Positions 1 through 64,000 of a DNA stretch of 64,000 nucleotides are shown here, piece by piece. Each line of letters starts with the position of its first letter. Position 1 is the stretch's first letter. Origin of the DNA: Bacilli bacterium (GTDB taxonomy: Bacteria; Bacillota_I; Bacilli_A; RF39; UBA660). The notes below the pieces were generated by a model that was not told where the DNA came from, ran no database searches, and worked only from the letters and a program-made list of their open reading frames with translations. Location of the stretch: the NCBI GenBank assembly GCA_017434825.1, contig JAFSGC010000004.1, positions 1 through 64,000 on the forward strand, read 5' to 3'. A program made the translations under genes and the position numbers.

Positions 1-183
1 CACTTCACTTTTTCGTTCATACTTTTCAGTTTTCTCATTATAAATATATATTGCTAAAGACTCTGGTACTTTTAAAGAATATTCATCTCTATCTTTTTTA
101 TCATAACTAAAAAAGATAATTACTATTATCGATAATGTAAAAACAATTAACAATGATAAAAATGTAATTACCTTTTTATTCAT
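1..183 (-). CDS. N-terminus of an exported or membrane-anchored protein (partial)
   Basis: The first 61 codons are visible; the rest lies off the left edge. The ATG at 183 has a good AGGAG ribosome site. The protein begins with MNKK and a hydrophobic stretch of about 20 residues (6-26), followed by a charged extracytoplasmic start containing VPESLAIYIYNEKTEKYE. That fits a signal anchor. The string loosely recalls the beginning of SpoIID/LytB-domain proteins, which act with SpoIIP (present at 8.4-9.3 kb), but the diagnostic part is missing and I would not name it. It lies just downstream of queH on the same strand. Confidence 0.6.
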   Translation of the reverse strand, partial: MNKKVITFLSLLIVFTLSIIVIIFFSYDKKDRDEYSLKVPESLAIYIYNEKTEKYERKSEV

Positions 184-242
184 ACTTATATTCTCCTACT
201 ATTTATAATAATAGCAAAAAATAAGCAAAAACACAATAAAAG

Positions 243-860
243 TTATTCTTCAATTCCGATGACGCGACTAAAATGACACCCGCAATAATTTTGGCGATAT
301 AATTTATATTGTTTTGAATATTCAATTGAATTCTTATATCCATTTTCTTTCTTGAAATCACTATATAAATATTTAACCCCTAACTTATTTGATACCATTT
401 CTCCAATTTGATTGATTACTGTTGAATTTTTATAAGGGCTAACAGTAAGTGTTGTACCAAAATATTCATAACCATTTTCTTTTGCAAGTTCTGCTGTCTT
501 AGTAAGTCTTAATTCATAACAACGATGGCATCTACTTCCACCCTCAGGTTCATTTTCAAGGCCTATAGCCATTTTTTGAAAACTTTCATTATCATAGTCA
601 CAATCTAAATAATCTAGTTTATTTATAGGAGTAAATTCCTTTATAAAACGAATTTGTTCCTGTTTTCTTTTTTCATATTCAGCCATTGGTTCGATATTAG
701 GATTATAATATAAAATAGTAATATCAAAATATGGAGTAAGTCTTGCTATAACTTCTGTAGAACATGGTCCACAACAAGAATGAAGTAATATTTTAGGTAC
801 ATTTCCCTCTTGGATTTTTTCAATTATTTCTTTCATTACAATATTATAATTAGTCTTCAT
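243..860 (-). CDS. queH: Epoxyqueuosine reductase QueH
   Basis: QueH converts epoxyqueuosine to queuosine in the wobble position of tRNA, the last step of queuosine synthesis, replacing the cobalamin-dependent QueG. The 205-residue product has the family's cysteine sets: the CCGPC motif at residues 29-33, CHRC at 111-114 and NYCGCHFS at 192-198, which in characterised members bind an iron-sulfur cluster and a second metal. The ATG at 860 follows a GAGGAAG ribosome site and overlaps the end of divIB by 11 bases, so it is the last gene of the murG-murB-divIB transcript. No other queuosine genes are in the window. Family assignment is secure; presence of the pathway is inferred. Confidence 0.93.
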   Translation of the reverse strand: MKTNYNIVMKEIIEKIQEGNVPKILLHSCCGPCSTEVIARLTPYFDITILYYNPNIEPMAEYEKRKQEQIRFIKEFTPINKLDYLDCDYDNESFQKMAIGLENEPEGGSRCHRCYELRLTKTAELAKENGYEYFGTTLTVSPYKNSTVINQIGEMVSNKLGVKYLYSDFKKENGYKNSIEYSKQYKLYRQNYCGCHFSRVIGIEE

Positions 861-1584
861 TTTTTTCTTCCTCTACTTTTTGATCTCCATCTTTATCAAA
901 AATATAGTTTTCACTACTACTATCTAAATAAAGAATTCCTCCGCTACCCACACTAGCATATATAGTTTGATATCTATTTAATTTTTCAATATTTACAATA
1001 TTAATATAAACTATGTTACCATCATTCATTCTCAGTAGGAATCTCTCATCATCAATAACTACATCATTATACTTATCAGGACTATACTCTATTTCACTAA
1101 TCATAGCAATAATATCTTCATCTATTTTTGAAAGGCCTTTAATAAAACTTTTTAAAATATCACTAGGAACATAATTTACTAAAGTTGGATATCCAATATA
1201 TTTGTCTTCTTCTGCAATTGTGTTTTCATTAGATAAATATAATTTACCAGTTAACACATCATAAAAAAGTAATTTATTTTCTTCGATGGTTATTGTTATT
1301 GTTCCTAAGATACTTTTCTTAATTTTAACATCATCAATTAAAGGAATTTCTTTTAATCTTTTTTTGATTGAAGAGGAACTTGCTTTAAAGACAGACGTTT
1401 CAACACTTATGTTAGCCATTTTTAATATTTCATGTTCAGTTACATTCACATTTCCATTAACAATAATCCTTTTTATTGGCATTGTAAAAAGATAATAACC
1501 TAACATAGCTATTATATATAAAACTAACAAAATAAATATTAGTCCACTTATTCTTAATTTTCTCTTCTTCTTTTTTGGTTTCAT
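850..1584 (-). CDS. divIB: Cell division protein DivIB/FtsQ
   Basis: DivIB is a single-pass membrane protein of the divisome that works with FtsL and DivIC. The protein has a lysine-rich cytoplasmic start (KPKKKKRK), one membrane helix (about residues 13-32) and a POTRA-like region beginning IKRIIVNGNVNVTEHEI, then a beta-rich domain and an acidic tail. I start it at the ATG at 1584, which overlaps the murB stop as ATGA; an ATG four codons earlier has no ribosome site. Position directly after murG and murB is the remains of a dcw cluster. At 244 residues it is close to the family norm. Confidence 0.88.
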   Translation of the reverse strand: MKPKKKKRKLRISGLIFILLVLYIIAMLGYYLFTMPIKRIIVNGNVNVTEHEILKMANISVETSVFKASSSSIKKRLKEIPLIDDVKIKKSILGTITITIEENKLLFYDVLTGKLYLSNENTIAEEDKYIGYPTLVNYVPSDILKSFIKGLSKIDEDIIAMISEIEYSPDKYNDVVIDDERFLLRMNDGNIVYINIVNIEKLNRYQTIYASVGSGGILYLDSSSENYIFDKDGDQKVEEEKNED

Positions 1585-2459
1585 ACTTCTTTCCATCTTA
1601 CAATCGTAGGTTCTGCAACTAAGCTAATATCATATTTTTCTTTTACTTTTTCTTTAATTAAATCAATTAAGCTAACTACATCATTAAATGTTGCATTATC
1701 TTCGTTAACAATAAAATTAGCATGTTTCTCACTAACTTTTGCTCCCCCAATTTGATGTCCCTTTAACCCTAGTTCATCAATTAATTTTCCTGATGATGTT
1801 CCTTCGGGGTTTCTAAAAATGCTTCCTACATTTTTCTTTTCAATAGGTTGAGTAGTAATTCTTTTTTCATTTCTTTCTCTAATTTCTAAAAGTTCTTTTT
1901 GTGGATCTCCACTTTCTAAAATAAAAGTAACACTTAATACCAGATATTTATCTTTTAAAGATGTGTAACGATATCCAAAAGAAATGTCATTTTTAGGAAT
2001 ATCTTTAATATTTCCTTCACTATCTAGCACTTTTACACTTTTAACATATTCCATTATTTCATGACCATAAGCTCCAGCATTTCCCACAACACTTCCGCCA
2101 ACAGTTCCAGGAATCATCGAAGCAAAGGCTAAAGAAATAAAAGACTTTTGTAAACAGACATTAACAAGCATTGGTAGCATTACACCTGCAGCAGCCGTAA
2201 CTGTATTACTGTCAAAAGTAATTTCTTTTAAGTTATCTAATCTAATTACTACACCATCAAAATATGAGTCATCTAAAATAACATTTGAACCATTTCCTAA
2301 AACATAATACTTAATATTATTTTCTTTTAAATAACTAATTAAATCTATTAAATTCTTTTCATTGCTTGGTTTAACTAAATACTTTGCAATTCCTCCAATA
2401 CCTAATGTTGTATATTTTTTTAAATCTTCGTTTTCAAAAACTTCTCCATACTGATTCAT
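1581..2459 (-). CDS. murB: UDP-N-acetylenolpyruvoylglucosamine reductase MurB
   Basis: MurB is the FAD enzyme that reduces UDP-GlcNAc-enolpyruvate to UDP-MurNAc, the second committed step of peptidoglycan precursor synthesis in the cytoplasm. The 292-residue protein shows the FAD-binding segment around YYVLGNGSNVIL, the GTVGGSVVGNAGAYG region, FGYRYTSLK, and the C-terminal substrate part GSIFRNP...SGKLIDELGLKGHQIGGAKVSEKHANFI. The NxGSxF pattern places the catalytic serine. Start and stop overlap murG and divIB by four bases each (ATGA), so the three are translationally coupled. Confidence 0.97.
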   Translation of the reverse strand: MNQYGEVFENEDLKKYTTLGIGGIAKYLVKPSNEKNLIDLISYLKENNIKYYVLGNGSNVILDDSYFDGVVIRLDNLKEITFDSNTVTAAAGVMLPMLVNVCLQKSFISLAFASMIPGTVGGSVVGNAGAYGHEIMEYVKSVKVLDSEGNIKDIPKNDISFGYRYTSLKDKYLVLSVTFILESGDPQKELLEIRERNEKRITTQPIEKKNVGSIFRNPEGTSSGKLIDELGLKGHQIGGAKVSEKHANFIVNEDNATFNDVVSLIDLIKEKVKEKYDISLVAEPTIVRWKEV

Positions 2460-3544
2460 TTTAAAATCTCCTTAATATTTTCGTATATTGCAGTTCCTGC
2501 ATTTTTCATATCTAACTTTGATAACTCTTTTTTCATCGCAGCATATTCTTTATTTTTATCACTAAGTAAATCTTTTACTTGATCATATAACTTATTAGCA
2601 TTTAAATCTTTTTCTTCAAGTAAGATACTTACCTTTTTATTCTTTAAATCCAAAGCATTATAATATTGATGATTGTTAGCTACAAACGGCGAAGGAATTA
2701 AAATACTCGGAAGTTCCATTGCTAAGATTTCTGAGATAGTTCCTGCTCCGGCTCTTGAAATAATTAAATCGACATCACTAAATAGACCAGAAAGATTATC
2801 TAAGAAAGGTAATACTTTAACTGAAGATGAAAAACTTTTACCTTCCATAAATGAATCATAATGACTCTTACCTGTTATATATAATACTTCGAAATTATCA
2901 TCTTCATTGATTAATGATAAGAAGCTAGCAAAAAAATTATTAATTGTTTCACTTCCAAGAGAGCCTGCTACCATTAATAATAATTTTTTATTTTTATTAA
3001 AACCTAAACTTTCTTTAGGGATTTTCTTTGTAGTTAAAGCATTTTCACCACACGGATTTCCTGTGTATACAACTTTTTTAGCATTTGTAAAATATTTGTT
3101 ACTATGTTCATAGGATACACAAGCCAAATCAACATTTTTACTTAATGCTTTATTTGTTTTTCCTGGAATACTATTTTGTTCATGAATAACTGTAGGAATC
3201 CCTAATTTTTTTGCAGCAGTTATTACTGGCATAGTTACATATCCACCAACGCCAATTACAACATCAGGTTTAAATTCTTGCATTATTTTTTTACATTTAG
3301 TAATTGCTTTATTTATTAAAAAAACATTTTTAAAATCTCTGATTATTTGAGTTTTACTAAAGCCATAGATTTCGATTGGTTCATATTTAATGCCTAAAGC
3401 CGGAATAATATCTTTTTCCATTCTATTATGAGTTCCAATATATAAAACCTCTAAGTCTTTTTCTTTTGCCTTAAATTTATTTATAATTCCAATCGCAGGA
3501 TAAATGTGACCACCAGTACCTCCTGCACTAATTATAATTTTCAA
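2456..3544 (-). CDS. murG: UDP-N-acetylglucosamine transferase MurG
   Basis: MurG adds GlcNAc to lipid I to form lipid II on the cytoplasmic membrane face. The protein (362 residues) has the N-terminal GGTGGHIYPA glycine loop (residues 8-17), GVGGYVTMPV, HEQNSIPGKTN, and in the C-terminal domain the nucleotide-sugar site SRAGAGTISE followed by PSILIPSPF. It is the first gene of the murG-murB-divIB-queH unit, with its own promoter just upstream. Other dcw genes (mraY, murD, ftsW, ftsZ) are not in this window, so the cluster is fragmented. Confidence 0.97.
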   Translation of the reverse strand: MKIIISAGGTGGHIYPAIGIINKFKAKEKDLEVLYIGTHNRMEKDIIPALGIKYEPIEIYGFSKTQIIRDFKNVFLINKAITKCKKIMQEFKPDVVIGVGGYVTMPVITAAKKLGIPTVIHEQNSIPGKTNKALSKNVDLACVSYEHSNKYFTNAKKVVYTGNPCGENALTTKKIPKESLGFNKNKKLLLMVAGSLGSETINNFFASFLSLINEDDNFEVLYITGKSHYDSFMEGKSFSSSVKVLPFLDNLSGLFSDVDLIISRAGAGTISEILAMELPSILIPSPFVANNHQYYNALDLKNKKVSILLEEKDLNANKLYDQVKDLLSDKNKEYAAMKKELSKLDMKNAGTAIYENIKEILK

Positions 3545-3562
3545 TTTTTATCACCTATAATA

Positions 3563-3591
3563 ATTATATCGAAAAGCCTTATTATTTACAA
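3563..3591 (-). promoter_or_regulatory. Vegetative promoter of the murG operon
   Basis: On the minus strand, TTGTAA (3586-3591) and TATAAT (3563-3568) are separated by 17 bases, about 20 bases before murG. Good sigma-A match. Confidence 0.7.
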
Positions 3592-3612
3592 TTAAGAACC
3601 AAAATTTTGACA

Positions 3613-4200
3613 CTAATCCACGATATAATACGGATATAAATCTTTTAACTTTTCTTTCTTGACGCCATAAATAAATAATTCTTTATTCTTATTTTGATAA
3701 TCACTAATTATTTTTTCATTAATAATAGCATCTAAAATACATAAGAAGTCATACTTAAAATGGTTTTCATCAGTATTTAGTACATAATTTAATATTCCCA
3801 CTTTATAAGTCCTATTTTGCGTAAATAATTTTCTTATAATTCTATCATAAAAAGACATAACATAAATATTTTTATCCGGATACTTTTCTAATAAAGAAAT
3901 TAGTTTATCTGTGTTTAAAGAAGAATCTTTAATATCAATCATAATTATTTTATGAGTATCCATTCGCAAAACCTCTTCGAGGCTTGGAATATTTTCTTTA
4001 ATTAAGTCTTTTGAAAAATAATTTTTAAATAGTTTACCTTTATAAATCGGATCATGATATATTAAAAATTTTTCATCCTTTGTCATTCGAACATCACATT
4101 CAAAACCATAATAATCCTTATTTATAGCATCAAAAAAAGCAGCTAAGGTATTTTCCTTGCTACTTTGTTTATCTCCTCTGTGAGCTATTAATTTATACAT
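3613..4200 (-). CDS. Glycerophosphodiester phosphodiesterase family protein
   Basis: Members hydrolyse glycerophosphodiesters to glycerol-3-phosphate and an alcohol. Visible motifs are HRG at residues 7-9, ENTLAAF, the metal-binding FECDVRMTKD, and YHDPIYKG, which together carry the His/Glu/Asp active-site residues. At 195 residues it is short for the family (usually 230-260), and the C-terminal part is weakly conserved; there is no signal peptide, so it should act in the cytoplasm. It stands between murG and a cadherin-like protein on the same strand with about 20 bases to the latter. Substrate is not deducible. Confidence 0.85.
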   Translation of the reverse strand: MYKLIAHRGDKQSSKENTLAAFFDAINKDYYGFECDVRMTKDEKFLIYHDPIYKGKLFKNYFSKDLIKENIPSLEEVLRMDTHKIIMIDIKDSSLNTDKLISLLEKYPDKNIYVMSFYDRIIRKLFTQNRTYKVGILNYVLNTDENHFKYDFLCILDAIINEKIISDYQNKNKELFIYGVKKEKLKDLYPYYIVD

Positions 4201-4223
4201 ATAACACCTCTTTATAAAGGATA

Positions 4224-4619
4224 TTATTTCTTTTTAAAGATTATACAAAATAAGCTAATAATTGTTAAAAAACAAGTAATTCCAATTATTGGAGTTATAT
4301 AGTCTTTATACCAAGGACTATTGGCATTTACTTCAACTTTATCATACAAGCCCACCATGTTAGCTACTTCATCTGATTCATTTTTTAAAACTGTTAAAGT
4401 ATATGTTACTAACGCCTCTTTATAGACTTCGATTATGACATGATTTTCTCCAGGTGTAAGATAATCATTACCATATACTGTAATTGTAGCACCATCTTCT
4501 GCTTTACAGTTAAGGACTAACGCTAATGCTTCATCACTAACATTTACTGTGTATTCAAAGATATTTTCTTTGAAACTTGGACTCATACTACCATTTACTA
4601 CCTCTAAACTATTAAGCAT
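4224..4619 (-). CDS. Cadherin-like beta-sandwich protein with C-terminal membrane helix
   Basis: The 131-residue protein consists of one cadherin-like beta-sandwich domain (residues 1-80; LNSLEVVNGSMSPSF, FEYTVNVSDEA, ATITVYGNDYLTPG and YTLTVLKN are the typical strand motifs), a short linker, a membrane helix (about 104-127) and a KKK tail. The positive tail suggests that the C-terminus is inside and the beta domain outside, yet no signal peptide precedes the domain: the ATG at 4619 has an AAGGG site and the hemW stop lies only 19 bases upstream. It may be exported as a tail-anchored N-out protein, or be the C-terminal remnant of a larger surface protein. Function unknown. Confidence 0.65.
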   Translation of the reverse strand: MLNSLEVVNGSMSPSFKENIFEYTVNVSDEALALVLNCKAEDGATITVYGNDYLTPGENHVIIEVYKEALVTYTLTVLKNESDEVANMVGLYDKVEVNANSPWYKDYITPIIGITCFLTIISLFCIIFKKK

Positions 4620-4637
4620 TTAATCATTCCCTTTTTA

Positions 4638-5735
4638 TTATAATAATTTTAAAAGTACTTCATTCATTACATATAGTTTATCCGGATTTATAAATAAATT
4701 ACCATCTTTATATATTAAATCTTCATTTTCTAATAACTCTTCAATATTGTATTTACTTTGAATATTAACATGATACTTTTCATAAAATTCTCTTACATTT
4801 ATTCCATTAGTTTTTCTAAAACCTAACATAATTTCATAATCCATTTTTTCTTTAGGTCCTAAAATTTCTTTATTTAAAATAATATTTCCTTTGGTATAAC
4901 TTGTAAGACTTCTTGTATTATCATATCTAACCCCATCAAGATATCCGCTTGCTCCGGGACCAAAACCATAATACTCTTCATTATTCCAATAGACTAAATT
5001 ATGTTTAGATTCATAACCTTCTTTTGCAAAGTTACTTACTTCATAATGTTTAAAACCTTGTCTTTTTAAATATGAACAAATTAACTTATACATCTTAGCA
5101 TCAAGCATATCGTCAATTGGACTAACATTTTTATGAGATAACATTGTATTATTTTCAATCATCAAGCTATAAGTGCTTATATGGTTAACATTTAACGAAC
5201 ACATTAGTTTTAAATCTTTACGCAAAGAAGCAAGTGTTTGCTCAGGTATTGCATAAATTAAATCAACATTGATATTATTTACTCCCAAGCTTCTACATAA
5301 ATCAATTTTATTTTTTGCATCTTCATAGTCTGCTTCACGATTTAAAAATTTTAGATTATTTTTATCAAATGATTGAATACCAATACTTAGTCGATTAACC
5401 CCATTATTCACTAAAGTGGTAATTAATTTTTCATTGATATCACTTAGATTACATTCAAAAGTAAATTCTATATTTTCATCTTTTCTAAATTTCTTTATGA
5501 TTTCAACCAATTTTAATAACGATTCATTAGGAAGGGCACTCGGAGTTCCTCCCCCAATATAAATCGTTTTTATTTGTTCATCCATATAGCGGTCATCAAT
5601 CTCGTTATTAAGAGTTTCTAAATATTCATCAATCCATTTTTCATTAACATAAAATTTACAAAAGTCACAATAAGAACATATTGTTTTACAAAATGGAACA
5701 TGAATATAAACCGATCTTTTATCTTCAGAAAGCAT
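4638..5735 (-). CDS. hemW: Radical SAM heme chaperone HemW
   Basis: HemW is the radical-SAM protein formerly annotated as oxygen-independent coproporphyrinogen oxidase-like; characterised members bind heme and hand it to apoproteins. The cluster motif CKTICSYC lies at residues 16-23 with an extra Cys at 26 (CDFC), which is the HemW pattern. YIGGGTPSAL and the C-terminal HemN_C winged domain (YYGFGPGASG onward) follow. I chose the ATG at 5735 behind GGAGG; an upstream TTG lacks a site. The position next to lepA is the widespread lepA-hemW synteny, though a DNA-binding gene is inserted between them here. No heme-synthesis gene is in the window. Confidence 0.9.
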   Translation of the reverse strand: MLSEDKRSVYIHVPFCKTICSYCDFCKFYVNEKWIDEYLETLNNEIDDRYMDEQIKTIYIGGGTPSALPNESLLKLVEIIKKFRKDENIEFTFECNLSDINEKLITTLVNNGVNRLSIGIQSFDKNNLKFLNREADYEDAKNKIDLCRSLGVNNINVDLIYAIPEQTLASLRKDLKLMCSLNVNHISTYSLMIENNTMLSHKNVSPIDDMLDAKMYKLICSYLKRQGFKHYEVSNFAKEGYESKHNLVYWNNEEYYGFGPGASGYLDGVRYDNTRSLTSYTKGNIILNKEILGPKEKMDYEIMLGFRKTNGINVREFYEKYHVNIQSKYNIEELLENEDLIYKDGNLFINPDKLYVMNEVLLKLL

Positions 5736-5760
5736 ACTTACCTCCACCAAAATCTTTCAA

Positions 5761-6279
5761 CTATTTCTTTACGCTTCCTGTAAAACGACCATCTTCATCA
5801 TAAGTTGGAACATTATTTTCTGCATACGCTTTTCCACCTTTTGATTTTGCTGCTAATAAATTATTTTTTCTAGCTTCCATTATTTCATGGTAAATATCTA
5901 AACTATAAAAATCGTTTAATCGCGAATCCTTTAAATATCTATCTATAGAAGATCTAGATATTGTGGGAATAAAAGGATTAACTGACTGTGCTTCATTAAT
6001 TATATTTGCTATCTCAGCATCACTCATTGAATACCCACTTCGAACAAAAATTTCTGCTACATATCTAATTTTTGATTCAGCTAATATTATTCTTGTTAAT
6101 TTATCTCCTTGTTTTCTATTTTCTTCTGTTGCTCCAGGAATAGCTTCAATTCCTTCATTTGTCAATTCTATTGAATTGTCATATATTTCCATAGATTGAC
6201 GACGGTGTGTCTGATATACATAGCCTACTACTTCATGCCAAATATCAGCTGCATATTCTTTACTTATTATATTTGCCAT
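5761..6279 (-). CDS. Putative helix-turn-helix protein, possibly SpoIIID-related
   Basis: The 172-residue protein is predicted to be cytoplasmic. A helix-turn-helix-like stretch at about residues 90-125 (GYSMSDAEIANIINEAQ, then ISRSSIDRYLKDSRL) is followed by a basic, glycine-rich end (ARKNNLLAAKSKGGKAYAENN). This layout, an HTH followed by an RK...KGG.A tail, resembles the small sporulation regulator SpoIIID extended at its N-terminus, but the similarity is by eye only. The start at 6279 has GAGG upstream and overlaps the lepA stop; the next gene, hemW, starts 26 bases after its stop, so it is in the lepA-hemW operon. No confident function. Confidence 0.55.
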   Translation of the reverse strand: MANIISKEYAADIWHEVVGYVYQTHRRQSMEIYDNSIELTNEGIEAIPGATEENRKQGDKLTRIILAESKIRYVAEIFVRSGYSMSDAEIANIINEAQSVNPFIPTISRSSIDRYLKDSRLNDFYSLDIYHEIMEARKNNLLAAKSKGGKAYAENNVPTYDEDGRFTGSVKK

Positions 6280-6280
6280 A

Positions 6281-8077
6281 CTACTCATCCTCACTTAATA
6301 TTGCTAAGAATGCTTCCTGAGGAACTTCAACAGAACCTACCATCTTCATTCTCTTTTTACCTTCTTTTTGTTTTTCCAATAATTTTCTCTTTCTTGAAAC
6401 GTCTCCACCATAACACTTAGCTAAAACGTTCTTTCTCATTGCAGGAATGTTTTCTCTTGCTATAACACTAGAGCCCACACTTGCTTGAATTGGGATTTGG
6501 AACATTTGTCTTGGAATAAGTTCTCTAAGTTTACTAGCAATCGCTCTTCCTTTACTATAAGCAAAATCCTTATGAACAATAACCGACAATGCATCTACTG
6601 GTTCTCCATTTAATAAGATATCCATTTTAACAAGACTACTTTCTTTATAACCTGTTATTTCATAATCAAATGAAGCATACCCTTTTGTAGAACTTTTTAA
6701 TTTATCATAAAAGTCATATACAATTTCTCCAAGAGGAATTTCATAATGAATATTAACTCTTGTTTCGTTTATATATTCAGTAGTTTTATAAATACCTCTT
6801 TTATTTTGACAAAGTGTCATTATTGGGCCAATAAATTCTGAAGGTGTAATAATATTGGTGTAAATATAAGGTTCCTCAATAGATTTTATTTTTGATTTAT
6901 CTGGCATCTTATTCGGAGAGTCAATTTCTACTACTTCTCCAGAAGTTAAAGTAACTTTATAAATAACTGATGGAGATGTAGCTATTGTATCTAAATTAAA
7001 TTCTCTTTCTAATCTAGTTAGAATTACATCCATATGTAACAATCCTAAAAATCCTGTTCTAAAACCGAATCCTAGAGCTATAGAATTTTCCGGTTCAATT
7101 GTTAATGAAGCATCATTTAATTTTAATTTTTCTAAAGCTTCTTTTAGTTCATCATAACGATTGGATTCAGTTGGGAAAATCCCTGAGAAAACCATTGGTT
7201 TCATTTTCTTATAACCTGCTAATGGCTCTGCTGCTGGATTTTTTTCTAATGTAATTGTATCTCCAACTGCTACTTTTTCAATATCCTTAATCGCAGCACT
7301 TACGTATCCAACCATACCTGAAGTTAATTCTGGATAAGGAATATTTCCCATTGTATTAACACCAACTTCAGTTACTTCAAAAGTCGACCCCATAGCCATC
7401 ATTTTAATTTTATCTTTTACTTTTATTTTTCCTTCTACTACCTTAACTAGTAATACTACTCCACGATAAGGATCAAAATAACTATCAAAAATTAATGCTT
7501 TAGTTGGACCATCAGTATTAATAACCGGCGGTGATACTTTTTTAACCACTTCATCTAATAGTTCTTTTACACCCTCACCAGTTTTACCGCTACAAAGTAA
7601 GATTTCCTCTTCTTTAAAACCTAATACACTCATAAGTTCTGCCTTTACTTTAGGAACATCAGCATTAGGCAAGTCAATTTTATTAATAACTGGAATGATT
7701 GTTAAATCATCTTCCATAGCCAAGTAAAGATTAGCTAGTGTTTGTGCTTCAATACCTTGAGATGCATCTACTACTAAAATAGCACCTTCACAAGCAGCTA
7801 AACTTCTTGATACTTCATAAGAAAAGTCTACATGACCTGGAGTATCTATTAAATTTAAATTGTATTTTTCACCATTGTATTCATAATCTAGCTTAACAGC
7901 ATTAAGTTTTATTGTAATTCCACGTTCTCTTTCAAGATCCATACTATCAAGCATTTGATCTTGCATTTGTCTTTTAGGAACCATATTTGTGATTTCTAAA
8001 ATTCGATCCGCAAGAGTACTCTTTCCATGATCAATATGGGCTATAATTGAAAAATTTCTAATATGCGATTTGTCCAT
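6281..8077 (-). CDS. lepA: Elongation factor 4 (LepA), ribosome-associated GTPase
   Basis: LepA/EF4 is a translational GTPase that acts on ribosomes during assembly or back-translocation. The G motifs are clear: AHIDHGKST (residues 13-21), DTPGH, and NKIDLPNAD. The RERGITI switch I and the LepA-specific C-terminal domain with [18 protein letters not shown] are present. The start at 8077 follows GGTGAAAG; a GTG four codons earlier is less likely. The 598-residue length matches the family (about 600). It lies in the order spoIIP, YqxA-like, lepA, HTH protein, hemW, close to that of Bacillus. Confidence 0.97.
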
Positions 8078-8108
8078 GTCTTTCACCACTTAACATTATA
8101 CAATAAAA

Positions 8109-8435
8109 CTAGCCAATAAACAAAGATTTAATGAATTTCCAAATCCCCGATGTTTTATCATCCAAAAGATTACCTAACCCTTTTGAAATCCCATTTGCAC
8201 TCTTAGTAAAAAAATTTGAATAATCCTTTTCTTCGGGTAAATAGTCTTTAATATCAACAGCTACATTATTTTCTATATCTTTTTCAAATTCAGCAATCAT
8301 TTCTTCCGTCATAATTGTTTTATCACGAACTGTTTTTTCATAATATCCCGTATGCAACGAAATAAATAATGCAACGTACATCACAAAAAAGACTGTAAGA
8401 ATTCTAAAGAACCAGTTTGGCTTTTTCTTTTTCAT
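8109..8435 (-). CDS. Single-pass membrane protein, positional counterpart of YqxA
   Basis: This 108-residue protein starts with KKKK, has one membrane helix (about 10-28) and an amphipathic, acidic exterior part ending in GIWKFIKSLFIG. It overlaps the spoIIP stop by four bases (ATGA). In Bacillus subtilis the gene between spoIIP and lepA is yqxA, a protein of about 110 residues with one N-terminal helix, so size, topology and place agree; I cannot confirm sequence homology by eye. Co-expression with spoIIP suggests a role in sporulation. The function of YqxA itself is not established. Confidence 0.6.
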   Translation of the reverse strand: MKKKKPNWFFRILTVFFVMYVALFISLHTGYYEKTVRDKTIMTEEMIAEFEKDIENNVAVDIKDYLPEEKDYSNFFTKSANGISKGLGNLLDDKTSGIWKFIKSLFIG

Positions 8436-9268
8436 GAATCCTCCATTATATATTCATAAAGTATACTAGCTAAAACTTTTAACGTATTATTAGCTTCATT
8501 TATTTCATTGTATTGCCCACCAATTTCTAAAAGCAAAGTATTTCCATTAAAATCCTGGTTATACTTTCCATCTACTCCTTCACCTTGTTTTTCTAATATT
8601 CCACGGCTTAAGCACGGATTTACAGCCTTTAATTTTTCATTAAGCTTTTCTGCAAAAATCTTATTTTCTTGATAATTTTCATGTTCAAGACCTATAACAA
8701 ATAAGATTTTTGCATACTTTTCGCCATTTAGTTCACAAGTAGTTTTTTCGTAAATCGAGGAATCACGGTGTAAATCAATAAAGTATTTAAGTGATGGATA
8801 ATTAATAACACTTTGTTCTAAAAGTTTTCTACTAGCTTGATAGCTTTGTCCATATTTAAGATTGTTTTCTTTTAAAATTTTACTAATCGAAGTCGTTTCA
8901 ACTACGCTTGAAATATTATAATCCTCTAAATAAGATTGCAAGATATAACTGGCAAACATCACTGTGTAATCAATGTTATAACTTGCAAGTTTACTATACT
9001 TATAACTTTCTGTTTGATGTGTGTTATATAAATAAATAATTGGTTCTGCCTCATTTTTGAAAACAGGCTTAGTTTCTAATTCTTCTTTTTTAGTTTCAAA
9101 TTCCATTCCTAAATAACTATATGTCAAATAATTTAAATATTTAGAATTAAGATTAACTTTTCTGGAAATAAAACTAATAACATATAATAAAAATAACACC
9201 GCCGTAATTAACTTAATGATTTTTATTTGAAATTTTCGTTTTTTACTTACTGTTTTAAAATGCCCCAT
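8432..9268 (-). CDS. spoIIP: Stage II sporulation protein P, cell wall amidase
   Basis: SpoIIP is a peptidoglycan amidase/endopeptidase that works with SpoIID and SpoIIM to thin septal peptidoglycan and drive engulfment of the forespore. The protein has a membrane anchor (about residues 17-36) and the family's motifs: YNTHQTESY (81-89), IDLHRDS (164-170) with the metal-binding His, a GVDGKYNQDFNGN loop and the catalytic glutamate region LLLEIGGQYN near the end. The start follows GGTGAA. It heads the spoIIP-lepA-hemW unit; the gene gpr, which normally lies between rpsT and spoIIP, is missing here. Confidence 0.92.
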   Translation of the reverse strand: MGHFKTVSKKRKFQIKIIKLITAVLFLLYVISFISRKVNLNSKYLNYLTYSYLGMEFETKKEELETKPVFKNEAEPIIYLYNTHQTESYKYSKLASYNIDYTVMFASYILQSYLEDYNISSVVETTSISKILKENNLKYGQSYQASRKLLEQSVINYPSLKYFIDLHRDSSIYEKTTCELNGEKYAKILFVIGLEHENYQENKIFAEKLNEKLKAVNPCLSRGILEKQGEGVDGKYNQDFNGNTLLLEIGGQYNEINEANNTLKVLASILYEYIMEDS

Positions 9269-9339
9269 TTTTATTCACCATAAAAATTATAAAATAAGCG
9301 AATCAAAAATTTTGTCAAACCATGATAAATCATTTATTC

Positions 9340-9368
9340 TTGCTTATTATTTAAAGTTTTGGTAAAAT
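9340..9368 (+). promoter_or_regulatory. Vegetative promoter of rpsT
   Basis: TTGCTT (9340-9345), a 17-base spacer and TAAAAT (9363-9368), about 30 bases before the rpsT start, with AAGGGAG as ribosome site. Confidence 0.7.
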
Positions 9369-9398
9369 AGATACGTATTTAAAGAAGGGAGATTTATC

Positions 9399-9662
9399 AT
9401 GCCAAATATTAAAAGTTCAAAAAAAGCTGTTAAGGTTATCGCAAAGAAAACTGAAAACAACCATGAACCAAAAGCTAAAGTAAAAAATCTAATTAAAGAT
9501 GTTGAAAAAGCTTTAGTTGCTGGTGAAACTGAAAAAGCTAACACTTTATTCAAGAGCTTCCAAAAAGCATGCGATGATGCAGTTAGCAAAGGATTAATTA
9601 AGAAAAATACTGCTGATAGACAAAAATCTAGACTAGCACAAAAGATAAAAAACGTTAAGTAG
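9399..9662 (+). CDS. rpsT: 30S ribosomal protein S20
   Basis: S20 binds 16S rRNA early in small-subunit assembly. The 87-residue, lysine-rich helical protein begins PNIKSSKKAVK and contains the conserved NTLFKSFQKACDDAVSKGLI and KNTADRQKSRLAQKI segments. It is transcribed away from spoIIP as a single-gene unit with its own promoter and a hairpin terminator that begins in the last codons. Confidence 0.97.
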   Translation: MPNIKSSKKAVKVIAKKTENNHEPKAKVKNLIKDVEKALVAGETEKANTLFKSFQKACDDAVSKGLIKKNTADRQKSRLAQKIKNVK

Positions 9663-9683
9663 CAAGTTGCTACTTTTTTTATT
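9656..9683 (+). terminator. Rho-independent terminator of rpsT
   Basis: The inverted repeat AGTAGC/GCTACT with a short loop overlaps the rpsT stop and is followed by seven T residues. Confidence 0.85.
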
Positions 9684-9735
9684 TTACTAATATATTTATT
9701 GTATGTTAAAATTAATGTAGTTTAAGGAGATAACA

Positions 9736-10683
9736 ATGAAAAAAATAATAATACCTCTTATATGTATGGCATTAATCTTATATACAACATTTAATTATGA
9801 TAAAATTAGTTCTTATATAGCAAATAAAATAAGTGATAATCAGAAATTAATAATAAATGAGCCTAATTCATATGCAAAAACCGAAGGCTTTAAATTTGTC
9901 CAGCTAAGTGAAGATTATATTCCCTATTCTTATAATGATTTATTAGATATTATTTTTACTACTATCAATAATGGATGGGATACATTTAATTTCTATTGTC
10001 CTTCAGAATATACCAAGTGTATGGAAGATATGGAAAAAATCAGTGATGACAGTTTGATTCTTACCCATATCAATAACTATGTTCATCCATTTAATAGCTT
10101 TACTGATATTAACACAATTATTTATAGTTCTGGGCAAATCACAATTAACATTACTCATCTTTATACGGATGAACAAATCGCCAAAATTAACACCGAAGTT
10201 GACCGTTTAATGAAAGAATTAGTTAACCCTACAGCTTCCGAATATGAGAACATTAAATCAATACATGATTATTTAATTAATAATACTAAATATGATCAAA
10301 GCAAAGAGGCCGATGAAATGGCAATTCATCCATCTGCACTTGCTTCGGGATTATTATTTGATCATCTAGCAAGATGTAATGGATATACTGATACTATGGC
10401 AATATTTTTATCGAGACTCGGAATTAAAAATTACAAAATAGCAACCACTAGCGCTGATGTATCATATGATTCAACAGGTCACGTTTGGAACGCAGTTTTC
10501 TATAATGGTAAGTGGGTTCATCTGGATTTAACTTGGGATGACCCAGTAAGCACAAGCGGCCAAGATTATTTATATCATAAATACTTTTTAGTTACTACTA
10601 ACGAAATGGCTGAAGCTGATGCTGGCGACGTCAGTATCGAAGAACATAATTTTAGAAAAGATATATACTTAGAATTCAATTAA
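9736..10683 (+). CDS. Exported transglutaminase-like domain protein
   Basis: The 315-residue protein has an N-terminal membrane anchor or signal sequence (residues 2-19), a poorly conserved middle part and a C-terminal transglutaminase/protease-like domain. The cysteine-protease-like triad is visible: Cys214 in ARCNGYTDTM, His249 in STGHVWNAV and Asp264 in WVHLDLTWDDP. Such extracytoplasmic domains are often peptidases or cross-linkers of cell-wall or surface proteins; the substrate is unknown. The start follows AAGGAG. It is a single-gene unit that shares a bidirectional terminator with pyk. Confidence 0.82.
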   Translation: MKKIIIPLICMALILYTTFNYDKISSYIANKISDNQKLIINEPNSYAKTEGFKFVQLSEDYIPYSYNDLLDIIFTTINNGWDTFNFYCPSEYTKCMEDMEKISDDSLILTHINNYVHPFNSFTDINTIIYSSGQITINITHLYTDEQIAKINTEVDRLMKELVNPTASEYENIKSIHDYLINNTKYDQSKEADEMAIHPSALASGLLFDHLARCNGYTDTMAIFLSRLGIKNYKIATTSADVSYDSTGHVWNAVFYNGKWVHLDLTWDDPVSTSGQDYLYHKYFLVTTNEMAEADAGDVSIEEHNFRKDIYLEFN

Positions 10684-10684
10684 A

Positions 10685-10712
10685 AAAAAGGAATGTTAAC
10701 ATTCCTTTTTAT
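10685..10712. terminator. Bidirectional terminator between the transglutaminase gene and pyk
   Basis: The perfect palindrome GGAATGTTAACATTCC (10690-10705) is flanked by A residues on one side and T residues on the other, so it can serve both convergent genes. Confidence 0.85.
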
Positions 10713-12127
10713 ATTTTATAAATTCCGCCAATACTTTTATTAACTTCTCTTTCATCGCCAATAATGTATTTTCCACCAGCAATTAATACAATATCCCCCT
10801 TATTAAGAAGTCCTTGTTCTACACGATTATTAATATCATCTAAAATCATTTGCTTTGGAGCCTTTTCATTCTCAGTTAAACTAACATTTAATCCCCAAGA
10901 TAATGATAATTGATTAAACACTTTCTTATTACTTGTAGATACAAATATAGGACATTTAGGTCTCATACTTGAAAGAATTCTTGGTGTATCGCTTGTTTTG
11001 GTATAACAGAATATACCTTTAACATCAATATTTAGTGCAGTTGTAATCATTGCATGATTAATAATAAATTCAAAATTATCTTGTGGAATTTCTTTAATTT
11101 TGAATCTTTTCCAATAATCAATAGAATCTTCTACATCTTGAGCAATTTGAACCATTCTTTTAACACATTCAACTGGATATTTACCGGTTGCAGTTTCTCC
11201 ACTTAGCATAATTGCACTGGTTCCATCGAAAATAGCATTTGCTACGTCACTAACTTCAGCTCTTGTTGGATTTGGTTCATTAATCATTGATTCCATCATT
11301 TGTGTCGCAGTAATAACTGATTTACCTTTTGAATACGTCTTTTTGATTATTTCTTTTTGTACAATTGGAACTTGTGAGAATGGAATTTCTACACCTAAAT
11401 CACCACGAGCTACCATAATTCCATCTGATACTTCAAGGATTTCATCAAAGTTGTCAATTCCTTCTTTATTTTCAATTTTAGAAATAATTTTAATTTTAGA
11501 ATTATGACGATCTAATATTTCTCTAATTGCTAATACATCTTCTTTTCTTCTTACAAAAGAAGCTGCGATATAGTCCATATCATTAGCAATAGCGCCTTCT
11601 ATATCATTTACATCTTTTTCCGTTAAAGATGGTAAATTAAGTTTTATATCAGGCACATTAACACTTTTATTACTTGAGATATAACCACTATTAAGGATTC
11701 TACAAATGATATCTTTATCCTCAATACCAATTACTTCAAGTCTTATTAGACCATCATCTAATATAATGATAGTTCCAACATTTACATCCTTATATAAATC
11801 TTTATATGAAACACTTACTTCTTTTTCATTGCCAATAATATCTTCATTTCTTAAAATAAAAATATTTCCCTCTATAATAAATACTTTTTCTTCAAATTTT
11901 CCCAATCTAATTTCAGGTCCCTTAGTATCTAAAAGTAATGAAATCGGTAAGTTCAATTCCTCTCTTAATTGTTTAATTAAATTAACTTTTGGTCCTTGTT
12001 CATCCCATGTACCATGTGAAAAATTAACACGTGCAACATTCATTCCACTTAACATTAATTCTTTTAATGTATCGTAATTATCTGATGCTGGTCCAATAGT
12101 ACAAACAATCTTTGTTTTTCTTAACAT
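10709..12127 (-). CDS. pyk: Pyruvate kinase
   Basis: Pyruvate kinase makes pyruvate and ATP from phosphoenolpyruvate and ADP at the end of glycolysis. The sequence shows KTKIVCTIGPAS at the start, LLDTKGPEIR, the ISKIENKEGIDNFDEI segment with the catalytic lysine and metal-binding Glu, MVARGDLGVEIP, and ATQMMESMI. At 472 residues it is the short form and lacks the extra C-terminal PEP-utiliser domain found in Bacillus pyruvate kinases. Two adjacent ATG codons follow GGAGG; I chose the second at 12127 for spacing. It has its own promoter and is a single-gene unit. Confidence 0.97.
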   Translation of the reverse strand: MLRKTKIVCTIGPASDNYDTLKELMLSGMNVARVNFSHGTWDEQGPKVNLIKQLREELNLPISLLLDTKGPEIRLGKFEEKVFIIEGNIFILRNEDIIGNEKEVSVSYKDLYKDVNVGTIIILDDGLIRLEVIGIEDKDIICRILNSGYISSNKSVNVPDIKLNLPSLTEKDVNDIEGAIANDMDYIAASFVRRKEDVLAIREILDRHNSKIKIISKIENKEGIDNFDEILEVSDGIMVARGDLGVEIPFSQVPIVQKEIIKKTYSKGKSVITATQMMESMINEPNPTRAEVSDVANAIFDGTSAIMLSGETATGKYPVECVKRMVQIAQDVEDSIDYWKRFKIKEIPQDNFEFIINHAMITTALNIDVKGIFCYTKTSDTPRILSSMRPKCPIFVSTSNKKVFNQLSLSWGLNVSLTENEKAPKQMILDDINNRVEQGLLNKGDIVLIAGGKYIIGDEREVNKSIGGIYKI

Positions 12128-12148
12128 CATAAAAACCTCCGAGGTCTA

Positions 12149-12177
12149 ATTATAGCACGTCAAAGAATAATTGTACA
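12149..12177 (-). promoter_or_regulatory. Promoter of pyk
   Basis: On the minus strand TGTACA (12172-12177), a 17-base spacer and a perfect TATAAT (12149-12154) precede the pyk ribosome site. Confidence 0.65.
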
Positions 12178-12235
12178 TAGCTGTTTAATTAAATTTCTTT
12201 ACAAAAGACACTTACGATTGTAAATATTTAAATGA

Positions 12236-12550
12236 TTAGATTTTTTTTAAACCAGTCAATCTATAACTCGCTTTAGCACATTGCTTTTCTTTTATGGATT
12301 CAATTAATAGTTTAATTTCATCAATGTCATCATCATTTATCCAATTTCCATTTATATCTTTTTTATAACCAGATATTGTCATTGATTTTAATAAAATATT
12401 ATCATAATTTAGATCTGCGTCATCACTAATTAAATATAAATACATGGCTGTCTGCATTTCATGATTTTTTAATGGTTTGATTACGGCTGTTACAAATTCA
12501 TAATCATTGTTTGTAATATTTAGTAAATGACATTTAAGTTTATCTTTCAT
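12236..12550 (-). CDS. Small acidic protein of unknown function
   Basis: A 104-residue cytoplasmic protein with no family I recognise. It contains HLLNITNNDYEFVTAVIKPL, an acidic DDADLNYDN stretch and a basic end. The ATG at 12550 has a strong GGAGAAGG site and overlaps the stop of a frameshifted reading frame upstream by 11 bases, suggesting the two were once a translationally coupled pair. The unit is preceded by a 39-bp element that also precedes the peptide-secretion operon at 35.4 kb, so a role linked to that system is possible but not shown. Confidence 0.6.
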   Translation of the reverse strand: MKDKLKCHLLNITNNDYEFVTAVIKPLKNHEMQTAMYLYLISDDADLNYDNILLKSMTISGYKKDINGNWINDDDIDEIKLLIESIKEKQCAKASYRLTGLKKI

Positions 12551-12768
12551 TTCCTTCTCCTTCCTCATCAACAAATTCAACTTTTGATATTTCAAATATA
12601 TTTGGGTTTTCTTTGCAAATATTATAATAAACTATATAAATATCAGCATAGAAATAACCATAATAAATTCCTTTACTAACGCTCTTTAAAATTCTATTAA
12701 ATCCGAATCATATTTGTATAAAAGCGCATTCAATTGTTCTTTCACGTAGCAATTATTTTATACTTCAT
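12540..12768 (-). pseudogene. Frameshifted remnant of a small gene
   Basis: An ATG at 12768 with AAGGAG opens a frame that stops after eight residues. A second frame (from GTG at 12745) continues with KEQLNALLYKYDSDLIEF and stops. A third then reads LKSVSKGIYYGYFYADIYIV, YYNICKENPNIFEISKVEF and an acidic end to 12540. The three pieces in succession look like one protein of about 75 residues broken by two small indels. The last part overlaps the next gene's start in the way coupled operon genes do. If these are sequencing errors the gene would be intact. No family recognised. Confidence 0.5.
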
Positions 12769-12786
12769 CGTTTACTCCTTTCATCT

Positions 12787-12825
12787 TATATATACCGGAA
12801 AAGTTTCTAATTTCCTTTTTTATTT
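12787..12825 (-). promoter_or_regulatory. Copy A of a shared 39-bp upstream element
   Basis: The 39 bases match 35411-35449 at 38 positions. In minus-strand orientation the core is GGAAATTAGAAACTTTTCC, then GG and TATATATA, ending about 18 bases before the ATG at 12768. The outer GGAAA/TTTCC forms a small inverted repeat. It probably contains the promoter (TATATATA as -10) and a binding site for a common regulator or a special sigma factor. Confidence 0.65.
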
Positions 12826-12828
12826 CAC

Positions 12829-12860
12829 AAAAAAAGCAAATTTTTTAATTTTGCTTTTTT
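12829..12860 (-). terminator. Terminator of miaA
   Basis: An A-rich hairpin, AAAGCAAA/TTTGCTTT with an AT loop, overlaps the miaA stop and is followed by T residues on the minus strand. Confidence 0.7.
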
Positions 12861-13702
12861 AAGTATTCTTTTACTTCATTTATAGTTTCATTAAAATTAT
12901 TATAATTTACATCGAACCAAGTAACGTTCATTTTATTATTAAACCATGTATATTGTCTTTTAGCATAATGTCTACTATTTTGTTTAATAGCATCAACAGC
13001 TTCTTCTTTGGTTATTTTTCCATCAAGATAATCAATAAGTTCTTTATAGCCAATTGCACTATTAAGAACTCTACTATCAGGATATTTTTCATATAAATCT
13101 TTTGTTTCTTCTAATAATCCATTTGTAATCATCTTATCAACTCGGTTATTTATTATGTTATATAAATTATCCCTTTTAGTAGTAAGTCCAATAAAGTGAA
13201 CATCCGGATATAATAATTTTGGCTCTACTTTTTCGGATAGCTTTTTATTTAAAAAACGAATCAATCTTACTCGATTATTTTGATGAATATCCATACCAGG
13301 ATCTTTTTCTAAAGCTAATTTATAAAGCTCTTCGTTGCTAAAACTATCATATGAGTTATTATCACTTTCTTCTTCAAAACGATAATCCATTAATCCAGCA
13401 CAAAGATATAACCCAGTTCCTCCAACAATTATAATATTTCTATCTGAATATTTATTTAATAATTTTCTTAAGTCATCTTGATAATCTTTAACTGTATACT
13501 CTTCATTGATACTTTTTATATCTAGTAAATAATGGGGCAATCCTTCACGTTCTTCTATTGTAGCTTTAGCGCTTCCGATATTTAACTCTTTGTATACTTG
13601 AACTGCATCACAATTAATAATAATCGCATCTAATTCTTTTGCAAGTTCAATACTCATTTTAGTTTTTCCTACTCCAGTAGGACCCACGATTGCAACAATC
13701 AT
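12845..13702 (-). CDS. miaA: tRNA dimethylallyltransferase MiaA
   Basis: MiaA transfers a dimethylallyl group to A37 of tRNAs that read codons starting with U; MiaB (37.5-38.9 kb) then methylthiolates it. The P-loop GPTGVGKT is at residues 7-14, followed by NCDAVQVYKELNIGSAKAT, GLPHYLLDI, IIVGGTGLYL and the tRNA-binding QNSRHYAKRQYTWF motif. At 285 residues it is slightly short but complete. It is transcribed divergently from tmcAL. Confidence 0.97.
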   Translation of the reverse strand: MIVAIVGPTGVGKTKMSIELAKELDAIIINCDAVQVYKELNIGSAKATIEEREGLPHYLLDIKSINEEYTVKDYQDDLRKLLNKYSDRNIIIVGGTGLYLCAGLMDYRFEEESDNNSYDSFSNEELYKLALEKDPGMDIHQNNRVRLIRFLNKKLSEKVEPKLLYPDVHFIGLTTKRDNLYNIINNRVDKMITNGLLEETKDLYEKYPDSRVLNSAIGYKELIDYLDGKITKEEAVDAIKQNSRHYAKRQYTWFNNKMNVTWFDVNYNNFNETINEVKEYLKKQN

Positions 13703-13723
13703 AATGCACCTTCTTTCGATCTT

Positions 13724-13752
13724 ATTATAACATTTGACTTTTTAATAGACAA
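13724..13752 (-). promoter_or_regulatory. Promoter of miaA
   Basis: Minus strand TTGTCT (13747-13752), 17-base spacer, TATAAT (13724-13729). It overlaps the divergent tmcAL promoter. Confidence 0.7.
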
Positions 13753-13762
13753 TTGTTATATT
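13734..13762 (+). promoter_or_regulatory. Promoter of tmcAL
   Basis: TTGACT (13734-13739), 17-base spacer, TATATT (13757-13762). Transcription would start near 13769, which rules out the upstream TTG at 13761 as a start codon. Confidence 0.7.
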
Positions 13763-13778
13763 GTCTTTGGTGATTACT

Positions 13779-14885
13779 TTGAATACGATAGGTATAATTT
13801 GTGAATACAATCCATTTCATAACGGACATATTCATCACATCAAAGAGATTAAGAAAAAATATTCTGATAGCATTATTATTTTAGTATTAAATGGTTATTT
13901 TTTAGAACGCGGAGAAATATCTACAATTTCTAAATACGATAAAACCGAAATTGCATTAAAATATAATGTAGACTTAGTCATTGAATTACCGGTATTATTT
14001 GGAACTCAAAGTGCAGATACATTTGCGTATACTTCAGTATTTTTGTTAGATAAATTAAAAGTAGATCGAATTATTTTTGGAAGCGAGACAAATGACATCA
14101 ATAAAATTATGGACATTGCTCAAGAAAGTCAAACAAAAGAATATAGCGAAGAAATAAAAAAGCTTCTTGACGAAGGAGTTAATTACCCCACTGCTCTTGC
14201 TAAAAGTTTAAAAACAAAATTTACTTTTTTGCCTAACGATTTACTTGGGATTTCATATGTAAAAGCCATCTTAAAAATTAACAAAAATATTATACCTGAA
14301 ACCATTCAAAGAACTAATAGTTATTTAGATACCCAAAGTAATGAAAATATAGTTAGTGCCTCGAATATAAGACACAAATTAAAGAATCACGAGGATATAT
14401 CAAACTACCTTCCTAAAGAAGCAAAAGAAAAGATGAATACAATTGATTTTGAATTATATTTTAAAATATTAAAGTCTATCATCCTAACTAATACCTATTT
14501 AAATGAGATATTAGATGTTGAAGAAGGAATTGAATTTAGATTAAAAGAAGCCGCTTTAAAAACAAACAATTTAGAAGATTTTATTAATTATGTTAAAACC
14601 AAAAGATATACTTATAATAAAATTAATCGAATGTTAATTCATGTATTACTAGGAATAAAGAAAACTGATGCTAAGGCTGAAATTGACTATTTAAAAGTTT
14701 TAGGCCTTAATAAAAATGGTCGAGATTATTTAAATAGTATAAAAAAAGATTTAGATATATCAGTCAATATAAATAAATCTTCAATAATTTATAATTATGA
14801 AATTAAAGCCTCTACTATCTATGATTTACTAACCAGTCAAAATACTTATAATAAGGAACTAAGTAATAAGCCAATTATTTACTAG
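13779..14885 (+). CDS. tmcAL: tRNA(Met) cytidine acetate ligase TmcAL
   Basis: TmcAL (YlbM family) activates acetate with ATP and acetylates the wobble cytidine of elongator tRNA-Met. The nucleotidyltransferase signature GIICEYNPFHNGH is at the very N-terminus, then ILVLNGYFLERGE and FGSETND; the C-terminal helical domain follows. I start at the TTG at 13779 because the promoter -10 box covers the earlier TTG and the GTG at 13770 sits at the expected transcript start. The 5' leader would be only about ten bases with GGTG as ribosome site. At 368 residues it is shorter than Bacillus YlbM (about 415). Its end overlaps the convergent membrane-protein gene. Confidence 0.9.
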   Translation: MNTIGIICEYNPFHNGHIHHIKEIKKKYSDSIIILVLNGYFLERGEISTISKYDKTEIALKYNVDLVIELPVLFGTQSADTFAYTSVFLLDKLKVDRIIFGSETNDINKIMDIAQESQTKEYSEEIKKLLDEGVNYPTALAKSLKTKFTFLPNDLLGISYVKAILKINKNIIPETIQRTNSYLDTQSNENIVSASNIRHKLKNHEDISNYLPKEAKEKMNTIDFELYFKILKSIILTNTYLNEILDVEEGIEFRLKEAALKTNNLEDFINYVKTKRYTYNKINRMLIHVLLGIKKTDAKAEIDYLKVLGLNKNGRDYLNSIKKDLDISVNINKSSIIYNYEIKASTIYDLLTSQNTYNKELSNKPIIY

Positions 14886-16671
14886 TTCTTTTTTTATTAA
14901 GATAAAACCAAATACCAACAATAAATGGAATAGCAAATACATTTGGCATTGCATATCTAAAATAAGTATTTACTGGAGATGCAATACATACAAGAAGCGA
15001 TACAATCATAGGTATTAATATTATGACATAGTCTTTTCTTTTGTTCATAAAACACCAAACACCTATAGCAATAAAAATCCAAGTAGAAAAGCCAATATTA
15101 CTTATTAATCCTAAAACTGGAATATACGGATAGCCTTGTATCCATTTAGTTAACAAGCTTCTTATGCCATTTAATTCATTATAGTGATAATCTACTAAAT
15201 TAGTAATTCTAGTATCGTATTTGGTATATGAATACCAATTTATATCTTCAGGATCAAAATACCCATAAACGTTATTTAGCGTTGCATCAATATAAGTCAT
15301 CGGATGCTTTATAAGACCTTTGAACCATACGCCGAAATATTTTTTTAAATCTTCACTCGAAGCATATTTATTATAAGTGTTTTTTACAGGATCAGCTAGA
15401 ACAGGATCATAATTTTCTTTCATATTTTCATAATCGATTATATTATCAATTATCTGAATGTCTTTAATAGTATAATCTTGCTCATTATTTATAACATCTC
15501 TAGCGGTTTGTTGGAAGAAGATAGACATCATTTCTCTAACACTTCCACCAGTGATTCCTAAAGATGGAATCAAGACATTTTTATAAGAATAAAATAAACA
15601 TAAAACAATACTAAATATAGCTAAAATTCTTTTAAAATTAATTTTCTTATAGAAAAGTACAAACGGAAATAAAATTATTACTAAATATGAGCCATTATTT
15701 CTAAATAAGCAAATAAATAGTAAAACTAATAACCATAGAAAGCACTCTTTAAAAGATAACAACTGTTCTTTTTTTGAATCAACATATTTAAATAAAAACA
15801 TCATTAGCCAAAGAACAAATAAAGAATAATAAACATCTTTATTTCCGTTTATTGCATATATTGGAAACATTGGAACCAACGCATAAATACCAAGCATTAA
15901 AAATAAGTATTTATTCTTTATTCCCTTTTGTTTCAAAAGACATATAGTACTAGATAAGGTAAATGCCATAAATAAACCTTGAAGTAAGCTGTATAAAAAT
16001 AAACCAAAGTTATCATTACCTATAATTATTCCAAGTTTAGCAAAGCTACCAATTAATACAGTATGGAAAACTGGATGATGATTAGTAATTGTTACATTCT
16101 CATCAAGCAAAATAGAATAATCCATATACTTTGTTTTTTCTCCTAAAAACTGTTTAATTTGGAAAGATGGATCTGGAGACAGTACAATTGGATAATAAGC
16201 TATATAGTAAATAGACCAACATATAGCAAGTGTACATAAACAAAATAACAATGGATGTGAATTGAATCGTTTAACTAAAAAGTTATCTTTAATATCTTTT
16301 TTCTTTTGATACTTACTTATATTATTTTGAATTAAGCAAATAAAGAAGTTAATAATACAATAAAAACCAATTGATTTGATAATTGTCCAAGGAATCATAT
16401 CAAGGCGATACAAACCTTTAATCGTCCCATAACATTCATAAGCATTTCCAATTAATAAAAACAAACAAAAAATCAAAGAGCAAATCTTCGAATATTTAGT
16501 TTTTTTACTATCATACTTTTTAAATACAAAATAAATTATAAATGATAGCATCAAAATAAGAACTAAACGATAATCAAAGACAGTCTTTAATCCTTTAGAA
16601 TATATATCACTTGAATTTATAAGTAATGCTATAGCACTACATAGTGCTAATAAATATTTTTTTATTTTCAT
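14875..16671 (-). CDS. Large polytopic membrane protein, DUF6020/GT-C-like
   Basis: The 598-residue protein has about 12-13 membrane helices. After the fourth helix comes a luminal-type loop with YYPIVLSPDPSFQIKQFLG and TITNHHPVFHTV, motifs typical of the DUF6020 family and reminiscent of lipid-dependent GT-C glycosyltransferases, whose acidic residue sits in the first large loop. Another soluble segment lies at about residues 390-480. Such proteins are thought to transfer sugars or other groups to cell-surface polymers, but no substrate can be read from the sequence. It stands alone, ending convergently with tmcAL. Confidence 0.65.
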   Translation of the reverse strand: MKIKKYLLALCSAIALLINSSDIYSKGLKTVFDYRLVLILMLSFIIYFVFKKYDSKKTKYSKICSLIFCLFLLIGNAYECYGTIKGLYRLDMIPWTIIKSIGFYCIINFFICLIQNNISKYQKKKDIKDNFLVKRFNSHPLLFCLCTLAICWSIYYIAYYPIVLSPDPSFQIKQFLGEKTKYMDYSILLDENVTITNHHPVFHTVLIGSFAKLGIIIGNDNFGLFLYSLLQGLFMAFTLSSTICLLKQKGIKNKYLFLMLGIYALVPMFPIYAINGNKDVYYSLFVLWLMMFLFKYVDSKKEQLLSFKECFLWLLVLLFICLFRNNGSYLVIILFPFVLFYKKINFKRILAIFSIVLCLFYSYKNVLIPSLGITGGSVREMMSIFFQQTARDVINNEQDYTIKDIQIIDNIIDYENMKENYDPVLADPVKNTYNKYASSEDLKKYFGVWFKGLIKHPMTYIDATLNNVYGYFDPEDINWYSYTKYDTRITNLVDYHYNELNGIRSLLTKWIQGYPYIPVLGLISNIGFSTWIFIAIGVWCFMNKRKDYVIILIPMIVSLLVCIASPVNTYFRYAMPNVFAIPFIVGIWFYLNKKRTSK

Positions 16672-16712
16672 ATCAATGATATTATATCACTTTCTATATA
16701 AATGTATAGCAT

Positions 16713-17357
16713 TTAATCTTTTTTGCTATTTATAATCATAAATAAGCCTAGTCCCATTATAACAAGTGAAACGCCCATGCCGGTACATCCGTTAGCAATT
16801 CGCAAATCAAAATTTGTAGTATTATACGTGTCTAATAAAACTACCTGAGTTAATACTATTGAAGTTAAAGCATTAGCAAAGCTAGTTATTTTAACAGCAG
16901 ATAATACAGCATTATTATTTTTATGATACTTACACATTCCGTATATAGCAGAGCCAATAGAATAAAACGCAATTAATGCCACTAAATAAGTCAAATATTC
17001 ATGCATTGTAGTATTTGTCCCTTTATAATACATGTACACGCTTACAGCAAAATATGATATTCCTAATAGGATTAAAAGGATCCCATTATTAACATAATTT
17101 TTAAGTGCAATTCTCTTTTTCTCTTCATAATTAGATTGTTTTCTAATTTTGCGATAATCTCTAATCGAAAAAATTCTAGCTAAAGCTAATATAATATTAA
17201 ATATTGCATTAACAAAAAACCATAACGAAGGTAGTACTAAACTAACAGTAAACTTCACTGCTGCCATAATGGTGTTGCTAAACGTTATAAAAAGCAAAAA
17301 GACGATTATTTTATCGCTTTTTTCAAGTGCTTTATATTTTTTAATCGCCTTTTTCAT
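16713..17357 (-). CDS. Integral membrane protein in a TetR-linked operon
   Basis: A 214-residue protein with about six membrane helices, two pairs of which flank a basic cytoplasmic loop (RDYRKIRKQSNYEEKKRIA). No catalytic motif is visible and I do not recognise a named family. It follows the four-helix protein by two bases and ends the operon controlled from the TetR intergenic region, so it is likely part of an envelope-stress or membrane-modifying function. Confidence 0.6.
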   Translation of the reverse strand: MKKAIKKYKALEKSDKIIVFLLFITFSNTIMAAVKFTVSLVLPSLWFFVNAIFNIILALARIFSIRDYRKIRKQSNYEEKKRIALKNYVNNGILLILLGISYFAVSVYMYYKGTNTTMHEYLTYLVALIAFYSIGSAIYGMCKYHKNNNAVLSAVKITSFANALTSIVLTQVVLLDTYNTTNFDLRIANGCTGMGVSLVIMGLGLFMIINSKKD

Positions 17358-17359
17358 AA

Positions 17360-17758
17360 TTAATCTCTTGGATTTTTAATATATGCATGAATTGGATAAT
17401 TTAAAATACAAATAATAAGTCCTACTACTCCAGTGATAATTCCAACAATCATATCTGAAGTACTAGCTTCTCCTACCAAGATTTTACTCATTCCAAATCC
17501 CATAATTAATGATCCTACTACTCCAATTACCCATGTAAATACTAAAGACCAATCAATCTTTTTATCAGATTTTTGTCTTGGATGACTCTTACGATAAACA
17601 GGTATAATACATAGTAAAATAATAAATCCAATAATTGCAGTTACTACGCCTGCAGTAAACAGATTCCATTCAGGAAGTAAGCACATGCACATTCCAATTG
17701 CAAAAACTAAACCTCCAATAGTTCCTAATATAATTTCTAATAAAGTATCTTTTTTCAT
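17360..17758 (-). CDS. Four-helix membrane protein
   Basis: This 132-residue protein has four hydrophobic segments arranged as two similar hairpins: GGLVFAIGMCMCLLPEWN near residue 15 and GSLIMGFGMSKILVGE near residue 82. Each is followed by a second helix ending in a proline-containing basic turn, so it looks like an internal duplication. Start and stop abut the neighbouring genes within one or two bases. Similar proteins accompany TetR regulators and the small repeat protein in other Clostridia, as far as I know without assigned function. Confidence 0.6.
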   Translation of the reverse strand: MKKDTLLEIILGTIGGLVFAIGMCMCLLPEWNLFTAGVVTAIIGFIILLCIIPVYRKSHPRQKSDKKIDWSLVFTWVIGVVGSLIMGFGMSKILVGEASTSDMIVGIITGVVGLIICILNYPIHAYIKNPRD

Positions 17759-17982
17759 TATTTTCCCTCCACGATATCTCTATTTTTTTGTTCTAATTCT
17801 TCTTGTTCTTTTTTTATTCTGTCTTTTGCTTCTTCTGTTGTTTCGTTTTCTTTCTTTAAAAATGCGTCAACAAACTTATCTTCAACTTTTTTATATCCAC
17901 CAACGACAGCATTTTCTACTTTTTTGTAGCTCCCTACAACTGCATTTTCGATTTTCTTGTTTGCTTCAACAAGCTTTGACAT
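17758..17982 (-). CDS. Small helical repeat protein
   Basis: A 74-residue, charged, helical protein built from three copies of a short repeat of the form KKVENAVVGGYKKVED (starting near residues 9, 20 and 31), ending in an acidic/basic coiled-coil tail. There is no signal or membrane segment. It is the first gene of the operon, follows GAGGAGG and overlaps the next start. The same repeat type, found next to TetR regulators, is common in Firmicutes, but its biochemical role is unknown; an amphipathic membrane-associated function is plausible. Confidence 0.65.
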   Translation of the reverse strand: MSKLVEANKKIENAVVGSYKKVENAVVGGYKKVEDKFVDAFLKKENETTEEAKDRIKKEQEELEQKNRDIVEGK

Positions 17983-17997
17983 TTCAATCCTCCTCTC

Positions 17998-18040
17998 AAT
18001 AAAACCAACACTTGTTGTTTTATTACAATTTTAGTATAAT
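17998..18040 (+). promoter_or_regulatory. tetR promoter with overlapping inverted-repeat operator
   Basis: The near-perfect inverted repeat at 17998-18024 (AATAAAAC-CAACA ... TTGTTG-TTTTATT) covers the -35 box TTGTTG (18012-18017) of a promoter whose -10 is TATAAT (18035-18040), spacer 17. It also lies in front of the divergent envelope operon, so one TetR dimer site could control both directions. Confidence 0.65.
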
Positions 18041-18106
18041 ATTTTTAACGAAACCAAACAATCATCAATTAAGGGTAAATTGTTGAAATAATGGAGGAAT
18101 CTATCT

Positions 18107-18640
18107 ATGAACACAGCTAATAATAAAAGAAAAAAAGAGTCGCAATTAAAAATTGAAAGAATTTTTTTAGAATTAATTCAAACAAGAGAGATTGAAGAAA
18201 TTTCTGTGACGGATATTTGTAAGGAAGCTGGACTAAACCGTACTACATTCTATTCAAACTATATTGATATTTATGACCTAGCAGATAAAATACGTCAAAA
18301 ACTCGAAGACGATGTAATGAACTTATATATGGAAGATAGAGATAATAAGCATAATTCAACAGACTTCTTAAAATTACTTAAACATATCTATGAAAATCAG
18401 ATATTTTATAATACATATTTTAAATTGGGATTTGATAAAAGTTCCCTATTTAATGAATATGATTATAAACTTGCAGCTAAATTATTTAATGATAAGCACA
18501 TTGATTATCACATTGAATTTTTTAAAGCAGGATTTAATGCAATTCTAAAGAAATGGTTATACTCCGGTTGCAAAGAATCTCCCGAAGAAGTATTTGAAAT
18601 TATTCAAAGTGAATACAAAAAAGATCTAAATTTAATTTAG
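18107..18640 (+). CDS. TetR-family transcriptional regulator
   Basis: The 177-residue protein has the TetR DNA-binding domain at its N-terminus (residues about 12-58; ISVTDICKEAGLNRTTFYSNY is the helix-turn-helix), followed by a ligand/dimerisation domain of the type seen in dihydroxyacetone-kinase-like regulators (TetR_C with FKAGFNAILKKWLYSGCKESPEE). It diverges from the three-gene envelope operon, with an inverted repeat in the shared control region, so it very likely autoregulates and represses that operon. The inducer is unknown. Confidence 0.88.
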   Translation: MNTANNKRKKESQLKIERIFLELIQTREIEEISVTDICKEAGLNRTTFYSNYIDIYDLADKIRQKLEDDVMNLYMEDRDNKHNSTDFLKLLKHIYENQIFYNTYFKLGFDKSSLFNEYDYKLAAKLFNDKHIDYHIEFFKAGFNAILKKWLYSGCKESPEEVFEIIQSEYKKDLNLI

Positions 18641-18655
18641 ATCTTTTATTTTTTT
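18617..18655 (+). terminator. Terminator of tetR
   Basis: AAAAGATCTAAAT/ATTTAGATCTTTT hairpin over the last codons, followed by a T-rich tail. Confidence 0.8.
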
Positions 18656-18731
18656 GGTATCCTCGAAGGGAGTCGAACCCTTGACCTATTGCGTCGGAGG
18701 CAATCACTCTATCCAACTGAGCTACGAGGAC
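18655..18731 (-). tRNA. tRNA-Arg (anticodon CCG)
   Basis: The cloverleaf on the minus strand has acceptor arm GTCCTCG/CGAGGAT, D-arm AGCTCAGTTGGATAGAG, anticodon stem ATTGC/GCAAT with loop CTCCGAC (anticodon CCG, codon CGG) and the T-arm with TTCGACT. The 3' CCA is encoded. Confidence 0.93.
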
Positions 18732-18744
18732 AAAAAAAATATAA

Positions 18745-19857
18745 TTAAGATAACTTAATTATATCATTTATTGTAACATAAATCATTAATAAGAAAATAA
18801 GTGCAAAACCAATTAAATGGCAAATATTTTCAAATTTAGCATTAACAGGACTACCTTTAATTTTTTCTATAAGCAGGAAAAATAAGTGGCCTCCATCAAA
18901 TGCTGGGAATGGTAATATGTTAATAAAACCTACATTGATTGATAAGAATGCCAAAATATAAACTAAATATTGAATTGCATATCCTAATGTATAAGCAAAT
19001 GAAGCTCCAACTACTTCATAGATACCTACAGGGCCAGATAATGCAGAAACACTAATATTTCCAGAGAACAATCCGCCGATTGTCGCAGCCATACTACTTA
19101 CAATTGAAGCAAATTTTTTAAATCCATATGCTATAGTACCAAAGAATCCGTTAATATTAGTTTCCTTAATTTCAATTCCAAATCTTTTTACTTCAACTCC
19201 TGTTTCTTCATCTACAATGATTTTGGGAGTAACTTTAAGCGTTTTTTCTTCACTATCACGCTCAACTACAAAAGTATAATAATCTTTGTCATTTTTGTAT
19301 TGTAATATAATTTGAGCTTTATCCCAACTACTTACTTTATGACCATTGATTGAAACAATTGTATCATCAGCTTGCAATCCTGCCATTTCAGCAGCAGAAC
19401 CAGGTGCCACATATTCAATGTTAGGTTCAATTGCGCCGCCGCCCCAAATAGCACCATATAATATTAGTAAAACAATCGCCATAATAAAGTTATTCATAAC
19501 TCCAGCTGCCAATATTATACATCTTTGGTACCATGGACGATTACACATTAATTTTTCTTTAGGAATCTTGTCGTCATCATCATAGACTTCTCCAGCCATT
19601 GATACAAATCCTCCGATTGGAATTGCTCTAATATTATAATTAATATTATCTTTTTTTCCTTTGTGACTAAATAATAAAGGGCCCATTCCAATTGAAAATT
19701 CATAAATATGAACTTTGAATGTTTTTGCCCAAATGAAATGTCCAAATTCATGAACTAAAATAATAATTCCTAATATAAAAATTAAAAGTAGAATTTTTAA
19801 AAGCATTGAACCAGCACTACTTAATAATGATGTAATTGATAAAATGTTTAATAGCAT
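18745..19857 (-). CDS. rseP: Site-2 intramembrane zinc protease RseP/RasP
   Basis: RseP cleaves single-pass membrane proteins such as anti-sigma factors and signal-peptide remnants within the membrane. The zinc motif HEFGH is at residues 36-40, a PDZ domain lies at about 160-220 (GSAAEMAGLQADDTIVSING), and the second metal motif is PFPAFDGGHLFF near residue 320. Length (370) and four-helix layout are typical. It follows cdsA by 11 bases with AAAGGAG as its site, the usual cdsA-rseP pairing; dxr and uppS, often neighbours, are absent. Confidence 0.95.
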   Translation of the reverse strand: MLLNILSITSLLSSAGSMLLKILLLIFILGIIILVHEFGHFIWAKTFKVHIYEFSIGMGPLLFSHKGKKDNINYNIRAIPIGGFVSMAGEVYDDDDKIPKEKLMCNRPWYQRCIILAAGVMNNFIMAIVLLILYGAIWGGGAIEPNIEYVAPGSAAEMAGLQADDTIVSINGHKVSSWDKAQIILQYKNDKDYYTFVVERDSEEKTLKVTPKIIVDEETGVEVKRFGIEIKETNINGFFGTIAYGFKKFASIVSSMAATIGGLFSGNISVSALSGPVGIYEVVGASFAYTLGYAIQYLVYILAFLSINVGFINILPFPAFDGGHLFFLLIEKIKGSPVNAKFENICHLIGFALIFLLMIYVTINDIIKLS

Positions 19858-19868
19858 TGTTTTCTCCT

Positions 19869-20663
19869 TTAAAATAATATTATTGTTAAGAAAATATATG
19901 TCATAAATACAGCAATAATGCTGTCAAGACGATCTAGCGCACCACCATGACCCGGCATTAAATTTGAAAAATCTTTAATACCATTCTCTCTTTTTATTTT
20001 ACTAAAAATTAAATCTCCAAATTGACCTGCAGCAGATAACAACATTGTTCCTAAGATAATTTTCCAAGTAAGTGGTTCTACAGCAATCATATAAAATACC
20101 ACTGGAATAACTGTTCCAAGGATTAAACCACATACTGCACCTTCCCAACTTTTCTTTGGACTAATAGTTGGACACATTTTATGTTTACCAATTAAGCTAC
20201 CAAATATCATTGCAAATGAATCAGTACAAATCGGTATTAACACTAAAAATAAGAACATTGCTAGACCTTTATCTCTAACAAGTAAGATTGAGTTAAATGC
20301 AAGACCTAAAAACAACATTGAACCAATTAAATAAAATGCATCTTGAGTTGTATATTTATTATCTTTATAAAATAAAGTCGGAATTAATAAACCTAAGACT
20401 AAATAGATTAACCTAGCATAAGTAGCACCATATACTGTACTATCTCCATTAAAATTAGTACATATGAGAACAAGCAGTCCAATTAACGCTAACACAGTGG
20501 GTATTAGTGGTAACTTTTGATGAGCTTTTGGTAAGTTGATTACCTCTAAGAAAGCCAATATAGACACAATTCCTATTGCTACTACAAAGTATGGACCTCC
20601 AAAATAAATAAACGGGATAGCTATCGCTGCTACTATTATTGCACTTATAACTCTTGTTTTCAT
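19869..20663 (-). CDS. cdsA: Phosphatidate cytidylyltransferase
   Basis: CdsA makes CDP-diacylglycerol from phosphatidate and CTP at the membrane, the precursor of anionic phospholipids. The protein has about seven helices and the family signature SPKKSWEGAVCG followed by GQFGDLIFSKIKRENGIKDF and MPGHGGALDRLDS, the latter carrying the metal-binding aspartates. Length 264 is normal. It sits between divIVA and rseP. Confidence 0.96.
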   Translation of the reverse strand: MKTRVISAIIVAAIAIPFIYFGGPYFVVAIGIVSILAFLEVINLPKAHQKLPLIPTVLALIGLLVLICTNFNGDSTVYGATYARLIYLVLGLLIPTLFYKDNKYTTQDAFYLIGSMLFLGLAFNSILLVRDKGLAMFLFLVLIPICTDSFAMIFGSLIGKHKMCPTISPKKSWEGAVCGLILGTVIPVVFYMIAVEPLTWKIILGTMLLSAAGQFGDLIFSKIKRENGIKDFSNLMPGHGGALDRLDSIIAVFMTYIFLTIILF

Positions 20664-20683
20664 TTTACCTCCAACTGAAAAAA

Positions 20684-21109
20684 CTATAGTCTTTCATCAA
20701 ATTTATTAACATCATCCATTTGTGATTCGACTAAAGCAATAAATCTTCTTTTATAACTAATAACTTTTCTTTTTAATTCTTCAGCTTCTCTTTCGATATT
20801 TTGAGCCTTAATTAACGAATTATTAACAATCTTTGAAGCATTATTTTTAGCATCTTCAATTATTAATCTACCTTCAGCAATTGCTGTTTTTTGAGCATTT
20901 GCACTAACCTCTTGAGCTACTAACAAAGTATCATTCATAGACTTTTCTAAACTTTTATATCTTTCAAGTTCCCGATTTAAAAGTTCCATCTCTTTAGTGC
21001 TACTACGAAGTTTTTCTAATATAGCTTCATACTCACGAATTACTTCCGATACAAATTCATTTACATCGTCTTTATTATACCCTGAAAAACTTGTTCTAAA
21101 CTTTCTCAT
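20684..21109 (-). CDS. divIVA: Cell division/polarity protein DivIVA
   Basis: DivIVA binds curved membrane at poles and septa and recruits division and sporulation proteins. The N-terminal membrane-binding domain is recognisable (FRTSFSGYNKDDVNEFVSEVIREYE) and is followed by a long coiled coil. At 141 residues the C-terminal part is shorter than in Bacillus. It follows sepF by 12 bases, the common sepF-divIVA arrangement. Confidence 0.93.
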   Translation of the reverse strand: MRKFRTSFSGYNKDDVNEFVSEVIREYEAILEKLRSSTKEMELLNRELERYKSLEKSMNDTLLVAQEVSANAQKTAIAEGRLIIEDAKNNASKIVNNSLIKAQNIEREAEELKRKVISYKRRFIALVESQMDDVNKFDERL

Positions 21110-21121
21110 GGTAAATCCTCC

Positions 21122-21535
21122 CTACCAATCTATATCTTCAGAATCCTTGTCAGCTTTACCTTTTTCGTTTTCTTCAGTTATTTTTCCTTGAACATTAACA
21201 TTTTTAGGAGTACATAGATAGATACCAACACCTATTTTTTGCATTGATCCACCAATAGCGTATATACATCCACTTAAGAAATCAATAATTCTCTTAGCTT
21301 GGTCTGATGTAACTCTTTTTAAATTTACAACTACACTATTACGGCTTTTTAAATGGTCTGCAATTTGTTGAGACTCAGAATAAGCACGTGGTTCTAATAA
21401 AATCATTTTATTACCAGTTCTATCAGCTTCTTTTAAAGCATCCTCACTACTCACTGAATAAAATTCATCTTCACTTGAGTTAACTACTTCGTCATCACCT
21501 TTATCAGTTAACCATTCTTTTAAACTAAAGCCCAT
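21122..21535 (-). CDS. sepF: Cell division protein SepF
   Basis: SepF polymerises into arcs, binds the membrane and FtsZ and helps anchor the Z ring. The amphipathic N-terminus (MGFSLKEWL), an acidic linker and the globular domain with ILLEPRAYSESQQIADHL, VVVNLKRVTSDQAKRIIDFLSG and YAIGGSMQKIGVGIYLCTP are all present. Length 137 is typical. First gene of sepF-divIVA-cdsA-rseP. Confidence 0.95.
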   Translation of the reverse strand: MGFSLKEWLTDKGDDEVVNSSEDEFYSVSSEDALKEADRTGNKMILLEPRAYSESQQIADHLKSRNSVVVNLKRVTSDQAKRIIDFLSGCIYAIGGSMQKIGVGIYLCTPKNVNVQGKITEENEKGKADKDSEDIDW

Positions 21536-21580
21536 AAATATTCCTCCTAGTATCTATAAATCATTGTAACAAAAATAACT

Positions 21581-22303
21581 TTAATTTGCAATAAGCTTTG
21601 CTATTACTAAAAAGTATTTTTTCTCATAATTTTTGTATTCTTCCAAAGTTGCACAAGTTTGTAAAATTAGTATTGCATCTTCTTCAGTAAGAGTTGCTCC
21701 AGTATCATAAAAGCTACTATCTAAAAGCCTTTGATAATGGACTTCTCTATCATATCCTGATTTAAATTCCAATTTCATATAATCAAAATCAGATGTTTCA
21801 ACATAGGCAGATACCACTTCATATTTTTTAGTAACCCCTGCAATGTTTAAATAAATATGTTTGTGATTTTCATAATATTTTTCATCTTGATAATTTTCAA
21901 TAATTTCTAAAGGCAAATCATAATCTTCAGAACTATGACCGTAGATTAATAGCTTTTGATCTTTATTAATATCTAAACGATAATCAAAAAAGATTGAACC
22001 ATTAATATTGTAAGTACCATCAGGTAAATGTTTTAAATAATATTCATTATCTTTACCTTGAACCACCGGAGTAACAAAATCAGTGTTTTCGATACTAACG
22101 ATTGCTTTGATATCATCATTTTTATAATTTTCTTTTAACTGTTCAATTTTAACTTCCGCTTCTGCTGTTTCCATTTCAATATTTGGACTATCTAAAATAA
22201 ATTCGTTATACATTTGAATATTATAATATCTTTCAGTTTGAAAATAAAAATAACCCACGATTGCTAAAAGTACTATAACTATTAAAAAAATTATTTTTTT
22301 CAT
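21581..22303 (-). CDS. Class B-like sortase lacking the usual arginine
   Basis: Sortases are membrane-anchored transpeptidases that attach surface proteins or pilins to the wall. The protein has an N-terminal helix (residues 3-20), the catalytic His123 in LLIYGHSSED and Cys217 in ILQTCATL. Normally an Arg follows about ten residues after the Cys in the last strand; here no arginine occurs after Cys217, and the strand reads KKYFLVIAKLI, with Lys/Tyr in its place. The start overlaps the stop of the papain-like gene (ATGA), so the two are coupled. No LPXTG-type substrate is visible in the window. Confidence 0.85.
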   Translation of the reverse strand: MKKIIFLIVIVLLAIVGYFYFQTERYYNIQMYNEFILDSPNIEMETAEAEVKIEQLKENYKNDDIKAIVSIENTDFVTPVVQGKDNEYYLKHLPDGTYNINGSIFFDYRLDINKDQKLLIYGHSSEDYDLPLEIIENYQDEKYYENHKHIYLNIAGVTKKYEVVSAYVETSDFDYMKLEFKSGYDREVHYQRLLDSSFYDTGATLTEEDAILILQTCATLEEYKNYEKKYFLVIAKLIAN

Positions 22304-22836
22304 ATTCTTGCCCCCAAAAACTTTCCTTCATAAACCTTTTCGATATTAGGAATACTTAAAAAGTCATAAGGTTTAACTAATTTCGTAGGCTTTTCAAACT
22401 CATGAATAGTGGATTCTTGTAATACCGTTGCTACAAATTGACTACATACATAATAATTTTCACGACATTTTGCATTATTATAAAAATATCTTATTAATAA
22501 ACCACGAATATCATAACGATATACGCTCATGTTTTTTTCAAAATCAATTAATATATTTTGTAATTTTTTATATTTTTTAGCATCAACTTTAATTTCATAT
22601 ATAACACATTCAGTATTTTTATATACTTTAAAGAAAGCACTTTCTATTCCATAAGTAACTAATCCAGCATTCAAAAAATTATGAACCCTTTTTCTACCAA
22701 AGCTGTATAGCTTTGTGTAGGTATTGTCCATTGAAAGTACTACATGAGTATAAGGATATCTTGTAATCATTCTTATAACTCTACTTAAAAGAGTACCAGT
22801 ATTCATTAAAATAATATAAACACTTTTATCTTTCAT
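22300..22836 (-). CDS. YiiX-like permuted NlpC/P60 papain-fold hydrolase
   Basis: The 178-residue protein has the permuted NlpC/P60 layout, with the catalytic His first (His31 in RYPYTHVVLSMD) and the Cys later (Cys131 in ENYYVCSQFVATVL). Members hydrolyse amide or ester bonds in peptidoglycan or lipids. No signal peptide is apparent, although the start contains a hydrophobic strand. I start at the ATG at 22836 because the upstream codons lack a ribosome site. It is translationally coupled to the sortase gene, which suggests a shared task at the cell surface; this is inference. Confidence 0.78.
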   Translation of the reverse strand: MKDKSVYIILMNTGTLLSRVIRMITRYPYTHVVLSMDNTYTKLYSFGRKRVHNFLNAGLVTYGIESAFFKVYKNTECVIYEIKVDAKKYKKLQNILIDFEKNMSVYRYDIRGLLIRYFYNNAKCRENYYVCSQFVATVLQESTIHEFEKPTKLVKPYDFLSIPNIEKVYEGKFLGARI

Positions 22837-22878
22837 ACATCTCACTATACACATTATATCACGGATATTAACAAACAA

Positions 22879-22910
22879 AAAGCATCGATATTACTTTTCG
22901 ATGCTTTCAC
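22879..22910 (-). terminator. Terminator of the ABC exporter gene
   Basis: AAAGCATCGA/TCGATGCTTT hairpin overlapping the end of the gene, followed by T residues on the minus strand. Confidence 0.75.
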
Positions 22911-24615
22911 TTTCATATAAAGCCTTATATGCTTTGCAATTTTTTAGCAATTCTTTATGAGTACCTTGAGCTACTACCTTACCTTTATCTATAAAAACAA
23001 TTCGGTCACAATTAATAATCGTCGATAAGCGATGAGCAATAATCATAATCGTGTATTCACTCTTCATGTTTTCAATTGATTTTTGAATTTTGGTTTGAGT
23101 TTCATTATCAAGCGCACTAGTAGCTTCATCAAATAATATAATTTCTGTTTTTTGAATTAACGCTCTTGCAATTGCAAGCCTTTGTCTTTGACCTCCGGAC
23201 AATGTTACTCCACCTTCACCAATTATAGTGTCATACTTTTGATCTAACGCCTCAATAAAGTCATCTAAACAGGCAAGTTTACAAGCTTCATACATTTCCT
23301 CATCTGTCATATCTTCTTTTACAAGTTTAAGATTATCCTTAATACTCATATTAAAAATGTATGGATTTTGACTAATGATAGTAATGTTTCCTCGAATACT
23401 ATCCTTATCTAGCTCATTAATATCAACGCCATCAATTGTAATTTTACCTTTGTCTATATCATATAGCTTACAAAGCAAGCTGAATATCGTTGTTTTACCA
23501 GCTCCGCTTTTACCTACGAAACCTACAGTTTCATTAGCGTTCACTTTAAAGCTTAATTTATCTAGGACTTTGTTGGTATCATAAGAAAATTCAACATTCT
23601 TAAATTCAAAATCTCCATTAATATGATCCAAATGAACAGCTCCAAATTTTTCTTTTTTAAATTCCTCACTTCCAAAAAGCGCAAAAACTCTTTCACAAGA
23701 TATATTGAATCCTCGAATAAAATCAATAATATACGTTGCATCATATACTAAACTTAAAATATAATTTCGATAATTATAAATAACTACACCAGTTGCAATA
23801 TCGAAAGCTTCATGCTTTACAAAATATACAATTATAAATACTAGAAATAATTCATACATTTGATTACATATTGTTTCAAAAATGGAAAATAATCGATACG
23901 TAAATGATATGTCATAATCTTTGTTATTTAAATCTTCAATATTACTTTGAACCTTTTTTAAAAAAGAATTTTCAGCATTTAACATTTTTATATCACGAAT
24001 GCCTCTGACTAATTCTGTAGAAAAACCCGAAGTACTTTCCCTTTGATTTCGAAGATCGTTTTCCTTAGTTTCTAGCATTTTAGTTCTAATGTGTTGTAAA
24101 ATTAAAGAAACTATCAAATATAACACAAAATATAGACCAATATAAACATTTGTAATAAACACTAATATTGTTACGCCTATATCCTGAAGAATATTATTAA
24201 AGATAGAAACTCCGGATGTAAAAATGCTTGTTATATCATAAGCATCTCTAGTAAGTCTTTGAATAAATACTCCGTTCGAATGTTTATCAATATCCTCGAC
24301 TTTGATACTTAAAAGTTCTTTTCCTAGTTCTAATTGAACTTTACTAACTACAATTTTTGAAAATTTTTCAGTAGCAAAACTAGAAAAGAATCCAATTATT
24401 CGATTAAAGATTCTTACTAAAAAAACAAAAATTGAAACAAGGATAACTTTATTCCATATTCCAGCAGTTAACTGAACTAATTGTAAAGATGTTAAATATG
24501 GTACTAAGATACCAATCAAGCTCATTGTCAAAGATAAAATAAAGTAAACTACTAAATACTTACGGCACCCTTTTGAATATTTTAAAACCCTTTTAAAATT
24601 ATTTATAAACTTCAT
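22891..24615 (-). CDS. ABC-type exporter, fused membrane and ATPase domains
   Basis: The 574-residue half-transporter has six membrane helices (residues about 15-310) and a nucleotide-binding domain with GKSGAGKTT (Walker A), LSGGQRQRLAIARAL (signature), ILFDEATSALD (Walker B and D-loop) and the AHRLSTI switch histidine. It is a type IV exporter of the MsbA/multidrug family; substrate unknown. No C39 peptidase domain is present, unlike the exporter at 33.3 kb. I start at the ATG at 24615 after GTGATAA; an earlier in-frame start would only add a hydrophobic extension. It stands alone between two terminators. Confidence 0.9.
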   Translation of the reverse strand: MKFINNFKRVLKYSKGCRKYLVVYFILSLTMSLIGILVPYLTSLQLVQLTAGIWNKVILVSIFVFLVRIFNRIIGFFSSFATEKFSKIVVSKVQLELGKELLSIKVEDIDKHSNGVFIQRLTRDAYDITSIFTSGVSIFNNILQDIGVTILVFITNVYIGLYFVLYLIVSLILQHIRTKMLETKENDLRNQRESTSGFSTELVRGIRDIKMLNAENSFLKKVQSNIEDLNNKDYDISFTYRLFSIFETICNQMYELFLVFIIVYFVKHEAFDIATGVVIYNYRNYILSLVYDATYIIDFIRGFNISCERVFALFGSEEFKKEKFGAVHLDHINGDFEFKNVEFSYDTNKVLDKLSFKVNANETVGFVGKSGAGKTTIFSLLCKLYDIDKGKITIDGVDINELDKDSIRGNITIISQNPYIFNMSIKDNLKLVKEDMTDEEMYEACKLACLDDFIEALDQKYDTIIGEGGVTLSGGQRQRLAIARALIQKTEIILFDEATSALDNETQTKIQKSIENMKSEYTIMIIAHRLSTIINCDRIVFIDKGKVVAQGTHKELLKNCKAYKALYESESIEK

Positions 24616-24639
24616 AATTATCACTAGCCATATTATAAC

Positions 24640-24666
24640 AAAAAAACTCACTTAATAGTGAGTTTC
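24640..24666 (-). terminator. Terminator of glyS
   Basis: AAACTCACT-TAAT-AGTGAGTTT hairpin followed by T residues on the minus strand, directly after the glyS stop. Confidence 0.85.
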
Positions 24667-24669
24667 TTC

Positions 24670-26049
24670 TTAGAATTTAATTTCTTTATTAATATATTCT
24701 ACGATATCATCTACTTTAACTGTATCTTGTTTCATTGTATCGCGGTTTCTAATTGTTACAGTATTATTAGTTAATGTTTCTTCATCAACAGTAATACAGA
24801 ATGGTGTACCTACTGCATCTGCACGACGATATCTTTTACCTATACTACCGCTTTCATCATAACTAACAGAGAATTCTTTACTTAACATATTAAATAATTC
24901 TGTAGCTTTTTCAGAATGAGCCTTTTTAATAAGAGGTAAAATATTTACTTTATATGGTGCTAAAGCATAATGAAGTTTTAACACTTCTCTTTCTGTTCCG
25001 TCTTCTAATGTTTCAATATTAATTGCATCTGATAACAAAGCAAGAAGCAATCTATCAAGACCTACAGACGGTTCAACAACATATGGTAAATATTTCTCAT
25101 GAGTTTCAGGATCTAAATAATGTAAATCTTGTTTTGAATGATTCTCATGAACTCCTAAATCGTAATCTGTACGATCAGCAATTCCCCACAATTCACCCCA
25201 ACCCATTGGGAATTTATATTCAATATCTGTTGTTGCTTTGCTGTAGAAAGATAATTCTTCTTTTTCGTGGTCACGATATCTTAGATTTTCATCTCTTAGT
25301 CCTAAATCATGTAAGAATTTTAAACATTCAGCTTTCCAATATTCAAACCATTCAATATCAGTTCCCGGTTTACAGAAGAATTCCATTTCCATTTGTTCAA
25401 ATTCTCTTGTTCTGAAAATAAAGTTTCCTGGTGTAATTTCATTACGGAACGCTTTACCAGTTTGACATACTCCAAATGGAATTTTAGCTCTTAAGCTTCT
25501 TTCAATATTTTTAAAATTAACGAAAATACCTTGTGCAGTTTCCCCACGTAGATAAACAATATTTTTATTATTATCTACTACACCAATTTTAGTTTCAAAT
25601 AATAAATTAAATTTTCTTATTGGAGTAAATTCATGACCTTTACAGGTTGGACATGCAATATTATTTTCTTTAATAAACTCTTCGATTTTCTTTTCATCCC
25701 AACCATCACCAGTTACTTCACCATTTGTGAAATCTTCGATTAGTTTATCAGCACGATGTCTTGCCTTACATTTAATACAGTCAATTAGTGGGTCTGCAAA
25801 AGAAGCTACGTGTCCTGAAGCTACCCAAACGTTTGGATTCATTAAGATTGCTGCATCAAGACCATAATTATATTTACTTTCTTGAACAAATCTTTTCTTC
25901 CATGCATTACGTAAATTTTCTTTTAATAATGTTCCTAAAGGACCGTAATCCCAAGTATTAGAAAGTCCACCATAAATTTCACTTCCTTGGAATATAAATC
26001 CATAATTTTTAGCGTAGTTTACTACCTTTTCCATTGTTAATTGTTCCAT
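24670..26049 (-). CDS. glyS: Glycyl-tRNA synthetase, dimeric class II type
   Basis: The enzyme charges tRNA-Gly. The 459-residue single-chain form is the alpha2 type, not the alpha/beta GlyQS. It has the N-terminal GSEIYGGLSNTWDYGPLGTLLK, a CIKC/CPTC zinc-type insertion (residues about 90-145), class II motif 2 around FRNEITPGNFIFRTREFEQMEME, motif 3 PSVGLDRLLLALL and the anticodon-binding domain at the end. It is the second gene of a T-box-controlled operon, behind a small unknown gene. Confidence 0.96.
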   Translation of the reverse strand: MEQLTMEKVVNYAKNYGFIFQGSEIYGGLSNTWDYGPLGTLLKENLRNAWKKRFVQESKYNYGLDAAILMNPNVWVASGHVASFADPLIDCIKCKARHRADKLIEDFTNGEVTGDGWDEKKIEEFIKENNIACPTCKGHEFTPIRKFNLLFETKIGVVDNNKNIVYLRGETAQGIFVNFKNIERSLRAKIPFGVCQTGKAFRNEITPGNFIFRTREFEQMEMEFFCKPGTDIEWFEYWKAECLKFLHDLGLRDENLRYRDHEKEELSFYSKATTDIEYKFPMGWGELWGIADRTDYDLGVHENHSKQDLHYLDPETHEKYLPYVVEPSVGLDRLLLALLSDAINIETLEDGTEREVLKLHYALAPYKVNILPLIKKAHSEKATELFNMLSKEFSVSYDESGSIGKRYRRADAVGTPFCITVDEETLTNNTVTIRNRDTMKQDTVKVDDIVEYINKEIKF

Positions 26050-26063
26050 TTTTCCTTCTCCTT

Positions 26064-26462
26064 CTATTGTTTTATATATCTGTAATCGCCTAATGTGGCG
26101 TCACTCCCGAGCATTTCCATCATATCAATAAGATATATGCTAAAGCCACTTGTGAAATCACCTATTTGATTGATAACATTTTGATCTAAGCCTTCAAATA
26201 AAGGTGACACGCTACTGCTGTCTATACTTGCCCTTTGCGCTAAGGCAAAAGCTGTTCTAAATACATTTGCAGATATTCTCATATGAAGCTGACCATTATG
26301 ATTAGTTATATCAAATAGTGCTTTAACTGCATCCGGATACAAGTTGGCGGTTGACCGAACATAATTACATAGTGAACTACAAAAGAACTCTGTTAGGTTA
26401 ATTTCATAATATCCTAGTAGGTATAAATCATATAAAAATATTGCTGTTGCTTGTACTTGCAT
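26064..26462 (-). CDS. Uncharacterised protein co-transcribed with glyS
   Basis: A 132-residue protein, predominantly helical, with no membrane segment or signal and no family I recognise. It contains LYDLYLLGYYEINLTEFFCSS, DAVKALFDITNHNGQLHMR and TSGFSIYLIDMMEMLGSD. The ATG at 26462 sits behind GGGGAGG at the end of the glycine T-box leader, and glyS begins 14 bases after its stop. It is therefore expressed when uncharged tRNA-Gly accumulates. A role in glycine supply or GlyRS function is possible but only by context. Confidence 0.6.
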   Translation of the reverse strand: MQVQATAIFLYDLYLLGYYEINLTEFFCSSLCNYVRSTANLYPDAVKALFDITNHNGQLHMRISANVFRTAFALAQRASIDSSSVSPLFEGLDQNVINQIGDFTSGFSIYLIDMMEMLGSDATLGDYRYIKQ

Positions 26463-26477
26463 AATTCCTCCCCTGAA

Positions 26478-26605
26478 ATAAAAAAACCCCTGCAAATAAT
26501 TAGCTAGGGACGAAATTACTTCCGCGGTTCCACCCTAATTATTCACAAAGGAATCACTTTCTTCTATATAGCTCTTGGTTTGCCAGACCCGTCATCACTT
26601 GTATT
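26478..26605 (-). promoter_or_regulatory. T-box riboswitch, glycine-type, upstream of the glyS operon
   Basis: The minus strand carries the T-box signature GGGTGGAACCGCGGA (26522-26536) followed by the complementary CGTCCCT and a terminator hairpin ending in seven T residues at 26480-26486. The leader from the predicted transcript start is only about 140 bases, so stem I must be very short. A GGC glycine triplet at 26582-26584 is the likely specifier. Uncharged tRNA-Gly would pair with the T-box and allow read-through. Confidence 0.85.
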
Positions 26606-26611
26606 ACGCTT

Positions 26612-26640
26612 ATTATAAACTTACTTTGATTCTTTTGCAA
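26612..26640 (-). promoter_or_regulatory. Promoter of the glyS T-box operon
   Basis: Minus strand TTGCAA (26635-26640), 17-base spacer, TATAAT (26612-26617). The -35 box lies inside the 3' end of tdk. Confidence 0.7.
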
Positions 26641-27253
26641 GTCTTTTTCTTTGTAATATTTCTTGCACCTTATCTCCTGCCATTACATATTTTAAATAAC
26701 AATCACTACAAAGCGGTACATAACTTACATTTTGTTCACCATCAATTGCTACAACATCACCATCTCGAGTAAATTTGTTATCTACTAAACGAGCATTGAA
26801 ATTTGCTACATCACCACACTCACATCTAACAGACAATTCCGTTTTATGGTCTGCAAAACCAAATAATGCTGTTGATCCTTCGAAAGGAATGCCTCGAAAA
26901 TCATTTTTTAGCCCATAACAGATAACTTGAATATCAAAGATATGGGCAATTTGCCATAACTCTTCAACTTGAGTTGTTGTTAAAAACTGAGCCTCGTCTG
27001 CAAGTATTACTTTAGCACCTTCAATAGCATGTAAATGCTTAAGATCTAAGAAAGATTCGTCTGGTCCCAATAAAAAATCTACTTCCTTCTTATCACTTAA
27101 ACGGTTTAAAATTGTTTTTCCACCCTTGGTATCAATCAAAGGTTTAACTAAAATGGTCTTATGACCATGCCTACAATAATTGTAGTTATCCTGCAATAAC
27201 TTAGTTGTCTTTCCGGACTCCATAGTTCCGTATACAAAGCTTAAATCAGCCAC
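26621..27253 (-). CDS. tdk: Thymidine kinase
   Basis: Tdk phosphorylates thymidine to dTMP in nucleoside salvage. The type II enzyme shows the P-loop YGTMESGKTTKLL, ADEAQFLTTTQV, CYGLKNDFRGIPFEGS, and a zinc ribbon formed by CECGD and CSDC. At 210 residues it is complete, with a slightly extended basic C-terminus. The start is a GTG at 27253 behind GGTGAG. It lies between recO and the glyS operon on the same strand. Confidence 0.95.
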   Translation of the reverse strand: MADLSFVYGTMESGKTTKLLQDNYNYCRHGHKTILVKPLIDTKGGKTILNRLSDKKEVDFLLGPDESFLDLKHLHAIEGAKVILADEAQFLTTTQVEELWQIAHIFDIQVICYGLKNDFRGIPFEGSTALFGFADHKTELSVRCECGDVANFNARLVDNKFTRDGDVVAIDGEQNVSYVPLCSDCYLKYVMAGDKVQEILQRKRLAKESK

Positions 27254-27283
27254 ATTATCTCACCCAATTATAATTTTAAGGAA

Positions 27284-27313
27284 TAAAAAAATAATCCTCA
27301 AGTGAAGATTATT
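27284..27313 (-). terminator. Terminator of recO
   Basis: AAATAATC/GATTATTT hairpin followed by seven T residues on the minus strand, just after the recO stop. Confidence 0.75.
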
Positions 27314-27317
27314 TGAT

Positions 27318-28043
27318 TTACAATAGTGTTTCTAAGAATTTTTTGCTATATATGTATAATCCGGTAAAGGAATCATAATAGTCTGAAATAAATTTATTAA
27401 TAGTATTTTTATATTCATCCTTTACATTTATCGTACTAATACTTTTTATATCTACATAATAATACATCCTAATAAGCTGAATTACTTTTTTATCAACAAT
27501 AAGTTCATTTTGAAAGCAATCTTTACAAATCAAGCCGCCATAGGAAGCATCAATTGTTACAATCGAAGTTTTATTGCCACAACGAATACAGCCATCTAAA
27601 TTTAATCCTACTCCCAATAAAGGTAAATATTTAAGCTCCAAAATATTTGTTAAAATAATCGGATCTAAGCCTTCTTCGATTTTTAAAATTGTGTTTATAA
27701 AATTATCATATATATTGTTTGGTCCACTTTCTTTAATAACTTGACTAGTTAATTCTGATAAATATGTTACATAACTTATCTTAGTTAAATCTTGACGAAT
27801 ATTTTTAAGCGGATCTATCACATCAACGCTTACTAAAGTAGATAGTTTATCTTCTTTGTAATATAAATTAAAAACCCCATAGGTAAATGCTTGAGTACAA
27901 GAACGAAGTTTTGACTTCATTGACTTGGCACCTTTGCACATTATTCCTATGAGTCCTTTGTCTTTTGTTAATACATTTATTATTTTACTAGATTCTCCAT
28001 ACGGAGTTTCCTTTAAGATAAAGCCCTTTACTTCTATTAACAT
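27318..28043 (-). CDS. recO: DNA repair protein RecO
   Basis: RecO loads RecA onto SSB-coated DNA with RecR in recombinational repair. The 241-residue protein has the N-terminal OB fold (VKGFILKETPYGESSKIINVLTKDKG), helical middle part, and the zinc-binding CIRCG/CKDC pair at about residues 150-175. The start overlaps the yqzL stop as TAATG. Order era-yqzL-recO matches Bacillus. Confidence 0.95.
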   Translation of the reverse strand: MLIEVKGFILKETPYGESSKIINVLTKDKGLIGIMCKGAKSMKSKLRSCTQAFTYGVFNLYYKEDKLSTLVSVDVIDPLKNIRQDLTKISYVTYLSELTSQVIKESGPNNIYDNFINTILKIEEGLDPIILTNILELKYLPLLGVGLNLDGCIRCGNKTSIVTIDASYGGLICKDCFQNELIVDKKVIQLIRMYYYVDIKSISTINVKDEYKNTINKFISDYYDSFTGLYIYSKKFLETLL

Positions 28044-28132
28044 TATTCCTCTTCTTCACACTTCTTATATTCTAAGTAGTCTTCAACCTTCCCTGAGTTT
28101 TTAAATTTATCCCAAGCTTCCTTCTTATTCAT
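28043..28132 (-). CDS. yqzL: YqzL-family small protein
   Basis: A 29-residue reading frame between era and recO, starting MNKKEAWDKFKNSGKVEDYL and ending in four glutamates. It has a GGGTG ribosome site and its stop overlaps the recO start (TAATG). YqzL proteins of about 45-50 residues sit at exactly this place in Bacillus and share the W..F..TG....YL.YK pattern (here W7, F10, SGKVEDYLEYK). This one is shorter and would be missed by length cut-offs. Function of the family is unknown. Confidence 0.75.
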   Translation of the reverse strand: MNKKEAWDKFKNSGKVEDYLEYKKCEEEE

Positions 28133-28176
28133 AACATTCACCCTTTCACTTACATAATGGGTAAATATTTTAAATT

Positions 28177-29064
28177 TTATTCATCAGAATTTAAATATCC
28201 TAAATCTAATAGATATTTTTCTTTATCTTTCCAATTTTTTATAGTTTTTACATAAAGTTCAATATAAACTTTTTTGCCAACCATTTCTTCGATTTCTTCA
28301 CGCGCCAAAATACCGACTTTTTTTAGTCTACTACCATTTTTCCCAATTACAATTTTTTTAATAGAATCTCTATCAACAATAATATCCACCAAGATATTTA
28401 CGATATCTTTCTTTTCTTCATAACCAACACAGTTACACGCTATTGAATGAGGGACTTCTTCAACAGTATCATTTAATAATTTTTCACGAACTATTTCAGC
28501 AACCATAAATCCCATTGTATTTGAAGTAATCATATCGTCATCAAAATATTTTACTTCATCTTTTAAGTATTTTTTGATAACTTCAATTAAGCGATCTGTA
28601 TTATCACTTGTAAAAGCAGATACTGGCACAATATCAGCAAAAGGATATAAGTCTTTGTACTCATTGATTGTGTATATTAACATTTCTTTAGTTAATTGAT
28701 CAATTTTATTAATTACTAAAACTACAGGAGTTTCAATTCTTTTTAAAACCTCTAAAATATATCTATCGCCAGGACCAATACCTTTTTTTCCATCCACGAC
28801 AAATAAAATGCAATCAACATCATCGATTTGTTCCATTGCCTTTTTATTTAATACACGTCCTAAACGATTAATAGGTTTTGAGATACCTGGTGTATCTACG
28901 AATATTATTTGATAATTTTTTTCATTATATATACCTTGAATAACATTTCTAGTAGTACCGGCTTTATCTGACGTAATTGCTATTTTTTGCGTCATCAAAG
29001 CGTTTAAAAGCGTACTTTTACCTACGTTAGGCCTTCCTATAAAACTTACAAAACCACTCCTCAT
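28177..29064 (-). CDS. era: GTPase Era
   Basis: Era is a GTPase that binds the 3' end of 16S rRNA and helps 30S maturation. G-domain motifs are GRPNVGKST (residues 10-18), DTPGI, and NKID, and the C-terminal KH domain contains VIGKNGSRLKKVG. The 295-residue length is standard. It is preceded by dgkA and ybeY and followed by yqzL-recO. Confidence 0.97.
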   Translation of the reverse strand: MRSGFVSFIGRPNVGKSTLLNALMTQKIAITSDKAGTTRNVIQGIYNEKNYQIIFVDTPGISKPINRLGRVLNKKAMEQIDDVDCILFVVDGKKGIGPGDRYILEVLKRIETPVVLVINKIDQLTKEMLIYTINEYKDLYPFADIVPVSAFTSDNTDRLIEVIKKYLKDEVKYFDDDMITSNTMGFMVAEIVREKLLNDTVEEVPHSIACNCVGYEEKKDIVNILVDIIVDRDSIKKIVIGKNGSRLKKVGILAREEIEEMVGKKVYIELYVKTIKNWKDKEKYLLDLGYLNSDE

Positions 29065-29071
29065 CAGTCAC

Positions 29072-29473
29072 CTACTTTACAATAAAAGGCAATACTTTTG
29101 GAACAAATATAACTAAATTAACAATTAATGCCATAAAGCTTGCCATACATGTTGCAGCACTACCGCAATCTTTTGCAATTTTAGCTAAAGGATGGAATTT
29201 TTGAGTAACCATATCTACAGTAGCCTCAATCGCAGTATTTAAGAATTCTACTTCCATAACAAGTAATAAACTTAAAATAGAAAATATCCATTCAACAAAG
29301 GAAATATCCAATAAAATTCCGAATATTACTACGAAAATCATTGCTATTGTTTCAAAAATAAAACTTGTTTCATGAGTAAAACAATAAGCCATTCCTTGAA
29401 AAGAATATTTAAATTTATTTAATACATCCTTTACGGGATTAAGTTTTTTACCTTTTTGTTTTTGTAAATCCAT
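29072..29473 (-). CDS. dgkA: Undecaprenol/diacylglycerol kinase DgkA
   Basis: The Gram-positive DgkA phosphorylates undecaprenol, recycling the lipid carrier for wall synthesis. The 133-residue protein has three membrane helices and the signature VEFLNTAIEATVDMVT with the catalytic Glu and Asn residues, then HPLAKIAKDCGSAA. It overlaps the ybeY end by 26 bases and has GGAG upstream of its ATG. cdd, often next to it, is absent. Confidence 0.93.
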   Translation of the reverse strand: MDLQKQKGKKLNPVKDVLNKFKYSFQGMAYCFTHETSFIFETIAMIFVVIFGILLDISFVEWIFSILSLLLVMEVEFLNTAIEATVDMVTQKFHPLAKIAKDCGSAATCMASFMALIVNLVIFVPKVLPFIVK

Positions 29474-29891
29474 TTAAAATCAACTCCTGCTTTGCAAACA
29501 TTACTTCTTCATCTTCTTTTTCCATATGATCATAACCTAATAAATGTAATAATCCGTGAACTCCTAAAAAGGCTATCTCACGAACTTCAGAATGACCATA
29601 AGAAACTGCTTGCTCTTTCATTCTAGGGATACAAATGTAAATCTCGCCTAAAATTCTAGTACTATTATACACCCTTTTATCATTATCTTCAAAAGCAAAT
29701 GATATTACATCAGTTACTTTATCTATATTGCGATAATTCTTATTAATTTCTTGAATTTTCTTTTCATCAACTAGTACAACACTAAAAAAGGCATTATTAA
29801 CTTTTTCTAGTTTTAATGTACGTTTTAATACTTTATATAAAATTTTATATTTTTTATATCCGTATTCATCAATAATCTCAAACTTATTCAT
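29448..29891 (-). CDS. ybeY: Endoribonuclease YbeY
   Basis: YbeY is a metal-dependent RNase involved in 16S rRNA 3'-end maturation and ribosome quality control. The zinc motif HGLLHLLGYDH is clear, with GEIYICIPRMKEQA before it. I start at MNKFEIIDEYG (29891), whose ATG overlaps the VanZ-like stop as TAATG; an upstream extension is not supported. The product has 147 residues. Confidence 0.95.
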   Translation of the reverse strand: MNKFEIIDEYGYKKYKILYKVLKRTLKLEKVNNAFFSVVLVDEKKIQEINKNYRNIDKVTDVISFAFEDNDKRVYNSTRILGEIYICIPRMKEQAVSYGHSEVREIAFLGVHGLLHLLGYDHMEKEDEEVMFAKQELILNGFTKTKR

Positions 29892-30505
29892 TAAAAACCA
29901 ATCCCCATAATATTTAACACATATATGCCAATACAAGCTACTATTATAATACAAATTAAGTTATTAAACCAGTCACTTTTTAAGAAATTTGGTAAATGAC
30001 GCCCAACAGCTCTAAATCCTACATATATTAAAAAGCCAATAATACACCCAACAGTGTTTAAAATAATATCATCAATATCAAAGCTACGCCCAATATTAAG
30101 TTGAACAAATTCAATAGTACCGCTTACAACTAACGCTACCACTAAGTTAGTCCATATTTTTTTAGGTTTAACATAAGTTCCAATAATATATCCAAACGGA
30201 ACAAATAAAGCTATATTTCCTATAACATTGAAAATAAATAATTCACTATCAAATTTATAACGTAATATCTCTTGAAATGGCACGATGTTAATTCCACTTG
30301 ATGCATTAATATCTACTCGAGTTACCATTTGATACAAAAGAAGCATGTACAAAATAGAAACTAATGTCCAAAATTCCTCATGAAAGCAAAAAGTATCACG
30401 ATGATTCTTTAAATAAGCCACTCTTAGTGCTGTTAAAGTAACCGCTATAATCACTAATGAAGGCCACATATTAATCAAACTACTTTTAAAAAGATTATAA
30501 ACCAT
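29891..30505 (-). CDS. VanZ-family membrane protein
   Basis: The 204-residue protein has about five membrane helices and the VanZ core NVIGNIALFVPFGYIIG followed by SGTIEFVQLNIGRSFDIDDIILNTVGCIIG. VanZ proteins confer low-level teicoplanin resistance in enterococci, but the broad family has no settled biochemical role. In Bacillus this place between yqfD and ybeY holds phoH and yqfF (pgpH), both missing here. It overlaps yqfD by 11 bases. Confidence 0.85.
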   Translation of the reverse strand: MVYNLFKSSLINMWPSLVIIAVTLTALRVAYLKNHRDTFCFHEEFWTLVSILYMLLLYQMVTRVDINASSGINIVPFQEILRYKFDSELFIFNVIGNIALFVPFGYIIGTYVKPKKIWTNLVVALVVSGTIEFVQLNIGRSFDIDDIILNTVGCIIGFLIYVGFRAVGRHLPNFLKSDWFNNLICIIIVACIGIYVLNIMGIGF

Positions 30506-31643
30506 TTTCTACTTCCTTTCTTGCTTCAACTTGAGAAGATATTTCTTCTTCTGCTACTATAAATATATCTATATCCATTGTACTATCAATTATTGTTTTT
30601 TGCAAAATTTTTTGACTAATAATCTTATCGGTATCTTTTAGTTTTAATGCCACTTTTTCCTTAGCTAATTCTACAGCTTTTTCAATTGCTTCATCTTCCG
30701 TATAAGTGTATTTAGTCTTTTTTATTTCTTCTTCTGTCTTTAAATAAATTTTTACTCCTAGCAAATCAAAAATTAACTTTCTTTTTTCTTCATATTCTTT
30801 TATCCGATCTTTAAATATTTGATGATCGATACCATCATAATTAAAAATTAAATTATTACGACTTTTACCGGTTTTTTGGCTAGCATAATACTCAAAAGGA
30901 ACTTTAATATTAACCTCATACCACACTTCAGCATAAACTTCACCACTAGCACAAACATTTTCTACAACTTCTTCATTTAATTTTATGTCACCACTTATCA
31001 GCAAGTCTCCTTTTTTAACATAGTCATTCATCCCCACTACAGCCTCTCCATCAAAAGTTTTTATTCTTGTTACTAATGCATCTTTTGAAGCATATAGGTG
31101 ACAATAATCTTTTTTATCATCAGTCGAAGTGATAATTCGCTCTTCCACTCTGACAACATATTTCATACCAATCTTATTTATTTCTAACCAATCAATCTTA
31201 TCTAAATGTTTATTTTTGATCTTTGATTTTATTTCTTGTAATTGATTATAGCTTTTTTGAAACCTAAACTTTTTTACTCCATATATTTCCAATTCTTCTG
31301 TAATTAAATTTACTAAAGCATCATCTTCATGCACAACATCGATATCCACAATAATATGCGATGACAAAAAAACTAATATTATACTTGAAAATAAAGCACA
31401 CAAAAGCAAACGATATCTTTTTATAGTCTTTCTTAAATATTCTGGACCTGTATACTTTACTTTTTGGAATTTCAAAGTTTTTAGATATTTAGTTATTTTT
31501 TCATAATCCTCATTAACTATTTTAATATAAATGGCATCATTTTTTTCGTACATTTCATAAACACTGACATTAATACTTCTTAACTTTTGGGCAATTTTCT
31601 GCCATGAGTAACCAGTTATCTTAATATACAAAAAGCTATTCAT
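30495..31643 (-). CDS. yqfD: Sporulation protein YqfD
   Basis: YqfD is a mother-cell membrane protein conserved in spore formers, expressed under sigma-E in Bacillus. The 382-residue protein has an N-terminal cytoplasmic region (YIKITGYSWQKIAQKLRSIN), one membrane helix at about 92-112 and a large extracytoplasmic domain with WLEINKIGMKYVVRVEERI, typical of the family. It overlaps yqfC by eight bases. Its exact role is not known. Confidence 0.88.
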   Translation of the reverse strand: MNSFLYIKITGYSWQKIAQKLRSINVSVYEMYEKNDAIYIKIVNEDYEKITKYLKTLKFQKVKYTGPEYLRKTIKRYRLLLCALFSSIILVFLSSHIIVDIDVVHEDDALVNLITEELEIYGVKKFRFQKSYNQLQEIKSKIKNKHLDKIDWLEINKIGMKYVVRVEERIITSTDDKKDYCHLYASKDALVTRIKTFDGEAVVGMNDYVKKGDLLISGDIKLNEEVVENVCASGEVYAEVWYEVNIKVPFEYYASQKTGKSRNNLIFNYDGIDHQIFKDRIKEYEEKRKLIFDLLGVKIYLKTEEEIKKTKYTYTEDEAIEKAVELAKEKVALKLKDTDKIISQKILQKTIIDSTMDIDIFIVAEEEISSQVEARKEVENGL

Positions 31644-31881
31644 ATATCATGCCTACACTCGAAATAGTACCTTGAATTATTAATTCTTCATTATTCATTT
31701 GAGATATGACTAGATTGTTGCCTTCGATTTTAAGTTTGAAACTTTCAAGCAACAAAACTATTTCAATTTCGGATAACCGAATCAATTCAAAATATCTATA
31801 TATATGGATTTTATCTTCAAAAATAGTTATAAAATAATTTTTATCATACAAAAAATCGCTTAACGCTTTTGAAAATTTCAT
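31636..31881 (-). CDS. yqfC: Sporulation protein YqfC (YabP family)
   Basis: YqfC and YabP are small sporulation proteins. The 81-residue product shows the beta-rich family pattern with IHIYRYFELIRLSEIEIVLLLESFKLKIEG and LIIQGTISSVGMIYE. I start at the ATG at 31881 behind GGGTGA rather than four codons earlier. It is paired with yqfD, as in Bacillus, and is separated from yqeY by a terminator. Confidence 0.83.
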   Translation of the reverse strand: MKFSKALSDFLYDKNYFITIFEDKIHIYRYFELIRLSEIEIVLLLESFKLKIEGNNLVISQMNNEELIIQGTISSVGMIYE

Positions 31882-31908
31882 ATTGTCACCCATTTTAATT
31901 GTATGAAA

Positions 31909-31938
31909 AAAGGATAGATTAATTTAATCTATCCTTAA
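31909..31938 (-). terminator. Terminator after yqeY
   Basis: AAGGATAGATTAA/TTAATCTATCCTT hairpin overlapping the yqeY stop, followed by T residues on the minus strand. It separates rpsU-yqeY from the sporulation pair yqfC-yqfD. Confidence 0.85.
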
Positions 31939-32356
31939 TAGTTTTACTTACAAATGCCATGTCAGCATTAGTTAACTTAGATGAAACAGATTTCATAATT
32001 GAACCCATATCTTTCATTGAAGTTGGTTTCAACTCTTCAAAAACCGCATCTATAACTTTTAGAATTTCTTCTTCGCTCATTTCAGCTGGTAAGTATTGAC
32101 TTAAAATCTCTACTTCATGTTCTAATTCCTTAGCTAACTCAGTCTTACCGTAACTTGTATATTCAGCAATTGAATCTTTACGAGTTTTAACTTGGCGTTT
32201 GATAACTTTTATAGCTTCATCATCAGACAATTCATGTAATGTTCCTTTACGGCTTTCATTTATGAATTCACTTTTCAACAGTCTTAGAACTGATAAAGTA
32301 AATTTGTCTTGATTTTTTAAAGCTAACTTTAAATCTTCATCTATTTTTTGAATCAT
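31919..32356 (-). CDS. yqeY: GatB/YqeY domain protein
   Basis: YqeY is a 145-residue helical protein that resembles the tail domain of the GatB subunit of tRNA amidotransferase. Conserved features include ALKNQDKFTLSVLRLLKSEF, a KRQVKTRKDSIAEY stretch and YLPAEMSEEEI. Function is probably tRNA-related but not established. It lies 16 bases after rpsU, the usual rpsU-yqeY pair. Confidence 0.92.
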   Translation of the reverse strand: MIQKIDEDLKLALKNQDKFTLSVLRLLKSEFINESRKGTLHELSDDEAIKVIKRQVKTRKDSIAEYTSYGKTELAKELEHEVEILSQYLPAEMSEEEILKVIDAVFEELKPTSMKDMGSIMKSVSSKLTNADMAFVSKTIKDRLN

Positions 32357-32372
32357 TGCATTGTCCTCTTAA

Positions 32373-32558
32373 TTAATTATGATTTCTACGGCGAGAATTT
32401 TTGATGTTTTCTTTCTTTTCATTTCTTCTCTTTACGCCTGGTTTTTCATAACATTTTCTCTTCTTAAGTTCTGAAGGGACTCCGCTTCGTGCAACTTTAG
32501 CTTTAAACTTTTTTAGAGCTAAATCAACGTTACCATTTTGAACTACAACCTTTGTCAT
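32373..32558 (-). CDS. rpsU: 30S ribosomal protein S21
   Basis: S21 helps start-site base pairing at the 3' end of 16S rRNA. The 61-residue basic protein starts TKVVVQNGNVDLALKKFKAKV and has the RSGVPSELKKRKCYEKPG motif. The ATG at 32558 follows AGGGAGG. It has its own promoter downstream of the double-glycine peptide genes. Confidence 0.95.
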   Translation of the reverse strand: MTKVVVQNGNVDLALKKFKAKVARSGVPSELKKRKCYEKPGVKRRNEKKENIKNSRRRNHN

Positions 32559-32587
32559 CAATATCCCTCCCTTCATTAACTAGGAAT

Positions 32588-32616
32588 ATTATAACACCAG
32601 CTTCTTTTTTTGACAA
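32588..32616 (-). promoter_or_regulatory. Promoter of rpsU-yqeY
   Basis: Minus strand TTGTCA (32611-32616), 17-base spacer, TATAAT (32588-32593), starting ten bases after the second peptide gene's stop. Confidence 0.75.
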
Positions 32617-32625
32617 GAAATTTAA

Positions 32626-32784
32626 TTAACAGCTTGTTTTCGTAATCATCCTACGAATTGTTGAGCCAAAATTTTGACCAATTTCGTATAAATATTTCAA
32701 CATCGCTGTTGTTGCGGATATTATAGCCGCTGTTAACTTAGCTCCTCCAACATATGTAATTGACTCTTCTTTACTTAATATCAT
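32626..32784 (-). CDS. Double-glycine-leader peptide 2
   Basis: A 52-residue peptide. Residues 1-14 (MILSKEESITYVGG) form a typical double-glycine leader of the kind removed by C39 peptidases; the predicted mature peptide is 38 residues, begins AKLTAAIISATTAMLK, is amphipathic and basic near the end (IRRMITKTSC) and has one Cys as the last residue. Its ATG is three bases after the stop of peptide 1 with no good ribosome site, so translation is probably coupled. It may be one half of a two-peptide bacteriocin or a signal peptide. The exporter is encoded upstream in the same operon. Confidence 0.75.
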   Translation of the reverse strand: MILSKEESITYVGGAKLTAAIISATTAMLKYLYEIGQNFGSTIRRMITKTSC

Positions 32785-32787
32785 TTT

Positions 32788-32937
32788 CTATTTTGAATTA
32801 CACGCTTTGGGATTACTCAATCCATCAAAAACTCCTAAGACAAATGATGTAATTGCAGTAAAGAAAATTACAAATCCGGTTGTTATTTTTCCTCCACCAG
32901 TATATTGTATTGCTTCTTGCTCATTAAGTGTAACCAT
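32788..32937 (-). CDS. Double-glycine-leader peptide 1
   Basis: A 49-residue peptide with leader MVTLNEQEAIQYTGG (1-15) and a predicted mature part of 34 residues: a glycine-containing hydrophobic helix (GFVIFFTAITSFVLGVFDG) and a polar end with one Cys (PKACNSK). A strong AAAGGAGAGG ribosome site precedes the ATG at 32937. The leader resembles that of peptide 2 (E-E/Q-x-I-x-Y-x-GG), so both should be processed by the C39 transporter. Whether it kills, signals or inserts into membranes cannot be read from sequence. Confidence 0.78.
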   Translation of the reverse strand: MVTLNEQEAIQYTGGGKITTGFVIFFTAITSFVLGVFDGLSNPKACNSK

Positions 32938-32949
32938 TACCTCTCCTTT

Positions 32950-33345
32950 CTAAAAAATAATATCGATTATCTTTTGAATCATTTTTTGTTTATTGTAATA
33001 AAAGGTTATTTCTACCACTTCGTTATTTTGTAATTTTTTATCCACGTCAATAATATAGTCTTGGTAGTTTTGGAAATTCTCATATTTAATATCTGAAATT
33101 TCCCTCACTCGATATTTATATGCCTGATTTTTGATTGTTAGATATTCGCCATTTATTACTGCGTCAGAGTTTTTTATAGGAACACTTACAATCAAATTAT
33201 CATGATATATTGAAAACGTTTGATATACGTTATATGTCTCTAAAGCAAAAGCCAAAACCCCCAATAGCATAATCACTCCTCCTAAAATAAAAATTATGCT
33301 ATGGTTCTTATATTTTATAGAGAGTAGTCCATCATACGTTTTCAT
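32950..33345 (-). CDS. Short HlyD/adaptor-like membrane protein
   Basis: A 131-residue protein with a short cytoplasmic start (KTYDGLLSIKYKNHS), one membrane helix (about 17-36) and a beta-rich exterior domain (NLIVSVPIKNSDAVINGEYLTIKNQAYKYRV and later strands). The layout resembles the N- and C-terminal parts of the membrane-fusion adaptors that accompany C39 exporters (ComB/LcnD type) with the long coiled-coil and lipoyl regions missing. It overlaps the transporter stop (ATGA). It could equally be an immunity protein; I favour a minimal adaptor. Confidence 0.6.
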   Translation of the reverse strand: MKTYDGLLSIKYKNHSIIFILGGVIMLLGVLAFALETYNVYQTFSIYHDNLIVSVPIKNSDAVINGEYLTIKNQAYKYRVREISDIKYENFQNYQDYIIDVDKKLQNNEVVEITFYYNKQKMIQKIIDIIF

Positions 33346-35393
33346 AGCTTAGACCTCAAATAAACTTGACGATCAAATAGCTTATCATGTTTTTTGTGTG
33401 TGATATAAATTAGAGTCTTTTGAGGATATAATTTTTTGATATTATTGATTATTTTCTGTTCGGAATAATAATCCACTTCGCTTAGAGCCTCATCCAAAAT
33501 GATTATATTGCAATCTTGCATGAGTGCTCTAGCTAAAATAATTCGCTGTTTTTCTCCCCCGGAAATATTAGCAAAATTATTATCAATCCCAAAATCATAC
33601 CTAAAACTTTTCTTACTAACTACCTCATCAATTAAACACGCTTTGCAAATTTTATCAAACTCCTGTGATTCCTCATTATAGAAATTAATATTATTTTTTA
33701 TAGTATCGCTATATAAATTTTCTTTTTGACCAACATAGATGATATTTTCACGAATGCTGCGTAGACTATAATCTAAGATATTTTTATCACCTATAGTAAT
33801 GGAACCTTTACCGGGAGAATAGACTCTTCGTAATAACTGACACAAAGTACTCTTTCCACAACCGCTTTCTCCCTTAAGCATTATCTTTTCACCTTGCTTA
33901 ATGGTTAAACTAAAATTATCGATTATTTTTGAATAGTCATTATAGGAAAATTCAACATTTGTAAAACATATATCACCATTAATGAAATTGTCTAAATCCC
34001 CTAACTTTTCTTCTTCTAAATCAACAAAGTCACATATTTTTCTAAACGACGCTCGCAAAAAATTAAAATTAGGAATTAGTGACACTATATTTTTTATGGG
34101 ATCTATAAAATAATTCATTAGAGTATTAAAAACAATTAAATTCACAAGTGAAAAGTTATTATTGAAAATGAGGTGAAATCCATAAGTGTTGATAATAAAG
34201 ATTCCAAGTTCACTTATCATATTTCGAACAAATTCAAACGCATTTAATGAACTAGTGAAAGTATAATTATCATAAATCAATGAACTTAATTTATGTTCAA
34301 TTAACTGTAACGCATTTGGAATGCGATTTAAATTTTTCAAACTATTAATCATATTTAAGTTTTCTATTAAAATAGAATTCACATCTGTTTGATAATCAAT
34401 ATTTTGTTTCATTCGCTTATATAAATATGGATTATATAATATCGTTACCATTATATATAGCACCATTATAAAACAAAGGATAATTGCAAGTTTTTGATGT
34501 ATCAAAAACAACATAAGTAGCGCTCCAATAGATAGAATCAACTCTAAAAAACAAGAAACGAATAATTTAGAAAACATTTCCTTAATATTACTTAATTCAT
34601 TAATTCTCGAGATAAATTCTCCTATTGGCCGTGAATTAATAACCTTTAAAGGGAGATTAAAAACGTGGGATATAAATGTACTAAATATATTTACATCTAT
34701 ATTCTTATTAATATGATTTTCATAATAGTTTTTTAAAAATGAAAACGCTATTTTTAATATAGATATAATTAGAAAAAGATAAATTATATAGTTTATGGAA
34801 TTTATAAAACTTCCATTTTGAATCTGCTCATAGCCGACTTTAAAATATAATCCCGAAGCAATTGTTAAGATTGTCAGCAAAACACTACAAACTAATAAAT
34901 TTAAACATAATGATTTATTTTGTTTTAAAATGCTAAGAAACAAGTTATAAATACTACTTTCTTTTTCTAAACAAACAACGGTACTTTTTACTGATAATTC
35001 AATAACAACTCCAGTAAAGATTTTTTTAAAATCATTTATTTCTAAAATCACTTTACCTTTTGCAGGATCCATTAATATGACTTTATCTTTTGTTACTTTG
35101 TATAAAACCATATAATGAGTCATTCCGTTTTCATATCGAATATGAACTATTGCTGGCAAAATAATATTTGGTATTTGATTATCTAGATATTTTTTTGCAA
35201 TTGCATCAAAGCCATATTTTTCTGCAGCTTTCGTTAAATGATATACACTTGTTCCCTCTTGATTTGTGTAAGCGTGCTCACGAATCCTTTCTAAAGAAAC
35301 ATATCCGCCATAATATTCAACTATCGATTTTAAAGCACAGGGGCCACAATCTGTAGCATCTTGCTGACGTACAACAATCATTTTTCTTTTCAT
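33342..35393 (-). CDS. Peptidase-containing ABC transporter (C39, bacteriocin type)
   Basis: The 683-residue protein cleaves double-glycine leaders and exports the mature peptide. The N-terminal C39 domain has Cys16 in DATDCGPCA, His93 in MTHYMVLYKV and Asp109 in LMDPAKGK. Six membrane helices follow (about residues 145-420), then the ATPase domain with GESGCGKST (508-516), ISGGEKQR (about 610) and IILDEALSEVD (about 632). I start at the ATG at 35393, which has AAGGGAGG; a longer frame would run through the promoter element. It is the first gene of the operon with the adaptor-like protein and two leader peptides. Confidence 0.93.
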   Translation of the reverse strand: MKRKMIVVRQQDATDCGPCALKSIVEYYGGYVSLERIREHAYTNQEGTSVYHLTKAAEKYGFDAIAKKYLDNQIPNIILPAIVHIRYENGMTHYMVLYKVTKDKVILMDPAKGKVILEINDFKKIFTGVVIELSVKSTVVCLEKESSIYNLFLSILKQNKSLCLNLLVCSVLLTILTIASGLYFKVGYEQIQNGSFINSINYIIYLFLIISILKIAFSFLKNYYENHINKNIDVNIFSTFISHVFNLPLKVINSRPIGEFISRINELSNIKEMFSKLFVSCFLELILSIGALLMLFLIHQKLAIILCFIMVLYIMVTILYNPYLYKRMKQNIDYQTDVNSILIENLNMINSLKNLNRIPNALQLIEHKLSSLIYDNYTFTSSLNAFEFVRNMISELGIFIINTYGFHLIFNNNFSLVNLIVFNTLMNYFIDPIKNIVSLIPNFNFLRASFRKICDFVDLEEEKLGDLDNFINGDICFTNVEFSYNDYSKIIDNFSLTIKQGEKIMLKGESGCGKSTLCQLLRRVYSPGKGSITIGDKNILDYSLRSIRENIIYVGQKENLYSDTIKNNINFYNEESQEFDKICKACLIDEVVSKKSFRYDFGIDNNFANISGGEKQRIILARALMQDCNIIILDEALSEVDYYSEQKIINNIKKLYPQKTLIYITHKKHDKLFDRQVYLRSKL

Positions 35394-35410
35394 TTTTCCT
35401 CCCTTCACTT

Positions 35411-35449
35411 TATATATACCGGAAAAGTTTCTTATTTCCTTTTTTATTT
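35411..35449 (-). promoter_or_regulatory. Copy B of the shared 39-bp upstream element
   Basis: It matches 12787-12825 at 38 of 39 bases and lies about 18 bases before the transporter start. In minus orientation it reads GGAAATAAGAAACTTTTCC, then GG and TATATATA. A further TTTTCCGGA half-copy lies at 35477-35485. Probably promoter plus regulator site; the AAAGGAAAT part also resembles a sigma-H type -35 box, which is only a suggestion. Confidence 0.65.
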
Positions 35450-35490
35450 TCATATTTTTTAAAATATTTTTATTTATCCGGAAAACATTG

Positions 35491-35520
35491 GAATATTAAC
35501 TAAAAATACAAATATACTTT
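35491..35520 (+). promoter_or_regulatory. Sigma-E-type promoter of spoIIIAH
   Basis: GAATATT (35491-35497), a 15-base spacer and TATACTTT (35513-35520) are close to the Bacillus sigma-E pattern (ATATT, 14-15 bases, CATACAnT). The spoIIIA operon is sigma-E dependent in Bacillus. Confidence 0.5.
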
Positions 35521-35541
35521 AACAGGTACAGGAGGATAAAA

Positions 35542-36033
35542 ATGATTAACAAACAAAATCTATGGTTTATAACATTATTTTCTTTAATTTTAATATTAGG
35601 TATATATTATGTTTCAATGCCTAAAGATGCTTTAACTGTCTTTTCAGGAAATATGAGCGATTCATCAACGACAATTGAGGTAAATGAATCTGATGTTATA
35701 GTCGCTATGAAAGTTGAAGAAGAAGAAAAAATTTTAGCTCAAATGGCCGAGGCACAAAAGATTTTATTAGACGAAACAACTACTGCCAGTGAAAAAAATG
35801 AAGCTTATGAAACTTTACAATTATTAAATTCTAAAAAAGGAAAAGTCTTAGAAATTGAGACAATGATAAAGGAAAAATATAATGTTGATTCGTGCGTAAA
35901 AATCGAAGACAATAAGATAAATGTAACTCTATCTACGGAGGACCAAGGTAATGAATACGCTAATAACATTATCAATAGTATTCAAGAATTATATGATACA
36001 CAAATGTACATAACGATTAAATTTCAAAAATAA
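35542..36033 (+). CDS. spoIIIAH: Stage III sporulation protein AH-like
   Basis: SpoIIIAH is the mother-cell membrane protein that binds SpoIIQ across the intermembrane space and forms part of the feeding-tube/secretion-like channel. The 163-residue protein starts MINKQNLWFITLFSLIL, a typical SpoIIIAH helix, followed by YVSMPKDAL, an acidic helical linker (VEEEEKILAQMAEAQKILLD, TTASEKNEAYETLQLL) and a ring-building motif-like C-terminal domain. Other spoIIIA genes are not adjacent, so it is an orphan copy. GGAGG precedes the start. Confidence 0.82.
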   Translation: MINKQNLWFITLFSLILILGIYYVSMPKDALTVFSGNMSDSSTTIEVNESDVIVAMKVEEEEKILAQMAEAQKILLDETTTASEKNEAYETLQLLNSKKGKVLEIETMIKEKYNVDSCVKIEDNKINVTLSTEDQGNEYANNIINSIQELYDTQMYITIKFQK

Positions 36034-36039
36034 TTAAGA

Positions 36040-36067
36040 ACTTAAGCCTTTCACTTTTCATACAATA
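36040..36067 (+). promoter_or_regulatory. Sigma-K-type promoter of gerE
   Basis: AC (36040-36041), 17 bases, CATACAATA (36059-36067) fits the sigma-K pattern AC-N16/17-CATAnnnTA. gerE is transcribed by sigma-K in Bacillus. Confidence 0.5.
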
Positions 36068-36104
36068 TTATGAATAACACAAGGAAATTAGGAAAGTGAG
36101 GCAT

Positions 36105-36314
36105 ATGGAGAATAAACTTTTAACTAAAAGAGAACAAGAAGTTTTTGATCTTTTAGCATTAAATAAATCAACAAAAGAAATTGCTCAAGAATTAAAAATT
36201 AACGAAAAAACAGTAAGAAATCATATTTCAAACACCATGCAAAAGCTCGGAGTTAAAGGTCGATGTAATGCTGTTATCGAACTAATAAAACTTAATGCAA
36301 TTTCAATAGATTAA
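36105..36314 (+). CDS. gerE: Late mother-cell transcription regulator GerE
   Basis: GerE is the LuxR-type regulator of the last stage of mother-cell gene expression (coat genes, repression of sigK). The 69-residue protein consists almost only of the DNA-binding domain and is very similar to Bacillus GerE: LLTKREQEVFDLLA, STKEIAQELKINEKTVRNHI and QKLGVKGRCNAVIEL. There is no receiver domain. The ATG at 36105 follows GTGAGG; an in-frame GTG upstream would place the ribosome site inside the gene. It is followed by a terminator and gerM. Confidence 0.92.
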   Translation: MENKLLTKREQEVFDLLALNKSTKEIAQELKINEKTVRNHISNTMQKLGVKGRCNAVIELIKLNAISID

Positions 36315-36333
36315 AGCCTTATGGGCTTTTTTT
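36313..36333 (+). terminator. Terminator of gerE
   Basis: AAAGCC-TTAT-GGGCTTT hairpin followed by a run of T residues. Confidence 0.8.
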
Positions 36334-36361
36334 GAATATAAAAATTCTTTATCAATATAAT
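36334..36361 (+). promoter_or_regulatory. Possible sigma-E-type promoter of gerM
   Basis: GAATATA (36334-36340) and AATATAAT (36354-36361), spaced by 13 bases, resemble the sigma-E pattern; gerM is sigma-E dependent in Bacillus. Weaker than the spoIIIAH site. Confidence 0.35.
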
Positions 36362-36378
36362 TAATTAGGTGATTATAA

Positions 36379-37281
36379 ATGCTAAGAAGAAGTGCCATCA
36401 AAAGAATTATTATGTCTTCCCTAGCCCTAGTTATTATGTTACTACTTTGTTTATTTCCTAAATCAGATAATTTGTCCATTCCCGAAGAAGTTATTTATGT
36501 TGATGAACTGACTATGCCAATTTATGTAATGGATCAAAATAATTATGTCGCTCGAACATCTGTCGTAAAAAAAGAAACCAACGATCAAATAAAATATATT
36601 ATTGATACCTTAACGATTGGAAGTATAAACGCTAATTATTTGCCTAATGGTTTTACAGGAATTATTCCTAAAAATACAAAGCTTATTGATTATGAACTTA
36701 AAGATAAATTATTAAAACTAAATTTTTCTAAAGAAATACTAGATATTTCTTCTGATAAAGAAGAAAAACTAATTGAAAGTTTAATATACTCTTTATGCGA
36801 ACTCGAAGGAGTTGCCAAAATAATGATTTTTATCGAAGGAGAATCATTAACTAAACTTCCTAAATCAGAAAAGAGTTTACCTTTAATATTAGATAAAAGC
36901 TACGGAATTAATAAAATATATAATTTTGATAATATTAAAGATACTTCAAAAACAACTGTTTATTACATTGGTAAGTACAACGATAATTTATACTATATAC
37001 CAATTACTAAAGTAACAAATGACAAAGTTGAACCAGTTGAGGTTATTGTTAATGAACTAAAAAGTACTCCAATATACGAAACCAATTTAATCAGTTATTT
37101 AAATGCATCTTATGAACTAGAAGATTACGAAATACTTGAAAATAGCATTACCCTCTCATTTAATAATCAACTTTTAGCTAATTTACATGACTCCGATATT
37201 AATGAAAAAGTACGTTATACATTATCTTTATCTTTACGAGATACATATGATATTGATAACATTGTAATTAACCTCGATTAA
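36379..37281 (+). CDS. gerM: Sporulation/germination protein GerM
   Basis: GerM is a membrane-attached protein needed for spore morphogenesis and assembly of the SpoIIIAH-SpoIIQ complex in Bacillus. The 300-residue protein has an N-terminal hydrophobic segment (about residues 10-27, with a Cys at 24) and two GerMN repeats: one from about 85 (IKYIIDTLTIGSINANYLPN, LKLNFSKEILDIS) and one from about 205 (TVYYIGKYNDNLYYIPITK, ITLSFNNQLL). AGGTGA precedes the start. It follows gerE, a gene neighbourhood also seen in Bacillus. Confidence 0.9.
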   Translation: MLRRSAIKRIIMSSLALVIMLLLCLFPKSDNLSIPEEVIYVDELTMPIYVMDQNNYVARTSVVKKETNDQIKYIIDTLTIGSINANYLPNGFTGIIPKNTKLIDYELKDKLLKLNFSKEILDISSDKEEKLIESLIYSLCELEGVAKIMIFIEGESLTKLPKSEKSLPLILDKSYGINKIYNFDNIKDTSKTTVYYIGKYNDNLYYIPITKVTNDKVEPVEVIVNELKSTPIYETNLISYLNASYELEDYEILENSITLSFNNQLLANLHDSDINEKVRYTLSLSLRDTYDIDNIVINLD

Positions 37282-37289
37282 AAAAATGC

Positions 37290-37318
37290 TTGCTATTTAA
37301 AAAACTTTGATATATAAT
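37290..37318 (+). promoter_or_regulatory. Promoter of tRNA-Arg(UCU)
   Basis: TTGCTA (37290-37295), 17-base spacer, TATAAT (37313-37318), 11 bases before the tRNA. Confidence 0.8.
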
Positions 37319-37329
37319 CTAGTTGTGCT

Positions 37330-37406
<77 letters not shown>

Positions 37407-37414
37407 TTAGAAAT

Positions 37415-37446
37415 AAAAACTCAAGATTATCTCTTGAGTTTTTTTG
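37415..37446. terminator. Bidirectional terminator between tRNA-Arg and miaB
   Basis: AAAAACTCAAGA/TCTTGAGTTTTT hairpin with A and T flanks, usable from both sides. Confidence 0.8.
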
Positions 37447-37456
37447 TTGTTATAAA

Positions 37457-38860
37457 TTAATTATTAACCACACCATCTAAACTAAAACTTTTAGCATCTG
37501 TTATTTTAACATCTATGATTTTTCCAATTAGACTTTCATCGCCTTCGATGTTAACAAGCTTCATTGTATCAGTATATCCATATACTTTATTCTCATCTTT
37601 TATTGAAGGACCAATTACTAAAACTGGTACAACTTTATCTAAAAGTTTTACATTGCTTTCTTTAGAATATTTATTTACTAATTCATTAAGTCTTTTTAAA
37701 CGAGATTCTTTTTCTTCATTTGAGACATCATCTTTCATAAATGATGATGCAGTTCCTTTTCTTTCTGAATAAATAAATGTAAATGCTCCATCATACTTGC
37801 AATATTCAACCATATCTAATGTATCTTGGAAATCTTCTTCAGTTTCTCCAGGAAATCCTACAATAATATCAGTTGTAATTACTGCATTTGGAATTGTCTT
37901 TTTCATTTTATCGAATAGTTCTTGATATTCTTCTTTAGTGTAGCGACGATTCATTTTCTTTAATATACGACTACTTCCAGATTGTAATGGTAAATGAATA
38001 TAAGGCATAATATTTTCATATTTAGCTATTACTTCAATCATTTTATCTGTAAAATTCCAAGGGTGAGATGTAACAAAACGAAGTCTTGGAATTCCTAACT
38101 CTGCTACCTTTTCTAATAAATCTGCAAAGTCATAACCTAAATTCAAATCAGTTCCATAAGCATTAACATTTTGACCAAGTAACGTAATTTCTTGATAACC
38201 ACTTGCTACTAAAGATTTACATTCCTCTAAAATACATTCCATTTTACGACTACGTTCTCTACCTCTAGTGAATGGAACAATACAATATGTACAGAATTTA
38301 TCACAACCATACATGATATTTACCCAAGCACTAATCTTTGAATCTCTTTCATAAGTAATATTTTCAGGTACTATATCACTATTTGAATATACTTCAATAT
38401 TTTGTTTAGAACCTTTTTCAATTAATAATCTTGGTAAATCATAAATATTATTTGTCCCAATAATTAAATCAATATACTTATGATTCTTTTGAAGGTCTTC
38501 AACTACATCAACTTGACCTGCCATACATCCCATAACAACAATAATTAAGTCTTTCTTTTCTTTCTTTAGATGTTTACATCTACCAAGATAACCAATTACT
38601 TTATCATGAGCATTTTCTCTTATGGCGCAAGTATTTAATACTACAACATCGGCATCCTCTAAAGTATCTGTTGAATTCATACCCAACTTTTCTAAATAAA
38701 AACGAATTTGTTCACTATCATGAACATTCATTTGGCAACCATAAGTTCTTAAAAAATATTTTTTATTAGTATATATAGCATCAATATCGTTATTAACATT
38801 TAAGTAAGTAATATCTACTTTGTTACGATCTTTTGCTTCATTATAATTTGGTAATCTCAT
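37457..38860 (-). CDS. miaB: tRNA-2-methylthio-N6-dimethylallyladenosine synthase MiaB
   Basis: MiaB adds the methylthio group to i6A37 of tRNA, acting after MiaA. The 467-residue radical-SAM methylthiotransferase has the N-terminal UPF0004 domain with three cluster cysteines (TYGCQMN, NTCAIRE, GCMAG), the radical-SAM motif CDKFCTYCIVP, GEREFMS-type loops (TRGRERSR) and a C-terminal TRAM domain (from about 400). It is a single-gene unit. Confidence 0.96.
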   Translation of the reverse strand: MRLPNYNEAKDRNKVDITYLNVNNDIDAIYTNKKYFLRTYGCQMNVHDSEQIRFYLEKLGMNSTDTLEDADVVVLNTCAIRENAHDKVIGYLGRCKHLKKEKKDLIIVVMGCMAGQVDVVEDLQKNHKYIDLIIGTNNIYDLPRLLIEKGSKQNIEVYSNSDIVPENITYERDSKISAWVNIMYGCDKFCTYCIVPFTRGRERSRKMECILEECKSLVASGYQEITLLGQNVNAYGTDLNLGYDFADLLEKVAELGIPRLRFVTSHPWNFTDKMIEVIAKYENIMPYIHLPLQSGSSRILKKMNRRYTKEEYQELFDKMKKTIPNAVITTDIIVGFPGETEEDFQDTLDMVEYCKYDGAFTFIYSERKGTASSFMKDDVSNEEKESRLKRLNELVNKYSKESNVKLLDKVVPVLVIGPSIKDENKVYGYTDTMKLVNIEGDESLIGKIIDVKITDAKSFSLDGVVNN

Positions 38861-39033
38861 AAAACTTCACTTCCGGCCCTATTATAACAAACTACAATTT
38901 AAATTGAAAGGGGTTTCGAGTGATGTGGGATTTTAAATGTAGTATGAAGAATTATAATAAAATAAATAGGTATGTATGATATGAAATATTTTTGAAAGTT
39001 ATCTCCCAAAACCCGCTTTCACGATTCATTATA

Positions 39034-39062
39034 CAATAAAAAAAAGCCTTATCAAGGCTTTC
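39034..39062 (-). terminator. Terminator of serS
   Basis: AAAGCCTT/AAGGCTTT hairpin followed by eight or more T residues on the minus strand. The rest of the 219-base gap 38861-39079 holds only the miaB start region and no convincing gene. Confidence 0.85.
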
Positions 39063-39079
39063 GACAAATCTAGACAAAA

Positions 39080-40372
39080 CTAGTCTTTTTTTACTGGCAT
39101 TATCTTTTCTATTCCACCCATATATGGTCTTAAAGCTTCAGGAATATTAACACTGCCATCTTCATTATAGTTGTTTTCTACAAAAGCGATTATTGCTCTT
39201 GGAGTTGCTACAACAGTATTATTTAATGTATGAACATAATAAGTTCCATTTTCACCCTTAGTTCTAATTGATAATCTTCTTGCTTGAGCATCTCCTAAAG
39301 TTGAACAAGAACCTACTTCAAAGTATTTTTGTTGTCTTGGACTCCAAGCTTCAACATCACATGATTTAACTTTTAAATCAGCTAAATCTCCACTACAACA
39401 TTCTAATGTACGAACTGGGATATCTAAAGTTCTAAAGAATTCAACTGTAGCATTCCACATTTTTTCATACCAAGCCATTGAATCTTCAGGCTTACATAAT
39501 ACAACCATTTCTTGTTTTTCAAATTGGTGAACACGATATACACCTTTTTCTTCTAAACCATGAGATCCGCCTTCTTTTCTAAAGCAAGGAGAATAAGAAG
39601 TTAATGCAATTGGTAATGTTTTTTCATCAACTATTTGATTTAAATAACGGCCGATCATTGAGTGTTCTGAAGTACCAATTAAATATAAATCTTCATTTTC
39701 AATTTTATACATCATCGCTTCCATTTCAGGGAATGACATAACGCCTTCAACAACTGATGCATGAATCATAAATGGTGGAACGCAATAAGTAAATCCCTTA
39801 CCAATCATAAAGTCTCTTGCATAAGATAACATTGCACTATGTAGTCTAGCAATATCACCAGTTAAGTAATAGAAACCCTCACCTGAAGTACGTCCAGCAC
39901 TTTCCTTATCAAGGCCACTTAAATTATTTAAAATATCAGCATGATATGGAATTTCATATTCAGGAACTATTGGTTCACCATATCTTTGATTTTCTACATT
40001 TTCACTATCATCTTTACCAATTGGAACACTTGCATCGATAATATTTGGGATTACCATCATTAAATCTTTGATTTGTGTTGCAAGTCTTTCTTCTTCCACT
40101 TCAAGATTGGCAATCTCTGTATTTAATTCATTAACACGTTTTTTAGCCTCTTCAACTTTATCCATTTCTTTGTTACGAACAAATTCACCTATTGAAGCAC
40201 TAATTTTATTTTTTTCACTACGTTTTTCATCAGCAGTAGATTTGGCTTTACGATATTTAATATCTAAATCTTCAATCTTATCTACTAATTCAAGTTTTTC
40301 ATCTTGAAATTTTTTCTTTATATTTTCCTTTACTAAATCTTTATTTTCTCTAATTAAATTAATATCTATCAT
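39080..40372 (-). CDS. serS: Seryl-tRNA synthetase
   Basis: SerRS charges tRNA-Ser. The N-terminal coiled-coil arm (residues about 25-105), class II motif 2 (SPCFRKEGGSHG, RVHQFEKQEMV) and motif 3 (NNTVVATPRAIIAFVENN) are present; 430 residues is standard. Its start overlaps the GNAT stop as TAATG, and both are behind a serine T-box leader. Confidence 0.97.
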   Translation of the reverse strand: MIDINLIRENKDLVKENIKKKFQDEKLELVDKIEDLDIKYRKAKSTADEKRSEKNKISASIGEFVRNKEMDKVEEAKKRVNELNTEIANLEVEEERLATQIKDLMMVIPNIIDASVPIGKDDSENVENQRYGEPIVPEYEIPYHADILNNLSGLDKESAGRTSGEGFYYLTGDIARLHSAMLSYARDFMIGKGFTYCVPPFMIHASVVEGVMSFPEMEAMMYKIENEDLYLIGTSEHSMIGRYLNQIVDEKTLPIALTSYSPCFRKEGGSHGLEEKGVYRVHQFEKQEMVVLCKPEDSMAWYEKMWNATVEFFRTLDIPVRTLECCSGDLADLKVKSCDVEAWSPRQQKYFEVGSCSTLGDAQARRLSIRTKGENGTYYVHTLNNTVVATPRAIIAFVENNYNEDGSVNIPEALRPYMGGIEKIMPVKKD

Positions 40373-40908
40373 TATAATTTCCTTCCTTCTTCATTTTCAT
40401 ATTTTTTACTTAAATCCACTACATAAAAGTGATATCCATCATGGCAGGAGACTAGTTTTGCTCCAATATGTTCCAAAGACTTTTGACTTTGAATATTTTC
40501 ATCTTTCGAAGTATATACAAGTTCTGTAATTCCTAAATTAGTATACGCAATTTTAGATAATTTATCAGCCACAAGTGTTCCTATACCTTTGTTTTGAGCA
40601 GATTTCTTTAAGCAACATCCAAGATGTCCTCCAGGTTTATTTGGATCTACATAATGTTTTAATGTAGCATATCCAATTGCTTCTTCTTCGTCCATAACCC
40701 AATAGGTACTCGTAGGAATTGCATAACTCGGAATATCTTCTCCAATAGCAAGTTTTACTCTCGCAGCCTTAAAGCTTTCAAAATTATCTTGAGTAAAATC
40801 ACTAGGTACCGGCTTTGCATAAGCATCAGGATAACTTGCCAGCTCTATTAGCAAATCACAAAATTCTTGTCCATCATTTACATTTACTTCTTTTAACCAA
40901 ATATTCAT
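40372..40908 (-). CDS. GNAT-family acetyltransferase
   Basis: The 178-residue protein has the GNAT fold: AIGYATLKHYVDPNKPGGHLGCC (strands 4-5 region), the acetyl-CoA pyrophosphate loop QNKGIGT, and a C-terminal SLEHIGAKLVSCHDGYHFYVVDL. It may acetylate a small molecule or an amino group on tRNA or protein; the substrate is unknown. The ATG at 40908 follows AAGGAGG. It is the first gene after the serine T-box and translationally coupled to serS, so it responds to uncharged tRNA-Ser. Confidence 0.85.
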   Translation of the reverse strand: MNIWLKEVNVNDGQEFCDLLIELASYPDAYAKPVPSDFTQDNFESFKAARVKLAIGEDIPSYAIPTSTYWVMDEEEAIGYATLKHYVDPNKPGGHLGCCLKKSAQNKGIGTLVADKLSKIAYTNLGITELVYTSKDENIQSQKSLEHIGAKLVSCHDGYHFYVVDLSKKYENEEGRKL

Positions 40909-40926
40909 AACTACCTCCTTAAAATA

Positions 40927-41125
40927 AAAAAACACCACGAGCAATTGCAAGGAGCAATGCTGCGGTGCCATCCTTTAGATACTTAATTATTTTAACGAGT
41001 TTTACCCCGGAGTTGATTAGACTCTCTAGAAAGTAGATTCATAAATTATTGTTTATTAGTTTTCACCAACCACTAACTCTCTTGAAAAACAAACCTTTAC
41101 TACTAGTCTTTCGTCTTTGATTTAT
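40927..41125 (-). promoter_or_regulatory. T-box riboswitch, serine-type, upstream of GNAT-serS
   Basis: The T-box signature AGGATGGCACCGCAGC lies at 40959-40974 (minus strand). It is followed by a terminator hairpin (CACC...GGTG outside, AGCA/TGCT inside) with seven T residues. Stem I begins near 41115, and a UCU triplet in GAATCTAC at 41035-41037 is the likely serine specifier. The leader fills most of the gene-free stretch 40909-41260. Confidence 0.88.
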
Positions 41126-41131
41126 AAAGAT

Positions 41132-41160
41132 ATTTTAGCATTATTAGTTTGTATTTGCAA
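41132..41160 (-). promoter_or_regulatory. Promoter of the serS T-box operon
   Basis: Minus strand TTGCAA (41155-41160), 17-base spacer, TAAAAT (41132-41137). Confidence 0.7.
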
Positions 41161-41201
41161 GAATCTATTGATAAAATATATATCGAGTAAAATATTTCCA
41201 A

Positions 41202-41249
41202 TTGAATTTATTTGAAAATAAGTTATAATTATATCAGAACAAATGTTTG
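41202..41249 (+). promoter_or_regulatory. dinB promoter with LexA (SOS) box
   Basis: TTGAAT (41202-41207), 16 bases, TATAAT (41224-41229), and directly downstream AGAACAAATGTTTG (41236-41249), which fits the Gram-positive LexA site CGAAC-RNRY-GTTYG with one mismatch in the outer base. The box lies between -10 and the ribosome site, so LexA would block initiation. Confidence 0.75.
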
Positions 41250-41260
41250 GAGGAGCAAAA

Positions 41261-42526
41261 ATGAACAAAGACTTATATATCGAAAGAAATATCTTATGTA
41301 TTGATTTAAAAAGTTTTTTTGCTGCTTGCGAATGTATTGAAAGAGGATTGGATCCATTCAAATATCCTTTAGTGGTTGCTAATCCGAATCAAGGAAATGG
41401 TGCTATAACTTTAGCGGTTACTCCCTATCTTAAATTTATGGGAGTTAAATCAAGAGGAAGGCTTTATGAAATTCCTTCGAGTGTTAAATATCACATTGTT
41501 CCTCCAAGAATGAGCTTATATATCCAAAAAAGTAAAGAGATAGTCGATATATATTTAGATTACGTTTCTGAAGAAGATCTTCATGTCTACTCTATTGATG
41601 AATGTTTTTTAGATGTAACTCATTATTTAAAACTATATCAAAAAACTGACGAGGAATTAGCAATTGAAATCTTAAATACTATAAGAAGAAAAACTGGGCT
41701 TACTGCAACATGCGGAATCGGCCCCAATATGCTGCTTGCTAAAGTTGCTATGGATGTTGAAGCTAAACATAATAAAAATTGTATTGCCAAATGGACTTAT
41801 GAAGATGTTCCTACAAAACTATGGTCAATTAGTCCTTTGAGTGATATGTGGGGAATTGGCAAAAGAATGGAAAAAAATTTAAATACCATGAATATATATA
41901 CTGTTGGTGATTTGGCTCAAACTAACCGAGGCATTTTAAAAGATAAATTTGGGGTTATGGGCGTTGAACTTTGGAATCACGCTAACGGAGTTGATCTTTC
42001 AGTAATAAGTGATTATAAAGAAGCGCCAAAAGATAAATCATATTCTCACTCACAAGTTTTATTTAAAGATTATAACGAAGACAATATTCGAATTATCATT
42101 AGTGAAATGGTTGAACTTTTAACTGCTAGACTTCGAAAAAGCAATAAACAATGTACAGGTATTGGTTTTGGAATCGGCTACTCAAAAAATGTTGGTGGCG
42201 GGTTTTATCATACAATTAAATTGGATGCACCTACCGATGCAAACAAAGAAATCATTAAATGTTGTAATATTATTTTTGACCGTTATTATGAGTTCTTGCC
42301 TATTCGAAAGGTTTCTATTTGTTGTGCAGGAATATGTGCCAAAGTTGGAAGACAGCTAAATTTATTTGATACTTATGAAGAAATGAAAGAAGAAGAAAAT
42401 ATCAATGAAGCTATTGATACTATAAAAGCAAAATTTGGGAAAAACAGTCTTCTTAAAGCTTCAAGCCTTTTAGAGGATTCAACAGCAATTGAAAGAAATG
42501 GCAAAATCGGAGGACACAATGCATAA
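41261..42526 (+). CDS. Y-family DNA polymerase, UvrX/DinB-like
   Basis: The 421-residue translesion polymerase has the N-terminal ILCIDLKSFFAACECIERGLDP (first catalytic Asp), YSIDECFLDVT (second Asp-Glu pair), the thumb GIGPNMLLAKVAMD and the HhH region WGIGKRMEKNLNTM, then the little-finger domain. Together with the downstream yolD gene it belongs to the UvrX/YqjW subgroup rather than canonical dinB. GGAGGAGC precedes the ATG at 41261. A LexA box in the promoter predicts DNA-damage induction. Confidence 0.93.
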   Translation: MNKDLYIERNILCIDLKSFFAACECIERGLDPFKYPLVVANPNQGNGAITLAVTPYLKFMGVKSRGRLYEIPSSVKYHIVPPRMSLYIQKSKEIVDIYLDYVSEEDLHVYSIDECFLDVTHYLKLYQKTDEELAIEILNTIRRKTGLTATCGIGPNMLLAKVAMDVEAKHNKNCIAKWTYEDVPTKLWSISPLSDMWGIGKRMEKNLNTMNIYTVGDLAQTNRGILKDKFGVMGVELWNHANGVDLSVISDYKEAPKDKSYSHSQVLFKDYNEDNIRIIISEMVELLTARLRKSNKQCTGIGFGIGYSKNVGGGFYHTIKLDAPTDANKEIIKCCNIIFDRYYEFLPIRKVSICCAGICAKVGRQLNLFDTYEEMKEEENINEAIDTIKAKFGKNSLLKASSLLEDSTAIERNGKIGGHNA

Positions 42527-42833
42527 ACTTGACCGAGGAATGATTAAATGGCAACCATTTGATTCTGTTGTATCTGGAAAACAAGTTGTTAGAGATGTTT
42601 TAAAGAAAAAAAATGAAATAAAGATGCCTGCCCTTTCCGAGGAACAACGTAACAGCATTGAAGAAAAATTAATTTTATCATTTTATGAAAACGAAAAAAT
42701 AACACTAGATTATTACTATCAAGGTAAATTATTAAAACTATGTGATAACATAAAAAAAATAGATTCAACTTATCGTAAAATCTATTTTAGTAATAAAACT
42801 TTATTATTTGATCAAATTGTAAAGATCTATTAA
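42519..42833 (+). CDS. YolD-like protein
   Basis: A 104-residue member of the YolD family, small proteins commonly encoded directly after UvrX-type Y-family polymerases. Visible features are LDRGMIKWQPFDSVVSGK at the N-terminus and the beta-rich LDYYYQGKLLKLCDNIKKID. The ATG at 42519 follows GGAGG and overlaps the end of the polymerase gene by eight bases. Proposed to modulate the polymerase; direct evidence is limited. Confidence 0.85.
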   Translation: MHKLDRGMIKWQPFDSVVSGKQVVRDVLKKKNEIKMPALSEEQRNSIEEKLILSFYENEKITLDYYYQGKLLKLCDNIKKIDSTYRKIYFSNKTLLFDQIVKIY

Positions 42834-43405
42834 AGCATAAAGTAATTTTTAGCTAACCAGAATACCACTAAAGCAGTAATAATTAACAATACAATTGTAC
42901 CTATTAATTGAGATTTTTTGCTTGCTTGTTTTATTTCTGGTTCCTTAGTTTGTTGTACAGAATTTTCTGGTGCTACTACAGCTTGAGCTATAGCAGGTTG
43001 TTGTACTTGAGCTACTGGAGCCTCTGAAACCACAGGAGCATCCGGTTCACTAGCCACAGGTGCTGAAACAGGTTCTGCAGGCATCGGTGCAACTACAGGT
43101 TCTACTGGCGCAGCAATTGGTGCAGGTACAGGATCCGAAATCACTGGAGTTTCTACCACCGGTGCCGGAGCTGGTTGTACTGGTGCACTTGGCATAACTG
43201 GTGCTACTGGTTCAGTTACCACTGGAGCTACTGGAATTTCTGTTATCGGAGAACTCGCAGCTACTATAGGTTCTTCTACTTTCTCGCTTAAAATCGGCGT
43301 ATTTATTTCTTGATTTGTATTTTGAAAAGCTGGTGTAACAGGTTCTGCAGCTGCAGATTTCAACGTTGGTAATTCAATTGCTAATTCATTATTGTTTTCT
43401 TCCAT
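42830..43405 (-). CDS. Pro/Ala/Val-rich tail-anchored membrane protein
   Basis: The 191-residue protein starts with an acidic, conserved-looking segment (MEENNNELAIELPTLKSAA). It continues as a low-complexity region of imperfect PVAP/VAPVE-type repeats (about residues 35-145) and ends in a basic linker (KQASKKSQL) and one membrane helix (about 168-187). The positive charges before the helix place the repeat region inside the cell. Such extended Pro-rich cytoplasmic tails may act as a spacer or scaffold. No family recognised. It converges with yolD and overlaps it by four bases. Confidence 0.65.
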   Translation of the reverse strand: MEENNNELAIELPTLKSAAAEPVTPAFQNTNQEINTPILSEKVEEPIVAASSPITEIPVAPVVTEPVAPVMPSAPVQPAPAPVVETPVISDPVPAPIAAPVEPVVAPMPAEPVSAPVASEPDAPVVSEAPVAQVQQPAIAQAVVAPENSVQQTKEPEIKQASKKSQLIGTIVLLIITALVVFWLAKNYFML

Positions 43406-43485
43406 CATAATATCATACCTCTATTATAATTATGTCATAAAAACTAAAATATTCCTAGTCTAAATTTTTAATTTGGATAAATTTA

Positions 43486-43836
43486 TTAATCTCTTGGTTT
43501 AAAAAATAAAGCAACTATAAATGAAAATACTACTGCAGCAACAATGGCTAAAGAACTCTTACATAATAATTCGGTAAATATTCCTAAAACTCCCATTTCT
43601 TCATAACCAACCATCCCGCTTGAAAACAGCATATGACCAAAATTCATAATAAGAATACTTGCACCTGCCCCACACTCTTCTATAAGCCACGGATAAATGC
43701 CTAAGCAAGATAAAACTGCTCCGAGCACAGTGAAAAGCGAAGTAACATGACCTGCAGTTAATTTAGTATTATCAATTATTATTTGACCAATCATACAAAT
43801 AAAACCCGAAAATAAAAATGCATATATATAAATCAT
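43486..43836 (-). CDS. spoVAE: Stage V sporulation protein AE (SpoVAEb type)
   Basis: The 116-residue protein has four membrane helices and the SpoVAC/SpoVAEb signature: FIGMIGQ-like start, DNTKLTAGHVTSLFTVLGAVLSCLG, and GASILIMNFGHMLFSSGMVGYEEMG. With SpoVAC and SpoVAD it belongs to the dipicolinic-acid channel in the spore inner membrane. It overlaps spoVAD by four bases. SpoVAA, AB, AEa and AF are absent. Confidence 0.92.
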   Translation of the reverse strand: MIYIYAFLFSGFICMIGQIIIDNTKLTAGHVTSLFTVLGAVLSCLGIYPWLIEECGAGASILIMNFGHMLFSSGMVGYEEMGVLGIFTELLCKSSLAIVAAVVFSFIVALFFKPRD

Positions 43837-44810
43837 GAAAGCACCTCAATACTGACTGCATGAGATACAGATGGAATTGTTTGATGTTGATTTACTAAAA
43901 CTGGACTATGTAATGAACCAGTCCCTAAAAGCAATATTTTCTTATACTTTTTGGATTTCAATATTTTACAAAAGAAAACTAAAGGAAGACAGCATGGTCC
44001 ACTACCACCAGAGTACATCTCTTGACTATTAAGATAAATTTCACAGCCGGCATCCATAATATTGGTCAGTTTTTCTTTGTAAACGTTTTCATAATATTCT
44101 TTCAAAATATCAAGTCCAACACATCCTAAATCTCCAGTTAAAATTAAATCATAATCTTTTGCCTTCATATTCATGTTAGTTAAATGTTCATTTAAGGTAT
44201 CTGCACAAGCCGGAGCCATTACTGCTCCCATATGATTAACATCATTTATTCCTAAATCAATGACTTTTCCGATAGTTCCTGCAACTATTTTTAAAGATTG
44301 TTTTTCTGTAGTTAAGATAGCACCCACTGCAGATGTTGCTGTAGTAGTGGCAGTACTGGGTTTTGTATTACCATATTCCGTTGGATATCTAAATTGTCTT
44401 TCAGCAGTTAAATTATGTGATGATGTCACACAAATAATATTTTGAGCATTTTTGCTTTCAATTAAATTTCCTGCTAAAAGAAGTTCTTCTACAAATGTTG
44501 CACACGCAGAATAAACTCCAATGTATGGAATCCTAAATTCTTTAGCACTATACGAAGAGATAGAAATTTGATTAATTAAATCTCCTCCAATTAGGTAATC
44601 AAAATTACGATCACACATATTATTGTTATTAATTAGATTTTCAATAACAACTCTTTGCATCTTAATTTCTGCCATTTCGAAAGTTTTACTTTTATAGTAA
44701 TAGTCACTAATACTCATATCAAAATTAGTTAACTTGCTTTCTCTTTCCTTAGGACCAACTAAAGTAAAATAATCTTTAATATATACATTGTTAAATTTTA
44801 AACTAGCCAT
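43833..44810 (-). CDS. spoVAD: Stage V sporulation protein AD
   Basis: SpoVAD has a thiolase-like fold and binds dipicolinic acid during its uptake into the forespore. The 325-residue protein shows GGDLINQISISSYSAKEF, GVYSACATFVEELLLAG (the thiolase-type Cys), VTSSHNLTAERQFRYPTEYG and MYSGGSGPCCLPLV. It overlaps spoVAC by eight bases and spoVAE by four. Confidence 0.95.
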   Translation of the reverse strand: MASLKFNNVYIKDYFTLVGPKERESKLTNFDMSISDYYYKSKTFEMAEIKMQRVVIENLINNNNMCDRNFDYLIGGDLINQISISSYSAKEFRIPYIGVYSACATFVEELLLAGNLIESKNAQNIICVTSSHNLTAERQFRYPTEYGNTKPSTATTTATSAVGAILTTEKQSLKIVAGTIGKVIDLGINDVNHMGAVMAPACADTLNEHLTNMNMKAKDYDLILTGDLGCVGLDILKEYYENVYKEKLTNIMDAGCEIYLNSQEMYSGGSGPCCLPLVFFCKILKSKKYKKILLLGTGSLHSPVLVNQHQTIPSVSHAVSIEVLS

Positions 44811-45240
44811 TGCACACCGCCATTAATAAACATAAAAAGAATGCTGATATTATTCCAAATAAAATTACTGAACCTGCGAGTTTAAAGAAATTAGACCCCA
44901 GTCCCGTAATTAATCCATCAGTTTTATACTCTAATGCTGCACTTGTAACACTATGAGCAAATCCCGTAGTAGGAACAATAAGACCACACTTTCCCTTTTT
45001 TACCCAATCATCAAAAAAGCCAAAACCAGTTAATATTGAAGCAGTTGCTATCATCGTTAAACAAACTACTGATAAACTCATTACTTTGGATAGCCCAAAA
45101 GACTTCATATAAATAAAACTTAAAAATTCTGATACTACCGCTAAAGAGCCTCCGACAACGAAGGCTATAAAGGCATTTAAGCATCTACTTTCTTTTGGTT
45201 TCTTTTTTGCAACTAATTGTTTATATTCCTCTTTATCCAT
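44803..45240 (-). CDS. spoVAC: Stage V sporulation protein AC
   Basis: SpoVAC is the membrane component of the SpoVA channel, mechanosensitive in Bacillus. The 145-residue protein has a basic N-terminus (KKKPKESRCLNAFIAFVVGG), four helices and the TGFGFFDDWVKKGKCGLIVPTTGFAHSV signature. I start at the ATG at 45240 behind GGTGA. It follows the sigma-factor gene by 43 bases, as in the classical spoIIA-spoVA neighbourhood. Confidence 0.93.
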   Translation of the reverse strand: MDKEEYKQLVAKKKPKESRCLNAFIAFVVGGSLAVVSEFLSFIYMKSFGLSKVMSLSVVCLTMIATASILTGFGFFDDWVKKGKCGLIVPTTGFAHSVTSAALEYKTDGLITGLGSNFFKLAGSVILFGIISAFFLCLLMAVCNG

Positions 45241-45283
45241 ATATTTCACCAATATTATTATTGGTAAAGATTATCAAAATATA

Positions 45284-45922
45284 CTATAGAGACATAAATT
45301 GTTGCATCTTACTAAGTCCCTTTTTTTCATATCTTGAGACCATAACTTGAGTCATAGCTAACTTTTTAGCAACTTCACTTTGAGTCATATCTTCATAGTA
45401 TCTTGCTTTGATTATTTCTTTTTCATCTTTTGAAAGCATTTCTAATCCTTCGGATAATAAGATTTGATCATCAACTTTTACTTTTTCATCGACTTTGATA
45501 GTTTCATAAAATGGCATATCAGCTTCAGCATCTAGTGACATAATTTCTTTTCCTGCCATAATCGCTTCATTAATTTGTGTCTCTGGTATTTCTAAAAATG
45601 AAGCTATTTCACTATTACTAGGAACCCGGTTATATCTTTGTGCCAATGCAAATCTAGTTTTTTCAATCATTCTATATAATTTTAAAATATCTTTATTAAT
45701 TTTCATTGTTCGATTATTAACAAGCATGTACATTTCCCCATAAATATATTCATATGCATAGGTTGAAAACTTTGTAGTTCCATTATCTTTATAATTTTTA
45801 TAAGCTTTTAATAATCCTAAAACGCCCGCTTGAAATAAATCATCTGTTTCAACACCATAAAACTTACTAGCTATTTTATAAATTAAATTTGTGTTGCCCC
45901 TTATTATATCTTCGATTGTCAT
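45284..45922 (-). CDS. sigF: Sporulation sigma factor, SigF/SigG type
   Basis: A 212-residue sigma-70 factor without region 1. Region 2 is visible (DDLFQAGVLGLLKAYKNYKDNGTTKFSTYAYEYIYGEM), with a weaker region 2.4. Region 3 includes RVPSNSEIASFL and region 4 MTQSEVAKKLAMTQVMVSRYEKK, which is nearly the SigF/SigG helix-turn-helix. Position between a spoIIAA-like gene and spoVAC points to sigma-F, the first forespore-specific sigma factor. The anti-sigma kinase SpoIIAB, normally encoded between spoIIAA and sigF, is absent: only three bases separate the two genes. Confidence 0.85.
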   Translation of the reverse strand: MTIEDIIRGNTNLIYKIASKFYGVETDDLFQAGVLGLLKAYKNYKDNGTTKFSTYAYEYIYGEMYMLVNNRTMKINKDILKLYRMIEKTRFALAQRYNRVPSNSEIASFLEIPETQINEAIMAGKEIMSLDAEADMPFYETIKVDEKVKVDDQILLSEGLEMLSKDEKEIIKARYYEDMTQSEVAKKLAMTQVMVSRYEKKGLSKMQQFMSL

Positions 45923-45925
45923 ATA

Positions 45926-46258
45926 TTAAACCTCGATCACCTTAAACGCGGATAATTCTGTTTCTGTTTTTTTAATATGTAATTTGTGAATTTTTTTACT
46001 TAATGATTTATTTACTTCACACAAATATATTAATCCTTTATTAGTTTTAATAGCATACTTAGTATTTAAAATTGCATCAATTCCTTCTTCATCAATATCA
46101 TGTAAATTATATAAATTATAAACCAAGTATTTAATTTTATGTTTTAGTAAGACTGGTACTAAGTAATTATTTATTTTATACGTAGTAGTTCGATTTAATT
46201 TTCCATCTAGTCTTACAAACAGTATTCCTCGACTATATTCTAAATCCATCTTTAGCAT
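45926..46258 (-). CDS. spoIIAA: SpoIIAA-like STAS protein with Glu-Glu at the phosphorylation site
   Basis: The 110-residue STAS-domain protein aligns with SpoIIAA along its length (GILFVRLDGKLNRTT; YLVYNLYNLHDIDEEGIDAIL). Bacillus SpoIIAA has D-S-S-G with Ser58 as the residue phosphorylated by SpoIIAB; here residues 56-59 read D-E-E-G. It cannot be phosphorylated there and mimics the phosphorylated, inactive state. The gene precedes sigF directly. I start at the ATG at 46258 behind AAGGTGA. It may keep a structural role or bind a divergent partner elsewhere. Confidence 0.75.
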   Translation of the reverse strand: MLKMDLEYSRGILFVRLDGKLNRTTTYKINNYLVPVLLKHKIKYLVYNLYNLHDIDEEGIDAILNTKYAIKTNKGLIYLCEVNKSLSKKIHKLHIKKTETELSAFKVIEV

Positions 46259-46346
46259 ATAAATCACCTTTTCTCTACTTAAATATAGAACTTTTTTATT
46301 AAACTTTAAACAACTTCGACAAAACTAGCTAAAAGTTTTGCAAATA

Positions 46347-46380
46347 AAAAATAATATTAGGGTAAAACTAATATTATTTT
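46347..46380 (-). terminator. Terminator of trkA-trkH
   Basis: AATAATATTAG/CTAATATTATT hairpin overlapping the trkH stop, followed by T residues on the minus strand. Confidence 0.75.
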
Positions 46381-47789
46381 TTTAAATCACTAAATAAAAC
46401 TAATAAAGGAAAGATCTCTAATCGCCCTAAGAGCATTCCGATTGTCATAACAATTGTAGAGATATCATTAAAAATTGAAAAATTACTTATTTCAAAACAC
46501 ATACTAGTATTACCAAATGTTGCAAATACCGCGTTAATAGTTTGGGATAAAGTAACATTATCAAAGCTAACAATTCCCATTATAATTACTATAAAAAAGG
46601 CATATAAGAACAAAAATGTACATGTACTATTAACAGTTTCTTCATCAACCTTTTTTCCTTCGAATGTAATAGTATGAACACTATTTGGATGAATTACTTT
46701 AAGTAAGTCTCTTTTGATTTTTTTCAAGCAAATGATAAGTCTTGATATTTTAAATCCTCCACATGTGCTTCCTGCACAAGCACTAACTAACATTAGGCAA
46801 AGAAATAAAATTCTACAGGAAGTTGGGTATATATTAATATCTCCGATGCTAAAACCAGTACTTGTCATAATAGCTCCGACATGGAAAAATGATGATGTTA
46901 TAGCATTAGACATAGAACTAAACATTTGATATGTATTTAATAAAATCATTAATACTGATAATATATAGATGCTAACATACACTCTTAGTTCTTCACTTTT
47001 TAATGCTGTTTTTGCATCTTTCATTAATATTAAAAAGTAAATATTAAAGTTAACGCCAAATAAGAACATAAAAATCGCAATCACTATTTGATTATATGTG
47101 CCATATGTAGCTATGCTACTATTAAGAATTGAAAAACCACCAGTTGCTGCAGTAGACATTGATATTACTAAACTTTCGAAAAAACTCATTTTTCCAATTA
47201 GTAAAAGAACAAATTCAGTCAATGTTAAACCTATATAAATACTATATAAGTATAATAATGTTTTTTTGATACTTGGAACTAATTTTGCTACACTCGGCCC
47301 TGCCATTTCTGCTTTTAATACATGCATTGATTTATCATTTTTAGAAAGAGGAATTATGGCCATAACAAAGGCTAAAACTCCCATTCCTCCAATAAAATGA
47401 GAATAACTCCGCCAAAAAAGAATACTTTTATTTAAGTTTTCAACATCAGTGAAAACTGATGCACCCGTAGTGGTAAGCCCTGATACCGATTCAAATAAAC
47501 TATCGATAAATGAAGCATCTCCATTAATCCAAAATGGAAGTGCCCCCAAAAGGCTTATAAATATCCATGATAAAGATACTATAATAAAACCATCTTTAGC
47601 ATAAATGCTCCCTTTTTCATTTTTTAATAAATTAAGAAATATTCCACTCAACAAACTTAACAACAAAGGGATTATAAAAGGGATTGGATTTTCTTTATAT
47701 ACCATAGTAATAATAATTGGAGCAAGTAGTAAAAACGCAAAAACAATTAATACTTTACCTACATATTTATAAATAATTTTATTTTTCAT
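46374..47789 (-). CDS. Potassium uptake protein TrkH/KtrB family
   Basis: The 471-residue channel protein carries the TrkH family's repeated M1-P-M2 units; selectivity-filter segments are TTTGASVFTDVENLNKSILFWRS, AATGGFSILN, TSTGFSIGDINI and a last one near FATFGNTSM. It imports K+ together with the cytoplasmic TrkA ring encoded just upstream (three-base gap). TrkH-type rather than KtrB is suggested by the length and the two-RCK partner. Confidence 0.93.
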   Translation of the reverse strand: MKNKIIYKYVGKVLIVFAFLLLAPIIITMVYKENPIPFIIPLLLSLLSGIFLNLLKNEKGSIYAKDGFIIVSLSWIFISLLGALPFWINGDASFIDSLFESVSGLTTTGASVFTDVENLNKSILFWRSYSHFIGGMGVLAFVMAIIPLSKNDKSMHVLKAEMAGPSVAKLVPSIKKTLLYLYSIYIGLTLTEFVLLLIGKMSFFESLVISMSTAATGGFSILNSSIATYGTYNQIVIAIFMFLFGVNFNIYFLILMKDAKTALKSEELRVYVSIYILSVLMILLNTYQMFSSMSNAITSSFFHVGAIMTSTGFSIGDINIYPTSCRILFLCLMLVSACAGSTCGGFKISRLIICLKKIKRDLLKVIHPNSVHTITFEGKKVDEETVNSTCTFLFLYAFFIVIIMGIVSFDNVTLSQTINAVFATFGNTSMCFEISNFSIFNDISTIVMTIGMLLGRLEIFPLLVLFSDLKK

Positions 47790-47792
47790 TGG

Positions 47793-49148
47793 CTACTCCA
47801 GCATATCATTGATGCTTACTACTTCATTGGTTCCATCAATTAAAACAATAATATCATGAGGTTTAATTACTTCATTTCCTTCGGGATAAATGATTTGCTT
47901 ATCACGCATAATTGCTACAATTAAAATATTTTCTTTAATATGCATATCTCTAATTTTTTTGTTAGCACCATTAAAGTCATCCAGAATTCTAAACTCCAGC
48001 ATTTCCAAAATATCATCATCAAATTTATATACAGCTTCACAACTACTTTTATGACTATTTTGCATAGCTCTTACATATTGAACGATATGATTCGATGCAA
48101 TTCTATGTGGAGTAATTACAGTATCAATGTTGGCTTTATCTGTAACTCCTTCTAAATCAATATGATTTATTTTAGTTATAATTTTAGGCACATTATTTAA
48201 TGAAGCAAACATTGAGTATACTATATTTTCTTCATCTATACTGGTTAATGCCACAAAAGCATCGCATGTATTAATTCCTTCCTCATATAAAACATTTTGA
48301 TCAGAAACATCGCCATTTATAATTAATGCTTTTGGAAGTCTTTCACTTAACTCATGGCATTGATCTAAATTCATTTCAATTATTTTAACTTGCATCCCTA
48401 ATGCAATTAATTCTTCTGCAAGATAAACGGCAGTCTTAGAACCTCCTGTAATAATAACCTTTTTAGTTTTTTGAGTAATCATATCAGCAAACTGCAATAA
48501 TTTATTTATATTCTCAAATGTTCCAGCAACATATATTTTATCATTAGTCTCTAGTTTAGTTTTTCCTTTAGGAATTATTATTTGACCATCTCTATCTATT
48601 GCACATACAATAATATTAAAACTATGTTTTTTAGTAAATGAACTTAAGTTTATTCCATCTAAAGGACTATTTTCTTTAACTTTTAAAGTTACCATTTGCA
48701 TTCTTCCTTTAAAAAATGATGTTGCCTCTAACGCACTTGGAATACTTAAAGAACGAGCAATATGTGAGGCAGTTTCTTTTTCTGGATTAATTACCATTGA
48801 TAATCCCAATTCATATTTTAAAAGATTGACTGCTCCAGAATATTCCGGATTTCTAATTCTAGCAATAGTTTGTTTTACACCAAGTTTTTTACCTAATAAA
48901 CAGCATATAACATTTTTCTCATCTTGGTCCATAACAGAAATTAACAAATCTGCATTCGCTACTCCAGATTCTTGTAATACATTAAAATCTAAAGCATTCC
49001 CCGTTATATAATTTATATCAACATTATTAATTAAATCTTGAGAGTTAGAAAAATTTTGATCAATTAAAGTTATTTCTTGTTTGTCTTCAGCCAAGCTTCT
49101 TGCCAAATAATCTCCGAGTTTTCCAACTCCTGCAATAATTATCTTCAT
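47793..49148 (-). CDS. trkA: Trk system potassium uptake protein TrkA
   Basis: TrkA is the NAD(H)/nucleotide-binding gating subunit of the Trk channel. It has two tandem RCK units: KIIIAGVGKLGDYLARSLAEDK at residue 2 and KKVIITGGSKTAVYLAEELIALG near 228, each followed by a TrkA_C domain (KENSPLDGINLSSF; RILDDFNGANKKIRDM). The second glycine motif is less canonical. Length 451 is typical. Coupled with trkH. Confidence 0.95.
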   Translation of the reverse strand: MKIIIAGVGKLGDYLARSLAEDKQEITLIDQNFSNSQDLINNVDINYITGNALDFNVLQESGVANADLLISVMDQDEKNVICCLLGKKLGVKQTIARIRNPEYSGAVNLLKYELGLSMVINPEKETASHIARSLSIPSALEATSFFKGRMQMVTLKVKENSPLDGINLSSFTKKHSFNIIVCAIDRDGQIIIPKGKTKLETNDKIYVAGTFENINKLLQFADMITQKTKKVIITGGSKTAVYLAEELIALGMQVKIIEMNLDQCHELSERLPKALIINGDVSDQNVLYEEGINTCDAFVALTSIDEENIVYSMFASLNNVPKIITKINHIDLEGVTDKANIDTVITPHRIASNHIVQYVRAMQNSHKSSCEAVYKFDDDILEMLEFRILDDFNGANKKIRDMHIKENILIVAIMRDKQIIYPEGNEVIKPHDIIVLIDGTNEVVSINDMLE

Positions 49149-49202
49149 ATGTCTACCTCTTTACTATTCTAACTATTTAAGTTTACCATATTAAAGTGCA
49201 CA

Positions 49203-49230
49203 AAAAAAGGAAAAATAAATTTCCTTTTAG
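49203..49230 (-). terminator. Terminator of the fabG-like gene
   Basis: AAAAGGAAA/TTTCCTTTT hairpin followed by T residues on the minus strand. Confidence 0.75.
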
Positions 49231-49231
49231 A

Positions 49232-49972
49232 TTAATTTCTAGCAGCACCATCAACACTTAGAATTTCGCCCGTTATATAACTAGCTAAATCACTAGCTAA
49301 GAACAACATTGCATTGGCAATATCCTGAGGAGTTCCAATTCTACCAAGTGGGATACTCTTAATTAATGGTTCAATCATTTCTTTTGGTAATGCCGCTACC
49401 ATTTCTGTTTCAGTAATCCCTGGAGCTACAGCATTAACTCTAATTCCTTTTGGTGCGAGTTCACGAGCTAGTGACTTTGTCATTCCATTAACTGCAAATT
49501 TGCTCGCAGGATACATAACGCCACTTGGTTGACCATAAATACTAACCATTGAACTAGTATTAATAATTACACCTTTGGTTTTTTCTAAATATGGTACAGC
49601 TACTTTGGATACCACAAATACTGATTTTATATTCAAATTAGAAATTTTATCATATTCTTCTTCAGTATAATTTGTAAGTGGTGTACTCGAAGACATTCCA
49701 GCATTATTTACCACAATATCTACCTTTTTAAATTCTTTATTTACGTTTTTAAAAACTTCCTCTACTTCTGATTCTTTATATAAGCAGGGATGAAAACCTA
49801 TTACTTCATAAGATTCATTTTCTTTTTTTAATTCTTCTAATGCTTTATTTACAGTTTCTTCTTTACTTCCTAAAAGAGCTACTTTAGCACCATTTTTTAA
49901 GAATGTACGAACGATTTCTAAACCTATTCCTCTCGTTCCTCCTGTAACTATTGCAACTTTATCCTTTAACAT
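49232..49972 (-). CDS. SDR-family oxidoreductase, FabG-like
   Basis: The 246-residue short-chain dehydrogenase has the Rossmann motif GGTRGIGLEIV (residues 11-21), NNAGMSS, the catalytic Ser in INTSSMVSIYG, the YPASK Tyr/Lys pair, and VNAVAPGITETEM. It resembles 3-oxoacyl-ACP reductase FabG, but it stands alone, with no other fatty-acid genes nearby, so another carbonyl substrate is possible. It has a strong promoter and AGGAGG ribosome site. Confidence 0.9.
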   Translation of the reverse strand: MLKDKVAIVTGGTRGIGLEIVRTFLKNGAKVALLGSKEETVNKALEELKKENESYEVIGFHPCLYKESEVEEVFKNVNKEFKKVDIVVNNAGMSSSTPLTNYTEEEYDKISNLNIKSVFVVSKVAVPYLEKTKGVIINTSSMVSIYGQPSGVMYPASKFAVNGMTKSLARELAPKGIRVNAVAPGITETEMVAALPKEMIEPLIKSIPLGRIGTPQDIANAMLFLASDLASYITGEILSVDGAARN

Positions 49973-49996
49973 TTTAATACCTCCTACTATAGCTCT

Positions 49997-50025
49997 ATTA
50001 TAAAATATCAGGTTTATTTTTGCAA
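49997..50025 (-). promoter_or_regulatory. Promoter of the fabG-like gene
   Basis: Minus strand TTGCAA (50020-50025), 17-base spacer, TATAAT (49997-50002). Confidence 0.7.
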
Positions 50026-50048
50026 TTTGTCTTAACGAATCTTTGACA

Positions 50049-51017
50049 TTATAAAACTTTTAAATCTCTAAGTTCTCTTAGTGTTTTTTCTTCCCAGCTT
50101 GAAGCTTGAACTTCCGCTATATGAGTTTTACCTAATATAAGCATTAAAACTCGAGATTGACCAATACCACCACCAATTGTATACGGCAATTCCTTTTGAA
50201 GAATTTTTTGATGATATGGAAGTGTTATTCTATCTAGTTTATCTGATTTTTCTAATTGCGTTTTTAAAGATTTTTCATCAACACGAATTCCCATCGAAGA
50301 AATTTCAACAGCTTTATCAAGATGCTTATCATATACTAATAAGTCACCATCTAATGACCAATCATCATAATCTGGGCTTCTTAAATCATGAACTTTTCCG
50401 GATTTTAATTTGTCACCAATTCCAATAATAAATACAGCTTTCTTTTCTTTGGTAATTATTTCTTCACGTTCTTTAGCACTAATATCCGGATATAAATCTT
50501 CGAGTTCTTGACTAGTTATGAACGTAATTGTTTTTGGTAAATCCAATGATAAAAATGGATATTTTTGTTTCATAAGAATCGTAGTTTGACGAAGAGCTTT
50601 ATAAATACTTCTTACAGTTTCTTTTAGATAAGAGATTGTTCTATCTTCTTTAGAAATTACTTTTTCCCAATCCCATTGTTCAACATATAATGAATGAATA
50701 TCATCTACTTCTTCATCTTTACGAATTGCTTTCATATCAGTATATAATCCTGTATGCATTGGAAATACGTACTTTCCTAAAGCCTCTCTTTTCCATTTAG
50801 CAAGCGAGTGAACTATTTCAAATTCTTCTTCGCCTTTAGTAAAACCTACAGCTTTTTCTACACCTGTTAAACCATCTTGTAATCCCGATGATGTTTTAAC
50901 AAATAATGGGCTTCCAACTTTAGTAAGTCCTAATCTTTTTTCAATTTGACTTTCAAAGCATTTTTTTACTTCTGAAATCATTGTTATTGTTTCTAAATAT
51001 GTTAATTCTTTTTTCAT
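50049..51017 (-). CDS. asnA: Aspartate-ammonia ligase AsnA
   Basis: AsnA makes asparagine from aspartate, ammonia and ATP; it is related to class II aspartyl/asparaginyl-tRNA synthetases. The 322-residue protein shows RLGLTKVGSPLFVKTSSGLQDGL, VHSLAKWKREALG, SLYVEQWDWEKVI, DDWSLDGDLLVYD, SSMGIRVDE and the class-II-like end IGGGIGQSRVLMLIL. It is the last gene of a T-box operon behind an unknown gene; a micro-frame and a hairpin lie between the two. Confidence 0.96.
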   Translation of the reverse strand: MKKELTYLETITMISEVKKCFESQIEKRLGLTKVGSPLFVKTSSGLQDGLTGVEKAVGFTKGEEEFEIVHSLAKWKREALGKYVFPMHTGLYTDMKAIRKDEEVDDIHSLYVEQWDWEKVISKEDRTISYLKETVRSIYKALRQTTILMKQKYPFLSLDLPKTITFITSQELEDLYPDISAKEREEIITKEKKAVFIIGIGDKLKSGKVHDLRSPDYDDWSLDGDLLVYDKHLDKAVEISSMGIRVDEKSLKTQLEKSDKLDRITLPYHQKILQKELPYTIGGGIGQSRVLMLILGKTHIAEVQASSWEEKTLRELRDLKVL

Positions 51018-51095
51018 TTTATTTCCCTCTTTCTTTATTTTTTTATAAATTAAGATATTTTGTAGGATATATCTATTTTTTGTTTTTATTTTTAT

Positions 51096-51135
51096 ACATA
51101 AAATAGATATTAAAATGAAATTATCTATTTTATGT
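51096..51135 (-). repeat. 14-bp inverted repeat upstream of asnA
   Basis: ACATAAAATAGATA (51096-51109) and TATCTATTTTATGT (51122-51135) form a perfect 14-bp stem with a 12-base loop in the gap before asnA. No T run follows, so it is not an ordinary terminator. Two further partial AATAGATA copies lie near 51065 and 51140. Confidence 0.75.
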
Positions 51136-51161
51136 TATCTATTATTATCTTCTTCAGACAT
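51135..51161 (-). CDS. Possible eight-residue leader peptide MSEEDNNR
   Basis: An ATG at 51161 with AGGAAGTG upstream opens a frame of eight codons, two of them Asn (AAT AAT), and its stop codon touches the 14-bp hairpin before asnA. It follows the unknown first gene of the operon by 12 bases. A ribosome on it would reach into the hairpin's first arm. It may be a regulatory leader or simply chance. Confidence 0.35.
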   Translation of the reverse strand: MSEEDNNR

Positions 51162-51173
51162 AATTTTCACTTC

Positions 51174-51998
51174 CTATTCTAATGATTTTATTTTTGTTTT
51201 TTGTATACTGTCTAAAAAATCTTGTTTAGTAAATGTTGCTATTTCACTTAATCCTGTACTTATATAATAAGTTGGATGCTCTGGATAAGAATCCAAAGTC
51301 TGTGTCTCTAACAATGTATCTAACATTGTATAACTTACTGGATTGCAACAACCAAAGAATATTCTACTTTGCTTAGATAAAGCAATTAAATGGTCTTCGT
51401 CTATTGTTACAAGACTAGCTTCAGGTAAGTATTTTTTTATTTCTCCATACTGATAATGCTTAGATAAAATTAAGTATTTTAGATGGTCTACGAAGCTTTT
51501 ACTATAATCATCACCTAACTGCTCTAATTGTAACGAATCCTCAATATACATTTTTTGAAGTTCATCAGCCTTTTTATCTACGTATGTCATAAAAAGTTCA
51601 AATGTTTCATCTTGGATACCAAACACCTCAAGGTATTTATCTAAAATCCTCGTGAGGGAATAATCCTCAAAAAGATCTTTGATGTATCTAAACCAAATTT
51701 CCTCAATCGCAGATATCGTTAACATCGGATACTTTCTAGTTATTTTATAAATTCCTTCAATAGTATCTGGTCTTACTCTAACATCATATTTTCCACCGAA
51801 TCGTTGAAATTGAATTATAAATAACTCATAAAGTTGTTCTGATAACGGTACATCTCCTAATAAAGAAATTAAATATTCCGTTCTTTTAATTCTGTCACTA
51901 TCAGTATATATACTATGTTTAAAACTTGATGCATCTCTTTTTAAATAGTCACTTAATAAAAATTCTTTAGATTGTTCTTCCTCAAAATATTTACTCAT
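51174..51998 (-). CDS. Uncharacterised protein in the asnA T-box operon
   Basis: A 274-residue, mostly helical, charged cytoplasmic protein with no family I recognise. Noted segments are YEYLISLLG-like YLISLLGDVPLSEQLYELF, AIEEIWFRYIKDLFEDYSL, and a C-terminal part with FGCCNPVSYTMLDTLLE and TYYISTGLSEIATF. No membrane helix or signal. The ATG at 51998 follows GAGGTGA. It is the first gene behind the asparagine-type T-box, so it should respond to uncharged tRNA-Asn and may take part in asparagine metabolism or its regulation. Confidence 0.6.
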   Translation of the reverse strand: MSKYFEEEQSKEFLLSDYLKRDASSFKHSIYTDSDRIKRTEYLISLLGDVPLSEQLYELFIIQFQRFGGKYDVRVRPDTIEGIYKITRKYPMLTISAIEEIWFRYIKDLFEDYSLTRILDKYLEVFGIQDETFELFMTYVDKKADELQKMYIEDSLQLEQLGDDYSKSFVDHLKYLILSKHYQYGEIKKYLPEASLVTIDEDHLIALSKQSRIFFGCCNPVSYTMLDTLLETQTLDSYPEHPTYYISTGLSEIATFTKQDFLDSIQKTKIKSLE

Positions 51999-52027
51999 AT
52001 GTGTCACCTCTTTCTTTTTCTAATAAA

Positions 52028-52311
52028 AAAACCCGTATCATCCTACAAATAAGGACGAATACGGGTATCCGCGGTGCCACCTTAATTTATTACTAAAGTT
52101 ATTTTCTATAACTTATATTTTAGTAATCACTTTTTCTGCTCCAACAAGCATAGCAATAAGATAACGGATTGCATAACCGAACTAGTCTACTTGAGATTAC
52201 TCTCTTTCGGTAGTTTGCTCGGAGGGGTTCTTTCACAAAGTTCTTAACGTCAGCTCACACTATACCTGACTCGCTCGGATAAGATTCTAAGTTACTTTTC
52301 CTCTTCAACGC
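52028..52311 (-). promoter_or_regulatory. T-box riboswitch, asparagine-type, upstream of the asnA operon
   Basis: The minus strand has AAGGTGGCACCGCGGAT (52067-52084) and then a strong terminator CCCGTAT...ATACGGG with seven T residues (52024-52066). The leader is about 300 bases with a full stem I, including a GTCAG/CTGAC apical stem. An AAC triplet in AAGAACTT at 52240-52242 is the likely specifier (Asn). It fills the gene-free stretch 51999-52364. Confidence 0.88.
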
Positions 52312-52317
52312 ACTTTA

Positions 52318-52346
52318 AATATATCACAAAATAGCCAAAATGTCAA
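52318..52346 (-). promoter_or_regulatory. Promoter of the asnA T-box operon
   Basis: Minus strand perfect TTGACA (52341-52346), 17-base spacer, TATATT (52318-52323), just downstream of the dacF stop. Confidence 0.8.
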
Positions 52347-52364
52347 ATTGGTGTTAAATAGACG

Positions 52365-53501
52365 TTAATCAAATGCCATTAATGATTTCATATTTCTTAA
52401 AAACAAGTCCCAAATTGTAGCCTTTTCAACATTGTTTTTTACTGTAATTTCTACTTCATTAATTAGCTTACCCTGTTCATCGCGAATCTTTACACTACCA
52501 ATTACTTCTCCCTTTTTTACCGGAGCAACCACTTTATCTAGCGATAATTCAAATTGATAGTTACTAATTTTATTATTTACATTTAAAAGTTCGATTGCAT
52601 CATTTACTAACACCACTTCAGCATACTCTTCTTTCCCTTTTTCTACCCTAATTTTACCCAAAACTTCGTCTTTACTTTTTATCATATTTACTTTGTAAGT
52701 ATTAAATCCATAGTTTAAAAGTTTAACTGTATCCTGGCTACGCATCTCAATGGATTCTTCCCCCATAACTACACTAATAAGTCGTAAATTATTTCTTTTA
52801 CCTGTGGCGGTTAAACAATATCCAGCTTCCTTTGTATATCCTGTCTTTAATCCATCAACGCCTTCGTAAAACCTTACTAGCTTATTAGTATTAACTAACC
52901 AAATTTGAGAACCATCAGGTTTTTGTAAGTATTCTTCATACACTGATGTAAAAGAAATAATATCTTCGTACTTTAATAGTTCTTTAGCCATCATAGCCAT
53001 ATCATAAGCTGAAGAATAATGATTTTCATCATCTAAACCATGAACATTAACAAAGTTAGTATTTTTTAAACCTAAATCTTTAGCTCTTTTGTTCATTGCC
53101 TCAATAAAAGATTCTTTTGATCCATAAGTCTTTTCTGCTAAAGCTACTACAGCATCATTTGCTGAAGCCATTGCTACACTTTTTAATAATTCTTTGACCT
53201 TATACTTATCTCCTACTTGTAAAAAGATTTGCGAACCTCCCATTGAGGCCGCTTCCGCAGAAATTTCAACTGTATCTTCATACGAAATGGTTCCGTCATC
53301 TATTTTTTCCATAATTAATAAAAGACTCATTACCTTAGTCATCGAAGCCATTGGAAGTCTTTCATTTTCATTCTTTTTATATAATACAGTTCCAGTATTT
53401 TGATCAATTAAGATTGCACTTTTAGCACTGGTTTCTAACTCAGCAGCACTAACATTGGCAGTCAAAAAAAAGCAAATTAATATTAATAAAAGTTTTTTCA
53501 T
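52365..53501 (-). CDS. D-alanyl-D-alanine carboxypeptidase (DacF/DacA-type, S11)
   Basis: The enzyme removes the terminal D-Ala of peptidoglycan stem peptides outside the cell. The signal peptide (MKKLLLILICFFLTANVSAA) is followed by the penicillin-binding motifs SMTK (53-56), SAN (113-115) and KTG (219-221), and a C-terminal beta domain ending in an amphipathic helix (ATIWDLFLRNMKSLM) for membrane attachment. Start at 53501 behind GAGGTGA. In Bacillus dacF precedes spoIIAA; here a DacF-like gene lies 6 kb away from it, so it could be vegetative DacA. Confidence 0.92.
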   Translation of the reverse strand: MKKLLLILICFFLTANVSAAELETSAKSAILIDQNTGTVLYKKNENERLPMASMTKVMSLLLIMEKIDDGTISYEDTVEISAEAASMGGSQIFLQVGDKYKVKELLKSVAMASANDAVVALAEKTYGSKESFIEAMNKRAKDLGLKNTNFVNVHGLDDENHYSSAYDMAMMAKELLKYEDIISFTSVYEEYLQKPDGSQIWLVNTNKLVRFYEGVDGLKTGYTKEAGYCLTATGKRNNLRLISVVMGEESIEMRSQDTVKLLNYGFNTYKVNMIKSKDEVLGKIRVEKGKEEYAEVVLVNDAIELLNVNNKISNYQFELSLDKVVAPVKKGEVIGSVKIRDEQGKLINEVEITVKNNVEKATIWDLFLRNMKSLMAFD

Positions 53502-53559
53502 ATTCACCTCTATTTAATTAATATGCTCGTGTTTTAATAATATTTAAATGATTTAATTT

Positions 53560-54177
53560 TTAAATGTAAATTTCTCCATCTCTAGAAACTTTTGATAAGG
53601 CTATAACGACATCTGATAAAACAACACTATAGCCGGCTACTATAGATAGTATCCCAAAGAAAATAAGATTAACATCTAAAATCAATAATATGATATATAA
53701 CACAAAAGGAATCCCCAGTGTAAAAATCACTCTTTTTATTCCACCTTCTGTATCTTTTATTGCAAATCTATGCACTCCTGCAATTCCTAAAAAACATGCT
53801 AATAATACATACTTTATTTTATTTATAGGAGCATATTTGCCAATATATATTTCTTTTTTATTTTTTAAATACATTGAAATGCCTAAAATTATATTAAACA
53901 GTATCATCGGAAGAATTATTGCTATAGAGACCAAAGGGATCATTTTATCAACCTCGTTCAACAAATCTACATTCCCTAACGAAATAATATATAAAAGACC
54001 TAGGATGCCAGAACTAACAAATAGTCCCATTAGCATTATCAATAGGACAATTATAAAAATACAATTTACCACATAAACCAACTTTTCGTAACCTTTAGTG
54101 GGACTTTCATTTTTTTGTGGATTACATTTATCACAATTGTTATTATTTAATTCAGAATTACAAACTTCACATTTCAT
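53560..54177 (-). CDS. Zinc-ribbon TM2-domain membrane protein
   Basis: The 205-residue protein begins with a zinc ribbon (Cys3, Cys6, Cys15, Cys18), has two membrane helices (about 32-60 and 82-103), and ends with a TM2 domain: KYVLLACFLGIAGVHRFAIKDTEGGIKRVIFTLG, then two helices and a DVVIAL end. TM2 proteins occur widely, often with a zinc ribbon, and have no defined biochemical function. It lies between dacF and the hydrolase/Mur-ligase pair on the same strand. Confidence 0.8.
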   Translation of the reverse strand: MKCEVCNSELNNNNCDKCNPQKNESPTKGYEKLVYVVNCIFIIVLLIMLMGLFVSSGILGLLYIISLGNVDLLNEVDKMIPLVSIAIILPMILFNIILGISMYLKNKKEIYIGKYAPINKIKYVLLACFLGIAGVHRFAIKDTEGGIKRVIFTLGIPFVLYIILLILDVNLIFFGILSIVAGYSVVLSDVVIALSKVSRDGEIYI

Positions 54178-54211
54178 TACTACCAGTCTCTCTTTATCAA
54201 TTCTATTACTT

Positions 54212-54919
54212 TTATATATTGTCTTTAATTAATTTAATAATTTCTTTGTAGTGGGTCTTCCCAATATTATGACCGCCATTAGAAATCATCTTAACCCTTT
54301 TCTTGTAATCTCTTGGAAGATATTCTAATACCATATGCGGATTTACCATATTATCTTCTTCTCCATAAATAATAAGTAAATTTTCCTCAGGGATTTTTAA
54401 TACTTCATCTTTTAAATCTACTCTTACAATTATTTGATAAGTATCTCTTAAGAATTTAGTCCCATGGACCATTTCGGGAGTCTTAACAACATGGATAATA
54501 TATTGATTTCTTAAAAAACTACGAAGCTTATTAAATATTTCTGGAGTTTTAACAAAGTTTTTTGACTTATCATTATTTCTAATAATTGCTGGAGATACCA
54601 AAATAACCTTTTCGCCATTACCATATTTTAGGTAATAAGTTATAGCAACAGCTCCTCCGAAAGAATATCCTAAAATATAATCAACAGTTAACTTATTATT
54701 TTTTAAATAATCATCAATATATTTAGCATAGTCATTTAATGTCCAGGCATCTTTGTATTCTTTTTCTCCACAAAAACCTGGTAAATTTAATTTATAAACT
54801 TCGTAATTTTTACTAAGTTCTTCTACAAATTCTTGACGATTATGCCAAGCGTCCTTTTCATTAGTTTGATTAGTATAATTACGATAGTTCCATCCGTGAA
54901 TTAATAATATTTTCTTCAT
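54212..54919 (-). CDS. Alpha/beta-hydrolase
   Basis: The 235-residue protein has the alpha/beta-hydrolase layout: ILLIHGWNYRNY (oxyanion strand), nucleophile Ser86 in LGYSFGGAVA, the acid in IIYGEEDNMVNP (about residue 196) and the His in SNGGHNIGKTH. No signal peptide; it acts in the cytoplasm. Its start overlaps the stop of the Mur-ligase-like gene as ATGA, indicating a joint function, possibly on a cell-wall precursor or a related acyl/peptide conjugate. Substrate unknown. Confidence 0.82.
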   Translation of the reverse strand: MKKILLIHGWNYRNYTNQTNEKDAWHNRQEFVEELSKNYEVYKLNLPGFCGEKEYKDAWTLNDYAKYIDDYLKNNKLTVDYILGYSFGGAVAITYYLKYGNGEKVILVSPAIIRNNDKSKNFVKTPEIFNKLRSFLRNQYIIHVVKTPEMVHGTKFLRDTYQIIVRVDLKDEVLKIPEENLLIIYGEEDNMVNPHMVLEYLPRDYKKRVKMISNGGHNIGKTHYKEIIKLIKDNI

Positions 54920-56331
54920 TATTCCTCCGGTTTCATAATTTTATATATTTCATTTTCTAATTCTATTAAATTAGTTTCATTATATTCTTTAAATGAACGA
55001 TAATAACCACTATAATGGTAAATTATTTTACCATTTAATTCTTTCATAAAGTCGTGACTGTTTACAACCTCTACTTTTGGATGAATTCGAAGCATATTTA
55101 AATACTCGATATCATCAAAAACAAAGACTTTAGTAAATTTATCTAAACTTGATAAAATATTTTCAAATCTTTTATTATTTTCTGCAGATCCAAACTTACG
55201 AATAATTAAATAACTCTCTTCATAATTATGGTTAGCTAATTGTTTAATTCTTTCATGAGTTGTGATATCACCATCAAAAACTATTTTTTTGCCAAATGCT
55301 TCTTTTTCTCCAATACGATTTTCCACTGGAGTATAACTATTAATTGCCTCTATAATATCTTTATCTTCAATCTCTAATAGCTTACCAATTTTATAAGCAA
55401 GCATTGATTGAATAATCGAAAGTTCTGAATTAAAGAACAATTTAATTTGATTATTATCTACAATTAAATAGTTATCTTTAACTTGATAATCTTCTGCAAT
55501 CTTATTAAAACTTTTTAAACTAGCATCATAAATTTTACTACCTTTAAATAAAAGACTACCATTTTCAAATGATAATTCATTTACCCTTGGGTCTAAATTA
55601 TTATAATATCCATAAGTAGCATATCTAAAAATACTGGACTTATAGTGACAAATATCATCTACTGAATTAAAAAATTCTAAATGAGATGAATCGACTCCAA
55701 TTAGGCCTGCGATATCAGGATGTAATAAATCACTTAATATTTCTACATGATCATGATGATAAATACTCATTTCGATAGTTACATAATCAATTGTTTCGTT
55801 AATAAAGTTAATAATATTAGCCTTTAATATAATCGGAGTAATTCTTTTACTATAGATTCTAAAAACGTTATATTTCTTTTTAACTACGTTTTCTATCATT
55901 CCCACAGCAGTTGTTTTACCAACACTTCCTGTTACCGCAATAACTTTTGAAGTTTTATTGGCAATTACATGTTTATATAAAGCATCTATACTTTTTAATA
56001 TATTATCCACAATTATTAACTTTGCAGATTTATTTTCTTCCTCTAAATTGTTGTAAGTTTCTTCATCAAGTACAAATGTATAATTTGGATTCTTCTTAAT
56101 AACTTCATTAGCGTGCACTCTTAAATCGAATGGACTGATAATAAATTCATCATCAATATCTTTATCTTCAGAATATGTAAAAAAGTATAATACATTTTCT
56201 GCTGTATCCTCATATTTAACATTATTTAAATTTACAATTTTTAAATAATCAAATGTTATATCTTCTTTGATATTAATTAATTGTTTTATATTTACTAATT
56301 CTTTGATTAGTGATAACTTCCACTTGTTCAT
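54919..56331 (-). CDS. Mur-ligase-family protein (MurF-like)
   Basis: The 470-residue protein has a divergent N-terminal domain, the ATP-binding AVTGSVGKTT (132-141), a central domain with TIEMSIYHHDHVEILSDLLHPDIAGLIGVDSSHLEFF (the metal/substrate Glu and His of Mur ligases), and a C-terminal domain with NRIGEKEAFGKKIVFDGDIT. It is closest in layout to MurF but too divergent, especially at the N-terminus, to be called MurF. It is translationally coupled to an alpha/beta-hydrolase. It may ligate an amino acid or peptide to something other than UDP-MurNAc. Confidence 0.75.
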   Translation of the reverse strand: MNKWKLSLIKELVNIKQLINIKEDITFDYLKIVNLNNVKYEDTAENVLYFFTYSEDKDIDDEFIISPFDLRVHANEVIKKNPNYTFVLDEETYNNLEEENKSAKLIIVDNILKSIDALYKHVIANKTSKVIAVTGSVGKTTAVGMIENVVKKKYNVFRIYSKRITPIILKANIINFINETIDYVTIEMSIYHHDHVEILSDLLHPDIAGLIGVDSSHLEFFNSVDDICHYKSSIFRYATYGYYNNLDPRVNELSFENGSLLFKGSKIYDASLKSFNKIAEDYQVKDNYLIVDNNQIKLFFNSELSIIQSMLAYKIGKLLEIEDKDIIEAINSYTPVENRIGEKEAFGKKIVFDGDITTHERIKQLANHNYEESYLIIRKFGSAENNKRFENILSSLDKFTKVFVFDDIEYLNMLRIHPKVEVVNSHDFMKELNGKIIYHYSGYYRSFKEYNETNLIELENEIYKIMKPEE

Positions 56332-56389
56332 TTACTTCACCGGACTCATTATATCATGTATTTATTATTTATAGCAAACTCGTAAATAC

Positions 56390-56419
56390 TTTACTTAATA
56401 TTTGAATCTTTGTTATAAT
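56390..56419 (+). promoter_or_regulatory. Probable promoter of the GT-C-like gene
   Basis: TTTACT (56390-56395), 18 bases, TATAAT (56414-56419), about 17 bases before the AGAAGG ribosome site. Confidence 0.5.
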
Positions 56420-56441
56420 TTTGTTAGAAAGAAGGTAGAAA

Positions 56442-57998
56442 ATGGTTAAAAAAAGCCAAAAAGAAAATGTAAAACCTAACAAATGGCTTTACATTATATT
56501 ATTTACATTACCATTACTTTGTTGTCTATTAATAACCAATCAACTAGATAACGATATATGGTATTTATTAAGCGAAGGAAGATATATATTTGAAAATGGA
56601 ATATATAATATTGATCCTCTTTCAATGCATAATGGATTACATGTCGTTGTTCAAAACTGGTTATCAGCAACTTCATTTTGGGTAATCTTTGATTTATTTG
56701 GACAAATGGGATTAGTCACATTAATACTAATATGTAACTTCTTTATTTGTTTATTACTTTATAAAATATGCGTACTAATAAGTGATAAAAATTATATTTT
56801 ATCTCTAGTAATTATGTTTGCTACAGATATTACCCTGCTTTCTCACTATATAGTATCTAGACCTCAGATATTAAGTTTTATCGTATTACTGTCTTTAATA
56901 TATGTTTTAGAGTTATATATTAAATCAGATAATGCTAAATACTTGATATGGATTCCTATCCTATCATTAATTGAGGTTAATATGCATGCATCATTATGGT
57001 GGATGTTATTCCTATTTATGCTACCATACGTAATTGATTCATTTAAAAGTGAATTACTCAGAACCCAAGGATATCGTAAAAAGCCGTTGTTCTTAGCAAT
57101 TGGTATTGCACTACTTGTTGGGCTTATTAATCCTTATGGATATAAAGCCATTACATTTATATTCACTAGCTATGGTGATAGTTATATGCATAAATTTATT
57201 GGTGAACTGTTACCATTTTCATTCAATAAATTACTATGTAAACAGATGTTTAGTATAATGCTTGCTGTTGGTCTTATTTACACATTCTTTAGAGAAGGAA
57301 AAATAAAAATTAGATATATTTGTTTATTTTGCGGCACCCTTTTACTAGGTTTTATGTCTGTTAAAGGCTTTAGTCACTTTATATTAGTTTCAATATTCCC
57401 TTTAGCATATTTCTTTAAAGATTTGTTTCCTAGAGATTTTAGTGATGTATTTGGTAACTTAAACAAAGTATTTAATATATTAGGTATTGCTATAGGAGTA
57501 TTATGTATAGCAGGCTCTATCACATTATTCATATTTAAGTTCCAATCAAATCTAATGGAAAATCCGGCCGAAAAACCAATGCAATTAATTTCAGAAACGT
57601 TTGATGCAGATAAAGTTACTGTTTATTCATCGTTTAATGATGGTGGATATGTAGAATTCCAAGGATTTAAGCCGTATATCGATCCCCGTGCAGAATTATA
57701 CTTAAAGAAGAATAATAAAAAAGCTGACATATTTAAAGAATATTATGAGCTACAACATAACCAATTAGTAAAAAGTGACTTTGTGAAGAAATATGATTTT
57801 GATGTAATGTTAATTGGAGTAACAGATAAACTTTACAATGAAATGTATGGCTATGACAACTACATCATCTTATATGACAATAGTGAGATTGGCTATCGTG
57901 TATTTGCAAAAAAAGATTTATTTACTGAGGAACAAATAAATAAAATAACAGAATCATATAATAACGCTACAAACAAAAAAATTATCAGTGAAAACTGA
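56442..57998 (+). CDS. Polytopic membrane protein, GT-C glycosyltransferase-like
   Basis: The 518-residue protein has about eleven membrane helices. The first exterior loop carries NQLDNDIWYLLSEGRYIFENGIYNIDPLS followed by VVQNWLSATSFW, the acidic and aromatic motif expected of GT-C transferases that use polyprenyl-linked sugars. A soluble C-terminal domain (about 375-518) contains VYSSFNDGGYVEFQGFKPYIDPRAELY. Substrate unknown. It is a single-gene unit with its own promoter and a shared terminator. Confidence 0.68.
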   Translation: MVKKSQKENVKPNKWLYIILFTLPLLCCLLITNQLDNDIWYLLSEGRYIFENGIYNIDPLSMHNGLHVVVQNWLSATSFWVIFDLFGQMGLVTLILICNFFICLLLYKICVLISDKNYILSLVIMFATDITLLSHYIVSRPQILSFIVLLSLIYVLELYIKSDNAKYLIWIPILSLIEVNMHASLWWMLFLFMLPYVIDSFKSELLRTQGYRKKPLFLAIGIALLVGLINPYGYKAITFIFTSYGDSYMHKFIGELLPFSFNKLLCKQMFSIMLAVGLIYTFFREGKIKIRYICLFCGTLLLGFMSVKGFSHFILVSIFPLAYFFKDLFPRDFSDVFGNLNKVFNILGIAIGVLCIAGSITLFIFKFQSNLMENPAEKPMQLISETFDADKVTVYSSFNDGGYVEFQGFKPYIDPRAELYLKKNNKKADIFKEYYELQHNQLVKSDFVKKYDFDVMLIGVTDKLYNEMYGYDNYIILYDNSEIGYRVFAKKDLFTEEQINKITESYNNATNKKIISEN

Positions 57999-58006
57999 TA
58001 ATTTTT
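57977..58006. terminator. Bidirectional terminator between the GT-C-like gene and ylxM
   Basis: AATTATCAGT/ACTGATAATT hairpin with A and T flanks; it overlaps both stops. Confidence 0.8.
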
Positions 58007-58244
58007 ATTTGTTTAATTTTTTTAATAATTCAAAGTGTTTTAAATTTTCTTCATAATAGTCTAGTTTTTTTTCAACATCTGAAACTAGTTTACCAACATA
58101 ACTCTTAGATACTTTTTTATACTCTGCTATCTCACTTAAAGATAAGTTTTCTTCATAGTATAAACTAAATATTTCTTGTTGTTTATCCGTTAATAAGAAA
58201 CCATAAATATTATAAAGTTCACCATAATAAACAAAGTCTTTCAT
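58005..58244 (-). CDS. ylxM: UPF0122 protein YlxM
   Basis: YlxM is a small helix-turn-helix protein thought to assist the signal recognition particle. The 79-residue product (usually about 110) has LTDKQQEIFSLYYEENLSLSEIAEYKKVSKSYVGKLV, the sigma-70 region-4-like HTH. Its start overlaps the ftsY end by four bases. Adjacent ffh, the usual neighbour, is not in the window. Confidence 0.9.
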   Translation of the reverse strand: MKDFVYYGELYNIYGFLLTDKQQEIFSLYYEENLSLSEIAEYKKVSKSYVGKLVSDVEKKLDYYEENLKHFELLKKLNK

Positions 58245-59224
58245 TTTAACATATCCTTAAATAATCCATAGATGTAGTTTTCAATATCGAAGGTTTCAAG
58301 ATCAGTCATTTTTTCTCCAAGGCCTACGAATTTAACCGGTAAACCTACACTTTCTTTGATAGCTAAGACAATTCCACCTTTAGCAGTACTATCTAGTTTA
58401 GTTAAAACTAATCCTGTAATATTTGTAATTTCTTTAAAGGCTGTTGCTTGCATAATTCCATTTTGACCTGTCGTAGCATCAATTACTAAAAGAGTTTCAT
58501 GTGGTGCGCCAGGAATTATTCTACCAATTACTTTATTAATCTTTTCTAATTCAGCCATTAAATTAACTTTATTATGTAATCTTCCTGCTGTATCAATTAA
58601 AACAATATCGCTACCTAGTTCCTTTGCTTTAGTAAGTCCATCAAAAACTACACCTGCAGGGTCACTTTCTTCTTTACCAAAGAAATCGCAACCTACACGC
58701 TCGCTCCATAACTGAAGTTGTGCTACTGCACCCGCTCTAAAGGTATCTCCAGCAATCATCATTACTTTCTTACCCATAGCTTGATATTTATGAGCAAGTT
58801 TAGCTATTGTCGTAGTTTTACCCACTCCATTTACTCCTACTACTAAAAGTACTGTTGGACCATCTTCAGAAAAATTAATTTTATCTGTTAAGCTTTCATT
58901 ATTTACATAAATAATAAATAGTTCATCCACTATAACTTCATTTAAATATTCTGTGTCAGTAATATTTTCTTTTTTTACACGATCGCGAATACGATCCATA
59001 AAATCAAATACAGTATTAACACCAATATCGGCCATTATAAGAAGATTTTCAAGTTCTTCGAAATACTCTTCACTTACTTTAGTATATTTAATACCAAGTA
59101 AAGAAAGTTTAGATACAAATTCTTCTCTTGTTTTTTCTAAACCTTTTTCATAAGTTTCAGTTGTTTCATTTTTAACAACTTCAGTCTTAGTAAATTTTTC
59201 TTTAATCTTGCTAAATAATCCCAT
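58241..59224 (-). CDS. ftsY: Signal recognition particle receptor FtsY
   Basis: FtsY docks SRP-bound ribosomes at the membrane for co-translational insertion. The 327-residue protein has a short, charged N-terminal region, the four-helix N domain, and the G domain with VVGVNGVGKTTTIAKLA, GDTFRAGAVAQLQLWSER, DTAGRLHNK, TKLDSTAKGG and the closing GLGEKMTDLETFD. The start is one base after the yebC-like stop. Coupled to ylxM. Confidence 0.97.
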   Translation of the reverse strand: MGLFSKIKEKFTKTEVVKNETTETYEKGLEKTREEFVSKLSLLGIKYTKVSEEYFEELENLLIMADIGVNTVFDFMDRIRDRVKKENITDTEYLNEVIVDELFIIYVNNESLTDKINFSEDGPTVLLVVGVNGVGKTTTIAKLAHKYQAMGKKVMMIAGDTFRAGAVAQLQLWSERVGCDFFGKEESDPAGVVFDGLTKAKELGSDIVLIDTAGRLHNKVNLMAELEKINKVIGRIIPGAPHETLLVIDATTGQNGIMQATAFKEITNITGLVLTKLDSTAKGGIVLAIKESVGLPVKFVGLGEKMTDLETFDIENYIYGLFKDMLK

Positions 59225-59225
59225 A

Positions 59226-59942
59226 TTATAATTCTACGTTATGATAAATATTTGATACATCTTCAACATCTTCTAAAAGAGCTAGTAGCTTTTCAAATAT
59301 TTCCTTATCTTCGCCTTCCAATGTTATTTTATCTTTTGCAAACATTCCTACTTCATCAAATAAATACTCAACTTCTGGATATAAACTTTCAATTGCATCT
59401 TTTAATTTATTTTCATCTGTAGGATTAACAGAAATAGTTAGTACTCCATCTTCATTTTCAAAATCAATTGGTTCTACTCCATTTTCAATTAATTTATCCA
59501 GTACAGCTTCTTCGTTATCACAATTAAATGATACTACTCCAAGATAATCATAATTATAAGAAACACTATTTGTTACTCCTAGGCTTTTATTAACTTTGTT
59601 AAATGCTGCTCTAATGTAACCTACAGTACGATTAACGTTATCAGTTAATGTCTTAATAATTAAAGTAGATGCTCCAGGACCAAATCCTTCGTATGTAACT
59701 TCAGTATATTCTTCTTGTCCAGCGCCTTTAGCTTTATCAATAGCTCTTGTTACAATATCATTAGGAACTTGTTCTTTCTTTGCTTTATCAATTAATCTTT
59801 TTAATACAATATTAGAATCCGGATCAGGGACACCCTTCTTTGCAGCTAAATAAATTTCTTTGGCAAATGTTGAATATAATTTTGCCTTAGCCATTCCATT
59901 TTTTTGGATACTAGCTTTTCTTACTTCGTATGCTCTTCCCAT
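59226..59942 (-). CDS. YebC/YeeN-family (TACO1-like) protein
   Basis: The 238-residue protein starts MGRAYEVRKASIQKNGMAKA, the YeeN version of the YebC family, followed by DSNIVLKRLIDKAKKEQVPNDIVTRAIDKAKG and YEGFGPGASTLIIKTLTDNVNRTVG. Members were annotated as transcription regulators; recent work on some YebC/YeeN proteins links them to translation of polyproline stretches. I start at the ATG at 59942. It heads yebC-ftsY-ylxM. Confidence 0.92.
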   Translation of the reverse strand: MGRAYEVRKASIQKNGMAKAKLYSTFAKEIYLAAKKGVPDPDSNIVLKRLIDKAKKEQVPNDIVTRAIDKAKGAGQEEYTEVTYEGFGPGASTLIIKTLTDNVNRTVGYIRAAFNKVNKSLGVTNSVSYNYDYLGVVSFNCDNEEAVLDKLIENGVEPIDFENEDGVLTISVNPTDENKLKDAIESLYPEVEYLFDEVGMFAKDKITLEGEDKEIFEKLLALLEDVEDVSNIYHNVEL

Positions 59943-59998
59943 ACCTTTTTCACTTCCTTTTCTCACGAAGATTATACCATAAATAGCTATTTATAGTA

Positions 59999-60031
59999 AA
60001 TTAAAAGGTAACTGATTATAGTTACCTTTTA
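59999..60031 (-). terminator. Terminator of the LTA-synthase-like gene
   Basis: AAAAGGTAACT/AGTTACCTTTT hairpin directly after the stop, followed by a T-rich tail on the minus strand. Confidence 0.75.
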
Positions 60032-60033
60032 AT

Positions 60034-61572
60034 TTACTTATCACAATCACCTATTTGAATGCAACTTACATAATATTTTGAATTTTTGTTTAATTCATCA
60101 TTAATATAATTAATATCATATTTTTCTAGTAATGTTGGTTCGCAACTAAATAAATTTGTTCCAAGACCTATCTTATTGCCTTTAATATTTGCTCCCATCG
60201 CCGCTAAAGTTGTTGGAAAATAATCTAAAGTACTAAAACGCCTATTCTTTGTACACTTACTTTCAACTTCAGAATTAATAAATGCATTATACACATATCT
60301 ATTATCATACGCCACATTATCAAATGAATATTGATTCATACTAAGGTGATCCCCTGTGATTACAATGGCAGTGTCATCATAAAAATCTTGTTTTTCTAGC
60401 CAAGATAAAAATTCATTTAATTGATAACTAGCACATCTAATTGAATTTAGATAAGTATTATCACTTACATGTTCACAAAAATCACTAGAGTATCCATTGG
60501 GAGCATGCGTATCCACCGTTAACATTGTAAAATTAAACGGATTATTCTCTTTTGAAATCTCTAATAGTTTTTGTTTAGCATAGTTATATAAAATTTCATC
60601 TTCATATCCCCAGTTTTTATAATAATTATCTGAAATTACTTGTTCTTCCTTAGCAGTATAATAATCTAAAATCTCATAATTACCATGTTGAGAAAAGTAT
60701 AATTTTCTTCCTCCAAAAGTTGAATCAGATCCTACCATTAAATAGTTTTTATACCCATTTTCTAATAATATTTCACCAATTGAATAAGCACCAGGAAGAA
60801 AAACATCATAGTTCTCATATTCAGAATTACCATCTTCAGGATCATTTGTGTTATCAAACAACACTTTATATGGAACACCAGAACTTTGAGAAATCATCGC
60901 CGCTATTGTCCATCCAGAACCAAAAACTTGTTTTGCTCCCCCAACTGAATCATTAAATGAAAAATTATAATTTTTATCTGCTATATCTATAAGTTCAGGA
61001 ATATAATTTTTATCATAGCTTCCACCAAGTTCATAATTTGAAAAAGTACTTTCCATAGATTCTAAGTAGATATATATTAAGTTCTTTTTAGTATTAAATG
61101 AAATATCAGCATCCTCAGCAGAAACATATTCCTCTTTGAAAAAATTACTTTCTACTAAATTAGAATTAATAAATTCCCAAATATGAAATTTATTAAAAGC
61201 AAAAATTATTGAAATAACCAATAATAAAATCGGAATATATTTAGTCACTTTCTTATATATAAAGTTATCTAATAAATCAAATTTAAATTGTTTTCTAAAT
61301 ATCTCGATAGTTATTATATTTTCATTTTTTGCACAAACTCTATTAAAAAATTCTAAGATAAATACTATTATTATCCAAACTATGATGATTACTATAACCA
61401 GCGATATAAACTCTTTTATAAGTGATTTACTTGCATTCCCCACAGAAAACATCAAAGTATATAACACTTGATTAAAATTATCAAAGAAAAAATTATTGGT
61501 AGCCCATATTGTAGAACTTAAAATTATTAGCGATAATAATATTAATATTCTATTTATTATTTTTTTTAACAT
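60034..61572 (-). CDS. LTA synthase/phosphoglycerol transferase-like sulfatase-fold protein
   Basis: The 512-residue protein has three membrane helices (about 5-25, 50-75, 105-125) and an extracellular sulfatase-fold domain. Metal and catalytic motifs are IYIYLESMESTFS (Glu), GSGWTIAAMISQSSG with the nucleophilic Thr, LTVDTHAPNGY and IVITGDHLSM. The WTIA context is closer to the OpgB-type phosphoglycerol transferases than to LtaS. It probably transfers glycerol- or ethanolamine-phosphate to a surface polymer. I start at the ATG at 61572, which lies inside the end of the preceding small membrane-protein gene. Confidence 0.85.
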   Translation of the reverse strand: MLKKIINRILILLSLIILSSTIWATNNFFFDNFNQVLYTLMFSVGNASKSLIKEFISLVIVIIIVWIIIVFILEFFNRVCAKNENIITIEIFRKQFKFDLLDNFIYKKVTKYIPILLLVISIIFAFNKFHIWEFINSNLVESNFFKEEYVSAEDADISFNTKKNLIYIYLESMESTFSNYELGGSYDKNYIPELIDIADKNYNFSFNDSVGGAKQVFGSGWTIAAMISQSSGVPYKVLFDNTNDPEDGNSEYENYDVFLPGAYSIGEILLENGYKNYLMVGSDSTFGGRKLYFSQHGNYEILDYYTAKEEQVISDNYYKNWGYEDEILYNYAKQKLLEISKENNPFNFTMLTVDTHAPNGYSSDFCEHVSDNTYLNSIRCASYQLNEFLSWLEKQDFYDDTAIVITGDHLSMNQYSFDNVAYDNRYVYNAFINSEVESKCTKNRRFSTLDYFPTTLAAMGANIKGNKIGLGTNLFSCEPTLLEKYDINYINDELNKNSKYYVSCIQIGDCDK

Positions 61573-61888
61573 TATTTTTGCCTTTTCTAACTTCAAGATT
61601 TATTTTTATATTATTATTAAAAAATTTAAAAATGTAAGGTAAAACTATAGCTACCACAAGTGATACAGCCATATATTTTAAACAAAAATCATAAGTGAAA
61701 GTTTCTTCAGTATAAAAGAAGTTCTTTTCAGTACTAATAAACCAAACTACAGCATTACCAATAAAATTAACAAAGAAATTATATACAAAATATTTAATAA
61801 TTAAAAATATATTTTGCTCATTATGATTAATTTGCCAATCTATCATTAGTGATATAAATCCTGGAAAAAATAAACATATTATATTCAT
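61550..61888 (-). CDS. Small membrane protein of a surface-polymer operon
   Basis: A 112-residue protein with about three hydrophobic segments (residues 1-15, 30-50, 68-92) and a basic C-terminus (EVRKGKNNVKKNNK). It has GAGGTG before the ATG and overlaps the phosphotransferase start by 23 bases. No family recognised; small integral proteins of this kind accompany capsule or teichoic-acid enzymes. Confidence 0.6.
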   Translation of the reverse strand: MNIICLFFPGFISLMIDWQINHNEQNIFLIIKYFVYNFFVNFIGNAVVWFISTEKNFFYTEETFTYDFCLKYMAVSLVVAIVLPYIFKFFNNNIKINLEVRKGKNNVKKNNK

Positions 61889-61925
61889 AAAACACCTCTT
61901 CTTAGTCTTATTGTATCACAATATA

Positions 61926-61955
61926 AAAAAAGAACATACCTTTTAGTATGTTCTA
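61926..61955 (-). terminator. Terminator of the anchored Thr/Asn-rich gene
   Basis: AGAACATAC/GTATGTTCT hairpin just after the stop of the preceding gene (61959), followed by seven T residues on the minus strand. Confidence 0.85.
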
Positions 61956-61958
61956 GAA

Positions 61959-62702
61959 TTAACAATTCGAAAACGGTTCATTTTTTATTAACTCTAAAGA
62001 TTTATTAAAAGTGAATTTTCTTCCTGCAAAGTCAGAACCATCATCTATACATGCAGAAAGGCATTCAGTATATTTAACCACAATTTGAGCTGGATCAACC
62101 TCAACTTCAACACTTGGAGATATACTTTCATTTGCAAATGTTACTTTAGGTACTTTATCATTCAATAAATCTATTACTTTGCCAGTTGAATCAATTAATA
62201 AAGCATTCTCATTTGAACATTGATACATAGCCTTATTATATTTAATTACATAGTAGTTGCCTAATTTAGATATTTGAACTTCATCAGTATACATAATCGT
62301 CTTTTCTACAAGAGTTTTGTTATTATAAACAAGTTTAAGTGATGTATTTTCTACATTACCTGTTTCATTTTTAACATATACTTGAATTGAATCTGTTTGA
62401 TTTGCAAAATGCATTACATTTGTCTTATCGTCAACAAAATCAGTGTATTTAATACAATCTGTTCCGCAATCGATTTCTTGTGCAATCACTTCAGCATCTT
62501 CATCAGTAGATGTTTCATTATTGGTATCACTCTCATCTGTTGTATTATTATTTACTACAGGAGTTTTATTTCCATCTACTTGTGGGTCCTTTCCAATAAA
62601 TTGAACACCAATTAGAATTCCAAGTGGAATACATAATACTATACATATTATTGCTGTAATAAAAGCTACCTTTCCTGAAGAATTTGTTTTCTTCTCTTCC
62701 AT
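61959..62702 (-). CDS. Membrane-anchored protein with Thr/Asn/Asp-rich linker
   Basis: The 247-residue protein has a short cytoplasmic part, one helix (about 12-35), a low-complexity linker (NKTPVVNNNTTDESDTNNETS) and an exterior domain of about 165 residues with four Cys (CGTDCIKY, CLSACIDD) plus a fifth at the C-terminus (NEPFSNC). The paired cysteines suggest disulfides. No family recognised. It has its own terminator and lies between gtrA and the LTA-like operon. Confidence 0.65.
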   Translation of the reverse strand: MEEKKTNSSGKVAFITAIICIVLCIPLGILIGVQFIGKDPQVDGNKTPVVNNNTTDESDTNNETSTDEDAEVIAQEIDCGTDCIKYTDFVDDKTNVMHFANQTDSIQVYVKNETGNVENTSLKLVYNNKTLVEKTIMYTDEVQISKLGNYYVIKYNKAMYQCSNENALLIDSTGKVIDLLNDKVPKVTFANESISPSVEVEVDPAQIVVKYTECLSACIDDGSDFAGRKFTFNKSLELIKNEPFSNC

Positions 62703-62751
62703 TTTTTAACACCCTTTCTTTAAGAAAATTATACCATATTTTTAAGAATAC

Positions 62752-62790
62752 AAACAAAAAAACTAATTATGTTTTTCAATAATTAGTTTT
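62752..62790 (-). terminator. Terminator of the GT2-gtrA unit
   Basis: AAAACTAATTAT/ATAATTAGTTTT hairpin overlapping the gtrA stop, followed by T residues on the minus strand. Confidence 0.7.
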
Positions 62791-63152
62791 CTAGTTACAA
62801 AGTTATATACCATTACTACTGCTGTTGCAAATAACTTAACTATAAGTTCATGAATATGAATTAAATCAACACCAATATATAGTAATATCGAATTAATTAC
62901 TAATCCAATTACACTTAATACTACAAAAGTAATAGCTTCTTTTTTAGTTTGTTTTTTAGCATCAAATACCCATTTAATACTTGCAATATAATTAAAGATT
63001 AGCGAAATAGTAAATGATATTACTTGAGCAATTAAATAATGACAATCAATTGGAGTTTGAGTAAGAAGCGCAAAGATACCGTAATCAATTACAAATGCAG
63101 TTCCTCCTACTACTAAAAACTTTAAGATTTGTTTAATTAAATTCTTATTCAT
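62763..63152 (-). CDS. GtrA-family membrane protein
   Basis: GtrA proteins are four-helix membrane proteins thought to flip or channel polyprenyl-linked sugars made by a partner GT2 enzyme. The 129-residue product shows KFLVVGGTAFVIDYGIFALL, SFTISLIFNYIASIKWVF and the end VMVYNFVTRKLIIE, all typical. Its start overlaps the GT2 stop by eight bases. Confidence 0.9.
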   Translation of the reverse strand: MNKNLIKQILKFLVVGGTAFVIDYGIFALLTQTPIDCHYLIAQVISFTISLIFNYIASIKWVFDAKKQTKKEAITFVVLSVIGLVINSILLYIGVDLIHIHELIVKLFATAVVMVYNFVTRKLIIEKHN

Positions 63153-64000
63153 AGTCTCTATTCATCATATTCATAAGTATTTCATATAATTGCTTATGTT
63201 TTTTTACTATTACTTGTAATATAACTCCACTTACCCATAAAAGTAATGATATTACTAAGAATATTGAAGCTACAATTAAGCTAGGAAATCTTGGTACCAT
63301 ACTTGTTTTATAGAACTCTACTACTACAGGCACTCCTAGTATTAATGCCAAAACTAAGAAAATGAATGCAAAAATATTAAAGAATGCAGCAGGTTTATAT
63401 TCTTTGAATAATACCGCTATTGTTTTTAAAACTTTAGCTCCATCTTTGTATGTATTTAATTTTGATTCACTGCCTTCAGGACGATCTTTATAGTTAACAG
63501 GAACTTCTACTAAACGATAGTTTTTATCAACCGCATGAATAGTCATTTCAGTTTCAATTTCAAAGCCTTTAGATAAAACTGGGAACCCTTTTACAAATTC
63601 ATAACTAAATGCACGATATCCAGTCATAATATCTTTTACTTTATTTTTAAATAAAGTATTGATACAAAATCTAACTAACTTATTTCCTAAATTATGAAAT
63701 GGTCTTTTATTTTCAGTAAAATATGTTGAAGAAAGACGATCACCAATAACCATGTCAGCTTTTCTTTCCAAAATTAAATCACACATTTCACGCGCATTTT
63801 CTGCAGGGTATGTATCATCACCATCAATCATTAAATAACATTCAGCTTTAATTTGTCTGAACATACTTCTTACTACATTACCTTTTCCTTGTTTATATTC
63901 ATAACGAACTACTGCGCCTGCTTTTTTTGCAATTTCTGCAGTTTTATCACTTGAATTATTATCATAAACGTAGATTGTAGCCTCAGGTAAAGCTTTCTTA
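63145..64000 (-). CDS. GT2 glycosyltransferase, GtrB/DPM1-like (5' end cut off)
   Basis: The frame is open from the right edge to 63145, about 285 codons, so the start lies outside the window. The visible N-terminal part has IYVYDNNSSDKTAEIAKKAG, a GKGNVVRSMF loop and the metal-binding MIDGDDTYPAE, followed by VIGDRLSS, MTGYRAFSYEF, GFEIETEMTIHA and two membrane helices at the C-terminus (about 60-120 residues before the end). It is a polyprenyl-phosphate sugar transferase partner of the downstream GtrA. The substrate sugar is unknown. Confidence 0.88.
   Translation of the reverse strand, partial: KKALPEATIYVYDNNSSDKTAEIAKKAGAVVRYEYKQGKGNVVRSMFRQIKAECYLMIDGDDTYPAENAREMCDLILERKADMVIGDRLSSTYFTENKRPFHNLGNKLVRFCINTLFKNKVKDIMTGYRAFSYEFVKGFPVLSKGFEIETEMTIHAVDKNYRLVEVPVNYKDRPEGSESKLNTYKDGAKVLKTIAVLFKEYKPAAFFNIFAFIFLVLALILGVPVVVEFYKTSMVPRFPSLIVASIFLVISLLLWVSGVILQVIVKKHKQLYEILMNMMNRDYE

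Follow-up and report, generated by a model that had tools for sequence, protein, structure and literature searches.

We found that in the window (the whole stretch of 64,000 nucleotides analysed here, from a genome of the order RF39) a SpoIIAA-like gene adjoins the gene of a sigma-F-like sigma factor, and that this locus belongs to an order-wide pattern: spoIIAB and spoIIE are gone throughout the order, and sigma-F, SpoIIR, YlbJ and a promoter with a Spo0A box are kept. In addition, the phosphoserine of SpoIIAA and the arginine at which SpoIIE docks have eroded. From these comparisons we propose, at a probability of about 0.72, that the spoIIA partner switch (SpoIIAA, SpoIIAB and SpoIIE) was dismantled in the ancestor of the order and that sigma-F is now set mainly by Spo0A-driven synthesis. 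The original prediction, made on the window only, was that partner-switching control of sigma-F had been lost or rewired in this lineage; the absence of SpoIIAB and SpoIIE and the loss of the phosphoserine in relatives support it, and its scope was drawn too narrowly, as the whole order is affected.

The locus comprises the following features, in positions of the window:

45926-46258, minus strand: SpoIIAA-like single-domain STAS gene, 110 aa, ATG start (Pfam STAS, 41.7 bits)
45284-45922, minus strand: sigma-F-like sigma factor gene, 212 aa (assigned by PDB match and tree; NCBIfam SigF below its cut-off)
44803-45252, minus strand: SpoVAC (TIGR02838, 132.6 bits)
43833-44810, minus strand: SpoVAD (PF07451, 349 bits)
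43486-43836, minus strand: SpoVAE, SpoVAEB-type (TIGR02839, 106.6 bits)
46082-46093, minus strand: codons of D56-E57-E58-G59, which match D-S58-S-G of B. subtilis SpoIIAA (sequence and alignments)
46088-46090, minus strand: codon of E57, in place of the phosphorylated serine

The STAS gene ends in TAA and is followed after 3 nt (TAT) by the start of the sigma factor frame, a gap that leaves no room for spoIIAB, and spoVAC-AD-AE lie downstream of sigF. This is the layout that had been described, and the D-E-E-G segment described at STAS residues 56-59 is likewise encoded at 46093-46082 of the minus strand. The STAS frame can be extended to a GTG at 46267 (45926-46267); the ATG at 46258, with the ribosome-binding site GGTGA ahead of it, is the better and likely start. 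Misassembly or chance as the origin of the arrangement is ruled out by 116 distinct STAS-sigma pairs lacking spoIIAB, which come from independent metagenome-assembled genomes. Further along the window, a Y-family DNA polymerase-like gene, recognized by eye, lies at 41243-42833 and overlaps the next, YolD-like gene, and the protein encoded at 42830-43408 is rich in Pro, Ala and Val, has a C-terminal membrane segment and matches no family.

Both products can be assigned to the sporulation families. When the STAS profile was compared with the PDB, SpoIIAA chains were the sole matches, and the protein consists of a single STAS domain closest to SpoIIAA. It scores 38.1 bits with the NCBIfam spoIIAA equivalog, below the cut-off of 114.75, carries Glu where the phosphorylatable Ser of D-S-S-G is expected, and has neither a cognate SpoIIAB nor SpoIIE in its genome. 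Among PDB chains the sigma factor best matches 1l0o_C (sigma-F in complex with SpoIIAB; 205 bits, compared with 146 bits for sigma-B, the next family). A tree that includes sigma-F, sigma-G and sigma-E of relatives places the sigma-F proteins from loci without spoIIAB in a single clade (support 100/99), apart from sigma-G and sigma-E. With NCBIfam SigF the window's protein scores 129.1 bits, below the equivalog cut-off of 321.45. The synteny with spoVAC-AD-AE, which had been put forward as support for orthology, agrees with membership in sigma-F; spoVAC lies immediately 3' of sigF in 72 of 109 loci. Furthermore, spoIIR, a sigma-F output gene, is present in the window's genome (G000:C2:76711-77064). 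The three components of the SpoIIA partner-switching module, namely the kinase/anti-sigma factor, the phosphatase and a phosphorylatable STAS protein, are all missing or altered.

The STAS protein itself has not been left to drift. In an alignment of the 116 distinct STAS proteins that adjoin sigma-F, Asp56 is kept in 108 and Gly59 in 110, and the fold residues G22, D59, G62 and G78 (GTG numbering) are retained; dN/dS is below 1 in 23 of 23 close pairs (most at 0.02-0.5, one at 0.92). Such conservation suggests that the protein still has a partner of some kind. One possibility is that the STAS protein regulates sigma-F directly, as an anti-sigma factor or stabiliser in place of SpoIIAB, with the acidic residue 57 in a new interface. 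Consistent with this, the gene is tightly linked to sigF, with a gap of -1 (start/stop overlap) in 27 of the 116 pairs; K31, N33, Y35, P38 and H43 (GTG numbering) are conserved in a clade-specific manner; the protein is under purifying selection; and STAS and sigma-F distances correlate beyond those of SpoVAC and SpoVAD, if modestly (partial r 0.39). However, the partial correlation between sigma-F and SpoVAC is also high (0.55), and STAS is absent from nine rows of the tree, a distribution that requires at least six losses with sigma-F retained, which argues against an essential modulator. Across the order a STAS match is found in 181 of 241 genomes. An AlphaFold2 model of STAS and sigma read through as one chain, in which Gly stands for the in-frame stop, gave pLDDT 90 and pTM 0.44, and thus no confident arrangement of the two; as the sigma factor alone gave 0.36, this speaks neither for nor against an interface. 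A fold search with this model returned only other sigma factors among its best matches. We regard direct regulation as a less likely alternative, and the STAS protein is best explained as a remnant or modulator within a dismantled switch, under selection yet dispensable.

The loss of SpoIIAB and SpoIIE was followed at several scales. Neither was found by profile search in the window's genome (1.07 Mb assembly, 93% complete) or in any of 241 genomes of the order, which span 92 genera and include 216 of good quality (SpoIIAB 0/241 at E 1e-15; SpoIIE 0/241 over the cut-off). In a first sample of 40 relatives, SpoIIAB was found in none of the 25 genomes of the window's family and in 5 genomes of other families, and SpoIIE (PF07228) followed the same pattern, with no positive member of the family. 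In a class sample of 306 genomes, 82 of which carry SpoIIR (PF09551), SpoIIAB was present in 42/47 SpoIIR-positive genomes outside the family versus 0/35 inside it (Fisher P-value 3.7e-18); the five outside that lack it comprise four that are 55-87% complete and one (G486) with 6% contamination. Profile searches may miss a kinase/anti-sigma factor that is non-homologous or has diverged strongly. The role of SpoIIAB might still be filled by such an ATPase, for instance one of histidine-kinase type. Histidine-kinase-type ATPase domains do occur in these genomes, and there are weak matches in frames of 153-218 aa in four of them (G024, G021, G022, G009). Yet no match in the family exceeds 45 bits (cut-off 135), the only one in the window's genome lies inside a 475-aa frame, and the phosphoserine is gone in 113 of the 116 STAS proteins, so that STAS does not require a kinase to act on it; a substitute of this kind is unlikely.

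The position of the phosphosite could be fixed from known structures. For SpoIIAA, S58 and R67 have been named, and R67, which serves SpoIIE docking, has been reported to lie near the SpoIIE contact residue E675 (PMC11418112). The SpoIIAA/SpoIIAB complex in PDB 1tid reads MDASG and the wild-type protein in 1th8 reads MDSSG; because of this S58A substitution and the spacing between S58 and R67 (the Arg of GRY), the phosphosite is the first Ser of D-S-S-G, and therefore E57, and not E58, replaces it. The same two observations rule out the second Ser, a choice by which "Ser kept in a third" would have been read from the alignment. Ser occupies the phosphosite in 5/5 relatives that bear SpoIIAB versus 3/116 STAS proteins of the order, which otherwise carry Glu (58), Asn (11), Ile, Met or Gln (8 each), Asp or Leu (5 each) or other residues (10), in a sample weighted to the window's relatives, so that the order-wide share of Glu may be lower. 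In addition, the equivalent of R67 is Thr, Asn or Ser in most of these proteins. Relatives bear out the expected Glu-Glu in part: the phosphoserine is lost and E57 is common, whereas E58 is not conserved.

It had also been suggested that Glu makes the protein phosphomimetic and hence inactive. This is literally true of the window's sequence and functionally moot, there being no SpoIIAB. A stronger version, in which selection favours Glu57 because it freezes SpoIIAA in the phosphorylated form that does not bind, draws on Glu being the commonest residue and clustered on the tree (14 changes compared with 40.7 in shuffles). However, no SpoIIAB is left to be affected, and Glu has been replaced many times. 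The sigma-F tree requires at least 13 changes between Glu and non-Glu; its deep lineages have a hydrophobic or amide residue here (Ile, Met, Leu, Asn or Gln), and the window's large group has mostly Glu. Glu may simply suit the N-terminus of the helix. We consider such a lock improbable. The variety of residues indicates instead that the site was freed from kinase control, in keeping with a dismantled switch: judged from the alignment, the serine position is out of constraint while the whole protein remains under selection.

Upstream of the STAS-sigF operon we identified a putative Spo0A-controlled promoter:

46315-46324, minus strand: putative Spo0A box TTTTGTCGAA, containing the 7-mer TGTCGAA
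46305-46313, minus strand: -35-like block TTGTTTAAA beside the Spo0A box; T-G-T-T-T-A-A-A-A at constant offset across operons
46282-46290, minus strand: -10-like block TTCTATATT; conserved CTATATT at constant offset

An exact TGTCGAA lies upstream of 106 of 115 STAS-sigF operons of the order, nearly always in the same orientation, and 105 of its 136 occurrences in STAS-sigF loci are at the promoter position, followed at fixed spacing by the -35-like and CTATATT blocks. Of the 13 loci of the order without STAS, a count that takes duplicate copies separately, 12 have a Spo0A box immediately ahead of sigF, no more than 120 nt away; loci that have lost STAS and carry the box directly before sigF include L015-L017, L020, L078, L081, L087, L105 and L128. 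Binding of Spo0A at this promoter is inferred from the motif. The window has only one further TGTCGAA, at 39060 on the minus strand. It lies just 3' of serS, and the gene at 37457-38860 begins about 200 nt downstream of it; it may be a Spo0A site or a chance occurrence.

Other sporulation genes are widely retained. A sigma-F/G match is present in 226/241 genomes of the order, YlbJ (TIGR02871, used as a general sporulation marker) in 217/241, and SpoIIR in 23/25 genomes of the family in the first sample, the window's included. In-frame stops interrupt many of the order-wide YlbJ matches, probably because the C-terminus is shorter and the frame was read beyond its end. The window also encodes YqfD (30495-31643) and a SpoIIIAH-like protein (35542-36033); no other spoIIIA genes were seen among the neighbours of these two that were scanned. 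Two genomes, G001 of the same genus (88% complete) and G014 of the same family, have a housekeeping-type sigma match only and no SpoIIR, and are probable cases of recent sporulation loss within genus and family. The idea that sporulation is being lost and that sigma-F control is merely degenerate, for which genomes of about 1 Mb, the 15/241 genomes without a sigma-F/G match and the absence of sigma-F and SpoIIR in G001 could be cited, is very doubtful given a sigma-F dN/dS of 0-0.13 in close pairs, the retention of sigma-F/G, YlbJ and SpoIIR, and the conserved Spo0A-box promoter.

In the mechanism that we propose, phosphorylated Spo0A would directly drive transcription of the STAS-sigF or sigF-only operon, and sigma-F would be active once made. 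Synthesis, perhaps together with another factor, would then determine when and where it acts, with no kinase/anti-sigma factor to release it; sigma-F would turn on SpoIIR and so trigger the usual sigma-E pathway. The STAS protein, presumably no longer phosphorylatable at the usual site, would be a dispensable accessory that purifying selection maintains in most lineages and that may modulate sigma-F directly. Elsewhere, keeping sigma-F inactive until septation is thought to be essential, and purely transcriptional control would therefore be surprising. Since sigma-F is kept and the kinase and phosphatase are lost, the order must control the forespore cell-fate decision in another way. The broader proposal, that this is an order of endospore formers without anti-sigma-F factor, kinase or phosphatase in which a Spo0A-driven, always-active sigma-F replaces a partner switch regarded as universal among spore formers, we hold to be an even bet from the genomic pattern; such a sigma-F would perhaps be tuned by a STAS protein that cannot be phosphorylated, or by the position of the gene and the timing of the septum.

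Part of this picture is already known. A single sentence in a 2024 study in Microb Genom reports that spoIIAB and spoIIE are reduced or absent in RF39, and the same study lists spoIIGA, spoIIM, spoIIP and spoIIQ for RF39 and predicts spore formation (PMC10868615). The small genomes, gut origin and spoIIAB/spoIIE pattern seen here fit RF39/UBA660 as portrayed there and in PMC13155120. The 2024 study does not describe the STAS-sigF pair, the lost phosphosite, the promoter with its Spo0A box or the recurrent loss of spoIIAA, and we found no description of these four features in the open-access literature. Galperin et al. 2012 (PMC3533761) listed spoIIAA, spoIIAB, sigF and spoIIE in all spore-forming bacilli and clostridia, and SpoMAG (PMC12536801) finds spoIIAB in all predicted spore formers and gives RF39 a sporulation probability of 0%. 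Classifiers of this kind may misjudge the abundant gut bacteria of the order. With sigma-F, SpoIIR and a Spo0A-box promoter but no switch, the order offers a natural experiment that asks if compartment-specific gene expression requires partner switching.

Compared with the spoIIA operon (spoIIAA-spoIIAB-sigF) of B. subtilis and other spore formers, the locus shares a SpoIIAA-family STAS gene, sigma-F, the downstream spoVAC-AD-AE and, as predicted here from the motif, control by Spo0A. It differs in that there is no spoIIAB and no spoIIE in the genome, the phosphoserine is replaced, the SpoIIE-docking Arg is lost and STAS is sometimes missing. The RsbV/RsbW/RsbU-sigma-B switch likewise places a STAS anti-anti-sigma factor beside a sigma factor of the sigma-B/F/G type, whereas here the kinase/anti-sigma factor and the phosphatase are absent and the sigma factor is closer to sigma-F than to sigma-B.
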